DNA of 64,000 nucleotides from Gamsiella multidivaricata. Taxonomy: Eukaryota > Mortierellomycota > Mortierellomycetes > Mortierellales > Mortierellaceae. Every line of letters begins with the position of its first letter. Positions within the stretch are counted from its first letter, which is position 1. Shown here piece after piece: positions 1 to 64,000 of the stretch. The translations under genes and the position numbers were made by a program. The notes below the pieces were generated by a model, which was given only the letters and a program-made list of their open reading frames with translations, did not search any database and was not told where the DNA came from. The stretch covers positions 672,501 through 736,500 of the forward strand of contig NW_026251712.1 in assembly GCF_025024155.1 (NCBI RefSeq). Reading direction: 5' to 3'.

Positions 1-87
1 CTATGCTACTGTGCGCTCTCATTACCACATTCTTATATATCACCTTCGAGTCTTTGACCGATTCTATTTTCACTCGTCCTCACCTAG

Positions 88-816
88 ACAATATCCAGGC
101 GAATTTCATCTTTGCGCCACTGGCCGCCGGAGGTGCTCAGGTACTTGTTAATGTCCAAAAAGGCCTTTCCCAGTCCTTTGCAATTTCTCCAACAGGTGGT
201 TTTGAGTACCATATCCATGTCAGCCCTGTGGGGCTTAACAACAATTGCTCAACCACTGGCGGCCATTTGGACCCCACTGACGTTGGAACTGCCAAGTGTA
301 ACCCAGCCAAGGCAGACAAGTGCCAAGAAGGGGATCTTTCAGGTAAGGACCTTCGAAGTATTCTTTACCTGGATTATCTGCTTGTAACAATCATGCGTAT
401 CCAGCCATCGCACTGGGTCTAAAAAAGTCCCTTTGTGAATTTTATTTGCAGGCAAACATGGGGAGTTAAAGGCTACGGAATCCGGTTCGGTCCCCACGAT
501 CTCGTACGTGGACCCCTATCTCCAGTTTTCCGAAGAGGCAACGACAATCGCTGGTCGATCGATTGTGATTCACAACAATGGCACGCGAGTAGCCTGTGCC
601 AATATCTTGCCCGTTGGAGGTACGCAAGGATCAAGCAGTGGATTCACTACTATGTCATTGGGAAGCCAGACGGTCAGCGATGGACCGGATGTTAAGGCTT
701 CTCAACGCACGAATAATAGCAGTCGAATTGTTGCTAGATGGAATGTGGCGATAGTTACAGCAGGGGCCGTGGCCACCAGTCTTTGGAGGCTTCTTTGTTA
801 TTTAAACAGCGAGTGA
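88..816 (+). CDS. Cell-surface Cu-only superoxide dismutase (SOD5-like), 5' partial
   Basis: Extracellular superoxide dismutase of the fungal SOD4/5/6 type, converting superoxide to peroxide at the cell surface. Two exons are seen, 88-342 and 452-816, joined in phase (GT at 343, AG at 450-451). The protein carries the copper-site run HIHVSPVG, then TTGGHLDPT, and DLSGKHG is restored exactly across the splice. Further on, RSIVIHNNGTR and ACANI match the C-terminal SOD core with the active-site Arg. The usual zinc-loop His/Asp pair after GGHLDPT is not visible, as in copper-only fungal SODs. The C-terminus ends in a Ser/Asn-rich then hydrophobic segment (about residues VAIVTAGAVATSLW), suggesting a GPI signal. 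The frame stays open upstream to position 3, but a CCTAG acceptor at 83-87 suggests the bases before 88 are intron, so the signal peptide exon lies outside the window. Confidence 0.82.
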
Positions 817-1259
817 AGAGCTCGTGGAAGGCCTTATCAAAGGATATTAAACTGGCGTGGGACTATTAGAGCTATCTCTCCTTCGAATCAAGGACATGCT
901 CGGTCCCATTAAAGATAATAGAAAGCCATAGTCGGTGCTGCTCTGACAAAATTGGTTTAGGGTAAATGTCGTGGTCTGTTGGCTGGTATGGCAAGAGAAA
1001 GTTGTATGAAGCAACAGTATTTTATTTCGCCTGATATGATAGCCGTCCTTGCTTCTTCATAGTGTCTTCTGTCCAACTATTCCTTCTTCTCAATGCCATA
1101 GATCTTGTTGTCTGCCATTGTCAATGCCCATGCTGAGCCTTCTGTCAATACTATCCAATGTGGAAAATCCCCGTATGGAATTATTCACAACACGATAAAA
1201 AATGTTCAGTTACAACATCTGATAGACATCCTGAGCGATTGTTTCGCTGTGCTCCCTTT
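817..1259. other. Spacer between convergent genes
   Basis: 3' flanks of the SOD-like gene (plus) and of a weak minus-strand gene. No coding stretch, RNA gene or repeat is recognised. Confidence 0.5.
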
Positions 1260-1677
1260 TTATATGCCGATAACAGTAAGAAACATAGCAGTGTCGTTGC
1301 CAAGCGTACCTGAGACTTTCCGGACAGCGCTGTCTTCTACATCTCCGGTTCCTGATAGGAGTCCTGAAGAGGCATTATGAGTATATCGAGATACAAGCTG
1401 TCCTACATCCTGCATCAACTTCTGAATGACGGTCGCCTGTTCCTGATTGACAGGTCCTTTTACCTAATTGAAGTGAGAAAATACAGGGTCGGTTAGCAAA
1501 AACGATCCTGCAGTGCGATATCCCTCCTCCTGCAGCAAAACGTGGCTGATAGGTGTTCCATGCTGTGGCTGGTCTTACGTTTAAGAGCTGGCCAGTGGCA
1601 AGATCTGCAGTGAAAGAGGCGACGTGTCCTGGAATGGTGGCCAATTCCTCGAAGACAGGATCTGGTGGAGAGGTCGT
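1260..1677 (-). CDS. Hypothetical protein, two 3' exons visible
   Basis: Not recognised. Two minus-strand exons fit together: 1677-1579 after a CCTAG acceptor, ending at a GTAAGA donor, and 1463-1260 after a TCAATTAG acceptor, ending at TAA. Both are in phase 0 and give about 100 residues containing PDPVFEELATIPGHVASF and NQEQATVIQKLMQDVGQLV; the second piece looks helical. The 5' end is unresolved. A signal-peptide-like frame (MLSLFLMATFPML) lies just upstream near 1720, but joining it would need an intron of only about 32 nt, so the upstream exon is uncertain. It could be a secreted protein with a missed exon, or a decayed gene. Confidence 0.35.
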
Positions 1678-2713
1678 CTAGGAGCGTCGACAATGGAGCA
1701 GGTTAGTACCAGCATGGGGAATGTTGCCATCAAGAACAACGAAAGCATAACTCTCAGGCAGGCCAGCTGCGAAAAAAGGAATGCACATGTGAAAATAAAG
1801 AAAGGACAAGAAAAGAAAAAGAATGTAGGTCGAAGAGTACCATGGCTGTGCTGTATGGTATATGAGTGGCAGACAGAAGAAGAGCCGGGATGTGGGTCAA
1901 GTGAATGGATGCAGCGAAGGTGGATGCAAAAAAAAAAAAAAAAAAGCTGAATATAAACTTGGCCAGGGACCAAAAGGGGAGAGTCACATCCCGGGAAGAC
2001 GGAGATGAGTTGCATATTCGTTGTCCCACGTCAAATAACGCGTCCCTGTACCACGACGCGTCCCTACATGGATGTTCAATAGTATATCGCATAGGAGAGC
2101 AGGACGACGGACGCAACAAAGTCAGCGGTCCTGTGCCGTGTACCAATGATGACCGACCATGACAGCAATGTGAACAAAGCGCAGCCCAACGGTCCATTTA
2201 GGCCTTGATAAGGAGGCATATTTACCACCATTATAAACCGTTTGCAAGGAAAGATTACAAACAACCGTGTATTCACGCTACAGCCGCCAAACAACCTATT
2301 GCCAGTCGACCTCCTGCCGAGCTTACGCGGCCCGGCGCTTCATATAGGCCATAATATCGAATACCTTTCGATTGCTGTTTGGTGGTTCTCACCTTGTTTG
2401 TTCCACCAATTTTCCCTTCATCTGTTCAAGAAAAGATGTAATGATTTCTCGGTCTCTCGGTCTTCACGAAATATTACGGCCTTTCATGCAAAAGCCCAGA
2501 GGAGGGGAGGGGGAGGGGAAGAGGTGGGCGAAGTGGACGAAGAGAAATATTCATGTCGACTCTGATGCCAGACTGCTTCGCCACATGAAAGATTGATATA
2601 TACCCGGCGATTGCCAACTCTTTCCTTTACTTGGACAGCACCAACATACGCTTTTTGATCCGCCATTTACTTTCCACTTTAAAGGCCTTGCAAAGGAAAT
2701 ATATACGTCTAGC
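1678..2713. other. Spacer with A-run
   Basis: Contains a pure A run at about 1927-1945 and possible upstream exons of the minus-strand hypothetical gene near 1690-1780. Two ACGACGCGTCCCTAC-like direct repeats lie near 2038-2070. No convincing gene. Confidence 0.4.
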
Positions 2714-2950
2714 ATGGTTCATGCGCCCGTCGCAGCCGCTATCGCCTTGCTCGCCTTCCTCATCATCAAACTAATTGTTATCGTCTACATACTCAGTTGA
2801 CTAAAGCAGAGAAAGGCGAACGAGCAAATGGAGGCCCAGGATAAACTTGCTCCTCCAGATGCAGCGCCATTAAATGGCCTCGATCCACAGCAGCAGAATG
2901 GAATCAATCTCGAAGAAGACAAGTACAGCGTTAGCTCCAAGTCACCGTAG
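2714..2950 (+). CDS. Small single-pass membrane protein frame interrupted by TGA-CTA
   Basis: An ATG at 2714 opens a 28-residue peptide that is almost entirely one membrane helix (AIALLAFLIIKLIVIVYIL). It is closed by TGA at 2798-2800, directly followed by CTA. The same frame then continues with a charged, protein-like tail (KQRKANEQMEAQDKLAPPDA and onward to TAG at 2948-2950), giving 78 residues if the TGA is passed. After TAG the frame is open again to TAA at 3197. The helix followed by a basic Lys/Arg start of the tail is the normal layout of a type III or tail-bearing membrane protein. Either TGA is read through (UGA CUA is the best-known readthrough context), or a Trp/Arg codon has mutated and the gene is dying. 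Family not recognised. Confidence 0.4.
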
Positions 2951-3905
2951 TATCAAGAACCAAACGTCGGGTTCAAAAGAAAAAGAGAGTATACTATATC
3001 CTGCTCTCTCCAAGCCGTTGCCTGCAGTACCTCTGCCCATTACGAGTTCCGTCGTGATCGACTTGCGGGATCTCCGCTCGATGCCTCATCAAAAAGCTCA
3101 AGAAGCAGAGAACAGGCACACCTCACAGTTCACTATCTACATCCAATAACGCAAACCGCCTGCCCCCACACAATACCTCCTAGTAAACAAGCTATGTAAT
3201 TCCATGTTTTAAAATGAAAAAGAGGAACTAGAACACGAAGAAGAGGAAGAAGCATCGTCATATCGCCGCTCTTCCCATCCGCCTTCGTCTCTTCTATAAT
3301 CATAGCAATAACTCACCAAGATGCAGTATGACTTTTAGAGGATCGCTGGCGCCAACTATTGCCAAACCTTTGAGCAGATATCTCTCCTAATGAGGAATAT
3401 CCAATTACAATGGAAACACGGAGCATGATTTTGATAATACGAGTCTGGCTTGAGGTCTGCCACCTATTCATGGCTGACATCCATTTTTTTTTGTTCCACA
3501 CAGAAGGACTAAGCAATACCGAAAAGATGCCAACTTTCCTCTGTTTCCATAGCTATTAGGGTTCCTTCGATTTGAATGCATACACATACACATATTCGTC
3601 GGCTAGGATATGCTGGCCAGCTTCTTTGTTACTGTCTGTCCTCTTTCTTAACTACGCCCCATTCAATACTTGATGCCCCTTCTTTTCATGTAGGACGTCA
3701 AGTGCTCGTGTACCTTTATTATCGCGACTGTCTATACCCTAGTTGTTATGGCCTTCATCGTGTTTGCGGTTTTTTATATAACATGTGCTATAAGCGCTAG
3801 TATACACTGTGGTGCGGCGAGCATGAGAATAATCTTTTTGAAAGGTGTATTGGTTCTCTTAATCCGTCATGCAACTGGATCGTGAATATTCCTTCAGAAA
3901 CAGAG
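2951..3905. other. Spacer
   Basis: The frame of the upstream small gene stays open to 3199 without clear protein character. The rest is AT-rich, with no recognisable gene or RNA. Confidence 0.4.
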
Positions 3906-4203
3906 TCAGTTGTCCATTCGGATAGACTGCCAGGCACGGAAAGAGAAACATACCAGCTGCCATCATTAGGATACATACCTCCTCAACCACAAGGTGCAAT
4001 GTATCCGAGAATGTTTGTTCCTTCTCCACTTTATGCAAGCTTCCACGAGAAGGAGCCACGAGCAATAGACCAGCCTTCAGGTCCGAGTGAGATAGGTGAT
4101 TCAATGGCTGCACCAAGGTCATCTTTACCTGTCCTACATCATCAACATCGCCGCCGAGAATCAAGCCTTTGGAAACCTCGATATAAACGCTTGTAATCTT
4201 CAT
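3906..4203 (-). CDS. Hypothetical protein, possible two-exon gene
   Basis: Not recognised. The ATG at 4203 starts 75 codons (MKITSVYIEVSKGLILGG, ending HLVVEE), followed by a good donor GTATGT at 3978. A possible 52-nt intron with a CTAAT branch-like site ends at GGCAG (3927), after which seven codons reach TGA at 3906. Without splicing the frame runs on to 3859 with a hydrophobic end. The composition (mixed hydrophobic and acidic, low repeats) looks protein-like. Its start lies 65 bp from the left arm of the inverted repeat, divergent from MIM1. Confidence 0.35.
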
Positions 4204-4267
4204 AAAGCATGTCCCGGGTGTCAGACGCGTTTTTTTTTTTTTTTTTTACGTGATAGCAGTGACGTGC

Positions 4268-4889
4268 AAAAGCTTGACTTACTTATTTGTAAATCGAACA
4301 CCTTCCATGTAAGGCGAAACGAGCCGCACACCTTCAAACCTGAAAACGAACAGTTCGTTTCCACCCATGCAGAACCCTCATAGACTAATTACTTGGCCTA
4401 CAGGGTTGTGAGGGTGATGGGAATAATGGCGTTAGATAGATACTGGTCATGGCTTTCCTGTTGTAGGGTCTACACTATATTGACCTATGTAGTACGTACG
4501 AGCAGAGAAGAGTACACTTCATGTGGTGCGGACAGGAACTGCTTTATAAGATACCATCTGCCCTGAAAATAAAGATCCCTCTCTTGCCTTGTTGGCTTTC
4601 TTATTTGTAGTGAAAATAAGGGTGATACGGCTGTTCGTTTTTTATTCCTTACAACTGGGCAGCCAGCATCTAACCTGGCGCCATCCGATCCTACAATAGG
4701 AAAGCCTTGACCGAGCTCTATCTAACCCCACTACTCCCATCACCCTCACAACCCTGTAGGCCAAGTAATTAGTCTATGAGGGTTCTGCATGGGTGGAAAC
4801 GAACTGTTCGTTTTCAGGTTTGAACGCGTGCGGCTCGTTTCGCCTTACATGGAAGGTGTTCGATTTACAAATAAGTAAGTCAAGCTTTT
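4268..4889. repeat. 622 bp inverted-repeat (foldback/MITE-like) element
   Basis: Two arms of about 203 bp, 4268-4470 and 4687-4889, are reverse complements around a 216 bp centre. The outer 155 bp match with only two differences that I can see (CACACCTT versus CACGCGTT); the inner 50 bp drift to roughly 80 percent. Both outer ends begin AAAAGCTTGACTTAC reading inward. Each arm also holds a 15 bp dyad AACGAACNGTTCGTT. No target-site duplication was found in the flanks and no ORF fills the centre. It sits between two divergent genes, ending 85 bp before the MIM1 start codon. Confidence 0.85.
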
Positions 4890-4974
4890 CCCCTAAACAT
4901 TTCTCTGATGCAGGCTATTTCTTTAGGAGCCGTTTTCACCCAACTCCGTACCTCTTTAGCATCAGCATACAGCC

Positions 4975-5691
4975 ATGTCCGAGTCTACACAAAACCTGCA
5001 CGACCCAGCAACGGAGACCCACCTGGAGGAGTCTTCCGATGATAATGATGGCACCACTTCGTCCGGATTCCTACTCGAGAAGGCCGATTACGAACATTCC
5101 TCTCCTGGGGTTTCGTCACTCAATTCGTCCATAATTTTCGACCATCCTGAAGAGAGCAAATCCGAGCACGGAGAAGATAGCGCGAAGCAGCCAGCAGCAA
5201 CATCAGGGCCTAATGCTGCCGCCAACCCTGTCCCTGTGCCTGTTGCACCCGTGGCTCGTGCCGTCCCTGTCTCAACGACCGCCTCAACATCACAAGAGCT
5301 CGCCGTGGTGGACCTGAACCAGACAATGCCCTGGAAACTGTTTTACCCGATTATCAGCCGTGAAACTATCATCTCGCTATCCAAGGCGACCGCAATCAAT
5401 TTCATCCTTCCTTTTATCAATGGAGTGTTCCTAGGCTTTGGCGAGATTTGTGCGCACGAGCTGACCTACCGCTGGGGCTGGACAAATTCAGCGCATGTGG
5501 TCAGTGTTCCAGGAAGGCGTCCTGCAAATGCAGGAGACGTGGGTGTCCGTGCTGCAGGTGTGTCTGGTGCAGGATCCGTTGGCTCTGTATCGGGTACGCA
5601 AGGGCCAGGATATGCGGGTAGTCGGTCAGGCATTGGTGGATTAGGACGGTTCGAGGATGAGATTGACTTGAACAAGACCACTCGCCGATAG
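4975..5691 (+). CDS. MIM1: Mitochondrial outer-membrane import factor MIM1/TOM13
   Basis: Single-exon gene, 238 aa. The N-terminal 115 residues are acidic, Ser/Pro/Ala-rich and probably disordered in the cytosol. The conserved core follows: AVVDLNQTMPWKLFYPI, then the membrane segment INFILPFINGVFLGFGEI and AHELTYRWGW, which is the TOM13/MIM1 signature (a Gly-rich helix used for self-assembly). MIM1 inserts alpha-helical proteins and TOM subunits into the mitochondrial outer membrane. The tail is Gly/Ser-rich (GAGSVGSVSG) and ends in charged residues. The ATG at 4975 follows CAGCC and is the first in frame. The upstream promoter includes the right arm of the inverted-repeat element. Confidence 0.88.
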   Translation: MSESTQNLHDPATETHLEESSDDNDGTTSSGFLLEKADYEHSSPGVSSLNSSIIFDHPEESKSEHGEDSAKQPAATSGPNAAANPVPVPVAPVARAVPVSTTASTSQELAVVDLNQTMPWKLFYPIISRETIISLSKATAINFILPFINGVFLGFGEICAHELTYRWGWTNSAHVVSVPGRRPANAGDVGVRAAGVSGAGSVGSVSGTQGPGYAGSRSGIGGLGRFEDEIDLNKTTRR

Positions 5692-5878
5692 TCCTAGAAT
5701 GCTCGACAAAGAGAGACATCAGCGGCTGAACCCCTGCAGAGATAGAATACGCGAAATAAATTGGTCAAACCCTGAATCGAACCAAGGCCTATTCCACCGT
5801 AATCCATCGTTGTCACAATGGGTGGGATACCTTTCACCGAAAGCTCGTCTGCGCATCATCCTTCATACTCCTTCCGTT

Positions 5879-5962
5879 CACTTTTCCATCCACTTTTACA
5901 TTCACTTTTATCTTCACTTTTATCTTCACTTTTACACCCGCTTCTGCTTCCGCTTTTACCAC
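5879..5962 (+). repeat. 12-bp minisatellite, seven units
   Basis: Units resemble CACTTTTATCTT and drift toward CGCTTCTGCTTC at the 3' side. Lies in the 5692-6058 spacer, in the presumed promoter or 5' UTR of the next gene. No gene is otherwise seen in that spacer. Confidence 0.85.
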
Positions 5963-6058
5963 CACATACGCTCCCATCCGAATTCCAGAAAAAAAAGAGC
6001 TGTCCAACTTTTCAATTGCGCGCCGTAGTTCAGGAACCACTACGACGCTGGCGCACCC

Positions 6059-7540
6059 ATGTTTGCTCGACAGGTCGATCTTCTCGCGGAGTATAGTTCA
6101 GCCATTAATGCTGCTGAGCAACAGCACAAAGCTCAGCAAGAGGCGCTCAATCATGGTGCCAGCGACTTTGCTGCTCCACTCGCATCCCAGCATGACAATT
6201 GGTTCAACATAAGCGCCGGCAGCACCAGTCATAACACCAGTAGCAGCACTTGCAGCACAAATGAGAACCCCTACAAGCGGAAGCACCCTCTACAGTTCGA
6301 GCCCGAGTTCTTTGCAGTGCTAGATGCTTCCCTCAAGGAACAGAATGAAGAGCCGAGCGGCATCACCAGTAGCAGCAAGCATTCAACTTCTCTGCCGCAA
6401 AGAGCTGGCTCTCCATGGCCATCGAGAGCTTTCAAGAAGGCCAGGAGGACGACTGCGGCCGATGCCCAGGAGCCTTTCATCCAACTTCAGCAAGATGCAG
6501 CTTTACCCAGGCCCTCTCAGATACCAGTACCGACAGCAACAAGGACACCAGCATCTACCAAAACATCCGCAGTGCCAGGACCATCTCTCCGTAGTGAGTC
6601 ATACTCGTTTTGCCCTCTCTCGAAAAAGATCAGGACTTCGCCCTCACCCGCTCCAACGCCTACACCCCGTACGCCGCACAAAAATTTGTCACTCAAGCCT
6701 TCCGGATATCTTCAGAACTCAAACGGGCCAAGCATTATTGATTTGTCATCTGGAGAGGAGCTCGTTGCCTTGCACTTGGGCGAAAATGAACACAAGCGCA
6801 GGAGAGAAAACGATCTGTCCTTGCCCTCTGATTGCATGGATTCCCTGCGCGAGGTCTTTGAATATCAGGACGACGGAACTCTTTTACCGATTCTGGATCG
6901 TGCATCGGCACAGCCTTCACCGGCAAAGAAGGTCCGCCTTGGAAAAGCCAGCCTCAATTCTTTTCTGAGGTTCCTGAGCGAAGAAGAGAGTGATGCAGAA
7001 GGAGATGAAGATGATTCCAAGATGCGCCAAAGTCGGAAGACCGGTAGCAGTGATGGCATTGGAGACGATCGGGGTCCACAGCAGCACGAAAAACAGCCCA
7101 TTGATAGCGGCAAGACCCACAATCAGCATTGCCATAAATCATTCGAGACAGGATCCCAGGCGCTAACTCGATATCAAGGACCAAAGGACCTTTCACCTTC
7201 AGGCGGACTTGACGTGTTTCATGGCTGCTGCTGGAACAGTCTTGGGACTGTTCGTATCATTCCACTGAACGAATTGCAGGGCAATGAATTGGTGTTGTAT
7301 CAGAGGTCGGTTGCCGTATTAATAGTCGCGAATGCCAACAACAGCAATGAAGACGATGGAGAGCAATCAACGGCGATGGATCCATGTGGCGAGAATGATT
7401 TATTGTCGATCGCATGCATCGAGGAACTTGACGACGAACTTGATGACGGCAATATGGCAGACGACGAGGAATGTGAGCTACCGGATGATGCGCCGTTGAT
7501 AGAGCTGGAAGAAAAGATCATGGGCATGGATCTCGACTAG
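6059..7540 (+). CDS. Hypothetical disordered, probably nuclear protein (493 aa)
   Basis: One uninterrupted frame from ATG 6059 to TAG 7538-7540. No family recognised. Most of the chain is low-complexity Ser/Pro/Thr/Gln. Basic clusters KKARR (about residue 125) and HKRRREND (about 245) look like nuclear localisation signals. A short motif SPAKKVRLGKASLNSFLRFL precedes an acidic stretch (EEESDAEGDEDD). Near the C-terminus a compact hydrophobic block (HGCCWNSLGTVRIIPL, ELVLYQRSVAVLIV) resembles a small beta domain, followed by a highly acidic tail. The layout would fit a chromatin or SUMO-related adaptor, but I cannot assign a function. Confidence 0.7.
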   Translation: MFARQVDLLAEYSSAINAAEQQHKAQQEALNHGASDFAAPLASQHDNWFNISAGSTSHNTSSSTCSTNENPYKRKHPLQFEPEFFAVLDASLKEQNEEPSGITSSSKHSTSLPQRAGSPWPSRAFKKARRTTAADAQEPFIQLQQDAALPRPSQIPVPTATRTPASTKTSAVPGPSLRSESYSFCPLSKKIRTSPSPAPTPTPRTPHKNLSLKPSGYLQNSNGPSIIDLSSGEELVALHLGENEHKRRRENDLSLPSDCMDSLREVFEYQDDGTLLPILDRASAQPSPAKKVRLGKASLNSFLRFLSEEESDAEGDEDDSKMRQSRKTGSSDGIGDDRGPQQHEKQPIDSGKTHNQHCHKSFETGSQALTRYQGPKDLSPSGGLDVFHGCCWNSLGTVRIIPLNELQGNELVLYQRSVAVLIVANANNSNEDDGEQSTAMDPCGENDLLSIACIEELDDELDDGNMADDEECELPDDAPLIELEEKIMGMDLD

Positions 7541-8083
7541 ACTATTATTTTACATACTCCTGGAGTACTCGATGCCTTCAATTGTTTTTCCTTGCTACAT
7601 TGCTTTCTTACTGTCGTTTCTTCGTTCCACTTGTATGTACAACACCTCTCCCTACTTGTAAAACATTAATAAAGACATCGTACAACAGGAAAATAGGCTG
7701 CGTGTGGTGGATCATTTATTTGCCGTGCCCTTCTATGCCTTGGACTATAACCAACTTTGAGCGATGTATGCCCTGCAAGGAGCGGCTCTAGAAGAAAAAA
7801 AGTGATCGGGTGGTATTCGTGGGGTCCACTGGGGGGAGGAGCCTAAGAAATGAATTCCGGCGATCTGATATTACATGTGGAGAAGGGCGGACTGTCCGGC
7901 TCATAATCCCATTTGCTCGATCACAGCGTCGCACTTAAAAATGGTCAACATAAAACTTGCGCGCCGACAACAAATGTCTTTCCATTTCTCCATTCTTCTC
8001 TCCATTCTTCTCTCTATTCTCCTCTCTTTCCAACAGACAATTTCTCCCATCCGCCACCAAACAAAGTACATACATTAAAAATC
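7541..8083. other. Spacer with pyrimidine tract
   Basis: 3' flank of the hypothetical gene and promoter of the reductase. A CTTCTCTCCATT-type pyrimidine-rich tract at about 7980-8035 lies just upstream of the reductase ATG. Confidence 0.5.
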
Positions 8084-9356
8084 ATGGGCGCTATCCAGAA
8101 CACACAGATCGTCTTGGCTGACAGACCTGTCGCTGATATTGATCCCAAGAAGACCTTCAGGATGCAAAAGGTGTCGCTCTCGGACGAGCTGGGATCCAAC
8201 GAGATTCTGGTCAAGGTCCTCTACGTCTCCCTCGATCCCGCCATGCGCGGTTGGATGCGCGACGTCCGCTCGTAAGTGTCATACGTTGCAATGAATACTC
8301 CTGCGTGTATCTGTGCTTTAATTGAGTTCAACGTCCAAGACTGACACGCCATGGCCCGGCAATAGATACATCCGCCCTGTGAGGATCGATGAGGTTATGC
8401 GCTCAGCCAATGTTGCCCAGGTCATCAAGTCAAACAACGCTGATTACAAGGTCGGCGAGCTCGTTCGTGCCACCTGCGGCTGGCAGGAGTATGCCGTCCT
8501 CAAGCCATCGGAGGATCTTGTTAAGATCAAGGCCTTCCCTGGAGTGTCTCCCTCGACCTACCTTGGCGTCTTGGGCCTGACTGGTTTGACAGCCTATTTT
8601 GGACTGTTCGAGGTGGGAGAGATTGCCAAGAAGGGTGGACCCAATTGCACCGTGGTTGTTTCTGGTGCCGCTGGTGCCACTGGATCGGTCGCTGCCCAGA
8701 TCGCTAAGCACGTCTTTGGATGCCGTGTTATTGGTATTGCTGGCTCAGATGATAAGTGCGATTACCTGGTCAAGGAGCTGGGATTGGATGTTGCCTTGAA
8801 CTACAAGTCCAAGTCATTCTTCAAGGAGCTGTGCGCTGCGACACCAAAGCTGATTGATATCTTTTTCGACAACACTGGTGGAGACATCTTGGACGCCTGC
8901 TTAAGACGCATTGCATTCAAGGGCCGTATCATCGTCTGCGGTGCGATCAGCACGTACAACGATGCCACCCCCAAGGGACCAGGTTAGTGAAGACACGTTT
9001 CTTTGCGTTTGAGCAACTGAAGATCCAGACAAGAACGTCATGGGCGTATCATATAGCTGGCCTTATCACTGACCTTATCACTGACCCTTTTTCGATCGGA
9101 AACAGCATACTACAGCGCATTGATCACTCAGCGTGCAAGAATGGAAGGCTTTATTGTGTTTGATTACGCTAAACAATACGGCAAGGCAACCGAGGATATG
9201 TCCAAGTGGATCAAGGAGGGAAAGCTAAAGAGCCGCGAGACTGTTGTCCACGGTATCGAGAACGCACCTGATGCTCTTGTCAAGCTGTTCAAGGGCGATA
9301 ACACCGGCAAGATGCTGGTCAAGGTTGCCGAGGAGAGTACTAACAGCAAGCTGTAA
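8084..9356 (+). CDS. NADP-dependent alkenal/quinone reductase (MDR family)
   Basis: Zinc-free medium-chain reductase of the leukotriene B4 dehydrogenase/alkenal double-bond reductase group, which reduces the C=C of reactive enals with NADPH in the cytosol. Three exons, 8084-8271, 8366-8982 and 9106-9356, join in phase to 351 aa. The N-terminal GroES-like part contains LYVSLDPAMRGWMRD, typical of this family. The nucleotide fold has VVSGAAGATGSVAAQIAK, followed by IGIAGSDDKC and LGLDVALNYKS. Then come FFDNTGGDILDACL, ARMEGFIVFDY and the usual C-terminal half. ATG context is AAAATCATGG. Convergent with the decayed transposon gene that ends 117 bp downstream. Confidence 0.93.
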
Positions 9357-9472
9357 AAACAAAAAAATAAGGGTGTCCTTATGTTCCCCAAATAAAATAA
9401 TACCAATACGTCATATAAAAACAGTTCCCGAAAATTTGTTAGCAAAGTTTAAACCCGCTGATTGTTGAGTCG

Positions 9473-10450
9473 CTAGGACCATATCGGCTGGCCGTTGGAG
9501 TCCAAAGGCTGAAGTTCAGCAGGTCGTATACCCTTGAAAAGCCTATACTGGGCAGCTCGCACCATGTTTTGTGCAGCCATGCTGTCGCGGAGGAAAGGCG
9601 TCTGGCAGGCTAATCAATACGTGCTACGCATATTCACCCGTCCAACAAACCCATGGTCGCATTTTCTACTTGGACCAACAGGGCTATTGAACGGGCACTT
9701 TTGCGACGCGTAGTATTCGTTGATACCGACCACCGCATGACCCCTGGTCCTGAACTGTAAGGACAGGATAATTTGCGACTCGATTAGATTGTGTTTGCCT
9801 GTCAATAGGGCCACAAAACATAGCGTTATATCAATGCTCTTACCGCTGAAATCAACTTGGCGCTGAATGTGCCGTGCAGCGAAGTCAACCCGGACGAGGT
9901 GCCGAACTTGCCGAGACCCACAATCCACAGCACCTTGTTAGCTAGAATGGCTTCCTTCTGGTTGTCTTTCTTCACCAATTTGAGAATAGCCTCGATAGCG
10001 ATTCGGTCCACCGCACCCCTCGCTTTTTTCAGATCCCAAGTGTCGCGACGATGCCGGAACGATTGGTTGTAGTGCTCGTTCAACACCTGTCTGTTTTTAT
10101 CCATTGAGTTCAAGGACAACCGAGCGTCCTCATCAGGAACACCTCTTCTCGGCAATAGTGAATTCTCGGCATCATGGATCTCGTCGGTCTTGCGCCCTTC
10201 GATAGCTCTGCGGTACTTGAACTGAGGCTGCATCAAGGCCTTTTGCTTGATATTGAGAGTTCGGTACTTCCCTGTCGGTGGCCAAGGTAGTGTTCCATCC
10301 GACAAGGGGGGATCAGGGATAAAACACTGACGGCTGCTGTGACCACCTGGCCCAGGTCAATGCCACCAATGCAGACATCCTTACCGTCACTACACAAAGG
10401 GAAATATAGAATGAGTGTTTGATATTCTAGTCCTTGAAAAGACTACCTTC

Positions 10451-10484
<34 letters not shown>

Positions 10485-13336
10485 TGCCTGCCAAACGTGT
10501 CCTGGAGTTCCTTTGTCGATCCAGAGAACTCGTTCCTAATCTCTTTCAACCACCGATCGGTTCCCATCTTGGGGTCAACTCGGCCAGGAACGGGATTTGA
10601 GGGCTTGTACTCCTTTGTGACACGCGTGTCGCAGGCTAGCAACCGCAGCTGGAGTCCGTCCGTCTGGAACGTGTCTGTGAGCACGTACCGCTTCGTGTAT
10701 TGGTACACGTGGCCTTTGGGTTCAGGCTTGATGACCTCGATCTTGGAGAAGTAGCCCTCTTTCCTATTGAGGGGACATATTACGTTGCAAAAGAACTCGC
10801 CGGGCACCATTCTTCCAAAAGTAGCCTCAAGTTCGCTCAGTTTGTACTTCTTGGTTGAGTCCATTGTTAAAGCTCCTAAAACGTCCTCGCGGAAGCTATC
10901 GTGGATAGAGTGGAACAACTCTCGCTCCGTTATAGTTATGAAACCATGGCGGATCGGCGAGATAAAGGCTGCAACTGGACGTTTGGCTACATCCACCAGT
11001 TCTCGAAGGTGGAGAAATCGGACAAGAAGACTCTCCTTGGGAAGTGTCCTCTCATCGAAGAAACGTACATCGCCTTCATAGCGCTTCTTAAGCTTTGCAA
11101 TGAAGATGCAAATGACAATACAGGTAGATTAACAAGCGTTCAAGGAGGAAGAGAGGAGGAAGAGAGGAGGAAGAGAGGAGGAAGAAAAGAGGAAGCAAGG
11201 CTTACCTGTTTGATCATTTGTTCCCAGAGCATGGTAAAGCCCTTTGCCATTTCCTGGGCCAGTGGTGCAAGAAAATAAGAAGTGGCCATCCAACTGTCGG
11301 GTCGTACGGCTTTAGCGTGCTTGGCTATGTACATGTCGTGCGCCTCTCGTGCTAGTTTGGCCACAACAGTAAATGCTAACCTCTTGAGGGAGCTACAGAA
11401 TCGGGACAGAAGAGTTTTCAAAAACCCCTCCAGCGTGGTGGCTGCCTTCCCGCGTACGCACTTGTCCTTGAATAGGTTGATGAACTTTTTTCTGAGATTC
11501 TTGCCATCGTCATCGCTCGAACTCTTAGATAGAAGATCCAGTAACGCAAATTGCGCATCCCGCTTCCCATTGTTCCAAAAATCGGCAATTCTGCATATGA
11601 TGTTAGTGATCCTTTGAGGCTTCGTTGTGATACTGGCGCCTCGAGCAGGGGGACTGGCCGCGTGGGCGAGCATGATGTTTCGTCTTAGCGAACCGACATG
11701 GAGAGACCTTAACGGATGAAACTTCATATGAGCTCGCTTAGCAACATCTCGGTCTGACCGCGTCGCTTCCTCTTTCTGCTCAGTGGTCTCCTTTTCATCC
11801 TCCGCAGCCGCATTCTTAGCAACCTCTTTCGTTTCTTCCATTTCCTGCCCTTTCGCCTTTTCCTTGGTTACCGTCCTGTACGTCCTTTGGCTCAACTGAA
11901 CAAAGGCCCCTATCTCCGCAGGAGTAACACGTTTTGGGCTCTGTGGCACGGTCTTGTACTGGTATCGAGGTTGATGGGGCTTATCTGGCGTCCAAGCAAC
12001 TGACCGCAGGCTTTCCAGAATGCTCTTCGCCTTGCCCTTCGCTTGTGCCTTGGGAGGTTCGACTGTTCGGAACTTGTTGAACATTTGATGCTTCTTGTAG
12101 CGGATGGGATGGTCATCCATAGTCCTTTTGGCGTTTAGCAAAATCAAAGAACATTGACAACTTGTTAATACAAATGCACACAAACGCGGTATCATTGTGA
12201 TACAGTGGTGTAGGAATAAAAGCTGCTATGTATGTACCTTTTCAGAACTTGTTTCGATTCTCGCAGCTGCTTTTGCCATTGCCGGTAATTGAATTTGAGG
12301 GCCAAGAACGATTGTCACAAGCTCTTGAAACCCTTGTACAAATTATCGTCTCGCGGGACGTCGTCAGATCGCGTCTGCTTCCTATTAACAAAGACTCTGG
12401 GTGGAGCTTCAAAGTCCGTGTTTTTTTGGTTTGAGCGCGCGACATCATCATGGCCCAAGTACTTCTGGACCATATCGCGAATATCATCTACAATTTTTTT
12501 TAAAAAAAAAGAGGCGGGATTGGAAGGACTTGTCACACTTCAGTTCCAATAACTAGACGTGGCATTCATCCTTACAAGACCAAGGAATGTCCCTTATTAC
12601 TGCCAGGTTCGATATGGCTCCAAGACCAAAGATATTCTTGCTGTAGTCATTGTTGGACACGATACCGAGCACCGTGAGTCCAGAGCGTCCAATTTCCAAG
12701 TACTTGCCAACTTCGAAAAGATTGTAGACCAAGAACCGGCCCCGAGAGATGGGTCTCCAGACAGTTTCCACAGTTGGATAGATCAACATGTCGCTGTCTC
12801 CTGAAACAATAATGTCACCTGTGCGGCACCAATTTGCAATATCCACGTCTGCCTCGAATGGAAAAACCTTCACCCTCCAACCCTTGGAAACTAGGAATTG
12901 TTGCAACTCCTGCCTGCCCTCGTAGGTCAAAGTCATTGTCTTTTGAAAGGCCCTCCTTCTGTTTGGATGGCCACTTGTCCTGCCTGCTGCCGATGTGTTT
13001 CTCGATGGACGAGTAGGACTCTCTTGCTTTCAACAAAGCATCTTTGGCAATCTTTAGACGCTTGAGGTGAGTCGCCCTCTCCTCTAAGGCTTGACGCCCA
13101 TCCAGATAGATGGTAATGTTGTTTAGACCGGGGAAGAGCCTCAGTAGTGCTCGCTGGATGGCTTCATGCGCCTTCTCTGTGTCTTCGTATGTGCAAAAGG
13201 CCGACCGAATTTGCACAAAGAGACAGGCGAACAGATCCAGGTGATATGTAACCTTTAGCTTGCTGTAGTCTGCTATCGCGATACCAGGCTCGAACTTTTT
13301 CTTTTCCAAGACGCTCCACAGCCCTACTACGCCCAT
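9473..13336 (-). pseudogene. FEN1/XPG-like nuclease fused to TnpB/Fanzor-like RuvC nuclease (decayed)
   Basis: Six exons can be chained: 13336-12576, 12487-12238, 12124-11206, 11092-10488, 10389-9844, 9754-9473, about 1,120 codons. The first part is a PIN/FEN fold: MGVVGLWSVL start, Asp34 in YHLDLF, Asp79 in IYLDG, then FEADVDIA, SGDSDML and SNNDYSKNI, covering every FEN acidic cluster. A Lys/Glu-rich linker and an all-helical middle follow. The last part has RuvC-I GGIDLG (Asp at 10358), INEYYASQKCP (Glu at 9718, the shifted Fanzor-type position; the usual RuvC-II site reads VGLGKF), a zinc-ribbon and RuvC-III RDSMAAQNM (Asp at 9586). Lesions: 1-nt frameshifts at about 12951 and in the G6 run 10306-10311, TGA at 12317-12315, and TGA at 9616-9614 where a zinc-ribbon Cys is expected. 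The fourth intron is GC-AG and holds A31. No inverted ends were found. Confidence 0.72.
11143..11186. repeat. 11-bp tandem repeat (AGGAGGAAGAG) in an intron of the FEN1-RuvC gene
   Basis: Four units in a row, lying in the intron between 11206 and 11092 (minus strand). Confidence 0.85.
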
Positions 13337-14254
13337 GGTTACTACAAGTAGGGGTGTGGTAGGGGAGGATTTTAGTACGGGAGAGTTTTAGTATTGGCAA
13401 GTAGGAAATATGCTCTGGCATGCTAGTTCTAGGACATTTGCATACATAGCTTTCCTCGAGGCGTATAGGTGTATTTGGGGGTGGATATATGTGTTGTGTG
13501 TGTGTGAGAGAGAGAGAGTGGGTGAGTGAGCGAGAGAGGGTATAAGTTGTGCTGTGCGTGTGGAAGAGAGGGAAGAGTCTGTTTGTTCATCCAACCCCCT
13601 GACGATGTGGAAACGCGTTGTGTGGTAAACAAAACCCGCTGTGCGCACAAACAAAACCAGTAAGGCAAACAACATGACCTGAACTGCCAAGAGCAATATT
13701 GTGGAAATTGCCCTGATCAATATCAATGGCATCCTCTCTTTCATTGGATGGAAATTGTCGACTATCATGCCCCTGCTGACCTTAATAGCTTAAGATCCAA
13801 AAGTTGCAAAACGACGCGTCTAAGTAGACAAGTAAACTCCTAGACATAGTTGCACTTGAGCTCTCCTGCATGCATACAGAGAGTAACAGACAGAGTGAGG
13901 AAGAGGGGGATGGTGAAAGAGACAACGAGAAAAAACATCCAGGATGGTACATGCTCGCCCACTAACACCGCCCACGCATGCCATATCCTCGTATCCACAT
14001 CACACAGGCACACACTTCTCCTTGCCGCACATCACATCCGAGTCCAACTCAATTGGCCCAGCTATGAACTGCCTGCAACTGGACGACGCGTTAAAAGCCA
14101 ATGGTAGGTCAATTGAGAGCCTACCTCTCCTGAACTCGTTCGCAATCGCCTCATTCTTTTCCAGTCGATATTATAACTAGTTACATGCCCTAATGGCTCA
14201 TTATGGGTTTGGAGTTGAGTGAGCAACTTGACTCAATCGAAATGACAATAACAG
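13337..14254. other. Spacer between two decayed mobile-element genes
   Basis: Holds a TG/AG microsatellite at about 13490-13530 and ordinary unique sequence. Terminal repeats that would bound either element were not found. A frame reading off the microsatellite is not taken as a gene. Confidence 0.5.
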
Positions 14255-15797
14255 GTATTTTATTTCATTCAACATTGCCGTGCATGCTTGTTACTGCAGC
14301 CATGGGAAGATACAACTGCAATAAAGGTGTCGCGTAGCCCATGTGTCCTTTGTCAAAGCATCTAGAGCCTCCACCCTTGGGTGCGGCACGTTCTTTATCC
14401 ATAAGATTTGTAAATGTTAGTGACAAAGGTAATTGGTAATATTACAGGGGACTTACCCACAAGCATGGTGAATCCCGTCAAAACAGAAAACATCCCCCCA
14501 CTTTCGCAGCTCATTCAGCTGCCATGGCGATGAAAATCCATGATAGAGGCCATGTTCCGATCGTAATAGGTGAAGTAATTTTGGTTCTCAAGGTCCTCCA
14601 TCCAAAGCCGAGCAGAAATGAGTGGGTCGTCATCCTTTCTCATTTGTTTAGCAGTCAACGCATACAGAAGGTTATAGACGTCGTCGTAGGTGATGAAGTC
14701 GTCCCTGGAGAGTCGTTGGTTGTCGCCACCCTCCATTAAACGAGTAAACCTTGCATAGTCGATTGTTAACTGGTTCATAATAACGGAGATCGACATTCCC
14801 CTCATAAGCAAATCTTTAATCCTTTCTCTCATGACCTTGGACTTTTGCTGAGTGCCAATGTTGCCTTTGTCGCCCAGAGTGTGTATGTGCTGGTAATTGT
14901 ATTCGATGCGGTAAGTTTCTCCTACTATGCCATCGCGTGTTTGTAGTGGACAATATATGGTAAAATAGGACGAGCATCCACATTTATTCGAAGCAAGTCT
15001 CAGTCTGGTCTTCCCAGACTTTCCGCCTGGCTGCCTACCCTTGACCATGTATTCACACCTCTGCGATGACAGTCATAGCGTGTCTTGATCTGACTGGCCC
15101 TCTCCTTCTTGGCCTCGGAACTGCTGGCGAAGACCTTGGTGGTATAAGCGTGTGGGCGCTCATGTTGGGTGAAAGCGGTTCCAATGCTGATCTGGTGCCG
15201 TGCCTTCCAGTCTGCGAAAAAGCTAGCCCTGAGGTAGAATACCAGTCGATTTCGCTTATCTTGCGTAAATACCCGATCCTCTGGGATCCCACACGCATGG
15301 GCAGTTTCTATAATGTACGGATCAGAGAACAGGGAATCTCTCACGGCGTCTCGAACATGCTCTTGAAGGCTCGACTCAAGGTGCACTCTTCTTTTTTCTA
15401 TCCTTTCGATATCGGCAGGACTGGCCTCAGGGGCGTTGTTGCGAGTAGGTGTGCCGCCATCATCATCCTCATCTCCATCGATACTGACAAGGTCGTCTTC
15501 GTAATCCACTTCGTGGTCGTGGTCTTCGTTGTCACGTATGCCCTCACCAAAGGGTTCATGGCTCAAGGTAACATTGCCGTCCTTGTCAGTCATGTGAATT
15601 TCAGCCAAACGTTGTACCTGGATGTGCAATTGTCGAGAAAAACATGTAGGTGTCTAGTCGGAACAGGGCAAACCGCTATCTGCTGCGTGTGTTGCACATC
15701 TTACTAGGGCGTCTGCGAGGGCTACCAATGTCTGATCCATGTTCTCATCGACCTGGCTCTGAGATGAGGTTGACTGGTTCACGTCCGGGATGTTCAT
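14255..15797 (-). pseudogene. FAR1-type MULE transposase relic, internally deleted
   Basis: Exon 1 is 15797-15705 (MNIPDVNQSTSSQSQVDEN), joined through a 51-nt intron to an exon starting at 15653. This carries an acidic stretch and then a FAR1/WRKY-GCM1-like DNA-binding zinc cluster (RYDCHRRG, NKCGCSSYF, later YNYQHIHT). A MULE-type helical segment follows, with ITYDDVYNLLYAL and ending WQLNELRKWGDVFCFDG then IHHAC. The frame needs two single-base corrections, near 15018 (GGG run) and near 14537 (TTTT run). Where the DDE core should continue there is a donor-like GTAAGT (14456), then only about 140 bp resembling a C-terminal SWIM finger (YCSCIFPWL, QACTAM, with a TAA inside, 14293-14291). This suggests loss of the catalytic core. 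Starts 205 bp from the divergent AsnRS gene. Confidence 0.65.
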
Positions 15798-16002
15798 AGC
15801 GTGTTGTTGATTGCAAGCGGTGCGTTGTCGCGGTAGTTGTAGGATAAAGAGTGAAGGATATCGCGACGGAGGTGGTCAGTGTTTAGTCGTGAGTCAGTGA
15901 TCACGTGTGGGATCGAAGCTCCAACAAGCAGATAAAAAACAAAACACTTTCCTTGCTTCTCTTCCTTATCTCACATATTCATACTCCTCTCCCATCACCA
16001 CC

Positions 16003-18395
16003 ATGGCCGACACCTTACCTGTCGATTCACTTTCCATCGCTGCCGGTAATTCTCCTTCCTTTTTTTTCGATTGGGACATAGAAAATGCATTTGAAAGCCA
16101 TTGCGGCACGGCAAGAGCAGTGCTCGACAGAACCGACCTAAACCAAAACGAGCTCAGGAACAGAATGCTTGCTGCTCACGGGGGCAATACCAAGAACACA
16201 CCGTCGGAAGAGCCATCGGTGCCATTGAGAGCCAGCATCGGACGCCTGCAGCAGGAATGACGCCATCTTACGCCACTTGCACCGCATGCGATACAGAAAT
16301 CTAACCGTACATGGTATACCTTTCCCGATATGATAGTCGTGGCTCATGTTGACGAGACCAAGGGTTCGGACGAGACTGGAAACGGCTCTGTTGAAGCCCC
16401 TTATCAGTCCGCTGTTAAGGCCATTCAGGCCCATGGCGAGTCTGTCAAGGTTCAGGTCTGGAAGGCTGCTGCTGCCGACTCGGAGGAGACCTCTGGATAC
16501 GTGCCCATCTCCGGAGCTGCCTTGAAGAAAGCTGTTAAGAAGGTTGCTGAGTTGGAGAAGAAGGCCAAGAAGCTCGCCGAACAGGCTGCTGAACAGGCTG
16601 CTAAGGACCAAGCTGCTGCCGAAGAGCGCGAGCGCGTCTTGGAGGCTGCCAGGAAGGTCGTCTTGAAGGAGGATCCCTCGTTGCCCGCCGCCACCAAGAT
16701 CAAGATCAGAAACGGTATTGAGAACAGAGGCAAGCGCATCAAAGTGTCGGGATGGGTCCATCGTCTCCGCGTACAGGGAAAGAACATGATCTTTGTCATC
16801 CTGAGAGATGGAACTGGCTATCTTCAATGTGTTCTCACTGACAACCTCGTAAGAACATGCGGACCTCAGTTGCATTTGCGCCTATTAAATTTTGATAATG
16901 CGATGATTAACGAATTCTTAACTCCACTGATCGAATAGTGCCAAACATATGATGCGCTGACCCTTACCAACGAGTCCACCGTCACCGTGTACGGTGTTAT
17001 CAACGAGCTTCCTGCTGGCAAGACTGTATGTTGGGACATGAAAAGAGGAAGTTGAAGTTCAAATGCATCATACAGTTTGAGTTGACACAACATACTAACA
17101 CGAGATGTCACTGATAGGCCCCTGATAACCACGAATTGACTGTTGACTACTGGGAATGCGTCGGAAAGGCCCCAAGCGGTGATGATGCCATCTCCAACAA
17201 GGTCAATGAGAACTCTGACCCATCCGTCAAGTATGACCTCCGTCACTTGGTTTTACGTGAGGAGAAGGCTTCCGGCATCTTGAAGGTCCGCTCCCAGGTC
17301 ATGAAGGCGTTCCGCGACCACTTCGATACCCGTGGATTCACTGAGGTCACCCCTCCTGCCATGGTCCAGACTTCAGTCGAGGGTGGCTCGACCTTGTTTG
17401 AGTTGAACTATTACAGCGAGAAGGTATGGTTTCGAGACGATGGCCAGTTTTCACAATGTGATTTACATTGACAATTCGTCCAGATATTCATATATTCATA
17501 TTTTTATTCTTGTCTTTGGTCTATAATGTTTGGTAGGCCTACTTGACCCAGTCCTCTCAGCTGTATTTGGAGACATGTTTGCCTTCCTTGGGAGATGTGT
17601 ACTGCTTAGCCGAGTCATTCCGTGCCGAAAAGTCACATACTCGTCGCCACTTGTCGGAGTACACCCACTGTGAAGCCGAGATGGCTTTTATTTCCTTTGA
17701 TGATCTGTTGAACCAGTTGGAGGACATGATCTGTGATGTCATTGACCGCACTTTGGCCCACAAGCCCTCAGCCGACATCGTCTACAAGTTAAACCCCACC
17801 TTTAAGAAACCCGAGCGTCCCTTCTTGCGCATGGACTACACCGACGCTATCAAGTACTTGAAGGATAACGACATTAAGAAGGAGGACGGCACTTTCTATG
17901 AGTTTGGTGAGGATATTCCTGAGGCCCCTGAACGTGCCATGACTGACAAGATCAACCGCCCCATTTTCTTGTGCCGCTTCCCTGCGGAGATCAAGTCCTT
18001 CTACATGAAGCGCTGCCCCGAAAACCCAGCCTTGACAGAGAGTGTCGATGTGTTGATGCCTGGTGTCGGTGAGATTGTCGGAGGATCGATGCGTATCTCT
18101 GATTTGGACGAACTGATGGCTGCCTACAAGCGTGAAGATCTCGATCCCTCTCCTTACTACTGGTTCACTGATCAGCGCAAGTATGGAACTTCGGAGCATG
18201 GTGGATTCGGTCTAGGTGTCGAGCGCTACATTGCCTGGTTGTTGAACCTTCACACTGTCCGTGAGGCCTGTCTTTACCCAAGGTGAGTAGTCATGTGTGC
18301 GATCTCTCTCTCTTTCTATTTCTTTATTGTTGTGTATTGTGCTAATGATACTCTGCTTTCTCAATGGTAGATTCACTGGTCGTGCCTTCCCTTAA
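16003..18395 (+). CDS. DED81: Asparaginyl-tRNA synthetase, cytosolic
   Basis: Charges tRNA-Asn with asparagine. Six exons: 16003-16045, 16337-16848, 16939-17025, 17118-17423, 17537-18282, 18371-18395; all phases agree. The eukaryotic N-terminal extension is present (GSDETGNG, then an Ala/Lys/Glu-rich helix [17 protein letters not shown]). The OB-fold anticodon-binding part follows ([18 protein letters not shown]), then the class II core. Motif 2 is [15 protein letters not shown] with THCEAEMAF, and motif 3 is [14 protein letters not shown]. It ends RFTGRAFP, as usual for AsnRS. The first intron (291 nt) is the least certain; an alternative start would be the ATG at 16330. A pyrimidine-rich leader precedes the ATG. 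Confidence 0.95.
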
Positions 18396-18521
18396 ACCAG
18401 CTAGGATGCCACCTCCTCTCTCTCTTTTTTTTTTTCTTTTTTTTTTTTACCAGGGCGTCACTAATAATAAATAATATTTGAAAGCACCATGCAGGCGTCC
18501 TTTATTACATGTGCGTGCGAT

Positions 18522-19718
18522 TTACAATCCCATCAAAAAGTTGGCAAGCACGCTGTCTCCACCGGACCCAGATGCTCCGCTGTCAGGACCAGAAGATGAG
18601 TCTTTCGCCTTTTGACTAGCCAGTAGGCTGGCAAGACCACCTTTCTTTTTCTTTTTGTTACCGCTGCCAGGTAAACTGATGTCTGGTCTGGAGGGTCGTG
18701 GCGATGAGGATGGGAATGTCGTAGTTGAAGTTTTTGTTGAGGATGCCATAGATAGCCCGCCAACAGGAGATGCTGGCGTGGACGAAACGTACTTTGGTCG
18801 TTTGACGTTTAGGGCTGAAGATGTCAATTGAGGTAGTGCTGGCCGCTTGGTGCTTTCGTTTGTTAGTGTTGAAACCAAATTCTTTTTTTCAGAGCCGGAT
18901 TTGAAAGAGGGAGACGGTACAGTTCCTGTGAGTACAGGTGATGAGGCTGCTACGATATTGGTCGCTGTTTGCTGTTCCATTCGGAGCTTTCGCTTTTGAG
19001 AAACGGGCTTGATGGCCTTGACTCGCGAAGTGAGGTATCCTTCTTTAGTTCCTGACAGCTCTGTGTCCCGATTACACCGCCGGCACGAATAGATGATATG
19101 GTTCAGGATTTGCTTCGCTCGCTTGTCAATTTTCTTGAGAGATTTTCCGTCTGCATTTCCGCCAAGCTGTCGTCTGTGCTGTTGATGCTGCTGCTGCTGT
19201 TGTGCAAGTTCAGCGTATGGGGTGATGCGGATGATCTTTTTGGCAGGTTGCTGAGACGGCTGTGGTTGTCGCTTTGGTGTTGACAGTGAGGTTGAGCTGG
19301 ATGGTGAGGTGTTGGGTCTTGCAATTGTGGGTCCAATAGAGTTGGGTGAGAGAGCTGGCACGGTATCCTGTATCGGATTGGCTATACCAAGACCTATCGG
19401 CCTCGTCTCGTCTTCCCAGGCCGTGCCATCCTTGCTCTTGTCGTTCTTCACCTTCTTCGCCTTCTTTTTTCGCTTCTCTCGCTCCAGCTTCGTCTCCTTA
19501 ACAGGTACCACTCGAACTTTGGCGTTGACACCGGGCACGAAGATAGATCCGCAAGCAGCGCAGGATCTAGCCTGGATGTCCTCGTGCAGTCGTAGCTCGC
19601 GAGTATTGGCCAGGTTGAGGAACTGGGACATGTAATGGGATGAGGCGCTGGGGCATTGGCTCAGCATCATATGGGAGGCCCTCCAGAGAAATTCCAGTCG
19701 TGCGTTCGCGTCGGCCAT
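18522..19718 (-). CDS. Rpr2/Rpp21/SNM1-family RNase MRP/P protein (SNM1-like)
   Basis: Single exon, 398 aa. The N-terminus has the family helix pair: ARLEFLWRASHMML, HYMSQFLNLANTRELRLHED and IQARSCAACGSIFVPG, with the first zinc-ribbon CxxC. The second CxxC is far downstream (YSCRRCNRDT, about residue 215), separated by a Lys-rich and Ser/Pro/Gln-rich insert. The C-terminal half is basic and disordered, ending in NKKKKKGGLASLLASQK. The family binds RNase P or RNase MRP RNA in the nucleolus. Because a shorter, clearer RPP21/RPR2 gene is present at 28373, this one is more likely the SNM1-type MRP subunit or the related C18orf21 type; that choice is inference. Divergent from TRM61 with 218 bp between starts. 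Confidence 0.75.
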   Translation of the reverse strand: MADANARLEFLWRASHMMLSQCPSASSHYMSQFLNLANTRELRLHEDIQARSCAACGSIFVPGVNAKVRVVPVKETKLEREKRKKKAKKVKNDKSKDGTAWEDETRPIGLGIANPIQDTVPALSPNSIGPTIARPNTSPSSSTSLSTPKRQPQPSQQPAKKIIRITPYAELAQQQQQHQQHRRQLGGNADGKSLKKIDKRAKQILNHIIYSCRRCNRDTELSGTKEGYLTSRVKAIKPVSQKRKLRMEQQTATNIVAASSPVLTGTVPSPSFKSGSEKKNLVSTLTNESTKRPALPQLTSSALNVKRPKYVSSTPASPVGGLSMASSTKTSTTTFPSSSPRPSRPDISLPGSGNKKKKKGGLASLLASQKAKDSSSGPDSGASGSGGDSVLANFLMGL

Positions 19719-19936
19719 AGTGTATCGTCACCGTCCTGTCGAGGTTGGGTATGGTGAAAGTGGGGATAATGGTGGTGTTCAGGAAGGAGACAATCAGCAG
19801 CCACGCATGGAAAGGCATATTTTTGGTTCGCAAACAAAAGGACTGCTCTTCGATTTTTTTTTTTTTTTTGCTATTAAGCTGATCGCCTTTGTTCAACTTC
19901 ATCCACCCTCCACCACCCTCCCCACAACGCTTCACA

Positions 19937-21390
19937 ATGAGCAGCACGAGCATAGAGAAACAGAGCTTTGTCAGATACAAATCGAATAACACAATCGAGG
20001 ATGGCGACCTCGTTGTCGTGTATCTGGTACGATGCTCGTAGGAAACGGGAGCGTAATTGCTGTGCCAGAACCACCTCGAAGCTGACTGACTCATAAGCTG
20101 TACGGTTTACCGTTGTCTCCATACATAGAGCAGAGAGAACATGAGCATCATTCGCGTCAAGGAAGGAGAATACTTTAATTGCAAATTCGGCTCGTACAAG
20201 CACGCAGACATGATTGGACTTCAATATGGCACTAAACTCGGCTCCAACACCGGTCGTGGCTTCCTTTACCTCCTTCACCCAACGCCTGAGCTCTGGACTT
20301 TAGTTCTGCCTCACCGCACCCAGATTCTGTACATTGCTGACATTTCCTTTGTGATGAACTTTCTGAACCTCAAGCCGGGCATGTCCATGATTGAGTCAGG
20401 AACAGGATCAGGATCGTTCTCACACTCGATTGCGCGCACTCTGGCACCGACGGGACATTTGTACACGTTTGAATATCACCAGGAGCGCGTCAATGCTGCG
20501 AAGAAGGAGTTTGAGCAGCATGGATTATCGGATATGGTAACTCTGCAGTGCAGGGACGTCTGCAAGGATGGATTCGGCATGGAGAACAAGGTTGACGCCA
20601 GTGAGTGCCTTCTTCAGTATTTTTCTTTTGGAATTCGCATGCCACAGACGATGCAAAACTATCACTCACATATCTGTATTTTCCATGCTCAGTCTTTTTG
20701 GATCTCCCTGCGCCATGGGAAGCTGTTGCGTCGGCGAAAAGGGCATTCAACCAGGATAAGATTGGCAAGATCTGCACGTTCTCACCCTGCATCGAACAGA
20801 TCTCCAGGACTGTCACTGCACTCAATGAGCAGGGCTTTGTCGATATCCAGATGTACGAATGTTTGATTCGGTTCAACGAGGTCCGGGTTATTCCCATGTG
20901 GACGATCGACGAGGCGATGGAGAGACAGAGGGCGATTGAGAAGAAGAGGAAGCGTGCCGTGCCCCGTGTTTTGCGCGAGAATCAACCTGCCAGTAGAACA
21001 GAGCAACAGCAGGAGGTTGAGGATGAAGAGAGAAACGTCAAGAGCAAGAGCGTCAAGGTTGAGGTCACCATGGATAACAGCAATGTCTCATCCACAGCTG
21101 CAACACCAACATCCACAGGAGGATCTGACATGGAGGACGCCGTCGCAGTTGTTGTTCCGTCATCATCCCCAGCGTCAACAACAGCAACATCTTCAGAAGC
21201 AGCGGTAACACCAGCACCTCAGCAGCCATCAGAAGCAGAGCCTAGGGAGCGGATCGACCCTAAGAACATCACGGTGACAAAGCTGCCTGTGGAGCAGCGC
21301 GGCCATACCTCCTATCTTATGTTTGCCACCTTTACCCCCGCTATCCAACGCCCAAATCTCACAAAGCAGAACGCGGCCTCAAAAAAGTAG
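19937..21390 (+). CDS. TRM61: tRNA (adenine-58-N1)-methyltransferase catalytic subunit TRM61
   Basis: Makes m1A58 in the T-loop of tRNAs, with TRM6, in the nucleus. Three exons: 19937-20026, 20129-20600, 20693-21390, in phase. An N-terminal beta-barrel domain (DGDLVVVYL, GEYFNCKFGSYKHADMIG) is followed by the SAM-binding fold: MIESGTGSGSFSHSIART, the acidic LYTFEYHQERV, then VFLDLPAPWEAV (motif IV, catalytic Asp) and FSPCIEQISRTV. After the domain comes a Lys-rich stretch and a disordered Thr/Ser/Ala-rich insert, then the conserved end EQRGHTSYLMFATF. A polypyrimidine T18 run lies about 70 bp before the ATG. Confidence 0.95.
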
Positions 21391-21744
21391 TCGTGGCAGG
21401 AGTTGGTTTACAAATGCCACAACAAATAAACCCCAGGCAAGCAATCATATACTTTCTTATATCATGGAATACTACTGTAAACCCATGGCACTTTTACAGA
21501 ACTGACCATATCAAACGATTTGCAGAAGTCGAGCCGTTCAAGTTTTGCAAGGCATTGTGATTTCTTATGCGTTCCGAAGCCCGCAATACGACCTTGCACC
21601 GGATAGTAATACTCCTTGCCGGATAGCGAGATCCTAAAAAGTATATTGCCTTTGGTCTCCCAGGGATAAACCCAAACGCGGCGACAATACAAGGGTGTAG
21701 TTTATTATCATGTCCTTCTTTGTTGCGAGTCCATCATTTTTCAT

Positions 21745-23596
21745 CTACAATTTTGCAGTCTCATGGAGGTCCTCAGGAACCTCTCTCTGGGCTTGCTCTA
21801 TCATCTTGAGGAGGTCAAAGGCAGTACCCCAGCTCGATTGGTATCCTATCAATAATCATTGGGATTATCGAGATATCAGACCAGGGAAATAAAATAATGA
21901 GCAACTCTATAGCACCACGGGAGAGCGTAAGTGTCATGGAGCATAGAAACCTCTCGTAGAGATTCGTACCTGCACCACCGTGTCCATAATTGTGAGCGAT
22001 CAGGACGTGTTGACCTGTCCCTGTACCTAAGAGACGAACAGCCCATACAAAGCATGTTTTGAGTGCTCTGACTTGAGTCGACTATGCACCATGTGATTAA
22101 CAAGATCCTCTGAACTTACGTCCATGCTCGACTTCGACACGTACGCCTCCAATTCGGGAGGGCCGGAATCCAACCTTCTGATCGACAATATCAAACTTGC
22201 AGAGCAGATCGAGGCTTGCAGCGTATGCAGGCGAGGATCCTGGGGTCAAGATCTTGGGATATCGGTCGATGATGGTCCGGAGGATATGGGTTGTCTTCGT
22301 GCCGCTCACGGACTCGTTGCTATGTCCGATGATAAATAAAAATCACATATATATGGTTTGAGTTCCGTATCGAGTATATGATAAAAGTACCATGAGTCCA
22401 AGGGATTTGTCTGCTTACTTTTGATGTGCTTCATGAGATCCGCCGAGGACAACGTCTCCATTCGTGCGTGGGATCACATACATAATGGATCCAGTTTTGG
22501 CTGTATGCGCGTTAAGTAAACAGAAGAAAGTACGTGTAAAGTGTCAGCATAATCTCGAAGCAGTCGTAAAGCAACGAATCCGCTGTCCTTGATTCAACAC
22601 AACAGCTTACAGATCCAGGTAACGGTTTCATGAATCCAAGATGCGCGTACGACCGCGGTCTGTCCTCGTGTTTGGTAGCATCTCAAGTCCTGTACGCCTC
22701 CGAGATATCGGGCCTGGAATCCTGCGCAGTTGATAATGATCTTCACGGGCTTTGGTTTGGTGCCAACCCAGAGTGCTGCCTCAGTGACGTGTGAGAGCTT
22801 TCGGTGTTGAATGTGACCACCGGCCTTCTTGAACTGGTGCAGGAGGAAGTGCAAGTAGATGCTGGGGGTGATGACGGGCGTCTTGTAGGAATATGCGATC
22901 GGGAAATCAGCATTGGTCGACGGGATTTGTTTGAACTAGTATCATACAAAGAGAGAGAGAGAGAGAGAGAGAGAGATCAGATCATATACAATGAGATGCA
23001 CGTTGAAACGGGTGCGTCCTTGGCAAGATTACACATACATCTTCAACGATCTTCGACCACCATGGATCATGCCCCTCATGGCCTGTGGGATTGAAATCGA
23101 AGTAGTCGATTGCGTCCCGGATCCTGACACCTGATTCCGGATTCTTAGCGAGCTCTTGAAAAGTCCTATATGAGAGTGTGTCGTATCCTATTTCATTTGG
23201 GAAGAGGGTCCAATCTTAATGGGTCAATTGTTCACATGCTCATTCTAATGATATGATCTCAAGCGAAAGATCCTTGGCCCTTACCTTTGGCACGGGAATC
23301 ATCTTCGTCGCACATTGATCTCCAATGCGCACCAGCTTTAGGCGACGCATAATCTGGGTGGGCCTTTTCATCCTTTGGGAACTCCGAGGCGATGATTGTT
23401 ACATCTACATGTACAGTGACAATTGCACAAAAATAGGAGGTTTAGGGGATGATATTGAAAGAAAGTCCGGACAGGAAGAACTCCGCCCAAGCATACCATA
23501 ATTATTGCACTGCAGCAATAGAGCCGTGGTCAGTCCTACAACGCCTGCACCAATGACGGCGACTAACGATTTCTCGCGTTTGTCATGAGCAAGCAT
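21745..23596 (-). CDS. DAO1: D-amino-acid oxidase, peroxisomal
   Basis: FAD enzyme that oxidises D-amino acids to 2-oxo acids with release of peroxide. Eight exons fit in phase: 23596-23497, 23404-23285, 23187-23039, 22935-22611, 22500-22419, 22319-22120, 22026-21970, 21845-21745. The Rossmann motif is VAVIGAGVVGLTTALLLQ. Also visible are GAHWRSM, INCAGFQARYLGG, VIPRTNGDVVLGG, FRPSRIGGVRVEVE (active-site Arg) and HNYGHGGAGYQSSWG, all DAO signatures. The chain ends AKL, a good type 1 peroxisomal targeting signal. The intron before exon 4 carries a GA microsatellite at about 22950-22975 (plus strand). Ends 25 exon-sized steps short of nothing else: the next gene upstream, APC5, lies 155 bp away on the same strand. 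Confidence 0.92.
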
Positions 23597-23751
23597 GGTT
23601 CGATGAGTGAAGGAGCAAAAGATGAATGAGGTTTGAAGCGAGCGGCGGAATAAGGAAAAGTGGTTGCGAAGTCTTCCAAATCAAATAAGAGTGTGACTGA
23701 AATTGCTTTGACATTTCTTGTGCGACGCGACAGGACAATTTTGCATGTCGT

Positions 23752-26700
23752 TTATTCAGCGACTCGCCGCTTCTTCTTCTTGCTCGGGCTTGGACCAGCA
23801 CTATCATCCTCCTGAAAGCCAGACATGGTGATGTTACTCGAACTACCATTACCTGATCCCAAATTTGTATCAACCTCCATGTCATCCTCCTCCGGGTCCT
23901 CCTTATCCTCGTCCGATTCAGGCTTCCCCACTTCGACTTGCTCGGCCTGTGGTGACAAGGCCGCTACCTGCTGAGGTGTGATAGCTGACTGCCACAGCTG
24001 ACTGGGGGTTCTCTTCAATCCGCCCCAGTGGCTCGATCCTGCCCGCTTGAATCCCTCTGGAGAACCGGTTTTTGTTAACTGTGATTGTTTCTGCAAACTG
24101 CCGCCTCCATCCTTTTTGCTCTGTGCAGTAGCATCACTGGCCACGCTGCCGCCGTCATCGTTGACTCCCAAGATTCCATCGAATGCATCCAGCGCGTAGT
24201 AGTAGGAATACCAGTTCGGCTCATGCTTGTTCCGCGCAGAAGATAGTTTCAGACTGATAGTCTTGAACAGACGTAGCGTCTTTTCAATTTCATCCGTTTG
24301 ACTCAGCTGACGATACACACGTACTTTAAAATAAAGGACCTGCGCCATATCCTTCAGGGACTCTATTGACTCGAACCCTATGCAGTAAGTATCGTAAGAA
24401 ATTGGTTAGATTCGCCATCCTAGTGCGGCGAGGTCAGAGCAAATCGACAGAGGTTTGGCACACTTACCCTCAAAAGCGCGGTCCAAATGTTCCAAGATAC
24501 GTTCGAGAAGGCGTTGATGGCTGGAGACAAAGTTTTGCGATGAATCTGTATCTATCGAGTCCGCTGCTAATGGAGATACCATTTTATTGGCCTGCGCCCG
24601 CAAGCATTTTGCTCTCTGGAAATAGGCAACCGATCGAATAAAGATGTCACCTTGATTCAGTGCCTAAAAGTAAACGACGATATCCATGTTTCCATGTCAG
24701 TCCATACCGTTTTCATATTCCTGTCCTCTGACATAACGCATAAAGCAGCGAGGGTGTGCCAACAGAAAATTAGCATTTTTCTTACCATTGTCATAATGTC
24801 ATTCACGAGGTCGCTTGCATGCTTGACAGAGTCCAAGTACAGTAGAGCTTCAGATAGTCGCAGTCTCACAAGGAGTAGCAATGGGCGTTGCAAATTATGC
24901 TCGCTCAGGCTCAGGGCAGTCAGCAGCAGCTGTATCGCAGAAATTGCGCTGTCCGATTCCTGCGCAGAGTATAACAAGAGGAAGTATTAGTATCAGCAGC
25001 GGCCAAGAAGAGCACTTGGCGAGCAGTTAATATCACAAGTAATTTCAGATACAATACCATGTATATTTCCGCCAATGCCAAAAGGTACATGACGGAGAAC
25101 TTGCGTGTCCCTGGCCATTGGCTCTTCTGTACGACTGCTAATCCCTCTGACAACTGCTGCACTCCCGAAAGACTCTTCCCAGCAAGAACACTGACTAGTG
25201 CTCGCTGCAAGCGGATTTCCAATTGAATATCCCGACCCGCGTCATCTGGCTGATTCTCATAGGATGATAACTTGCTTGTGGAATCGATCTTTGATATATT
25301 CGATACATTCGACTCCGTTGATGAGCTCAGTATTGAGGTGTTGAGCAGCGTAGTTCCGAGTTGATGTGTCCAGAGCTCTGCATCCCGCACTTGATTGTTA
25401 GACATGGCTCTTCTGTGCAAAATCTGGACTAGGGTTTGCACCCAAGGAGTTGCTTTCATAGTCTCCAAAGGGAACTTGGTTTTGGCCAGTTCAATCACGC
25501 GAAGGGCCTCATCAAAGCGACCCTCCAGTGCCAACTGAAAATGATAGTAAACCCACGGTATTATTAAGAGGACTTCATTCATTCATTTGATGCACAGAAG
25601 CATACACAAAAGGAACGGCGCTTACATCACTCGCAGCCTTGGAGTAGCCGAGGGCGGCATCATTCATATCTGCCTCGGATAGATGGTACTGCAACTGGAG
25701 TTGGGAGTACAAGGATGATAGGGAGGAAGAGCCTAGAAGAAGTTAAGGGACGCGTTAGACATTGCACTTCTTCCGATATACCTCCTAGGTGTTCATTATC
25801 AAGCAGTTACCGCATACCATATGCACCCCAAATCCTGGACTGGTACAACTGAACGACGCCACTGATACCTTCCAAAGAGTGCCGCTGGTCAATGGACGAT
25901 GCCTTCAGTAACGCCTCGAGCGCCCTGGGCATTGACTCTCCTTGCTAAGGATTAGAAATGGAATAGTATTTAAATTCGCTGCCGAGGGACGACCTGCTAA
26001 AGAACGCTTCGGAGGACAAAAGTAGGCCTCCTGCACTAACCATTTGCTTAGCGACAGCCAATTCGCTCAGCGATTGCAGATAATGGAATGCCCGACCATC
26101 CGTCTTTCCATCAAGGTTGGCGAGAATTTGGGCTTCGTTGGCTTCTAAATTCGACCCTGAAGTAGTTCCGGATAACCGATATAGCCAGCTGGAAAAATGG
26201 AGGATATGTTACATTATGCTAATTCGACGCATACCCCTGTTCGTACGTGCTTGCATAATACGTGTGCTCACTTACTTCAGTGCATAGCTGAGGCATTCCT
26301 GATCCATATGGTCACGCGCCACCTCTATCGTTTCTCGGAGTGCCTGTAGTCAAACCAGTCAGATATCACTTCCAAAACAAGAGCAGGGACGCAACTCGAG
26401 AACAATGGGAACACGTACAATGAGTGCTTGCTCATAGTGCGAGAAGCGAGCGTGAAGCATTGCGAGGTTGAGAAGAGCATATTGATAGAGCACGCGGTCG
26501 TGCATAACCATAGAATAATCAAAGAACCGGTGCAAGCTTTGAATTGCGACTTCAAAATTCCCGGTTTGCTGTGCATGTAAGCATCTAAGAGGCGAAATAG
26601 TTTCGTCCGCATGCAGTGAGTGGTTAACACTAAAGGGCTTTGCATTGTATTTAGACCTCTCTTGATGCGGGCGCATGAAACTACCCTTACGTGATGTAGT

Positions 26701-28012
26701 GAGTCTTTGCAAGGGCCGGCATCCGCGATTGAATATTAAAGACATGGGCCATCAAGTCCTCGGGTATATTAACTTCGCCTGGGTCTACAAATTCATGATA
26801 TGAAAGACGTTAATAATTGCAACTGAAATAGCGATTGACAAATTGAATTCCAAGTGCAGCACTTGCTTGAGAGTTGCTGCGTCTGAAGGTCAAGGTATTT
26901 TTCCATGTCAAAGGCGGATAGGACAGTGGACTCTTCAGATGAGGCTGGAGGTTGATCCTTCAGCTGAGAAGTGTGATTGCTCTTGTCGAGAGCTGTGATG
27001 TAAGTTTCGAGTGCGGTATAAAACTTGCACATCTCCTCGAACTCCAGTTTTTTGTACTCGATTTGCGCCTTGCGAACGTAGAGGCCCATAATGCTTGCTG
27101 GATCCTAGTGATGTTGTTGGTAAGTCCAGTACATCAGCACTCGCCATGACTCCGTATTGCTCTCTCGGTATACTCCGTTTGATCAATTCCCACGCCTCAT
27201 ACCAGTGTGATTTCCCGGTTTTCAGCCTATGAATATCGAGATAAATGTCAGATTAATTTCCGTAACACCCTTATGCTACTGTTTAAGGCTTTAATCTATT
27301 TTCCTATAGGTTATACCATGACTCTTTCGCGCGGAACAACAAGATCTTTCAGACCAATTTTTCGAAGCCAGACATCTTTGGGATCCGTGACATCCAGTTC
27401 CAGCTTTTCCAAGAAAAAATCTCGAAGATGGTGCGGGCTTTTGATCCGTTTCAACTAAGAAATACAGAAGAAGCCAGAGTGAGGACATGCACCAATGAAT
27501 ACACATACCTATCCAGAGTGGTTGTGCAACCTACAGTGACACGAAGATGATTCCATGCATCGGCTCCTGCCTCCGCCTCTACTTGAACACCAAACTTGTT
27601 CACATTGTCCTGAAGATACTCCGAAGGGTCCTATGCTCAAAGTGTCGTGTCGAAAAAATGTCAGCATCCTGACGATTTGACCCTGCAGCAATAAAAAAGT
27701 CTCGGTATGTCAATACAGTACCTGAATGCATTTGAGAAGAAAGAGTAACAAGTTTTGCGCTGAAGACAGAGGGCACTGGTTCTGACAATAGTGTTCGATC
27801 AAAATGAGGACCGAAACCTTGTGCGGGGTCAGGTATGGGACGACATGCACTGGTCTATCCGCGAGGCTACGTCCCAATGCCTCGGAGCCTGGCAAATACT
27901 CATTCAGGAATCCACCGGCAACCGCTTGCTCGGAGACGGTAAATCCCAGTGCCTGTGGTGGCAGAAGCGAGATGTCGGTCGCTGTCCTAGTGAATGGACG
28001 TCGGCTGGTCAT
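23752..28012 (-). CDS. APC5: Anaphase-promoting complex subunit 5 (APC5)
   Basis: TPR scaffold subunit of the APC/C ubiquitin ligase. Start ATG at 28012; early exons 28012-27722, 27630-27509 and 27437-27317 fit in phase and include DSPHHLRDFFLEKLEL. A later exon gives SIMGLYVRKAQIEYKKL and LEFEEMCKFYTALETYI, the APC5 N-terminal domain. The family signature is FFDYSMVMHDRVLYQYALL then NLAMLHARFSHYEQALI (about 26400-26540). TPR-type helices follow in roughly ten further exons down to 23752. The C-terminal 90 residues are disordered and acidic, ending in a basic SPSKKKKRRVAE. The exon between 27230 and 27105 (HWYEAWELIKR) does not fit phase cleanly, so that join is unresolved. Divergent from RPR2. 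Confidence 0.83.
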
Positions 28013-28372
28013 GTCGTGTTACAGGCCATGGGCCCAATATGGCGGTGTATATATAGCAAAAAAATTGGTGGCGTGTTTCAAAGGCCTTATCGTAAAATAC
28101 GAGATCAAGACTCAAGGCTAATGACATATGAGACAGTTGTGGAATAACAACTGTCCTGTCAGGCGCTTTGCATTCGAGTGGCCCCAGGATGGCGCCAGAT
28201 CAGTACCAAGGCGGTATCAGTTCCCTGCAGTCCAGCATGTTTACGATTTCGTGGCTTGTAAAGACCCCACAACGACAAGGCTTTATTCTGTGCAAGCAAC
28301 CAAGGCTAGCCACTTTCTCGATTTCGCTGTATTGCCCAAACCAACCGCCAGAAGCACATAAAGTCGATAAGA
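28013..28372. other. Divergent promoter APC5/RPR2
   Basis: Shared 360 bp upstream region of two divergent housekeeping genes. No further feature seen. Confidence 0.5.
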
Positions 28373-29491
28373 ATGGCGAAAAAGGACAAGAAGGGCGAGT
28401 GTGCGGTACAGAACCGTGAGATCTTTCAGCGAATGAATTTTTTATACCAGGCCGCCATGTTTATGGCGACCATCACTACACCTTCGGCATCAACTCAAGT
28501 TGGCGCCAACGAGCATGACACCACGGATTCGAGCACTGTTGCCAAAAACAATACACTTTCCAATGTCATAACAGTGGAGGAGCATGAAGCCACAGTTGCT
28601 CTAGAATTAGCACAGGGTACGGACCTGGATATGACCGATATTGCCAGGCGCACAGACATTGCAACCTCAACAACTGCAGCCAATTTAACACCTGGTACGC
28701 CTCCTCGCAAGTTGAGTCGACGAAAGAGACGCGAGTTATTACGGGAGCGCAAGAACAAGATCGCAATGGAGCAAATCAGCAAGGATAAAGCACACCACGG
28801 CTTGGCATTCTCGAATAGGGACCACGATCTGCATCCGCTCTCAGGAACTGCTCGCTTCTATACGTCAACTATGCGCGAGATCGGTCGCAAGAATGTTATT
28901 CGCGTGTAAGTGGTTTAATCTTTTCGCTGTAGGGCAGAAACCGATGAGCGCATGCGGCTCTCAATCCTTTGAAAGAATCAGAAGAAACAAGGAAAGTCGT
29001 CTCCGTATGCATGTTGACGATTATTAATAATTGCGACGTTTCCATGATAGTGGGCCGGCTATTAAGAGAACCATTTGCCTGCGATGCGAGGCCCTATTGA
29101 TTCCGTCTGTCAGCTGTGAAGTGCGAATCCGAGGTGTGTGTTGCGTTTCTGCGCTTATGATGTCAAGAGCCGCTGAGGGCTAGAGTATCGTTTATTAACA
29201 TGTGCGTGTTCGTGTGTGTTTGATAACCCCTGTATGACAGCCACACCTCAGCTGCACTCTGTGGTAACCTGTACTGCATGTGGGGCCTTTAGACGGTACT
29301 TTTGCATGCCTGGGAGGGGTATTGAGAACGATCGCTGGGAGCCTGAGAAGCCGTCTGCTGCGAATTCGCCGCTTACGGAAGAGCTGTCGACTGAGCAGGC
29401 GAAGAAGCTGGTACAGAAGAATGCAGCTATGAAGCAGGACGTGCTCGTTCCCGAGGGAAAGGAATTGCAGCAAGACATGACTGTTTCGTAG
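28373..29491 (+). CDS. RPR2: RNase P protein subunit RPR2/RPP21
   Basis: Zinc-ribbon protein of nuclear RNase P, needed for tRNA 5' processing. Three exons: 28373-28905, 29051-29133, 29241-29491, in phase. The N-terminal helices read VQNREIFQRMNFLYQAAMF, and after a disordered acidic insert the chain continues with ARFYTSTMREIGRKNVIRV. The zinc site comes from ICLRCEALLIP in exon 2 and CTACGAFRRYF in exon 3; SVSCEVRIR lies between them. An extra Lys/Arg-rich segment (LSRRKRRELLRERKNK) precedes the domain and probably contacts RNA. The insert of about 90 residues makes it longer than yeast Rpr2. Confidence 0.88.
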
Positions 29492-29851
29492 CCTTCCTAC
29501 TACGATTGCTTACTCCACAGTAAAAGAGAGGTCGAGCTGTCGATTGTAACATAGTCCCACAGTCTGCTGTAAAATAAAAATAAAGAACCAGGCCTTCTGG
29601 TGCAATCTGGAGGCAATCTGCGCTTGGGGAAAACTCGGGGTGAGATTCATTTTCGCGTGCGCACCTTATTTTCTGCAGTAATACCGCCCTTGTATTCGAG
29701 GATTGCCTGAGTACTCCTCATTCAGATTGTTCATCTACCCCGTTTTCTGCATTTCCCTTTCTTCATTCACTCTAACACTCTGCTGACCTGTCGACCAACA
29801 ACACTCGCCTCCTTTTTGTAAATCCCACACACTTAACATTATCCGTACGCT
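29492..29851. other. Spacer and promoter of flavin oxidoreductase
   Basis: 3' flank of RPR2 and a pyrimidine-rich leader; no gene seen. Confidence 0.5.
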
Positions 29852-32800
29852 ATGCCCGCCAGTCTGACTCGAAACCCCTCCCCCCCCAGCCTGGTCGAGG
29901 ATTCAATCTTTACAAAGCACTTGGACGATCCCCATGCAAGCCCTGTCTCAAGGCTTCCGAGCGCCAATGACCTCGTTTCCCTTGCCCCACACACCGCCCC
30001 TACCAATCACACCAAGACATCACAAGATGTTTCGCCACCAACACCAGCAGGCAAGCTGCGAGTCGCTGTTATTGGGTCTGGACTCGCTGGCCTGACCGTC
30101 GCCCACTTGCTCTCGTCTTTGCACTCGGACAATGGACATGGTGCCGTAGAAATCGAGGTCGAGCTGTTTGAGAAGGCCCATAAATTAGGTAAGGAGGACC
30201 GAAGGATTGAGTTGCGTTGAGGGAGTTTGTCAATTCGATCCAAAGCCTGCACTGCTCTGCCTGTTTGTGTACAGCCTCAACATTATGGATTGGGGAAGGA
30301 AATGCTTATTGATTTCAAATCCTAAATAATAACCAAGAAATGCTCACTTCTGAAAAAAAAACTTCATTTTTGGCATTAGGAATGGACGCTGCTTCCCTCT
30401 CTGTGACCTGCCCCTGCCAGAAATGTGCACTGGCTGCCGGACGCAACAATGGTGACCCGAACCACGAGCATGTCGAGGGTCGAATGGACGTACCCATGCG
30501 CAGTTTTTTCGCAGGTAAAGAAGAAGAGACATCACGGATAAAAGGACACACGGATGTGATCGACGGAGTCCGATCAGATTCACCTTTTTTTTTTCTTTTT
30601 TTTTTTTGTTTGTTTGTAATGATATATTTTGGCGGGAATGAATGTCAGTATCTTTTTTTCTTTGATTGCGTGTTCATCCGGCAGGAAGTTGCTGCCGAAT
30701 GCCGGGGATCCATCCCGCATGCACTGACAGCGACAACTTTATTGACTTTAACGTTCGGCAATTGACGCTCATCTCTCAACGGCCGTGTTGCACAGCTACA
30801 ACATTACAACAATTGCTCGTCGCATTTCTCATAATGCCCCTTTTGTGATACTTGATCGACATCATACTAACGATCTTGTTCTTTTTATTTATTTGACTGA
30901 TATCTTATCTTGGCATACGTAGAATACTACCCTAACCTCGTTCGTCTTTACCGCTCCATCGGTGTCAAGTTTCACGATGCAGACAATACTCTTGCATGCT
31001 TCGATGTCACCTTCGATTCTGACTCCCGGACATCCTCGTCAACGCCCTCTTCAGAATCCAGTCGACTGAAGCAAAATGTCAACATCAAGGCACCATACCT
31101 ATCCTCCAGATCCTATAAAGTCAGCTCAGACCATACCATCACCCTGCCAGATCTACCGCCGCTCTCGATCCTCAACCCATACCCCTTTGGTCGTCGTCTC
31201 CTGGGTTATTTCCGCATCGCTCGCGACTACGTCAAGATGTTAACGGTATCGAAAGAATTCATGACCCAAGGACGTATGATGGAGATTGGCAAGGATCCAT
31301 CCGAGTGGGGCAATGGACGCCAGGCCAATCTGCGGGAGTTCCTGGTTAATGGAGGATACAGTCACGATTTTTCGGCATTCTTTGTTCCACTCTTTGCCTG
31401 TGTCTGCACATGCAGTTTTGATCGGATGATGGAGTACCCCGCCTGCGTAGTCCTCGAGTACGTTGCAAGGTGCATGCCCTTTGGTCGTATGCAGTTCGTC
31501 TCCTCGGGCGTCAGGGAAGTGACCGAGAACCTCTCCAAAAATATTGGCGCTATTCACTACAACAGCATGGTCGAGAAGATCATCGAGTCAGAATCTGAGA
31601 ATGGAAAGGCGACTGGACCCATTATTTTGATCGACTCCAAGGGCGTGCACAGAGAGTTTGATCACGTCATTTTTGCCACCCAGGCGAACCAGGCTGCGAC
31701 AATGTTGGCGGGTCAGAAGGCGAGCAAGCCCTTGCCGAAGCCCTATGTCACCGCGCGAGAGAAGGGTGATGACGAATCGAATTATGGACGCATGGAGGAC
31801 CATGACCTGACGGACCCAGAGACGCCCAAGGATGTTTCCGCGAACACGATTACTAAGAGTCACCCGTTCTACAGCCAGATTCAGACATTGCTGAAGTTCC
31901 CGTATGAGAGGACGCAGGTTGTTTGCCATACCGATACGTCGTTCCTGCCCAAGGATCCTGGTTCATGGAGGTTGCTGAATATTGCCAAATCTACTGCCGC
32001 TAACATCCTTGCCTCGCCCTTTGACATGGTCACCGCCGAATTGGAGCAACAACGGGAGCGTGAAGGATCCACTAGGTTCTCGATCAAATCATTTATCACT
32101 AGTGGTGAGTCTGAACTCAAGAACAGGAAGAAGGGCCATGACTCTGGTATTTCGAGCCCAGAGTGGCAGAGCGGCTCGACTACCCCCACATCGACTGCTT
32201 CTCAGAGTTACAATTCTGCAATGGCTACGCATATCATGAACAACACGGCTTCGTCGCTCGGCACAACTACCAAGTTCCTCCAGACCACCAATCCGATCTT
32301 CCAGCCCAAGCCCGAGACCGTCATTTCTTCAGCTTGGTTCGAGCGCGCCGTTGTCAACCCAGAATCGATGAAGGCCGTTGACGAACTGAACCAGCAGATG
32401 GAGGATCAGGTCGAACGTCTTCTTGCTGCCGCCAAGATGGGAACTCAGTCGGCCTCAATTTCTGACCGCGTCTGGTTCGTCGGAAGCTACGCCTACCCAG
32501 GTATCCCGCTTTTGGAGGGATGTGTCGTCAGTGCGGTCCAGGTGATGGAGCGCATTGTCGCCGCAGAGCCCCGCCATCATCTGGCTGCATCGATCTCAGC
32601 CGCAAAGGAGTCGTTCCTGAAGCGCGATGAGCCCATGCGTGAACGTCGACTACGTCGCAAGCAAGAGATGGAGCGGAAGCCGACCGGCGACAACTCTGCG
32701 AGCGCTGTGTACTTCAAGACCGCGTGGAAAGATACGCTCGAGGATGAGAGTATCTGGGAGGAGCAGGAGAAGACTCGTGATGAGGCGAAGCGGGAGATTG

Positions 32801-32970
32801 CGCGGTCCGGGAAGGGGCACTTTTCGAGCGCTGTGGGGTCTTGGACGTCGAATGTCTATGTTGAAGTAGCATGGATGTTGCTGCTGTATATCGCGGCAAT
32901 TGTGCAATGGTGGATGGTCTTTGTGCTAGAGAGCGCAGGTTTCGACGGCAGTCGATGGGCCCTGGCATAA
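29852..32970 (+). CDS. Membrane-anchored FAD-dependent amine-oxidase-like oxidoreductase
   Basis: Three exons: 29852-30188, 30380-30514, 30923-32970, in phase, about 840 aa. A disordered N-terminus of about 65 residues precedes the FAD-binding motif VAVIGSGLAGLTVAHLL and the acidic end VEIEVELFEKAHKLG. MDVPMRSFFA lies at the second junction. The middle has the flavin amine-oxidase pattern (YPNLVRLYRSIGVKF, FDHVIFATQANQA), and near the C-terminus VWFVGSYAYPGIPLLEGCV is the second FAD-contact motif. The family includes the yjgC/cyclopropane synthase-linked flavoproteins; the substrate is unknown. A Ser/Thr insert (about 32100-32260) splits the domain. The last 40 residues include one hydrophobic helix (AWMLLLYIAAIVQWWMVFVL), so the protein is probably tail-anchored. 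Intron 2 is long (408 nt) with T-runs. Confidence 0.85.
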
Positions 32971-33138
32971 ACAAAATGCCATATACCCTGCTCATCGTGG
33001 CGCTATTCTTAAGCAAAGCATATGAAGTCTACACAAGGAACGTTTTTGTATAGTACAGTAATAAACATAGTATAGTATTGTCCAAAGAGTGCGATTTGGA
33101 CAGAGGAGGCCAGTGTGCGATAGTTTATTAAGCAGCGT

Positions 33139-34412
33139 CTAAACAAGGCTGATGTTGATCAGGTCGTCTTTCTTAGTCTTATCGCCCGTATTCTCCGCAT
33201 TATCGGCAACATCCACTTTCGATTTTGTATCTGTTCCGTCTGCCAAGTCAACATCCATGAAGCTCTTGTCTCTCGTTTCTGTTGGAGACGATTTTACGAT
33301 CGCAGAAGAAACTGGACTCTCATCCTCCTTGTTGCCTTCCCCATCCTTTGCGCTATCCATGAAGACATCTTCTGTATCTACAACTACGCCTGTGCTGTCT
33401 GCTTCTGGTGCTGGCTCCATTGCGGATTCCGTTGCTGGTAGTGATGATGATCCCGGATGGCCCTGTCGTTGTCCTCGATTCTGGGAAGCAAACTTTTCCC
33501 GTGTAGCATCGTTCATGACTTTGGGCATGTATCGCAATCGGGGCCTTGTGTCCGTCAAAATATAGCCGTTCTCCCACTTAGCATCTCCTCTCCTCTGATT
33601 CGTCTAATAAGCGCAAGAATAGTCAAAGGCATATACATGTCAGTCCCAACCTCCCACTTTCAGACAACGTCAATGACCAATGCTTTCATAGACCAATTAA
33701 AAAGGAAAGGGGGAAGGTAACATACCCTCGCGCCACCCACAGATCGAATCGCCTGCTGTTGCTGCTGTTTCTTAAGCCGCTCCTCCCGTTCCTCCCTCTC
33801 CTTCCTCCTCAACTCCTCATTCAGGGCCTGTTCCCGTCTCAATTTCTCCCGCACGCGTTCTTGTAGTGCCTCGCGCGAGGCCATCCCGGAGCTCCTGCCT
33901 TCGCCCACAGATGAAGACTCCTGTTTTTTGAATTGCGATAATGTTCCGAGGATCATGCCCATCATCCGCCGGCCACGCTTCGCATCCTCAACAGGTTGCA
34001 ACGAGGGCCGAGGACGCTTTGTGCGGTCCTCGGAGTTGACATCGGTATCCATGGTGGAGTCATGTGTGTTGTCGGAGGTTGGATCCTGAGTCCCTGTAGT
34101 CGCAGGCGTCTCAGTCGTGATATCATGTTCTGTTGATCCGCTGGTGCTAAGACGGCGTGGTAGTTCTGCAGAGTCGGTGGTGGTTGTGAAGGTCGAAGAG
34201 GATGGGTCGCCGAGGCGGGAGGCGATATTAGAGCGACGGCGAGCTGGTTCGGGGGCATCTGGGAAGGAGCGTTTCCTGCGTGAGTCCCTGGAGTCGGTCT
34301 CTGGACGTATGATGGTAGAGGTGACAATCCTAAAGAAACCAGGTACAATGAACAAAATGAAGGAGGAATCGTTAATACCTCTTGTTGATTCCAGCTTCAG
34401 TCTCGGGAGGTT
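33139..34412 (-). CDS. Pinin/SDK/MemA-domain protein (5' end unresolved)
   Basis: Nuclear speckle/splicing-associated pinin family. The domain core is KRGRRMMGMILGTLSQFKKQ, followed by a long charged helix (ALQERVREKLRREQALNEEL) with a Gln run. Exons seen: 33603-33139 (C-terminal, with AKWENGYILTDTRPRLRYMP, acidic and Thr/Ser-rich to the end), about 34331-33726, and a short upstream piece ending at 34379 with ETEAGINKR. The upstream piece is open back to a TGA near 34442 and has no ATG, so at least one more 5' exon (possibly around 34460-34510, with MASN) is missing. Phases of the three visible exons agree. Confidence 0.75.
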
Positions 34413-34667
34413 GATGGCGTTGTTTCCATGGAGCGATAAATCACCTATTGCTGGCCATGGTCGGATTTCCTGTATGCGAGTTGGCTGTGCTCGATCGGTG
34501 GCAAGTGTAGTTGAGTGATCGCTGAATATAAAGCAGCAGTTTTTTCAGTGGGGCAAGAGAGTCTTTCACCAAAAAATCACTTAAGGGCAATGCTCACCGC
34601 TCACAACGCGTCAAGGTCGCGTTTGGAATGTGTGCAGCACATGTATTAGGGTCATATTGATCGATAT

Positions 34668-37600
34668 CTATTTGGCCATTTTCTCAAGAACCTTGTCCAG
34701 AGGACTCCACCGACTGGGGCCACTTGTAGCCCCATTGAGAGCGCCTCCACCGATGACTCCCCGGTCCATCAGGTTCCAGTCGAAACGAACAGCAAACACT
34801 CCTGTTACCGGCCGATGATCCGAGAACAAGCCAATGTCATGGTGGGCCGCATACTGCTTTACAATCACAGTCTTCCTATCCTCGTCATCTTCCGACATCA
34901 TCGTCGATCGCGCAGTAGAGTCCCGCTTGACCTTGGACCCTGCATGATGAAACTCCGTCCGAAGACTATCCAGCAGCCTCTTCTTGCCATCCGAGCCTGA
35001 ATCCTTAGATTTCTTCTTGTTCAACCTCAAAATTGACTCGGCTCCTAGAGGCTGCGCACCTGTGCGCGCATCCTCCTCCTCCTTTTCTATGCATGTATCG
35101 TCGTCTTGCTCATCGTGTGGCGACAAGGTTTGTCCGTCAGAGGCAAGAATCCTAGACCGGCTCTTCTTCAACAAACCCCATCCAATTTTCCTTCTGCCAG
35201 AGCTATGGCTGCTATTTTGGTTACTCCTGGTATCGTCTCCAATCTCGGCAGGCAGATAATGATTCCCACCGGTCGACTTCCACAGAATGCGATCTGTCCA
35301 GGATGGAACCCTTTGCTTGCTACTGGTGTCGTATCGAACCAGTTTCAGTAAGCGCTCCTTCTCCTGCCGTAGATCCTCTTCCATGTCATCCTTGGAGAAT
35401 TTCGCTGAACGGCTATTTTCGCTTTCCCTGCCGTTCATGTCCGGCGATACTGAACTCGTCCTCATTGAATCTGTCGGTTCGTGACTGAACATAGCGTCTT
35501 CAATTTTGCCGTTTAGATTGGCGGACTGGGTCAAGTGTTCGCTCGAATGTCGACGCTGATGATGTTGACGAGAGCTAGGCGACCCGAGGAATGATGATTG
35601 ACGCCGCTGAATAGACTTGACCGCTTCCAAGACAGAAAGTCCGCGGGCTGGGACTCTGCGATGACTTTCGACAGTGGATTCAGCATCCGAAAATATTTGC
35701 TCCTGGTCTGAGTCGTTGTGCTTGATGTCCTCGTCTTCTTTATCGTTGCCTCTACCGTTACCATTGCCACTGCGATCGCCAATGCTGCTGCTATTATCAC
35801 TGCTATGGGCCCATTTGTTTTGCTGGTTATCTCTCGATAACGGATGAGAGTCCTGAGACAACCTCAAGGGCGTGGGTCCCACGTTGCCCATATTTGCGCC
35901 AAGCAAAAGCGTCGGACAGGACTTGTTATTTTCCAATCGGTACAGCGTCGATGTGCTGTACGCGAGGGGCGGAAACGAGCGTTCGGACAAAAAGTTCGTC
36001 ATGGATCTGGGTCGCCTGAGCAGTGTCTTTTGGCGGCCTTTTTGCAAGCGACTGTCAGAAAGGGGTGTGATAGGATCAAATTTGTAGGTCGGTTTGAACT
36101 GAATGGGTGCCTCCGAGAACCCTTCAAACACAACACCAAGATTCCTTTGAATGCTGAGCTGATCGTGCGCCAATAGTGTCTGTTAGAGTGTTGCGTATAA
36201 ATGAGAAAATAGAAACATCAATATATATCCTAGCTCACAGGCAGAATGACTGGATACACGATATACCGCATGAAATTACCCCCAAGTCTTCTTTCTCGAG
36301 GCATTTCTCCGCCTGAGCCCGCGATAGATCGACACGATAGTTCAAATCGCCTGCCCAAAACGTATAGTCAAACTGTTCAGTTATGTCGACATTGATTTCG
36401 GTTTTTGCTGGACCGTTTTCATCCGCACCCTCTTGTCTATGGCTATGCTGCTCAGTTGCTGCCAATTCTGTGTTGATTTTCAAATGACTTGTTTTGCCGG
36501 GCTTTTTCTCAACAAGATCTCCGTTGCTTGACTTGCCGATGGGTTTCTTATCGTCGCTACCTTTGCCATTGTTGCCAAAGTGAGATGATTTTTGTCGAGC
36601 CAGTGCCGGAGGAGAGTTGTAGTGGCGCCGAAGTTGCATATCTCCCTTGAAGTACCATCGACCGGGTGAACTCTTGGGAGCGTCGTTCAGCTGGAGTTCA
36701 TGGATGATCCTCTTGTAGTCACTATTTCGAGCATGAGTATTACTTTGATGGGCTATGGTATACCAATTGAGGTCGCAGATAGGGTAATCAGTAAACCAAA
36801 GACTAACATGTAGCGCACCCCAGTATGAAGCCCTGGTGATTGTGCTATTACCTGTCAGATGTGCGTTGACGAAGAGGAGCGACATACTGCCAAGGTAGAT
36901 AGAGATAGCTACAGCACCCTTGTTCCCAACGATTCCGCCTATTCCAGTTGCTACAGTAGACGAATCGACCGCTATATGATCGAAGTAAGTTCACAGACAG
37001 CGCTTATTTAGTATTATGGTGCATGCTTCACTGTCGGATTGCATCATATCAATGGTCTCTAGACCGCAGCTATATGGACTTACCGCTGACAAGATCCTCG
37101 ATGGGCCTCCAGATGAAGACCGCAATATGCAACGCCGCCATGGTCTCTGTCTTGATCATTACGTAGTCTGGCCCAAGGTAGGCCTGCAAACGCTTTTCCC
37201 ATACTATCTTTGACGGGAACAAGACAGCCTCTCTGATCTCGCGTTCACATTCCTGAGTATTGATGGCAATAATGTGATATGGTGGGCCTGTATTCATTTC
37301 CAGATAGGGTTCCTTCAGAATTCCAGGTGCATGACCAGCGGGCGAAGAAGGGCTGGGTTGCTGTTGGATGGGAAGATGCCCGACGGATACTGAAGGCTGC
37401 AATTCTCCCTTACGGCTACGTCCTGTACACCGTATCCGTTCCAGCAGACCGCCTCTTTTCTTTGGGTGCGGTGCCTCGGCGCTGACCTCCAAATTCAATT
37501 GAAGGCCGGTGCTGGTGCTCGATGCAGCGGTTGACGCTGGCGTACAGATGTGGGGTGCTGAAGCTGACGGTGAGATCATGTGGGGACGCTGCTCCTGACC

Positions 37601-38603
37601 AGAAGATCTCGTATCCGTAGCTGAAGTCTTCAAATGAGAGGCCCGATTCGAATCCTTTTGTGAAATATCTATGAAGCCGGTGAGACCGTCGTGGATATCA
37701 GGCATCTGCCCCATCATATTCCAGGTGCCCACAAACACCTTGAGTCGCGTCTTTGAGATGGTAGGTCTGGGCGGTCGCGGCTTTCGGCGATTTCTCTGCT
37801 TCTTTTTGGTGTTTGGTTCCGGTGAAGACCCATCCTGGTCCTGCTGCTGGTCCTGGTCCCTATTTGTCTCGGATGACTTTGGCGCGGCGGGCGAATTCCT
37901 GATGTTGAGCATCCATTCTACAGCACGGGCTACCGAACGCAAACTGATCCTTTGATGTGGCGAAATATTGGCTTCCTCATCATCTGCTAAATGCGACTGT
38001 TCCTGCTGTTGGGTATCTTGTCCAGTCCCATTCGTGCTGTACGTGCTATTATAGTTCTGCTGGATAGGAGCGGTGGTGCTAGGGATTGGCGCATCGGCGA
38101 TCACTGGGTTGCTATTATCAAGCATCTCCTCTGGTGGTGAGCCGACTAATGCGCTTTTGATCGTTGTTGCAATCTTTGGGGACAGCGGAACGATGATATA
38201 ATCAGCACCATGAATCGTGTGTGAGCCTTTGACATGAACGGGTTGCAATTGTGGTTGGTCATTCAGAATGTATCCATTGATATTCAATGCTTACCTTGTG
38301 CGGATGAATGGGGTTGCTAGGCTGTTCCGGAAGTTGCTGATCCGACAACTGAGGATCGTTATGTTCTCGAACATATTCGTGGGCTATTACTGTATCGAGC
38401 TGTAATTTCGTTGGGTGCTGTTGTTGTTGCTGTCTATATTCTCTTTCCTCCTGTGCCTGTTGCATCTCTTGCGCCTGCGTGTGGTGCAGATAGGCAGGTT
38501 CCTTAATCGGCGTTTGGTCAGAGACAGTCAATTCTACGCTCGCCCTGCGTTGGCTATGGCTGCCCTGGAGCCACTTGGAAATCGGAGACACCCAGGTCTC
38601 CAT
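34668..38603 (-). CDS. Inositol polyphosphate 5-phosphatase
   Basis: Removes the 5-phosphate from phosphoinositides or inositol phosphates. A long disordered N-terminus (Gln/Pro/Ser-rich) precedes the catalytic domain: KVFVGTWNMMGQMPD, INTQECEREIREAVLFPSK, ATGIGGIVGNKGAVAIS, SLLFVNAHLTG, RNSDYKRII, FWAGDLNYRVDLSR (Mg-binding motif I), FKPTYKFDP, VPSWTDRILWKS (motif II) and FSDHRPVTGVF. Exons include 38603-38295, about 38181 to 37083, about 36953-36854, 36740-36280 and 36171-34668. Three disordered inserts inside the catalytic domain (36420-36650, 35500-35960, 34930-35300) make it unusually long. The split of SYWTDR-type motif by such inserts is the main oddity; catalytic residues are intact. 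It shares a 346 bp divergent promoter with LDAH. No SAC domain is seen, unlike yeast Inp51-53. Confidence 0.87.
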
Positions 38604-38949
38604 GTGTTGTTGGGAGTTGAGGATGGAAGTGAAGGTGGGGATGATGGGAAGGATGAGAGCCGCCGACGAAGATGGAGCGTTGTGATTGAAATCGCTGCCT
38701 ACACGCGATTGTCATCGCAGTAGGATGTCAGCTGTGGGTGCTGGCGAGGCCAATGACCCGTTCACGTTGACATCCCCCTGAAAATGAAAGGTGAGATCAC
38801 ACCCCTCCTTCCATCACTTCTACTTTCAACCGCCTTGGACTCCCCCCCCCCCTTTATTTTTTTGCATGCTACTTAGCCCTTGGCGATTCATACTCACCCC
38901 ACAGCTGATTACGACTTCTCATTTGCGACATCACCTCGTCCGATCTCTC
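38604..38949. other. Divergent promoter 5-phosphatase/LDAH
   Basis: Short shared upstream region with a C9-T run near 38846-38862. No gene seen. Confidence 0.5.
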
Positions 38950-40216
38950 ATGACCACGGCAGCCCCTTCCTCCTCGGCCACCACCCCCTTGGCCAACCCG
39001 GCCACGCTCTTCAGGAGTCCCGTGCGCGCTATCTGGAATGTCCAAGGAGAGAATGTGCCTACTCTATGGTGGCCAGCAAGGGGTCACCTTACGTCCTCAC
39101 AGGATGCCAAGAGGGGACAACACAGCACCGTTCTCTTCATGATTCCTGGTATGCCAACTAGACCCATTCCATTCGCCTGTCTGTTTAGTTTATATCAATT
39201 GTAGTCTGCTAACACTTCTACAATGCGAATGTTAGGCAACCCTGGTCTTATTGATTACTATACACCATTCCTCCAAACAGTGCATGACACCTGTCAGGGC
39301 AAGATCGACATCTTTGGAGGTACATGCCCCGACATGCATTGAATAAAGTGGGCGGCTGCATTCGCCACACTAACCTATTTTAATATATCCCTTCATACAC
39401 AAACCAGCTTCCCATCTTGGCCACTCTGCAGGAGCGCATGTCACGGACCCATCAAGAATGTACGCACTGGAGGAGCAAGTCGAGAGCAAGATTGCTATTA
39501 TGGATCGACTCCAGGAAATGTATCCAGCTGGAACTCGGTTTATTCTTGCAGGACATTCAATGGGCGCTTGGCTAGCACTTCGGGTGCTGAAGGCTCGCCC
39601 TAACCATGGAATTGAACGCATCTTCGAGCTGTTTCCTACCATTCACCGAATCGCGGACACTCCAAATGGCCGTAAAATGAAGGTAAGACCCCTCTTTATG
39701 TCCTACATTGTGCATATACAAGCCCACACTGTACTCATAGTCGCTCTTATCTAATTGCTTCTCGTTGGAATGTCTGCTACTCAGAATCTGTTCAAGCCAA
39801 TGATCCGATCCATCGTGGGAGGAACTGTTAGCACTCTTCGTTTCATCTTTTCGGCACCCCCAGTTCTTCAATCGATCGTGGCTCTGGCTACAGGCCAAGA
39901 GAGTGATATGGCCAAGGTTACCTCACAGAAACTGCTCTACAGCTCCGTGGTCAAGAACTGTCTGTTCCTGGCGGGCCAGGAAATGGAGGCGATCAAAATC
40001 ATGGACAAAGAGCTGATCGAGGAGCATGCATCGAAGTTTGTGTTTTACTATGGAAAGACAGATGATTGGAGCCCGATTGAGAATTATTACGAGATGATGG
40101 AGTTGTTCCCGAAGGTCAAGAGCTATCTCTGCAACCAGGGAATGGTTCATGCATTCGTGCTGGGCCACGGTGAGCCGATGGGTCTCTTGGTCGGAGGTTG
40201 GATTAACGAGATGTGA
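38950..40216 (+). CDS. Lipid-droplet-associated hydrolase (LDAH family)
   Basis: Serine alpha/beta hydrolase acting on neutral lipid at the lipid-droplet surface. Four exons: 38950-39148, 39236-39319, 39408-39682, 39785-40216, in phase, 329 aa. Family marks: VLFMIPGNPGLIDYYTPFL (the GNPG oxyanion region restored across intron 1), IFGASHLGHSAG, the nucleophile elbow LAGHSMGAWLALR (Ser), FELFPTIHRIADTPNG, and FYYGKTDDWSP (acid) with MVHAFVLGHGEPM supplying the His. A hydrophobic stretch in exon 4 (STLRFIFSAPPVLQSIVALA) fits the membrane hairpin. The ATG at 38950 was chosen because it opens a short Ser/Ala leader typical of the family; an upstream in-frame codon is less likely. Confidence 0.92.
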
Positions 40217-40662
40217 AATAGTCGGCACGTATCTCAGTAGAAGCGCTAAGAAAACTATGCACTCAATTGACAACTCCTTTTTTTTGTATTGCGCCGAGAT
40301 GTCATCGACCTATGAATAACTGGAATTATGCGTTGAAAGCAAAAAAGACGTACCTACTCCGTGTCAAGTTTGGTTCTTTCCAAGTCAGTCAAAAAGAGTC
40401 CAGCTGGCCTCTTTGTATCCTGATTCGGCGTTGGATGCAAAAAAAAAAAAAAAAATCGCGCTTTTCGTTCAAGTAAGCGGTGCTTAGATATTATTAATAA
40501 TTCATACAAGTTGCTCAAGGTCCAACCTCATCTCTCGGGATTTGTATCAACAGGGCGAATGACGCTGTATCCTTAAGTTTTAGCGCTGGCTGTTTATGCG
40601 TCCTTTGCTCAGAATAGTATTCCTTGTGCCTGTGGAAAGCATGGCGGGGAAAGGGTGTTTGC
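40217..40662. other. Spacer with A-run
   Basis: Contains an A run at about 40440-40455 preceded by TTGGATGC; a similar GTGGATGC precedes the A run at about 1927. No gene seen. Confidence 0.4.
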
Positions 40663-41096
40663 CTAGCCATTTTTATTCTTTGTTTTTGTAGACATGGCAA
40701 TTGTGTCATCATGCGACTCTTTCGCCTCGCACTGAGGGCCACAGATAACTTTATTGCACAGGTTTCCCAGACCAGAGCATCGTTCTCCAATGGTTTTGAC
40801 AATTGTTTTGTTTATCGGCATGGATGGTGCTCTCTCCTTCATTCTCAGTGTCTCCTGTATTGCGCTACTTTGATCAAACCATAAAAATGACAGCAAACAC
40901 AGGAATACGAACAGATGGATGGCTGTATCCAGCTGAGCAATTGCACAAAGCAAAAGCTGTTAGGGTGTGGCTCTAAGAGAAGACTTCCACTCGCATTAGA
41001 TACACTATGATACCATTGACGATAGATGGGGATATGAAGACCTCTACGAGATAGATGCGGGTCTTGCGAGAGAGGAGAATGGACAATTGAGGTGCG
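40663..41096 (-). CDS. Possible small membrane protein, 3' exons
   Basis: Not recognised. Two minus-strand exons join in phase 0: 41096-40991 (after an ATACAG acceptor, encoding QLSILLSRKTRIYLVEVFI and VNGIIVYLMR) and 40932-40663 (after CTCAG, encoding IHLFVFLCLLSFLWF, then a polar Cys/Lys-rich tail to TAG). Together they give about 124 residues with two probable membrane helices. The donor after exon 1 (GTGGAAG) is weak and no ATG exon was placed; a candidate first exon near 41230 does not match phase. A second frame is also open here, so chance remains possible. Confidence 0.3.
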
Positions 41097-41725
41097 CTGT
41101 ATAGGATTTTGCGTTAACCCCAGGAACGAACCAACTTACCACAAACAAACAAACAAACAAACAAGCAGCCTTTCAGAGAAAATGCTCTCCCAGGCCAGAG
41201 TGTGGTCCACCCGCACAAGAAAAAGAAGCTCCATCCTTCATTTTCATTTTCTCACACCCGCCCACTCATCTTTCTTTCTTCCCTCTTGTCTCTTTTCTCA
41301 CACCCTTATTTGTCTCACTCTGTCAAGCTTTATCCCCCATCTTCTTTCAATCCCATCCCCGGCACTCCTCCACACGTTTTATTAATATTATCTGGACCAT
41401 CTCAATTATTTATACTCTTTTTTTTTTGTTCTCAAGAGAGCTGCCTGAAAAAAGAGCACCCCTGCCAACCCTGGTTCATAATCTTGTCCATTCTCGGCTC
41501 CTTCCACTCCTCCAGCCTATCTCCCACCACCTGCATTTCTCCTCCTCGGATTCGCCAAAGCGCTCCCCACTATCACCAACACACCCAAACACTTCTGTCT
41601 GAAAAGGAAGTAAAAGCACGTTCCCATACACTTTTGTTCGAACCACTCGCTTGCATCCCCATATCCACCCCCATCCCCTACTGCTACTACTCTTCAGTAG
41701 CAGCACCATCACCCACCAGCCCATC
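41097..41725 (+). other. 5' region of the Zn2Cys6 factor gene
   Basis: Very pyrimidine-rich (CT) leader with a GTTT/AAAC microsatellite at about 41142-41163. Probably a long 5' UTR and promoter. Confidence 0.45.
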
Positions 41726-44700
41726 ATGTTCAACCCCGCCATCATGTTGGACATGAGCAGTGGCGCAAAGAGATCCAAAATCACAAAGGCATGCGACAAC
41801 TGCAGACGACGCAGAGTCAAGTGCGACGGCGTACCTGACGGTTGCGGAGGTTGCAAGGCGGCCAAGACCCAATGTGTCTACACCACCAGCAACACCAAAC
41901 GCGGTCCTCCCAAGGGCTATGTCGAGGTGATCGAGGATAGACTGGGCAAGATAGAGAGCATGCTTGCAGGCATCATCAAGAAGAAAGTCCTCGTGCCCCG
42001 GGACACTCCCGACACTGCAACCGCATCCCAATCAGAGGCCGAGGACAATGATATCGACAACGACAACGACAATGACGACGACCGCACCAGCATCTACTCA
42101 ACCGACCTGGTCGAGGTCAAAAAGCAGCCACCAGCCTCACCAACAATGCGAGCCATTCTTGCACGCTCCAGTACCCCCGTCGCTCGTGGTGCACGTTCTG
42201 GTTCCGCTACAGTCGCATCCGTTGCTCGCCACTCGCCCCTCGTGTCACGCAACAGGTCATTGACGGCGCTGCTGCCCTTTTCGCAGGACAGCATTCAACA
42301 CCAACTTGCTACTCAGCAGGACTACCCTGGCCCCGTGTCTGAGGCTGACATGGCAGCCCTGGTTAATATGTTTGATAAGCTGGGAACAACGTCGGTCCGT
42401 ACAACGGTGCCTTTCCCTTGGCTTACTCCGGAACAATCACGTCAATACGGTCGCAACCACCTCCAGTTTTCTGCCCAAAGTCTGGAGCCACCTTTGCCAT
42501 TGCTATCGTGCCCTTCTTCACCATCAATTGCGCCCAATGTCACACTCAATCTTTTAAACGTGTTCTTCGACCACTTCAACACCTTCCTTCCCATCATCCA
42601 CAAGTCTACCTTCATGAAGCAATGGCAGCGACAGTTCTGCCAGCTCTGTTCCCTAACTTCTACATCTTCAACATCGTCAAAGAACCGACCAAAGGATGCA
42701 GATGCACATACGGAGCACATAGAAGACGCTGTTGCACCACTCTCGCCGCTGCTTCTCAATGCCCTCTTGGCAGTTGCATCTAGGATACCCACCAAGTCAA
42801 AGCAGGGCGCAGAGATGGTATCGATGAGCCAGGAGTTCTTTGACGCCGCCAGGCTTTTGCTCGATGATTTTCTGGATGTCCCTCGTGTGTCTACAGTGCA
42901 GGCGCTATGTTTAATGTCGCAATTTCATCACCAAGGCGAGTGGAAGACAACTCGGAGCAGCGGATATCTCTCAATGGGTATTCGCATGGCTAACGAGCTC
43001 GGCCTCAACCGCGATCCTGCGATGTTTGGTGAATGTGAAGCAGATGCTTTGCGCTGCCTTTGGTGGTCCATGTTCATTCTCGTAAGTGCCACGTTCATGT
43101 AGCTTATCGCCATGTGCACTTGCTCCGCAGATGGATATCTAGTCTCACGCGTCCTCTCATTCTTTGTAGGACCATCAATTCTCTGCGTGGCTAGGCTTAG
43201 GCCTTTCGATGCACGATAAGGAGAGCAACGTCGAGCTGCCCATGGGCGTGAGTTCCTCCCAGCAGGATCTCCGCGGATTTGTGTGCATGATTCGATTGGT
43301 GAAGGTAATGGAAGATCTTCATCTGTTAAGCCAATGTTACACGGATGTTGTCTTAGGCGAAATCATTAACGCGTTCTCGTGGTCATCAATGTGCCCGCCC
43401 ATGATAGATTTTGGGCACTGTGCTTCAGCATTCGTATTCAACGCAGTCCCTGCCACCACAGTTTGGCGGTCATGACTCTATGGTCTCGTTCATCGAAGGG
43501 TCGCTCACATCATGGCTAAGCAACCTTTCCCCTGACATGCGGTGGCAGAATCCAAACTTACCTGGGATCTTGAGGGGCTCGCCTGCTTTATCCATGCGCT
43601 CAATGCGGCAACAGTCGCTCGCTCTGGCCAGAGAGTGCAGTGAAATATACCCCGCCTATCTGTACATTGTATACAATACCACGCTGATCTTGCTGCATCG
43701 GCCATACATCGTCGGAGCCGCCGGCTCTCCTACTGCAGCACAGTCCAATACCATCTGTACGGGCTCAGGCCGTGCCATCACGGACATTGCACAAAGTCTG
43801 GACATCGAGCAGTGCTCATATGTCGTAAATCGCTTTGCGCTCTATGCACTGTTGCAGGCCGGAGTCATTCACGCCATGAATGCAGTTTATGATAAGCGGG
43901 GATCGGAAGTAGCGATGGACTATTACAAGCGCACGCTTAGTGTGCTCCAGGGTTTTTTGGTCTGCACGACGTACTCGGGCGGTGTTGCCGAGGGGATCAA
44001 GGTAACTTTCAGCCCATCAATTGCACGCCTAATTTTCACGAAATTAGCGATCAAGGCTCTTACGATTATATTGATAAACATCCCCTGAATGATAGATTCT
44101 TGAGCAGTTCTTGGCTTCGACATCCATGGCTGCAGCCGAGGATGAGGCACAAAATGGAAGCCAAGGTTCATCAGGAACGAATGAGACAGAGCAAAATGAA
44201 GGTCAGCTCAACCACAAGAAACGCCAGCTCGGTGCCCTTTCAACGCCACCGAACATCTGCTCATTTTCACAGGATACTACTCCGTTCATCACGACCTCTT
44301 CGACGACTTTGACCCAGTCCGTTGTGTTGACCCCGACTACGATGTCCATGATGATCTCTCCGGAATTGACCAACGGTGGTGCACAATCTTTGTACAGTGC
44401 CCCGCAGCAGCGTCCTTTAGACCTGAAGGAGCAACAGAAGCAGCAGCAACTCAAGATCCAGCAGCAACAGCGCATGTATCAACAAATGCAAACCTTTGGC
44501 CCGGACGCTGTCAAGGCTGAGTCCATTGCCGAGATCAACGTGCAAAACTTGGAGCAGCAGCAGCAACAACAGCAACAGCAACAACAATTGTTGAAGCAGC
44601 AGCTTCAGCGCCAGCAGCAGAAGCAGCAGGTCGAGTTGGAGTTGAAGGAGCAGAGCGGCGCCAGTTCACACGCGCCTTCAGCAACGGCGCCAGTACCGGT

Positions 44701-45058
44701 CATCCCCAGTCACCGGTATGCCATGCAAATGCTGCAGCAACAACAACACTATCAGCAGGCAAATCAAGGACATGGCAATGTTACTATCCCTATGACCATG
44801 ACCATGGCCACGATGACGATGGAGGCGCAGAGCAAGTTGAATCATCAAGACTTTCAAATGAGCGACGACATGGCTACATCTACGGCAACTTACGACTTTA
44901 CACAGTTCTGGGCCGATCCCTCTGCTGTAGACCAGCAGATGACGCCTTCCTTCTCTGGGACCATCAATCCAGCAGGCCTGGAGCAGAATGGGCACCGGAT
45001 ATCGACCATGTCAGAGAATCAGAACCAGTTTGGAGGAGGAGCACCCATCTGGATGTAA
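41726..45058 (+). CDS. Zn2Cys6 fungal transcription factor
   Basis: Four exons: 41726-43081,43170-43304,43408-44001,44096-45058, in phase, 1,015 aa. The binuclear zinc cluster sits near the N-terminus: CDNCRRRRVKC then CGGCKAAKTQC, spacing C-x2-C-x6-C-x6-C-x2-C-x6-C (about residues 23-50). A short coiled coil follows (VEVIEDRLGKIESMLAGI). The middle is the fungal-specific TF domain: LLNVFFDHFNTFLPIIHKST, STVQALCLMSQFHHQGE, SMGIRMANELGLNRDP, EADALRCLWWSMFIL, PAYLYIVYNTTLILLHRP. The C-terminal 300 residues are a Gln-rich activation-type region with two poly-Q blocks (44554-44640). The target genes cannot be told from sequence; the XlnR-/RhaR-like middle domain is generic. Confidence 0.92.
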
Positions 45059-45377
45059 CAACAGAACACAAGCAATTGCATTTGGCATGTCCCCTTTTGC
45101 ATGTCCCTTCGCTACCACCACTTAGATTGTATCATCATCAACCCCTCATTCTTTCCTTTTATTTTGAACTTACGACAATGAACACAGCAAGAACTTGTAT
45201 ATATCAGATATAATTACTGAACGCATTTTTGTTACAGAAGCAATGGACATATGCTGCGGGAGACAAATTTTGCTTTGGGGGATTTGCGTGCATGGCCACT
45301 GATGCTCCTTTTGATGACTAAATGATGCCATGCATGATAGAATAGATAAAATATTTAAAAGTGGAGAGTGACCCCTC

Positions 45378-45413
<36 letters not shown>

Positions 45414-46633
45414 TTTTGGAGGAATGTGCCATGGCTGCCTCCAGGCCACAGACACCCCCTGCTTGATGACAGAAAACAGTTGGGAGCATGAGTTCTCCTT
45501 TCCGCCCAGGCCTTAATCTAATGAAGTCTGTGGATTTCAGACATGGATTTCTTTTTTGCGAGCCGTGAGTGTGAGCGCGCCGTTTAGGGGGAGAGGTTTT
45601 TGATCCCTGGACGGGTGATGTTAATTGTTGAAGAGCAATTATGTCTAAGCATCAACATGACAGACAGTATCTCATCGGTTCATTAGCCCGATGTAGACTA
45701 GATAGATGTAAGATAGTGCTGAGCAGCACGCGCAGAGAAATGAAAGAGACAAAGGTGCTCTATGCCAGAGCCGGAAGGCAGGGGAAATCACGAAACATGG
45801 CTTTATGGTTTTATTAGTGCAATTAACAGGGTGCGAGCCCTAAATTGGATTAAACATCTCTCGAACCAGCTCTTTGAGACGCAGGTGGGAAACCACATAC
45901 TTCACGCATGTCTCCATCAGTAGCAGGAGCGCTTGGAGTATTAGCAACAACAGGTGGAGACGGAATGAATAGGGTGTTTGTGGCCTTTGAACTTAACTGG
46001 CAGATAGACCAACAAAAGGGAAGCAAGTCCAGTCTAGCCTAGCAGGTCTAAGCTGTCTGGACGGGACATGCTCCAAGAGCAAAAGACGAGGGCGGAGGGG
46101 CGTATTACCTCGTTATCTCTTCCGCTGGTCGAGAAGAAGAAGAGAAGGAAGGCAATTGATGGAGCTGGTGGTGTTTGGTGTCAATGTTTGGGTTTCTCGG
46201 TCGATGGCCCGTCGACATGGGTGTAGCACGAAATCCATAACTGATGGTGACTGCAAGATCCAGGTACATGAGTATACAGGAGCATTTAGACAGTGTAACA
46301 TCGATTGAAGTGTGTTGCCCTGGTCAAGGAAGGGTAGGAGCAGGCACCTGCCTGCCTACAAAACGCACTGTGCTCTCAACCACTCGCTCGCCCACCTCCT
46401 CCAGCACTCCATTCCTTTTCTTCCTCGTTTTCTTCTCGCCCATCCCTTTCTTCGCTCCCACCCAACCATCTCTTCACTTTCCCCCCTCACACTCCACGCG
46501 GGCAATCACCCCCCCCCCCAAAAAAAAAAAAAAAAACAACTGCACACCTCGCGCCCTTCCTCATCTCTCTCATCCAGCCGACGCAAACCATCCACCCCAC
46601 CGAACAACTGAAAAGGAGACACGCCCCGCCACC
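45059..46633. other. Long spacer with A31 hairpin
   Basis: No gene seen. Holds an A31 run at 45379-45409; the bases around it form a 12-bp inverted pair (CCTCCAAAAAAA at 45374-45385 and TTTTTTTGGAGG at 45411-45422). A second run (C10 then A17) lies at about 46509-46535 in the leader of the septin gene. Confidence 0.5.
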
Positions 46634-48813
46634 ATGTCGTACTCTATGCGCCGCAAGAACCTCGGTAAGTAGCCGCCATGTCAACAGGGCGACTGGGCCA
46701 ACACCGCGGCAGATACTGAACCTCTCATACGCGTGGCGGTAGCCCAAGGAAACCATAGCAACTAACAATTTATCTTTCTCTCTCTCTTTCTTCAACCCCT
46801 CCTCCTCTTTTTCCTTACTATGCTCCTCGGGGACAATCAATCAACTGAACTCTTCTTCTACGGCATGGATGGAAAAACAACAATCTGGACCTCAACACAT
46901 GCAACAAAATTACGGACGAAATAACCAACTTTTTTTTTATTGCGATTGGAAACATTGAAAAAAACGGTGCCGTTTTGTCGTTTTTTCGGGTATCCTCACG
47001 TTTGGACGTCTCGATGTGGATTGGGCGTGCATGGGTTGTTGTGGGTTTCTCTTGGGGGCTATTAATTGCTCTCTCTTTCTTGTCCATTCAACTGTTTTTT
47101 GCTCCTCGATGGGTCGGGCTGACTCCTCATATTGTCTCCCTACTATATACTGGTGGGCGCTCTCGTTCGATTGGATGACCTCTGGGAAATGCTCTGAACA
47201 ACCTTTTTTTTTTCATTATACGTTGCCCATCGCTCTCGACTTTGTTCATGTTTACAAACTTCACAACACAACCTGCAATTACCCGATGGTCCTGGTGGGG
47301 TTTGTCATCAAAACGCGACCGTCTTTATTTTCTTCCCATGGGTCGTCTTTCCCTTTGCGCTTCTTTATGGTTAATTCTCATGTGCATGCATCGCAATTAA
47401 TCTCGTCACCTTCTGACGAAATTTATCTAATGCAGTCTCGGAGCTGAATCTGATGGTCGCCGGATACAGTGGTCTGGGAAAGACCAGCTTCATTCGGACA
47501 CTCCATGGAACTCTCAAACTCCGGACCTCAGCTAGCGGACTCAAGAACAAGGCCTCGGCCGCCAATCTCCAGGGTGGCGATCTTACATCAGACAAAAGAG
47601 CAACCTCGCCCACATCCCCTACGTCACCTACTAACGGCACGGGAATTAAGCCCAATGGAACGAAGGAGTCGATCGCCTACGCTACCGGAGAGCTGAAGCG
47701 CACTTTGAACTCTTTCGAGGCGTTATACGAGATTGACGAGGGTAACGAAAAGATCAACCTGACTTTGGTCGACACGCCTGGATTCGTCGGCACGGACGAG
47801 GTGATTGATGCGCATTGTGACGAGATCTTGCGCTACCTTGAATACCAGTTCGATTTGACTCTTGCCGAGGTAAGGAAAAGACTATATGCAGAATGTGTAC
47901 AAAGCATCATAGAGCTGCTTCTTAAATTTTGTACGACCTGCATTTCGCATATGCTTTAAATCATCAACAGGAGAGAAAAGTCCGCAGAAATCCCAAGGCG
48001 GTTGACAACCAGATCCACGCCTGCCTTTATTTCATCGACCACGCCACCCCACGCTTGGGCCTCTCTGATGCGGACGTCCGGATCCTGAAGCGTCTCGGCA
48101 CCCGTGTCAACCTGATCCCAGTCATTGCTCGCGCCGATACCCTCACACGTGCGCAGACCAAGCGACTGAAGCAGGCGATTCTCAAGGACGCTGCTCAACA
48201 CCAGATCCAGTTTTTCCAGTTCTTGAGTCCCAAGCTGGCCAAGAAGCTGGCACAGCAGCAAGAAGACGATGAACACAGGAAGAAGAGATCTAGCAGACAA
48301 GGCCCCGGCGACGATGAGGAGGCAGATGAGCAGGGTCAGGACGAAGATGAGGATGAGGATGAGGATGAGGACGACGAAGATGACTGGGATCCTGAGTACT
48401 TGGAGGAAAAGGCTCATTTGCAGTCGTTGGTGCCATTTACGGTGATCGCACAGGAGGAGGATGGAGTCGAGATCCGAGATGAGAGAGGAAAGATCATCCA
48501 GGGACGTGAATTCCCCTGGGGCGTGTTGCGCTGCCTGGATAGCAACCATTGTGATCTGGGCAGTCTTCGTTCAGCATTGCTACTGTCTCATCGTCAGGAG
48601 CTCAAGGAGATCACGTATGGATACTTTTATGAGAAGTACCGTACAGAGAAGCTGTTGGCGAGGACCAAGAGTCAGCATATTGCATACCAGCAGCAGCAGC
48701 AGCTTCAACAGCAACACCAGCAACACCAGAATGGCACTGGAAAGGTGCCATCACACCTCAAGGGCGAGCCGATTGGTTCCTCAGGGGTGATTGCCGGGCC
48801 TTGGGAGGAGTAA
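46634..48813 (+). CDS. Septin GTPase with acidic insert
   Basis: Filament-forming GTPase of the cell cortex and septum. Exons 46634-46664, 47436-47869 and 47971-48813, in phase, 435 aa. G1 is GYSGLGKTSF, G3 is LVDTPGF, G4 is ARAD (AKAD in most septins) and the septin unique element follows (VPFTVIAQEED, GREFPWGVLRCLD, HCDLGSLRSALL). Two inserts stand out: about 45 Ser/Thr/Pro-rich residues between G1 and the switch region, and about 60 residues of mostly Asp/Glu (EDEDEDEDEDDEDD) where other septins have a short acidic loop. A polybasic stretch follows the start of exon 3 (ERKVRRNPK). The C-terminus is a Gln/His run, and no coiled coil is clear. Intron 1 is 771 nt, the longest in the window. 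Confidence 0.9.
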
Positions 48814-50273
48814 CTGTTGGAACAGGAGTGAGCTTTAATTTTTTTTTTATCGGATGTAGTAATGAATCAAATCCATCGCACTTGACGCCTAGCGCGCCTT
48901 CCTTATTTTTTAATTTATTTTTACCTCACCCACGCGGGCGCGAATCAGAGGCACCGATAATAGAGGGTTGTTAGCAAGAATGACAGGGGACCAGGGGAGT
49001 GAGGACGAGGACGAGGAAAGGAGGGAGAGGTCGGATACTTTATGGCAATCCTACATACCCACATCATAGCTCCGAAAATATTAATATCATCATATATATT
49101 TTAATCGATCACCATACGCAGTGTTACTTCTACTTTTGCGATATCAGGACATCTGTGTTGCAATGGGGTTACCTGGATCCCATTGATCATAGAGTAGGAC
49201 CGGCGACGGATCCTTTCAGGAGGAAAGGGGCCGTGCTAGCCATTACTCTATGGAGTGAGGCTATGCCCTTGGTGTTGGGTATTTTAAACGCGTTTTAGGC
49301 CATGAAGCAGTAGTGGGTGAAATCAAAAAGCGGTAGTAGAAAGCGCGTCTGGACCTATCAGAAAGCATGTATGGGAAGGAAACGACGCGACGCAATGCAT
49401 CCTTTTCTTTTTTGAATGTCCGAATTCGATCGTCCTTTTGAGCCAACAAGAGAGATCTGTTAGGTTTTCAAGAGGATTCATGCAAGCATTAAAAGCACTA
49501 TCATCCACAATCCATATACTTGGACATGTACAACCGTCATCCTCAAGTGTTTAGGGGGCTCGCCAAGGGAGGAAGAGGAGGCTGGTTGGCGCTCTTTTGG
49601 GTCCCCCTTACGCCGTTCTACAAAGGGACCACACTGTCAGATATCCTTGACCTATTAGCAGATTTTGAAACGGTCAAAAGATGAGAGGTCGAGTATGTCC
49701 GATCTGAGGGGAGGTGAAGAGTGAGTTCTGTTGGCCGCAGACGTATTTACGGCCCACTCAGGACAACATAGACCTATGCATACGCTTCCTCCGTCATTAA
49801 ATAGGTGAGGGAATGCTCAAGCCCCGGAGACCTGGCTTGACGGGAAAACTGAGCCCTGGGGAGGAAAAATGGAGGTTTGGTAATACAGCCTATCCGTCCA
49901 TCTACACGATGCTGGCGGTAAATATTAATCCTCAGGTCGGTGCAATTACTCGGGTGGGCATGTTTGCAAGGTTACAACAGATGCCGCGCATGTGCATGAA
50001 TGAAGATGGACGAGGCGACGCATACTTTATCTCCACACCTTCATCCTCGAATACACCACAGATTAGGAGCGACCACAATATGTGCACTGTCGAGTGGAGT
50101 GCCACAGGACTAGGCGGACCACAATGCGGTGCGGGCTAGGAATGGATTCGGTAATCCATCAGGAGGAGGATGATGAAGGGCATAAAAAAAAAAGAGAGAA
50201 CGCGAAATTACGAAAAGGAGTCCAAGGAGAAGGGCTGGCTGCAGAGCACATGGCGGCAACAGCAGCGGCAACG

Positions 50274-50311
<38 letters not shown>

Positions 50312-50858
50312 GATACCCGAAAGTGATCTGAAGGCACGTCCTTTCCCGTCGTGTGCCCTTGATGGAGCTAAACTTTCCTCTGAACGTCAAGTCGTCCTGT
50401 CGTCATGGTCGTCCACGCATGGGATCCACATCTGGCCTTTCCCTCAGCTCATCCCATCTTTCTTTTTTGTTCAACTCTTGTCCAAGGGCAACCTGTTTTT
50501 TTATTCTATTCCCTTTCGCTCACTGTGTGGTCCTCAGTATCCCCTTGCGATCCTCAGCATCTCCCTGCGATCCCCAGCACCTTTATGTGGTCCCCAGCGT
50601 CTTCGTAGATCCATTCTCTCTCCTTTCTTTTGCTTCCTTTATGCCTCCAATCCCTTCGACCTCATTCCTGTCTACTTCTGCACCTGCTTCCTCGTACCCA
50701 GTACCAGAACATCTTATTTCTGTGCTCTCTTTGTCCTTGATCTGCCCTCTACTCCACATTCCACACCTTGACTACCGAGAAACTGCTTACTGCTGCTGCG
50801 TGTCATCGGCCTCTTCCTCTCCAAACAGACGCATCCCGGCGCACAATACTCTTGGAAA
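48814..50858. other. Long spacer with A29 run and 20-bp minisatellite
   Basis: No gene supported. Contains an A29 run at 50278-50306 and a four-unit 20-bp repeat at 50526-50605; the last 500 bp are pyrimidine-rich and probably the leader of the next gene. Confidence 0.5.
50526..50605 (+). repeat. 20-bp minisatellite, four units
   Basis: Units follow TGTGGTCCTCAGTATCCCCT with changes at several places (TGCGATCCTCAGCATCTCCC, and so on). Exact 20-bp period. Confidence 0.85.
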
Positions 50859-52917
50859 ATGTCCGTTTTCAACGTCTTCATCCTAATTGCATGCACAAGC
50901 ATTGCTCTCTTGTCCACACCAGTACTTGCCAGTAAGGAGCCTTGAGTCTTTATTATCATTGACGCGTTAAATAGCACTACAGGAAAGGCTGTATGACCAA
51001 ATTAACACATGCATCCAACCGCCATTTTTTATTGAGTCCTGCCCAACGACATCAACAACAAAAATAATAACAACAATACCAATAATACATTTGAATAATC
51101 TAGGCTGCTGCTACACCTTCGCCTGCCAACCTTTGCCTTCATCATTCTCATCTCACGGTACCATCGAGAGCACCAGCAACACCAACAATAACAACAACGA
51201 CAATCCTTCGCGATCTATCGCCCTCTCTCTAACAGTCACCTCTCAATTCGCATATAATTCCCCTGGCTCCAAATATCTCGCGTCAATCCATTTCCCCAGC
51301 AGCTACGTCCTTACCGCAATCCCTTCAGGTTGTATATCCATCACCGCCAACTCTGTAAGCTGCACATCCTCAGGAACAAGTCGACTGGTCAAGGATTTCG
51401 TGAATATTATTATCACTGACGGCACTGGGAGTAGGACTCCGAAACTGGAGGATGTGGTCGTAAATGGAGAACAGTGTGGTCTCCAGGCCTCGTGTCCTCT
51501 CCCAACGACGATAACAGTGCTGACCGTAACCACGGTCGCGATAACAATACCATCGTGGAGCTCCACCGCCATGAATCCAACAGTGACAGCCACCACCATC
51601 ACCACTACACCTGTACCACAGTCGACCTACCTCACATTTTTTAGAACACCTTCGCCGACACCTGATAGTGGTGGGAATACAGAGGCAATGGACAGGAGTC
51701 CAGATAAGTCAAACGTGGGTCTGATCGTAGGGTTGGCGATACTCGCGGCATTACTGGCGCTAGTCGTCAGTCTTTACATGCTCCGACGAAACAGGAAGCA
51801 AAAGGGATCTTTGATTTGTTGCGGGATTCGTCGCAAGGGTTCAAGGCGTCCATGGGGACGCGAGAGTAGCATTTACGACGTCCATGGGCTCGAAAGCGGG
51901 AGCAGGAAGAGCATTGGTGGCAGATCGACGGAATCGAATGAAAAAGCGGCGGCGATGCAGACCGCAGAAGCCGCGGCGCGAGGCCTTGTGGATGGACGGA
52001 CGCGTGGTTCTCGATCTGCAGGGCCTAGGCGCAACAGGACGCCTCGTCCACCTCCGCTTTCACATGCTGGGCAAGGAATGATATTGATCGATATCCCAGA
52101 AATGCTTGAGCCTAGGCGGAACGGGGCCAATTATTTTGGGAATGAGAACGATGAGATCCAAAGTGGATTTGAGCAGGAACCTAGTGACGATGCAGGTATC
52201 AATCAACAGTTGCTGCAGGCGCCATTAAGGAGATCAGTATCGAAATCTTCGAGGCATTCGTGGGTGGCAGCGGTGACAAATAAAGGCGCGAGGCTGCATC
52301 GGGCAATGAGCACGGCGTCCTTTAAGCTACATCGCCGATCAACACAATTACAACCAGGGCATAGGAACGAGCAGGGATGGGGACAGGAACAGGGGCAGCA
52401 GAGAAGGAGACCGAAATTCCCACAGGATGGGATTTCGTTCAGAGGCGAACACGCGCTCATCCGGCCGCCTAAAAGCGCGCACAGAGTACATCAGGGAGGC
52501 ACGCGTGAACGTCGTTATAAAAGTGGAGTTTTGGTGACAACCATCCGACCGGAACACCATGAACAACAATTGCGTCAAATGAGGTTCGAGCATGCGCTAG
52601 AGTATAAGCGGAGAAGTGGGGGGCCGGATGATGCAGATACAGCACAGCTATTGATTCAACAGCAGAACTATCGGCTGCCTGCTGTAGGGAGTTCAGTAGA
52701 AGATTTGAATGGAAAGGGCAAGGCGACAGGGATTCGGACGAGTGGAATGGAGGTGTTTATGAATCCTGGTCCACCACCGCTTCCACCGCCCACGCGGCCG
52801 CTGTCGCACCGTGCGCAGAGGGTGAGGACTCGTCCGCCGAAGATGCATCATTTGAAGGCTGGCGTAGACTCGAGTGGGGCAGGTGTTGAAGATGAAGGAC
52901 TTTACGGATACATGTAA
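50859..52917 (+). CDS. Single-pass surface protein with long cytoplasmic tail
   Basis: Family not recognised. Exon 1, 50859-50931, encodes a signal peptide (MSVFNVFILIACTSIALLST); exon 2, 51104-52917, continues in phase (SCCYTFACQPLP). About 190 extracellular residues are Ser/Thr/Asn-rich with six or so Cys (IPSGCISITANSVSCTS, EQCGLQASC) and a Thr-rich stalk. One membrane helix, VGLIVGLAILAALLALVVSL, is followed by a basic stop-transfer RRNRKQK and a CCG motif. The cytoplasmic tail of about 370 residues is Arg/Gln-rich and disordered, with Pro-rich runs near the end (PGPPPLPPPTRP), a possible SH3 ligand. The layout fits a sensor or adhesion receptor of the cell wall, but that is inference. 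Confidence 0.75.
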
Positions 52918-55900
52918 CAGACTAATAAAAGACAAAAAAAAAAGAATAGTAAGAATAGTCAATCGTTTTGTAAGGATCGGTGTAGGGGCCAGATTGCAAT
53001 CAATGGGCCGGATGAGAGCATGCGGCATTGTCGTAGGTGTATAACCAAGTAGTACGCGCTCAGCGGAAGCAGCGAGTGCGAGTGTGAGTGCATCATTTGG
53101 CCCCGATACAGTTAATTAGGCGAACACTGGAATCAGATAAAATGAATACCTGCATAGACTAGTACTCGTGGATGGGGCAAAGCGAATTGTTTACGCACGG
53201 TGGTGCAGACACGGACGCTGCAGGTTAATTTAAATCTGCATTGTAAATAATGGATGAAGCGGAGAGCGAGGGTTTGAAATATGAGCGTAGATTTTGGTGT
53301 GCAATGCACATATTGCCGTTGGTGTCCTATTGCATTCTGCTTCCTGCTTTTCCGCGTCATTTTGTCCTCGGGTAGGGTGAATAAAGGAAAAGACAATAAA
53401 GGGTAGGCGGCACAAGGGCGTCAAGCCAGTTCTAGAAGGGTAGCTAGTTGAGCTCTGAGGATCAGCGAGAGGAACGTGTCTTCTCTATGCCCCATCTCTT
53501 CTGGGAAGATGGATGACAAATAGAGAACATACGAGTGATGATAGGGTATGACGCGGGTCAAGGCGCGTCGTTTCTGGCTGTTTGTGAAGAGATCAGGCCA
53601 CTTTCTTCGGGCCGGGATTGGCTGGCGTTCAGGAAAAGGGTGGGTTGTTCTCGCCAATGAGCGGGCATGGACACGAAGCAGCATGGTGCATGCAGGCGTC
53701 TTATTTGTTGGATGATTGTGGAGAAAGAAAAAAGTCAAATCGTTTGGTTTACATGTTTCGAGTACCTTGCGTAGCGTCGATGTTTTTTTTTTTTTTTTGT
53801 TTTCATGTGCTTGCCGATGGATACGCGTTCCCGATTTGTTTATGCAGACAACTAAACAACAGCTTATGGCAGAAGACTTTCTAGTAGACTAGCCAAGGTC
53901 AAGCTCATAATCAACCTTACGGAAGCATCAAGGCCCGTTCTTTTTGAACCTGAGCGTGGGAGATAGCCGTTGGTTAAGCACTCCGCTGTTCCTCGGCGCG
54001 TCAATTATTCTCGCGACTACCCTCAATGGATGAGGTCAAAGAAGAAGCAATATGGGACATAAAATGTCGGTGAACCCCCTGAGCTCGGGACTTGGATTAG
54101 TCTGAGCCCCTGTGTCCACCTCTGCTTTCTTCCTTAGTCTGCGTCTCTTCACTTTCTGGCGCGCTATCTGTCATCATATGAATTTCAATAGCTCGAACAA
54201 GCATAACAGAATAAAATAAAATAGAAGAGTGACCAGGAGAGTGGGAAAAACTATAGCTGTTGGTATCGGATAAACAGTTGTAAGCGGCATTCTACTGAGT
54301 GACAGAGTGCAGGAGCTGAAGAGGGCTAGGGCAGCTTTTCTTCGTGTTCCCGATCCGGCAGAGGCATATTGAAACGATGACTCCAAGGTGTCTTCCCTCG
54401 ACGGAGCGGGTGATGAAAACTGAAAATTGCCGCTAAAAAAACGATGCGACACGGGGTCTTCTGGCCACAACGCGGACGCCGCGTTCTACAGCGACCAGGA
54501 GCTGGATAAATTTGAAACTCAACCATGCAAGGACGTCCAGACAGTGCTTGTTTCACGGCGTTGGAATGCACATTCCTCCACTCAGGCTTCAGCCTCCGCC
54601 AGGAAGGATCAGCCTGCTTTAGCACATGTAGACGTATATGAGGAAGGGTACCGCACTTGGGACTCAGAGCTGGCGCACTATTGGACAGTGCCTGGTGCAC
54701 GTGCACACGCGTGCGGCGGTTGTGGGAGGATTCGAATGGTCAATAGGAGGAGCACTTTGAACAACATCTACGCGATTGAACATATGGGTGTGCGTGGCGA
54801 TTATAGATGTGCGGATTCTTAAGGCAGCGAACCCTGGACTTTTTCTTTCTTTTACTTTGAGCACATCTTCTTCATTTCGAGAGCTGCAATTCTACTGAGA
54901 CACAAAGAAGAATGCGCCGTGACATGGGACATGATTGCACAAAAGATACACGGGGTCGTCCTCTCCCTTCTCTCTCACTCATGACTCTGCACTGCAGTCG
55001 GTCCCTTGCGACGCAGCTCTCAAGTAGTCTGGCGACTATCAAAGTGTACGGCGCTGCTCGTACACACGGCGTAAACGATTCAGTTTGAGTTGTGTTAGTC
55101 TTTGTTGGCGGCGTTCCCTGGAGGCAACATTCTATTGGACTTCTGACAGCTGTTGATGGAGAAAGACGAAATGCGTAACCCACAAAGCTACTTCGGCAAG
55201 ATTCTTACCAATTTGTTTGACCCGCATATTCCAAGTAGGGTAAAGACGCGTGCGAGGGTGTGTGCACATACTTCGTGCGCAAACATTTTCACAGGCAAAA
55301 ACACTGGCAACTTGGTGCATACTCTTATGTGGAGCAAAATGGCTCGGACCCACTCATGGGAATGGGGAATAGGGAGGATGTGGGCACATACACTTCATGA
55401 CTTTTTGGCATGCGTAACGCGACTTTCTACTACAAACATTTCAAAAGGTTTGATTCCGACTACCTTTGAGAAATAATGCATGTACTTGCTCCATGAATAT
55501 GGAGAAATAGGGCATTCAACATGCGAAAAGAAGGCTGTTCTTGGTATGTTATTTTTATTCATTCACTCTCCCTCAACGATAAAGAGGGGCCTGCTTCTAT
55601 GGATTAATCAAATGCAACGTGAATTATACTGGTACCTTGGCAACCAATGCATGCTCCAGCTGCCCTGATCAATGGAAGAAAAGGCGTCAAGGCTGATCCA
55701 CGCCTCCATGAGATTTCGAGGCCGTTGTCTTCTAACGGCTCGCTCCAATGGCGCGCTTCAGCTTTTTTTTTTATCCGAACAATAACTCCCATTTCAGTTT
55801 TGCTTCTAGATAATAGCCTATTCAATCGCCTATGTTTGAATGACACAAGAGGGCGTGCTAGGGCATGGTTATTTAGTTCGCAAAGGAGCACAATGCTCAA

Positions 55901-56182
55901 ACACAATCACTAAATGCCACAGCGCATCTTCATCTCGCCTACAAACAGCGCCCACTATCCCAATTCTTGGGGACCCCGCACATCCGCGTCGTTCAGGCCT
56001 ACACTCCCAGATGCTCCATCGATGCGATATGTGTGCCCTAGAAATGCGTATATAAAACGACCTGCTCCTCCCACTTTCTCCAGTTTTTTTTTTTATTTTT
56101 TTTCATCATCCTCCATCTACTCTTGACAACCCAGCCCGCTTCAAGCATCTTACCCCTTCTCTCAAGTCTCTCTTCAATAACC
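52918..56182. other. Long spacer without supported gene
   Basis: About 3.3 kb. A-run at about 52934-52943, T-runs at about 53781-53797 and 55765-55774. Long frames on both strands at 54326-54822 overlap each other and show no family features. Possible leader of the ML gene at the right end. Confidence 0.45.
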
Positions 56183-56761
56183 ATGAAATTCTTCACCGCC
56201 GCCGTCGCTGCCCTTGCTTTGGCCAGCTCTGCCTCCGCCGCTTTCTCGTCCTGCGGTTCGTCATCAGATGAATTCCATCTCACGGGCGTCACGTACACAC
56301 CTAGCCCCCCTAAGGTCAACCAGGACGTCTGCATCACTGTCAAGGGTACCTTGGCCACTCCTGTCGCGCAGGGCGCGACCATTCGCGTCACTGCCACCTT
56401 CTGTAAGTTGTTTTCGTGCACCGCGCGCTACAATACTGTGTCCCTTTCTTCGTCACCCCTCGCTCCTATTCATTTGTCTGACAACTAACGGTTCCACGCA
56501 TGCGTACGATGTCTGCTTTCTTTCTTTCTTTCTAACTTAGTGGGTATCCAAGTCTACGATCAGACTGCTGACTTGTGCGCCGGTCTTGCTAACAGCACTA
56601 CTCCTTGCCCCATTGCCACGACTGTCAACTCCGTGACCAACTGCATTACCGTCCCATCGAACGTCCCCACTGGCATCTCGCTTACCCTCAAGGCCGTCGC
56701 CAAGAACGCCGACGCCAACCAGCTCTTCTGCATCTCTGGTCCCTTGTCCTTCGTCGCCTAG
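56183..56761 (+). CDS. Secreted ML-domain lipid-binding protein (NPC2/PG-PI transfer type)
   Basis: Two exons, 56183-56402 and 56541-56761, in phase, 146 aa. Clear signal peptide MKFFTAAVAALALASSASA. The mature part has the ML pattern: SSCGSSSDEFHLTGV, PPKVNQDVCITVKGTL, a hydrophobic strand IRVTATF, then LCAGLANSTTPCPI, VTNCITVPSNVPTGISLTL and LFCISGPLSFV. Six Cys can form the usual three disulfides. Such proteins bind a sterol or phospholipid in a beta-sandwich and are secreted or vacuolar. Short and intact; the TATAAAACG sequence about 130 bp before the ATG may be its TATA box. Highly expressed style (C-ending codons). Confidence 0.9.
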
Positions 56762-57733
56762 ATTATGGCCTCTTGAGGAACAGGGAGAGGAGGACAGGGA
56801 TCCTACGTGCTGACGGAGGGAAAAAAAGATAGTTCTTCAGCAGTGGTCCCCTCTTTGATCTCCCTTATTGGTAGGACTCTTTGAAGGAACCACCAGAGAT
56901 AATGAGTATATATTCAATAAAGAAATGAAGTGGGTTTGCCGATGAGCAGACAACACGTGCTGGACGCGACTTTTATCCATCGTAATGCGCGCTTGTATTT
57001 GTACATTTGGTATCTTCTGTACAATTGAATATGTATCTCGGATGCAGGTAGGGTCCGTACAAGGCCCTTGTCTATTTAGAGACGAGACATAAGCACCCTA
57101 GCTATCATGGAATTCCTTTCTCCTATGGATGAATACTATCAGCCCTCTGTTGAGGAGATCTCTCTTATAAACGGAAGCATATGCATGCATTCCTAAGTTC
57201 GCGGACGAGTACTTGTCGACTCAACGGCGCTACTTGTAGCTAATGCACCACTCATAATTTCTGAGGAGGAAGAACAGCCTGCTGAAAGTAGGAGACAGAT
57301 ACAATGAACAGAGAAAGGGAGAGAAAGGGCACCACGCTCTATGAGAAGACGACTAGAATCTGCGGTAGTGGTGTATCCTGCCCGTTCTCTCACGGTAGCC
57401 AGAGCGTTACCCTACGCTTTGGAATACGGTTCACCATGGATCTGTTTTTTGGTGGAAATGGCCATTAACGCGTTTGTTTGATTACGCACCGTGTCCTATG
57501 GATATAGACCGTAGGCGATATCAACCCTATCAATGTCGAGGTCGGTGTCTGTGTGCACAGACCAATCAAATGACGTGATCCGATCGGGTCGCTTCATCCT
57601 TCAGCCCAGCAACGAATCGTTCGTTCATCTCGATCCCCATCTTTTACCGATCAGCACATCCACGCGTCGACCGCAGTTTGGGCCTGATTTCCATCTTCAA
57701 GGAATACACCACCCAACACGCTCCGGATCAGAG
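56762..57733. other. Spacer
   Basis: 3' flank of the ML gene and 5' region of the HDHD2-like gene. The frame before ATG 57734 is open from 57533 but is not family-like. No other feature seen. Confidence 0.45.
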
Positions 57734-59106
57734 ATGCAGAGCATCATTCGCGGCGTCCTCATCGACTGCTCAGGTACCGTGCACGTCGGCGACCATGCGA
57801 TCCCAGGAGCCGCCAAAGCCCTGGATCGACTGCGTGCTAGTGGAATCCCCGTAAGGACGCTCACACACATATACATACAATATCGAGATGATGGTGCTCC
57901 ATTACGCTCGCAACTGTATAACGTTGTTGATGTGCTTCCCTTGGTTTTTTACTACTAGTTCCGCTTCTGCACAAACACGACACAATCCTCTGGGGAGACG
58001 TTGGTCGCCAAGTTACAGAAGCTTGGACTCGACATCCATCGTGAGGAGGTAATGGCACTATATGGACCGTCATAAAGATTTCGATTCGTATGTCCTCTGA
58101 CATGCAATGTTGGAATATGATCTAAATAGGTCTTTACATCGCTGTCCGCTTGTCGACAGCTCGTAACATCGCGCGGGCTGAGGTAACACCTCAACAGAAA
58201 AATGGGAACCACCCTGGAAGAAGGATCATCAGGAAGTCCTAGCAACCGAGTAGTACGGAACGACTGATCATATCCTCCGCATGCTACATATCACAATAGA
58301 CCGCTCCTGCTTCTGGAACCAGATGCGAAGCAAGAGTTCGAAGGGATCCCACAATCGGAACCATACGATTCTGTCGTTGTTGGGTTATCTCAGTCCAGCT
58401 TCAATTATGACATGGTACGCACTCCGGATGACCCATTGTTCTGGTTTGCGTCTTTCCTTTCATTTGACGCGCAGGGTAGGCGTCTTTGTCTGTGTTTTCG
58501 TCCTCTGTATTTTGAGTATTGACGTGGGAAATTGATTTTCATGACTCGGTAGCTGAACAAGGCGTTCCGGCTCCTCGTCGATTCAAAGTCAACATCTCAA
58601 CCAGCGACCTTGGTAGCCGTCCACAAGGGCAAATACTTTGCGGATAAAGATGACGGCAAGCTCTCCCTCGGTCTAGGAGGTTTTGTCGAGGCACTCGAAT
58701 ATGCTTCAGACATCAAGGCCCATGTTGTTGGCAAGGTACTCCATCCAATCAACTGCTTTGTTTCGACTCGACTGGAAATCTACATGTTGACGACTAAACA
58801 CAACGCCATTTCAAACAGCCTCAAAAGGCATTCTTTGAGCTCGCGATCCAGAACATGGGACTACCCAGTCCAGCGGAACAAAAGGAGTCGCCCACGAAAG
58901 GATCCTCTGGGATTGTGATGATCGGAGATGATGTTGAGCAGGATCTAGGCGGTGGTGCTGCAGAGCTTGGTCTGATCCGCTACCTCGTTCAGACTGGAAA
59001 ATACCGTACCAAGGATGAAGATCGCGATGCCTTCGGAGGTCTGGACGGAGTCTTTGCAGACTTTTCGGCCGCCGTCGATCACATTCTATCGAACCAACAC
59101 AAGTAA
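57734..59106 (+). CDS. HAD phosphatase, HDHD2/LHPP-like
   Basis: Six exons: 57734-57850, 57959-58048, 58130-58182, 58300-58414, 58553-58735, 58819-59106, all in phase, about 281 aa. HAD motif I is VLIDCSGTVHVGD; as in HDHD2, Ser replaces the second Asp of DxD. Motif II is RFCTNTTQSS. The C2-type cap includes VFTSLSACRQLV, YDSVVVGLSQSSFNYDM (family hallmark), LVAVHKGKYF and GLGGFVEALEYAS. Motif IV is VMIGDDVEQDLGGG. ATG 57734 is chosen because homologues start directly before motif I. Cytosolic; natural substrate unknown (phospho-protein or small phosphates in this group). Ends 141 bp from the convergent PGK gene. Confidence 0.88.
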
Positions 59107-59247
59107 AGAGGACGATCGGACGTTTTACTGTTGCGCGATTGAATACAAACCAACTCGGTTGGTTTTCATTTTTATTTTTTGCGATACGTATTTACAAGTT
59201 GCACATTACGGGTGGACAGAAGGCGATATTGAGGTGGATGAAAATGC

Positions 59248-61110
59248 TTAGTTCTTGACGGAAAGGGCGGCAACGCCGGGGAGGTTTTTGCCCTCCAAGA
59301 GCTCCAAGGAAGCTCCACCTCCGGTTGAGACGTGCGAGATCTTGTCCTCCTGGTGCCACTTGGCAACAGCGGTGGCAGTGTCTCCACCTCCGACAATCGA
59401 GACAGCACCCTATCAAGGAAATACAGCATAAACCATTATTCAACATTAGAATAAACTTTTCGTCTCATATATCACGTATCGACTGAATACTTAAACCATT
59501 CCGATATATCTTACGTTGGCAGTGGCCTCGACGACAGCGTCCAAGGCAGCCTTGGTACCGTTGGCAAAGGCATCGAACTCAAAGACACCAGCAGGTCCGT
59601 TCCAGAGAATGGTCTTGGCGCCCAAGATAACCTCCTTGAAGATCTCATTGGACTTGGCACCGCAGTCGAGTCCCAACCAGCCATCGGGAATACCGGTCTC
59701 ATCGGTCGCATAGCCAGTCTGGGCCTTGGCAGAGAAGCTGTCGGCGGTAACGTAGTCCACAGGGAGGTAGAGCTTGACGTTCTTAGCCTTGGCACTCTCG
59801 ACCAACTTGCCAACAATCTCAGCACCATCCTTATCGAAGAGAGAGCTGCCGATCTAATTGAATGGATGATGAGATTGCATAGAATACGTTAATGTGCGTC
59901 AGCGGTATAATAGACAAGAAAGATTAGGTACAGTAAAATCAATGATGTAGAGTAATGCGCCGTGGCCCAATTGTTGGGTCCACTAGCGATAACGATGGAT
60001 TCTCAACGCGGTAGACCAAATCAAGGTTTCATGCTGAATAAAAAAATTGATCCATTGCCCAATGCGTCAGATTTGTGCTGAAAGTGTCCAGTCTTTACCT
60101 TGACATTCTCGAGGGCCTTCTTGAAGGTGAAGGCCATGCCTCCTCCGATGATCATGGCATCAACCTTGTCGAGCAAGTTCTCGATCAGCTGGATCTTATC
60201 CGAGACCTTGGCGCCTCCCAAGATGGCCAAGAAGGGCTTCTTGGGCTCCTCGAGCACCTGGGCAAAGAACTGAAGCTCCTTCTTCATCAAGAGACCAGCA
60301 GCGCGGATGGGGAGATCAATGCCGACAACGGAAGAGTGAGCACGGTGGGCGGTACCGAAGGCGTCGTTGACGTAAACATCACCGAGTTTTGAGAGCGAAG
60401 CGCGGAACTTTTGGACATCGGCCTCGGTGGCCTTGGTGACGTTGCCCTCCTTGTCCTTGACCTTGCCCTCTTCCTCAATATGGAAGCGCAAGTTTTCGAG
60501 AAGGATGACCTTGCCATCCTTGGCAGAGGCACAGACACCCTCGACCTTCTCGCCGACACAGTCGTCCAAGAACTCGACGTCCTTGCTGAGGAGATGCGAG
60601 AGCTCCTTGGCAACGGGGGCCAAGCTGTACTTCTCGACCTTCTTGCCATCGGGGCGACCAAGATGGCTCATCAAGACAACGGAAGCAGCACCTAAGGTCC
60701 CATTTCATTTCAATAGTAAAAGGATACGAAATGTTATTTGGTGGGGGGCGGAAACACAACGAGAGCGGGTTTGCTAAAGAATAACATCGGATCAAATCGC
60801 GCTCTCATATGACAAAGTAACTTTAAACTATGATCCTCTTCTTTCGTGCGTGCTTACCGTTGTCCAAGGCGTACTTGATAGTAGGGAGGGCAGCAACGAT
60901 ACGGGCATTGTTCGAGATCTTGCCGTCAGCGAAGGGAACGTTAAAGTCGACGCTGTCGTACCGTAATCGAGAGACAAGATAAGTTATCGCGTCATATACT
61001 GAAAAACAAGAACAGAAAGAACGCGTACAAGTGGCCTACCGCATCAAGACCCTTTTGCCGTTGACATCGACCTGGTCGATGACGAGCTTCTCAGAGAGTT
61101 TGTTGGACAT
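59248..61110 (-). CDS. PGK1: Phosphoglycerate kinase
   Basis: Glycolytic enzyme making ATP from 1,3-bisphosphoglycerate. Five exons: 61110-61040, 60952-60858, 60691-60099, 59853-59515, 59409-59248, in phase, 419 aa, the normal length. Signature pieces: [89 protein letters not shown] and [13 protein letters not shown]. Codon use is strongly biased to C/G endings, as expected for a highly expressed gene. No peroxisomal C-terminal signal is seen at the stop (ALSVKN then TAA). ATG 61110 opens the conserved [11 protein letters not shown] start. Confidence 0.97.
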
Positions 61111-61678
61111 GATGTGGCGAGTGATTTGTTGGAGTCGCTGAATGGTAGGAATGTTGAAAGGTAGTATGAAAAAAGGAGGTTTGAGTGATGAAACAAAAGA
61201 AGAACATGGAAGTTTTACCCACGACAAGTGCGGATGAGTAGTGTGGCATAAGGGCTTGGGTAGCCCTTAATAGAGCGCGATTTAGATTTAAAAGAAGAGG
61301 TTGCCTGTAGGGTTCGAACCTTGCCTCTTTTTTTGGTTCGAATATCCATTATAGTTTGATCGTTCGTTTCTTCCGGTTTATTGAGGCGACCCTTTTACAA
61401 TTATCCCAGCAGCAAATATCAAAAATTATCCACTACTCTTTGCAGCATGGAAGGGCAACACGACCAAGCTTTCCAGACTGAATGTCATCTTCCCTCGCCC
61501 AGCGAATCCCCTGACCAACTCGACGGACCCCAAATTTCCCATAGTAGCCACGTCACGTGCAGAGTATGTAGAAAGAAGAATACTGCTTGGATATTTTATT
61601 TTATTGAATGCACCGACGAATATAAAAATACGCGTGTAGATGAACGAAGAGGTGCCTTCAGCATTTTTGGACTGGAGC
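61111..61678. other. Spacer: PGK promoter and CDC50 3' flank
   Basis: Pyrimidine-rich PGK leader (minus strand). Two B-box-like GGTTCGAA words lie at about 61311 and 61335 next to a T7 run, but no tRNA folds here. The 61381-61678 part shows no gene. Confidence 0.45.
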
Positions 61679-63671
61679 CTAATAACGAGCACTCGCGCCA
61701 GTGGCAGTCGCAGATGTCTCCGGGTTTGTCATAGCTGCATTTGAGGCAGCATTCTGGTTCCAGGAAAGATATGTGTGGTCTCCCAGTCGACGAGGCTTGT
61801 ACAGATGACGGGCTGTGAACAAGAGTCCCAACACTACGCAGAGAACGCCGACGACCACGTACGCAATGCCTAAGAATGGATTGCGACCGCCCATGAAGGA
61901 CACTGTCGAGATAACGATCGACTTTGTTCCTCCGTACGATGTAACATTATAGTCTGTAAGGATGAGTGTTGAGCGAGAATCAGTTAGTGCATGTCCAACA
62001 AATAATAAACAAGATTACTCTAACTGATCATTAAGTGGTAGTAGCTGGACGGGCAACTTACTCATGTCAATGTCAATGGTATAGGTTCCACTCGTCAAGT
62101 CGTCCTGCTCGTTCTTTGAGTACAGCTTCCTGAAATTGGGCAGACCAGCTGTACGCATCCAGACTTGAAAATGCTCGTCCTTGCTGAGATCGATTGGTGG
62201 AGACGATGCGGAATAGCCATTGGGGAAGTTCCTCCAATTTGGTGGTGGTCGAATCTTGCTCAAGTCAGTATATCCCGTACTGCCATACTTCCTCATATCG
62301 GCCTTCCAAGAGATCCCCGTATCGGTGAGGATGTAGGACTTGTTATTGTTGGTCGTTGCGTCGAATGGGTTCAAGAACAATCCAAGCGTGTCTGTAGGTC
62401 AATTGCATAGGTTTAGTAAAGAGGTCAGTGCAAGATTTCTTCGACTGTACATACTAAACCATGCAGAACCCAGAATAACGCACCATTGAATATCGAATTA
62501 GCAATGAGGCCGCATGGAAAGATGGGGTATTGAACTTCGTTCTCAGTTATGACTGCTAAGGGGTCGCACGAGCCTCCCTTGAGCTCCGCCGCATCGCGAG
62601 CAACACCGGACAATTGCTTCGCATCCAGACTTTTGACATAACGACGGTGGTTCTGGTAGAACTTGGTGAGACGATAGTAGATAAAGACGGGCTTCTTCAG
62701 GGTGACGGGCAGGTTGAACTTGACAGTGCATTTCATGGTGGTCCAGGTCGCATTGTTGGCGGAGGTCACACCCTGCATCGACCTGTACTCTGGAGGCTCT
62801 CCATTGCCAGCGGAACCAGGGAAATTGACGGAGTACAAGTCCTGCGGGATCGGGACAAACGTTGGGCCGGCTTTGTCACATTTGGTGTAATCAATGACGA
62901 CCTCTGCGACCTATGTTCAGCACGCGGATGCGAGTTTGTCAGTAATGAATGTGAGCACTACGCACTTTTTGTCTTTCCTGTTTCACCAAGAAAAAAAAAA
63001 CAGCCCATGGATAGCCGTATATCCATGATCGCAATCCAGCTCAATTCCTGAGTTCTTGGCTTCCTTGATTCTTCTAATATGTTCAGCCAGCGATTGTGCT
63101 CCTTTGCCACAGCCAAACAATTCTCCAAATGTAGCGGCGTCCAATGCTTCAGCTCTATTTTGCTGAATGCTGCCAATAGTTGCAAACGCAGTGTTGATTT
63201 TTACCCCTGATCATTCTGAGTAATGTCTTCTGATAATAATGATGCCCCGTTTATCGCTGTTGGCCAGGTCCTCTGAAATCATCCGCGACTGCAAGTAGGG
63301 GGATGGCACATAAGGCTTACAGTGTCACTCGCCCAAAGCAGCAGACCGCCGATAGGCGCAAACAAAATGCCGACAAGGATGAACGTGGGCAGCACAGTCT
63401 TGGGCGTCAAAATGGGCTGCCATGCTTTCAACCGCTGTTGCTTGAAGGCGGTGTCTAGTCATATCGCACAAAGAAGAGGGGTCAATATCAGGTCGAATAT
63501 TGCTGACGAGTCATAGAGGCCGAGCAAACTTCGTGCTCCTTGGCTGGATTAACTGTTGGTTGATTTCGATTCGACAGTGGCCAGGCTTCATGCCGAGGCA
63601 GACGTTGCTGTCGACCGCAGGGAGGGGGGTCACCTACTAGCGGGCTTCCTGCTCTTGGCCTCAGTCGACAT
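61679..63671 (-). CDS. CDC50/LEM3-family phospholipid flippase subunit
   Basis: Non-catalytic partner of P4-ATPase flippases, needed for their exit from the ER. Five exons: 63671-63638, 63454-63321, 62910-62484, 62391-62062, 61953-61679, in phase, 399 aa. N-terminal cytosolic start [18 protein letters not shown], first helix [20 protein letters not shown], then the large luminal domain: [98 protein letters not shown]. Second helix [20 protein letters not shown] and a short tail. Intron 2 is 410 nt and contains a protein-like open stretch (see findings). Confidence 0.94.
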
Positions 63672-64000
63672 TGGGCTGTGTAATTAAGAATAGTTGAGGT
63701 AAGCGGATGGAAGCTGCAGGATTAAGCAGACCACAGAACGATGGCGATGGGATGGAGTAGGGAGTGGAGGGAGTGGAGGGAGTGAAGGGAATGGAGTACA
63801 GGAGGATGATGGATGTATGGCAAACTGTGTGAGGGGGGGAATAGAGAACCAAAGCCAGCCAGGAAATAAATAATCTAAATCCGAACTCAATTTCGGAACG
63901 AGTTAGCCGGCGGAGCGGCCTCTGGGCGGGTCTGATCCGTCACAGAGAACATGTCCCAATCCACGTAGCGGGGGTATCTTAATTCCACGTAAATAAAGTA
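63672..64000. other. CDC50 upstream region
   Basis: Contains a short GGAGGGAGT-type repeat (about 63763-63800, GA-rich). No gene seen before the window ends. Confidence 0.4.

Follow-up and report, generated by a model that had tools for sequence, protein, structure and literature searches.

Does the minus-strand gene at positions 9473-13336 of the window (the whole 64,000-nucleotide stretch of Gamsiella multidivaricata DNA analysed) join an FEN1/XPG-like and a TnpB/Fanzor-like nuclease in one chain, as the initial annotation had claimed, and what might such a chain do? Fanzors are eukaryotic RNA-guided nucleases, cousins of the CRISPR nucleases, and how they benefit their transposons is unsettled. 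The window copy is a pseudogene, whose six exons join in phase and whose exon borders were read by eye from the sequence.

Exon 1, 12576..13336, minus strand: N-terminal FEN/XPG-like nuclease with MGVVGLW..., HLDLF, YLDG, FEAD, SGDSDML, and NNDYSKN; one frame break.
Exon 2, 12238..12487, minus strand: end of the FEN/H2TH region with the conserved V..YL...V..N...F...RVFV (translation and alignment columns); one in-frame stop.
Exon 3, 11206..12124, minus strand: FNKFRTVEPP ... HPLRSLHVGSL, a basic linker with a region predicted to be helical (translation, matching conserved alignment columns).
Exon 4, 10488..11092, minus strand: Fanzor portion preceding RuvC, KRYVLTDTFQTDGLQLRLLA ... WLKEIRNEF.
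Exon 5, 9844..10389, minus strand: RuvC-I GGIDLGQ and the region after it; one frame break.
Exon 6, 9473..9754, minus strand: RuvC-II with the shifted Glu (INEYYASQKC), a damaged zinc ribbon, and RuvC-III RDSMAAQNM; one in-frame stop inside.

Every intron has GT-AG borders apart from intron 4, for which a GC donor gives the best reading, and the gene terminates at a TAG (9475-9473, minus strand). The earlier proposal of six in-phase exons interrupted by four lesions is confirmed, with exactly four being counted, namely the frame breaks in exons 1 and 5 and the in-frame stops in exons 2 and 6. Likewise, at the alignment columns that we take to match the active-site residues of human FEN1, the piecewise-read window copy retains all seven (7/7) FEN/XPG carboxylates that make up the annotated acidic clusters, together with the RuvC D, E, and D in the order expected for a Fanzor-type shifted Glu. 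The stop in exon 6 coincides with the third zinc-cysteine position, whereas the DNA does encode the fourth cysteine, its gap in the alignment row reflecting that the aligned piece omitted five residues after this stop. While single window pieces match Pfam weakly and below cut-off (XPG_I_2, E=0.006; Cas12f1-like TNB, E=0.054), the fusion claim is made secure by matches of relatives, both of the database protein P0004 and of the family profile. Within its own genome, the second FEN piece is 91-94% identical to three other copies, and an exon 4 query gave 11 matches, of which three were weak and 27% identical. The window copy and its three sisters with a full set of exons are all broken, and this counts against our main explanation. 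An Rfam search of the window gave 0 matches at gathering score. The window copy is a decayed member of a large, little-noticed family of FEN-Fanzor proteins.

For the FEN half, P0004 falls just under the Pfam cut-off for XPG_I (21.6 versus 24.9; E=3e-4), and five transposon copies of the own genome lie just above it (25.5-26.6 bits); four other XPG_I loci in this genome are much stronger than the transposon copies. Searched against the PDB, the family profile identified FEN-1 (E=6.5e-7) and Rad2 (E=5e-6). Moreover, an AlphaFold model of the FEN half (pLDDT mostly 85-93) was matched by Foldseek to EXO1 (9smo; E=4.9e-8, TM-score to target 0.59) and FEN1 (3q8k; E=8.7e-8, 0.57), with the H2TH being apparent only as helices in the right place. 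Given these profile and fold matches, we rejected chance FEN-like motifs as an explanation. As judged from substitution rates, the FEN half is under purifying selection, with a median dN/dS of 0.27 (range 0.09-0.38) among the 10 pairs whose dS was usable. In all, 25 of 30 FEN loci gave 300 pairs, of which those with a dS outside 0.1-1.5 were dropped; as pairs share sequences, they are not independent. It might be argued that this half is a DNA-binding or structural module without catalysis, as known Fanzors cut DNA without a FEN half, and the Fanzors of PMC10432273 are, in the accessible part of that article, of the FEN-less kind. We consider this improbable, for the purifying selection in the usable pairs speaks against it, as do the six FEN acids that, along with the first RuvC Asp (RuvC-I), are found in one chain in 16 of the 35 database proteins examined.

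Turning to the Fanzor half, Pfam detects the TNB domain in 6 of 23 members, and in P0004 it is over the cut-off (E=1.9e-11). The RuvC D, E, and D seen in the window recur in 10 of the 35 database proteins (P0001-P0004, P0007, P0012, P0024, P0026, P0028, and P0029), the remaining 25 having no residue at the columns of the Glu and last Asp. In P0004, the shifted Glu lies in VGVNEYYTSKKC, and this protein, counted by eye, fits D-X(125,275)-[TS]-[TS]-X-X-C4-X(5,50)-RD, the Fanzor motif that Bao and Jurka described, as given in the accessible part of PMC3627910. In the structural check of each half (AlphaFold and Foldseek), just as the N-terminal part was matched to FEN1/EXO1, the C-terminal part was matched to solved Fanzors, with SpuFz ranking first in each of the two PDB fold searches (1.1e-8 and 2.1e-8). 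The first eight solved-structure matches of the C-terminal half were SpuFz, Cas12f, GtFz, Cas12h, Cas12o, and PpFz entries, and the second search placed GtFz, PpFz, and mimivirus Fanzor2 within its first nine. Here, the Foldseek alignment of a relative spans 531 columns of SpuFz. The solved Fanzors gave TM-scores of just 0.24-0.36, low values that count against the main explanation. A C-terminal part without a RuvC fold, which would have undone the annotated fusion, is not what these Fanzor/Cas12 matches depict.

Whether the two halves belong to one gene was judged from protein models and from genomic open frames. Protein database searches scored 7,990 and 7,992 candidates, those with most words in common. 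All 14 catalytic and zinc residues occur together in four of the 35 (P0002, P0004 of Mortierella sp. GBAus27b, P0026 of Linnemannia hyalina, and P0028 of Benniella), these being 1,174-1,254 residues long and from three genera. That gene finders merged two neighbouring genes, one FEN-like and the other a Fanzor, draws on the window-family FEN core being followed by an intron, where read-through hits a stop within a few codons, and on the existence of half-models: P0014, P0016, P0020-P0023, P0030-P0033, and P0035 have FEN motifs but no RuvC columns, and many of the best 120 of 256 matches are the Fanzor half only. Against such a merger, the open frames of genomic copies are staggered relative to P0004 (residues 1-289 in L060, 303-590, 336-641, and 593-1049), so that only the 13-residue stretch 290-302 is spanned by no single matched frame and there is otherwise no shared gene boundary. 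The linker is also conserved across the aligned full-length members. In favour of the main explanation, divergence in one half tracks that in the other (153 pairs, rank correlation 0.63, reached by 0 of 2,000 permutations), as tested with the 18 of 36 sequences having both halves. On the strength of the staggered frames and single-chain models, we rejected two adjacent genes, a reading to which we assign very little credence, and halves that are always separate genes are likewise contradicted. We are nearly certain of a single-chain architecture consisting of an N-terminal FEN1/EXO1/XPG-type 5' nuclease, a basic linker, and a Fanzor1-type RuvC nuclease. Among viral contigs, a search with an alignment yielded no conserved patterns, and P0004 gave 11 pattern matches with no relative among them.

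The same pairing, and with it the annotated one-gene fusion, is borne out in the G. multidivaricata genome, where a TnpB/Fanzor zinc ribbon (TNB) lies on the same strand within 8 kb downstream of 51 of 85 FEN-like loci (90 matches merged to 85), at a distance of 2.7-3.4 kb in 43 of the 51. The controls comprised three on the opposite strand and three upstream, and since uniform random placement would give about 1 linked locus, the pairing is not due to chance. Among the 34 unlinked FEN loci are the host XPG gene and the window copy itself, counted there because decay of its zinc ribbon is too advanced, as well as C97:119456 and C118:14425, both of which had a RuvC piece downstream in a later RuvC search. 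The other 30 stay unexplained and count against the main explanation, as do the 58 of 109 TNB matches without a FEN piece upstream, for which one FEN query was used. FEN-less copies were observed directly in C132 and C63, with one deletion common to both. As for C16:78608, a candidate intact intron-free fusion, we rejected it and regard it as an XPG-type gene of the host because of its strong XPG_I match (E=1e-26) and having no recognisable Fanzor part (one listed ORF of at least 200 residues).

The annotated extent of 9473..13336 holds for the fusion gene, but the element is wider and carries remnants of a second gene:

Whole mobile element, 9371..15888, minus strand: the 3' end is constant at about 9371, and the 5' end lies at 15888 or a little further out.
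Upstream gene remnant, 14515..15653, minus strand: resembles the N-terminal part of the C93 element transposase (ORFs, tblastn).
3' tail, 9371..9472, minus strand: about 100 nt from stop codon to element end; candidate omega-RNA position.

The element sits between two plus-strand genes, named by eye as oxidoreductase-like and tRNA-synthetase-like. A one-sequence tblastn search related the upstream remnant to the C93 transposase over 52 residues (27% identity, E=1e-5), and Pfam gave no match that counts for 14515..15653. The C93 transposase itself has a SWIM finger over the Pfam cut-off and a MULE domain under it (E=0.001). Transposase matches (59, merged to 52 loci) were compared with FEN loci and with RuvC places, the latter being the TNB matches and five from the later RuvC search, which scored 39 of 531 candidates. 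At 22 transposase loci, 8.5 kb or less separates the transposase from a FEN or RuvC piece, and 18 of these are in divergent order; counting against the main explanation are the four neighbours not so ordered and the 30 of 52 transposase loci with no FEN or RuvC piece nearby. In the window element, the transposase remnant and the fusion gene share a strand and are not divergent, which counts against the main explanation. Target duplications, which in MULE transposons measure 9-11 bp, were read by eye in the two elements with both ends compared and consist of 9 bp at C131 and a 13-bp shared run at C93, which includes 9 bp if that element ends as in C131. No clear terminal inverted repeats were seen at the ends of the window or C93 elements, and MULEs without such repeats exist. 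In fungi of the Mortierellaceae, the fusion gene thus travels in DNA transposons of the MULE type.

Such surroundings raise the prospect that the FEN half serves MULE transposition, dealing with flaps or gaps where transposon ends and target duplications occur, and was fused as a fellow accessory function. The divergent transposase (18/22) and the target duplications, which need gap filling and flap handling, would suit this role. We nonetheless find it rather unlikely, as the FEN domain is fused to the Fanzor instead of the transposase and the halves co-diverge. Moreover, the accessible part of PMC3627910 mentions no FEN domain for the MuDr-type Fanzor1 elements of Mucorales, though it calls their N-terminal halves highly variable, and a FEN domain could be missed.

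Our preferred reading instead ties the FEN half to what the Fanzor half cuts. Here, RNA produced from the gene's 3' terminus and the flank next to it would guide the Fanzor half, which would cut element-free copies of the site, for example the donor site after excision by the MULE transposase. The FEN half, with a free N-terminus as in FEN1 and its metal-binding acids kept, would then trim or resect the 5' ends or the displaced strand, and repair would be biased to recombination with the occupied copy, such that the transposon is restored or spread. Taken alone, this RNA-guided cutting with FEN 5'-end processing and copying back by repair is a tentative proposal, in which RNA guidance and a coupling of the two activities may apply; a programmable nuclease with two active sites per chain, as a self-contained machine for guided RuvC cutting and FEN/EXO1-type resection, is possible to the same degree. 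For architecture and mechanism jointly, our probability is roughly 0.6.

With regard to a guide, six copies finish at the same AAGGACAC motif with differing flanks, and the 3' tails (about 96, 100, and 196 nt) all reach the element border. Folding did not reveal the suggested conserved omegaRNA-like block. The subfamily C tail folds clearly better than shuffles (z=-3.0), the only one of five folds to do so, and the tails have no common structure, which counts against the main explanation: subfamily B gave -1.3 for the whole tail and, when cut to its first 93 nt, +0.35, and the window family gave +1.6 (the window tail, no better than shuffles) and +1.0. Alternatively, the FEN half might process the guide RNA or R-loop, trimming a 5' RNA or DNA flap rather than cut DNA ends, seeing that branched nucleic acids are the substrates of FEN/XPG nucleases and that an RNA-guided enzyme by definition makes an R-loop. 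To us this seems unlikely, since the 3'-tail folding demonstrated no omega-RNA and solved Fanzors of 590-726 residues work without a FEN domain.

In the accessible text of the open-licence PMC literature, we found no description of an FEN/XPG-Fanzor fusion, in agreement with its having been annotated as an undescribed architecture. A FEN-type domain welded to a Fanzor with both catalytic sets kept suggests that handling of DNA ends or R-loops after cutting belongs to the natural job, and the post-cut role of each half is testable by single-residue mutants. FEN-Fanzor proteins also offer a natural model for the nuclease-exonuclease fusions engineered to steer genome-editing repair.

Compared with the FEN1/EXO1/XPG (Rad2) nucleases, the FEN half is alike in its N-terminal MG..GLW, XPG_I similarity, seven carboxylates, and predicted helices thereafter, but is transposon-borne, fused to a Fanzor, and too diverged for placement with FEN1, EXO1, or XPG. 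Like MULE/MuDR transposons, FEN-Fanzor elements have a SWIM/MULE-type transposase and target duplications, whereas a FEN-Fanzor gene lies divergently beside the transposase and the C93 ends show no clear terminal inverted repeat. The closest resemblance in the Fanzor half is to Fanzor1 proteins (SpuFz1, GtFz1, and PpFz1), with which it shares the RuvC D-E-D, the shifted Glu beside the zinc ribbon, the TNB domain, the fold, and carriage by transposons, including MuDr-type ones in Mucoromycetes according to the accessible part of PMC3627910. In contrast, the fusion adds an N-terminal FEN/XPG nuclease and a long basic linker, its most complete models having 1,174-1,254 residues against the 590-726 of solved Fanzor chains, while the solved fungal PpFz1 has, per the accessible part of PMC11423790, an FRI insertion that binds cyclophilin instead of a FEN domain.

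Features of the fusion gene, its elements and its derivatives (C, contig of the G. multidivaricata genome; L, fetched locus)
C115:672501-736500: the window
13336 (ATG) to 9473 (TAG), minus strand: fusion gene of six exons, with phase kept throughout the chain
About 9371: 3' end of the window element, fixed by six copies that stop at the same AAGGACAC motif, after which the flanks differ
Near 15888: 5' end of the window element
C93:971941 to about 979890 (L073/L079): young-subfamily element, with further copies at L074-L078 and L080-L083
C132, about 218946-222400, and C63, about 12100-15000 (L043, L044): FEN-less copies, whose shared deletion corresponds to window 10929-14026

The initial annotation had read the window gene as six in-phase exons with four point lesions, and tblastn of the exon pieces back onto the copy returned exactly four, with exons 1 and 5 each having a frame break and exons 2 and 6 each an in-frame stop. 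Its FEN acidic clusters and RuvC order likewise held, as among the 14 catalytic columns read, seven of seven FEN carboxylates and the RuvC D, E, and D are kept, while the exon-6 stop takes the place of the third zinc cysteine. In its present state, the window copy cannot be functional. Elsewhere in the genome (searched over 180 contigs, 37.5 Mb in total), the all-exon sister copies on C68, C136, and C158 are 91-94% identical to it in the FEN piece and, by tblastn of the pieces, are broken too; the window family looks dead.

Since Pfam gave weak matches on the window pieces alone, we searched for protein relatives. A query from the younger copy on C93, with the 7,990 candidates sharing most words scored, found 23 proteins, every one named and from genera of Mortierellaceae. 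A profile of these relatives, with 7,992 such candidates scored, then found 16 proteins, 12 of them new and two of the new ones unnamed metagenome proteins. When the 14 catalytic columns were read over 35 proteins and the window, all were kept in P0002, P0004, P0026, and P0028 and 13 in P0024, with the first FEN Asp the sole column missing from P0001 and P0003. The proposed joining of FEN and Fanzor halves in one gene recurs in 16 of the 35 proteins (821-1,358 aa), where the RuvC-I Asp stands on the same chain as six FEN acids; the RuvC Glu and last Asp are reached in 10, and many of the remaining proteins are partial models. In the PDB, the family profile finds FEN-1 (1a76, E=6.5e-7) and Rad2 (5e-6). 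An archaeal FEN-1 model is hit at E<=0.01 by 16 of the 23 first-round members, and P0004 matches TNB, the zinc ribbon of TnpB/Fanzor type, at E=1.9e-11. The gene model of P0007 (Haplosporangium gracile) opens with a short stretch, SWIM-finger-like by eye, ahead of the FEN half, as if the end of a neighbouring transposase had merged into the model. Outside Mortierellaceae, P0147 (Apophysomyces sp. BC1021, Mucorales) is a 251-aa Fanzor fragment with 53% identity to the query half, and may reflect horizontal transfer or contamination.

Within the genome, a same-strand TNB match lies at most 8 kb downstream of 51 of 85 FEN loci, 43 of these at 2.7-3.4 kb, against three on the opposite strand, three upstream, and about one expected from uniform placement. 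Open frames from different subfamilies match P0004 residues 1-289, 303-590, 336-641, and 593-1049, leaving residues 290-302 as the only stretch without a spanning frame. Moreover, the two halves diverge in step (rank correlation of pairwise distances 0.63 over 153 pairs, with none of 2,000 permutations reaching this value). Purifying selection acts on the FEN half wherever dS was usable, in 10 of 300 comparisons, with dN/dS of 0.09-0.38; these pairs share sequences. From this linkage, the staggered frames, the co-divergence, and the selection on the FEN half, we conclude that the FEN-Fanzor fusion is probably old and has been retained.

Predicted folds agreed with the identities first assigned to the halves, the FEN half matching EXO1/FEN1 and the C-terminal half Fanzors. 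The AlphaFold2 model of P0004 (1186 aa; mean pLDDT 68, pTM 0.45) is mostly at 85-93 in the FEN half and lower elsewhere, and Foldseek against the PDB found both families (SpuFz, E=1.1e-8; EXO1, 4.9e-8; FEN1, 8.7e-8). For the Fanzor-half protein P0041 (47 sequences; mean 73, pTM 0.58; RuvC mostly 85-96), the best nine matches are SpuFz, GtFz, PpFz, and mimivirus Fanzor2, plus Cas12f, Cas12h, and Cas12o; low TM-scores against the Fanzors (0.24-0.36) mark it as a distant member. In BFVD, many of the fold matches come from giant viruses and carry the label transposase. P0004 has a conserved region (WEHP..TL.VGTL.AN) at about residues 435-640, between its linker and its Fanzor half; this region is predicted helical and mostly confident in the model, and Pfam gives no match for it.

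The fusion is carried by MULE-type elements. Upstream of the fusion gene, and on its strand, the window element has remnants of a gene similar to the N-terminal part of a MULE transposase; they are not divergent, unlike the order in the young subfamily, whose fuller design pairs the fusion gene with a divergently transcribed transposase. In the C93 element, the SWIM finger of this transposase is over the cut-off and the MULE match under it. Nine further copies match at 92-99% over the fetched stretches; since some contigs break off within a copy, this number is an underestimate. Read by eye, target duplications flank both elements whose two ends were compared, 9 bp at C131 and a 13-bp shared run at C93. 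Of the 52 loci that match the transposase C-terminal part, 22 lie no more than 8.5 kb from a FEN or RuvC piece (18 divergent and upstream, one tandem, three opposite and downstream) and 30 have no such piece. At window 9354-9371, no more than about 20 bp separate the element end from the stop codon of a plus-strand gene, oxidoreductase-like by eye. Two short copies of the window element's 5' part, each with an internal deletion (C107:67767-68203 and C107:77072-77508), are mutually inverted, with about 9 kb between them.

Some results count against our reading, among them the low TM-scores to Fanzors, the broken state of the window copy, the non-divergent order of its transposase remnant, and the tail folds given below. 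With a single FEN query, no upstream FEN piece was found for 58 of 109 TNB matches, some of which are contig ends or deletion derivatives; of the 34 FEN loci outside the linked set, 30 likewise weigh against it. The C132 and C63 copies share an identical internal deletion that takes out the entire FEN half together with exons 2-3 and a portion of exon 4, and this form appears to be an amplified FEN-less derivative. FEN-less Fanzors may exist within the same genome.

The 3' tail from stop codon to element end has a similar length in subfamily C and the window family (96 and about 100 nt, respectively) and is longer, at 196 nt, in subfamily B. As two of these three lengths fall inside the range of known Fanzor1 omega-RNAs, given as 75, 90, and 150 nt (PMC11423790), the tail is the expected omega-RNA place. 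Only the subfamily C tail folds clearly better than its shuffles (z=-3.0; subfamily B, -1.3 whole and +0.35 for the first part; window family, +1.6 and +1.0), and a common RNA structure across the tails of these three groups is unsupported by this comparison. We therefore treat the tails as a candidate place and claim no omega-RNA from them.

Family membership suggests that the Fanzor half would be RNA-guided. It would cut unoccupied sites, and the FEN half could resect or trim the 5' ends there, leading repair to use an occupied copy. Public databases name these proteins 'hypothetical', 'Cas12f1-like TNB domain-containing', 'XPG-I domain-containing', or 'Rad2 nuclease', so the parts are already there; among the open-licence papers found by literature search, no title or abstract opening describes the fusion itself. 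Bao and Jurka describe MuDr-type Fanzor1 elements with 9-bp target duplications in Rhizopus, Phycomyces, and Mucor, whose proteins have highly variable N-terminal halves, with a FEN domain unmentioned in the available part of that report (PMC3627910). FEN-Fanzor is probably a previously undescribed Fanzor1 variant. Its proteins share the MG..GLW start with FEN1, and, as the FEN1 N-terminus sits at the active site, keeping this start would explain why the FEN domain comes first.
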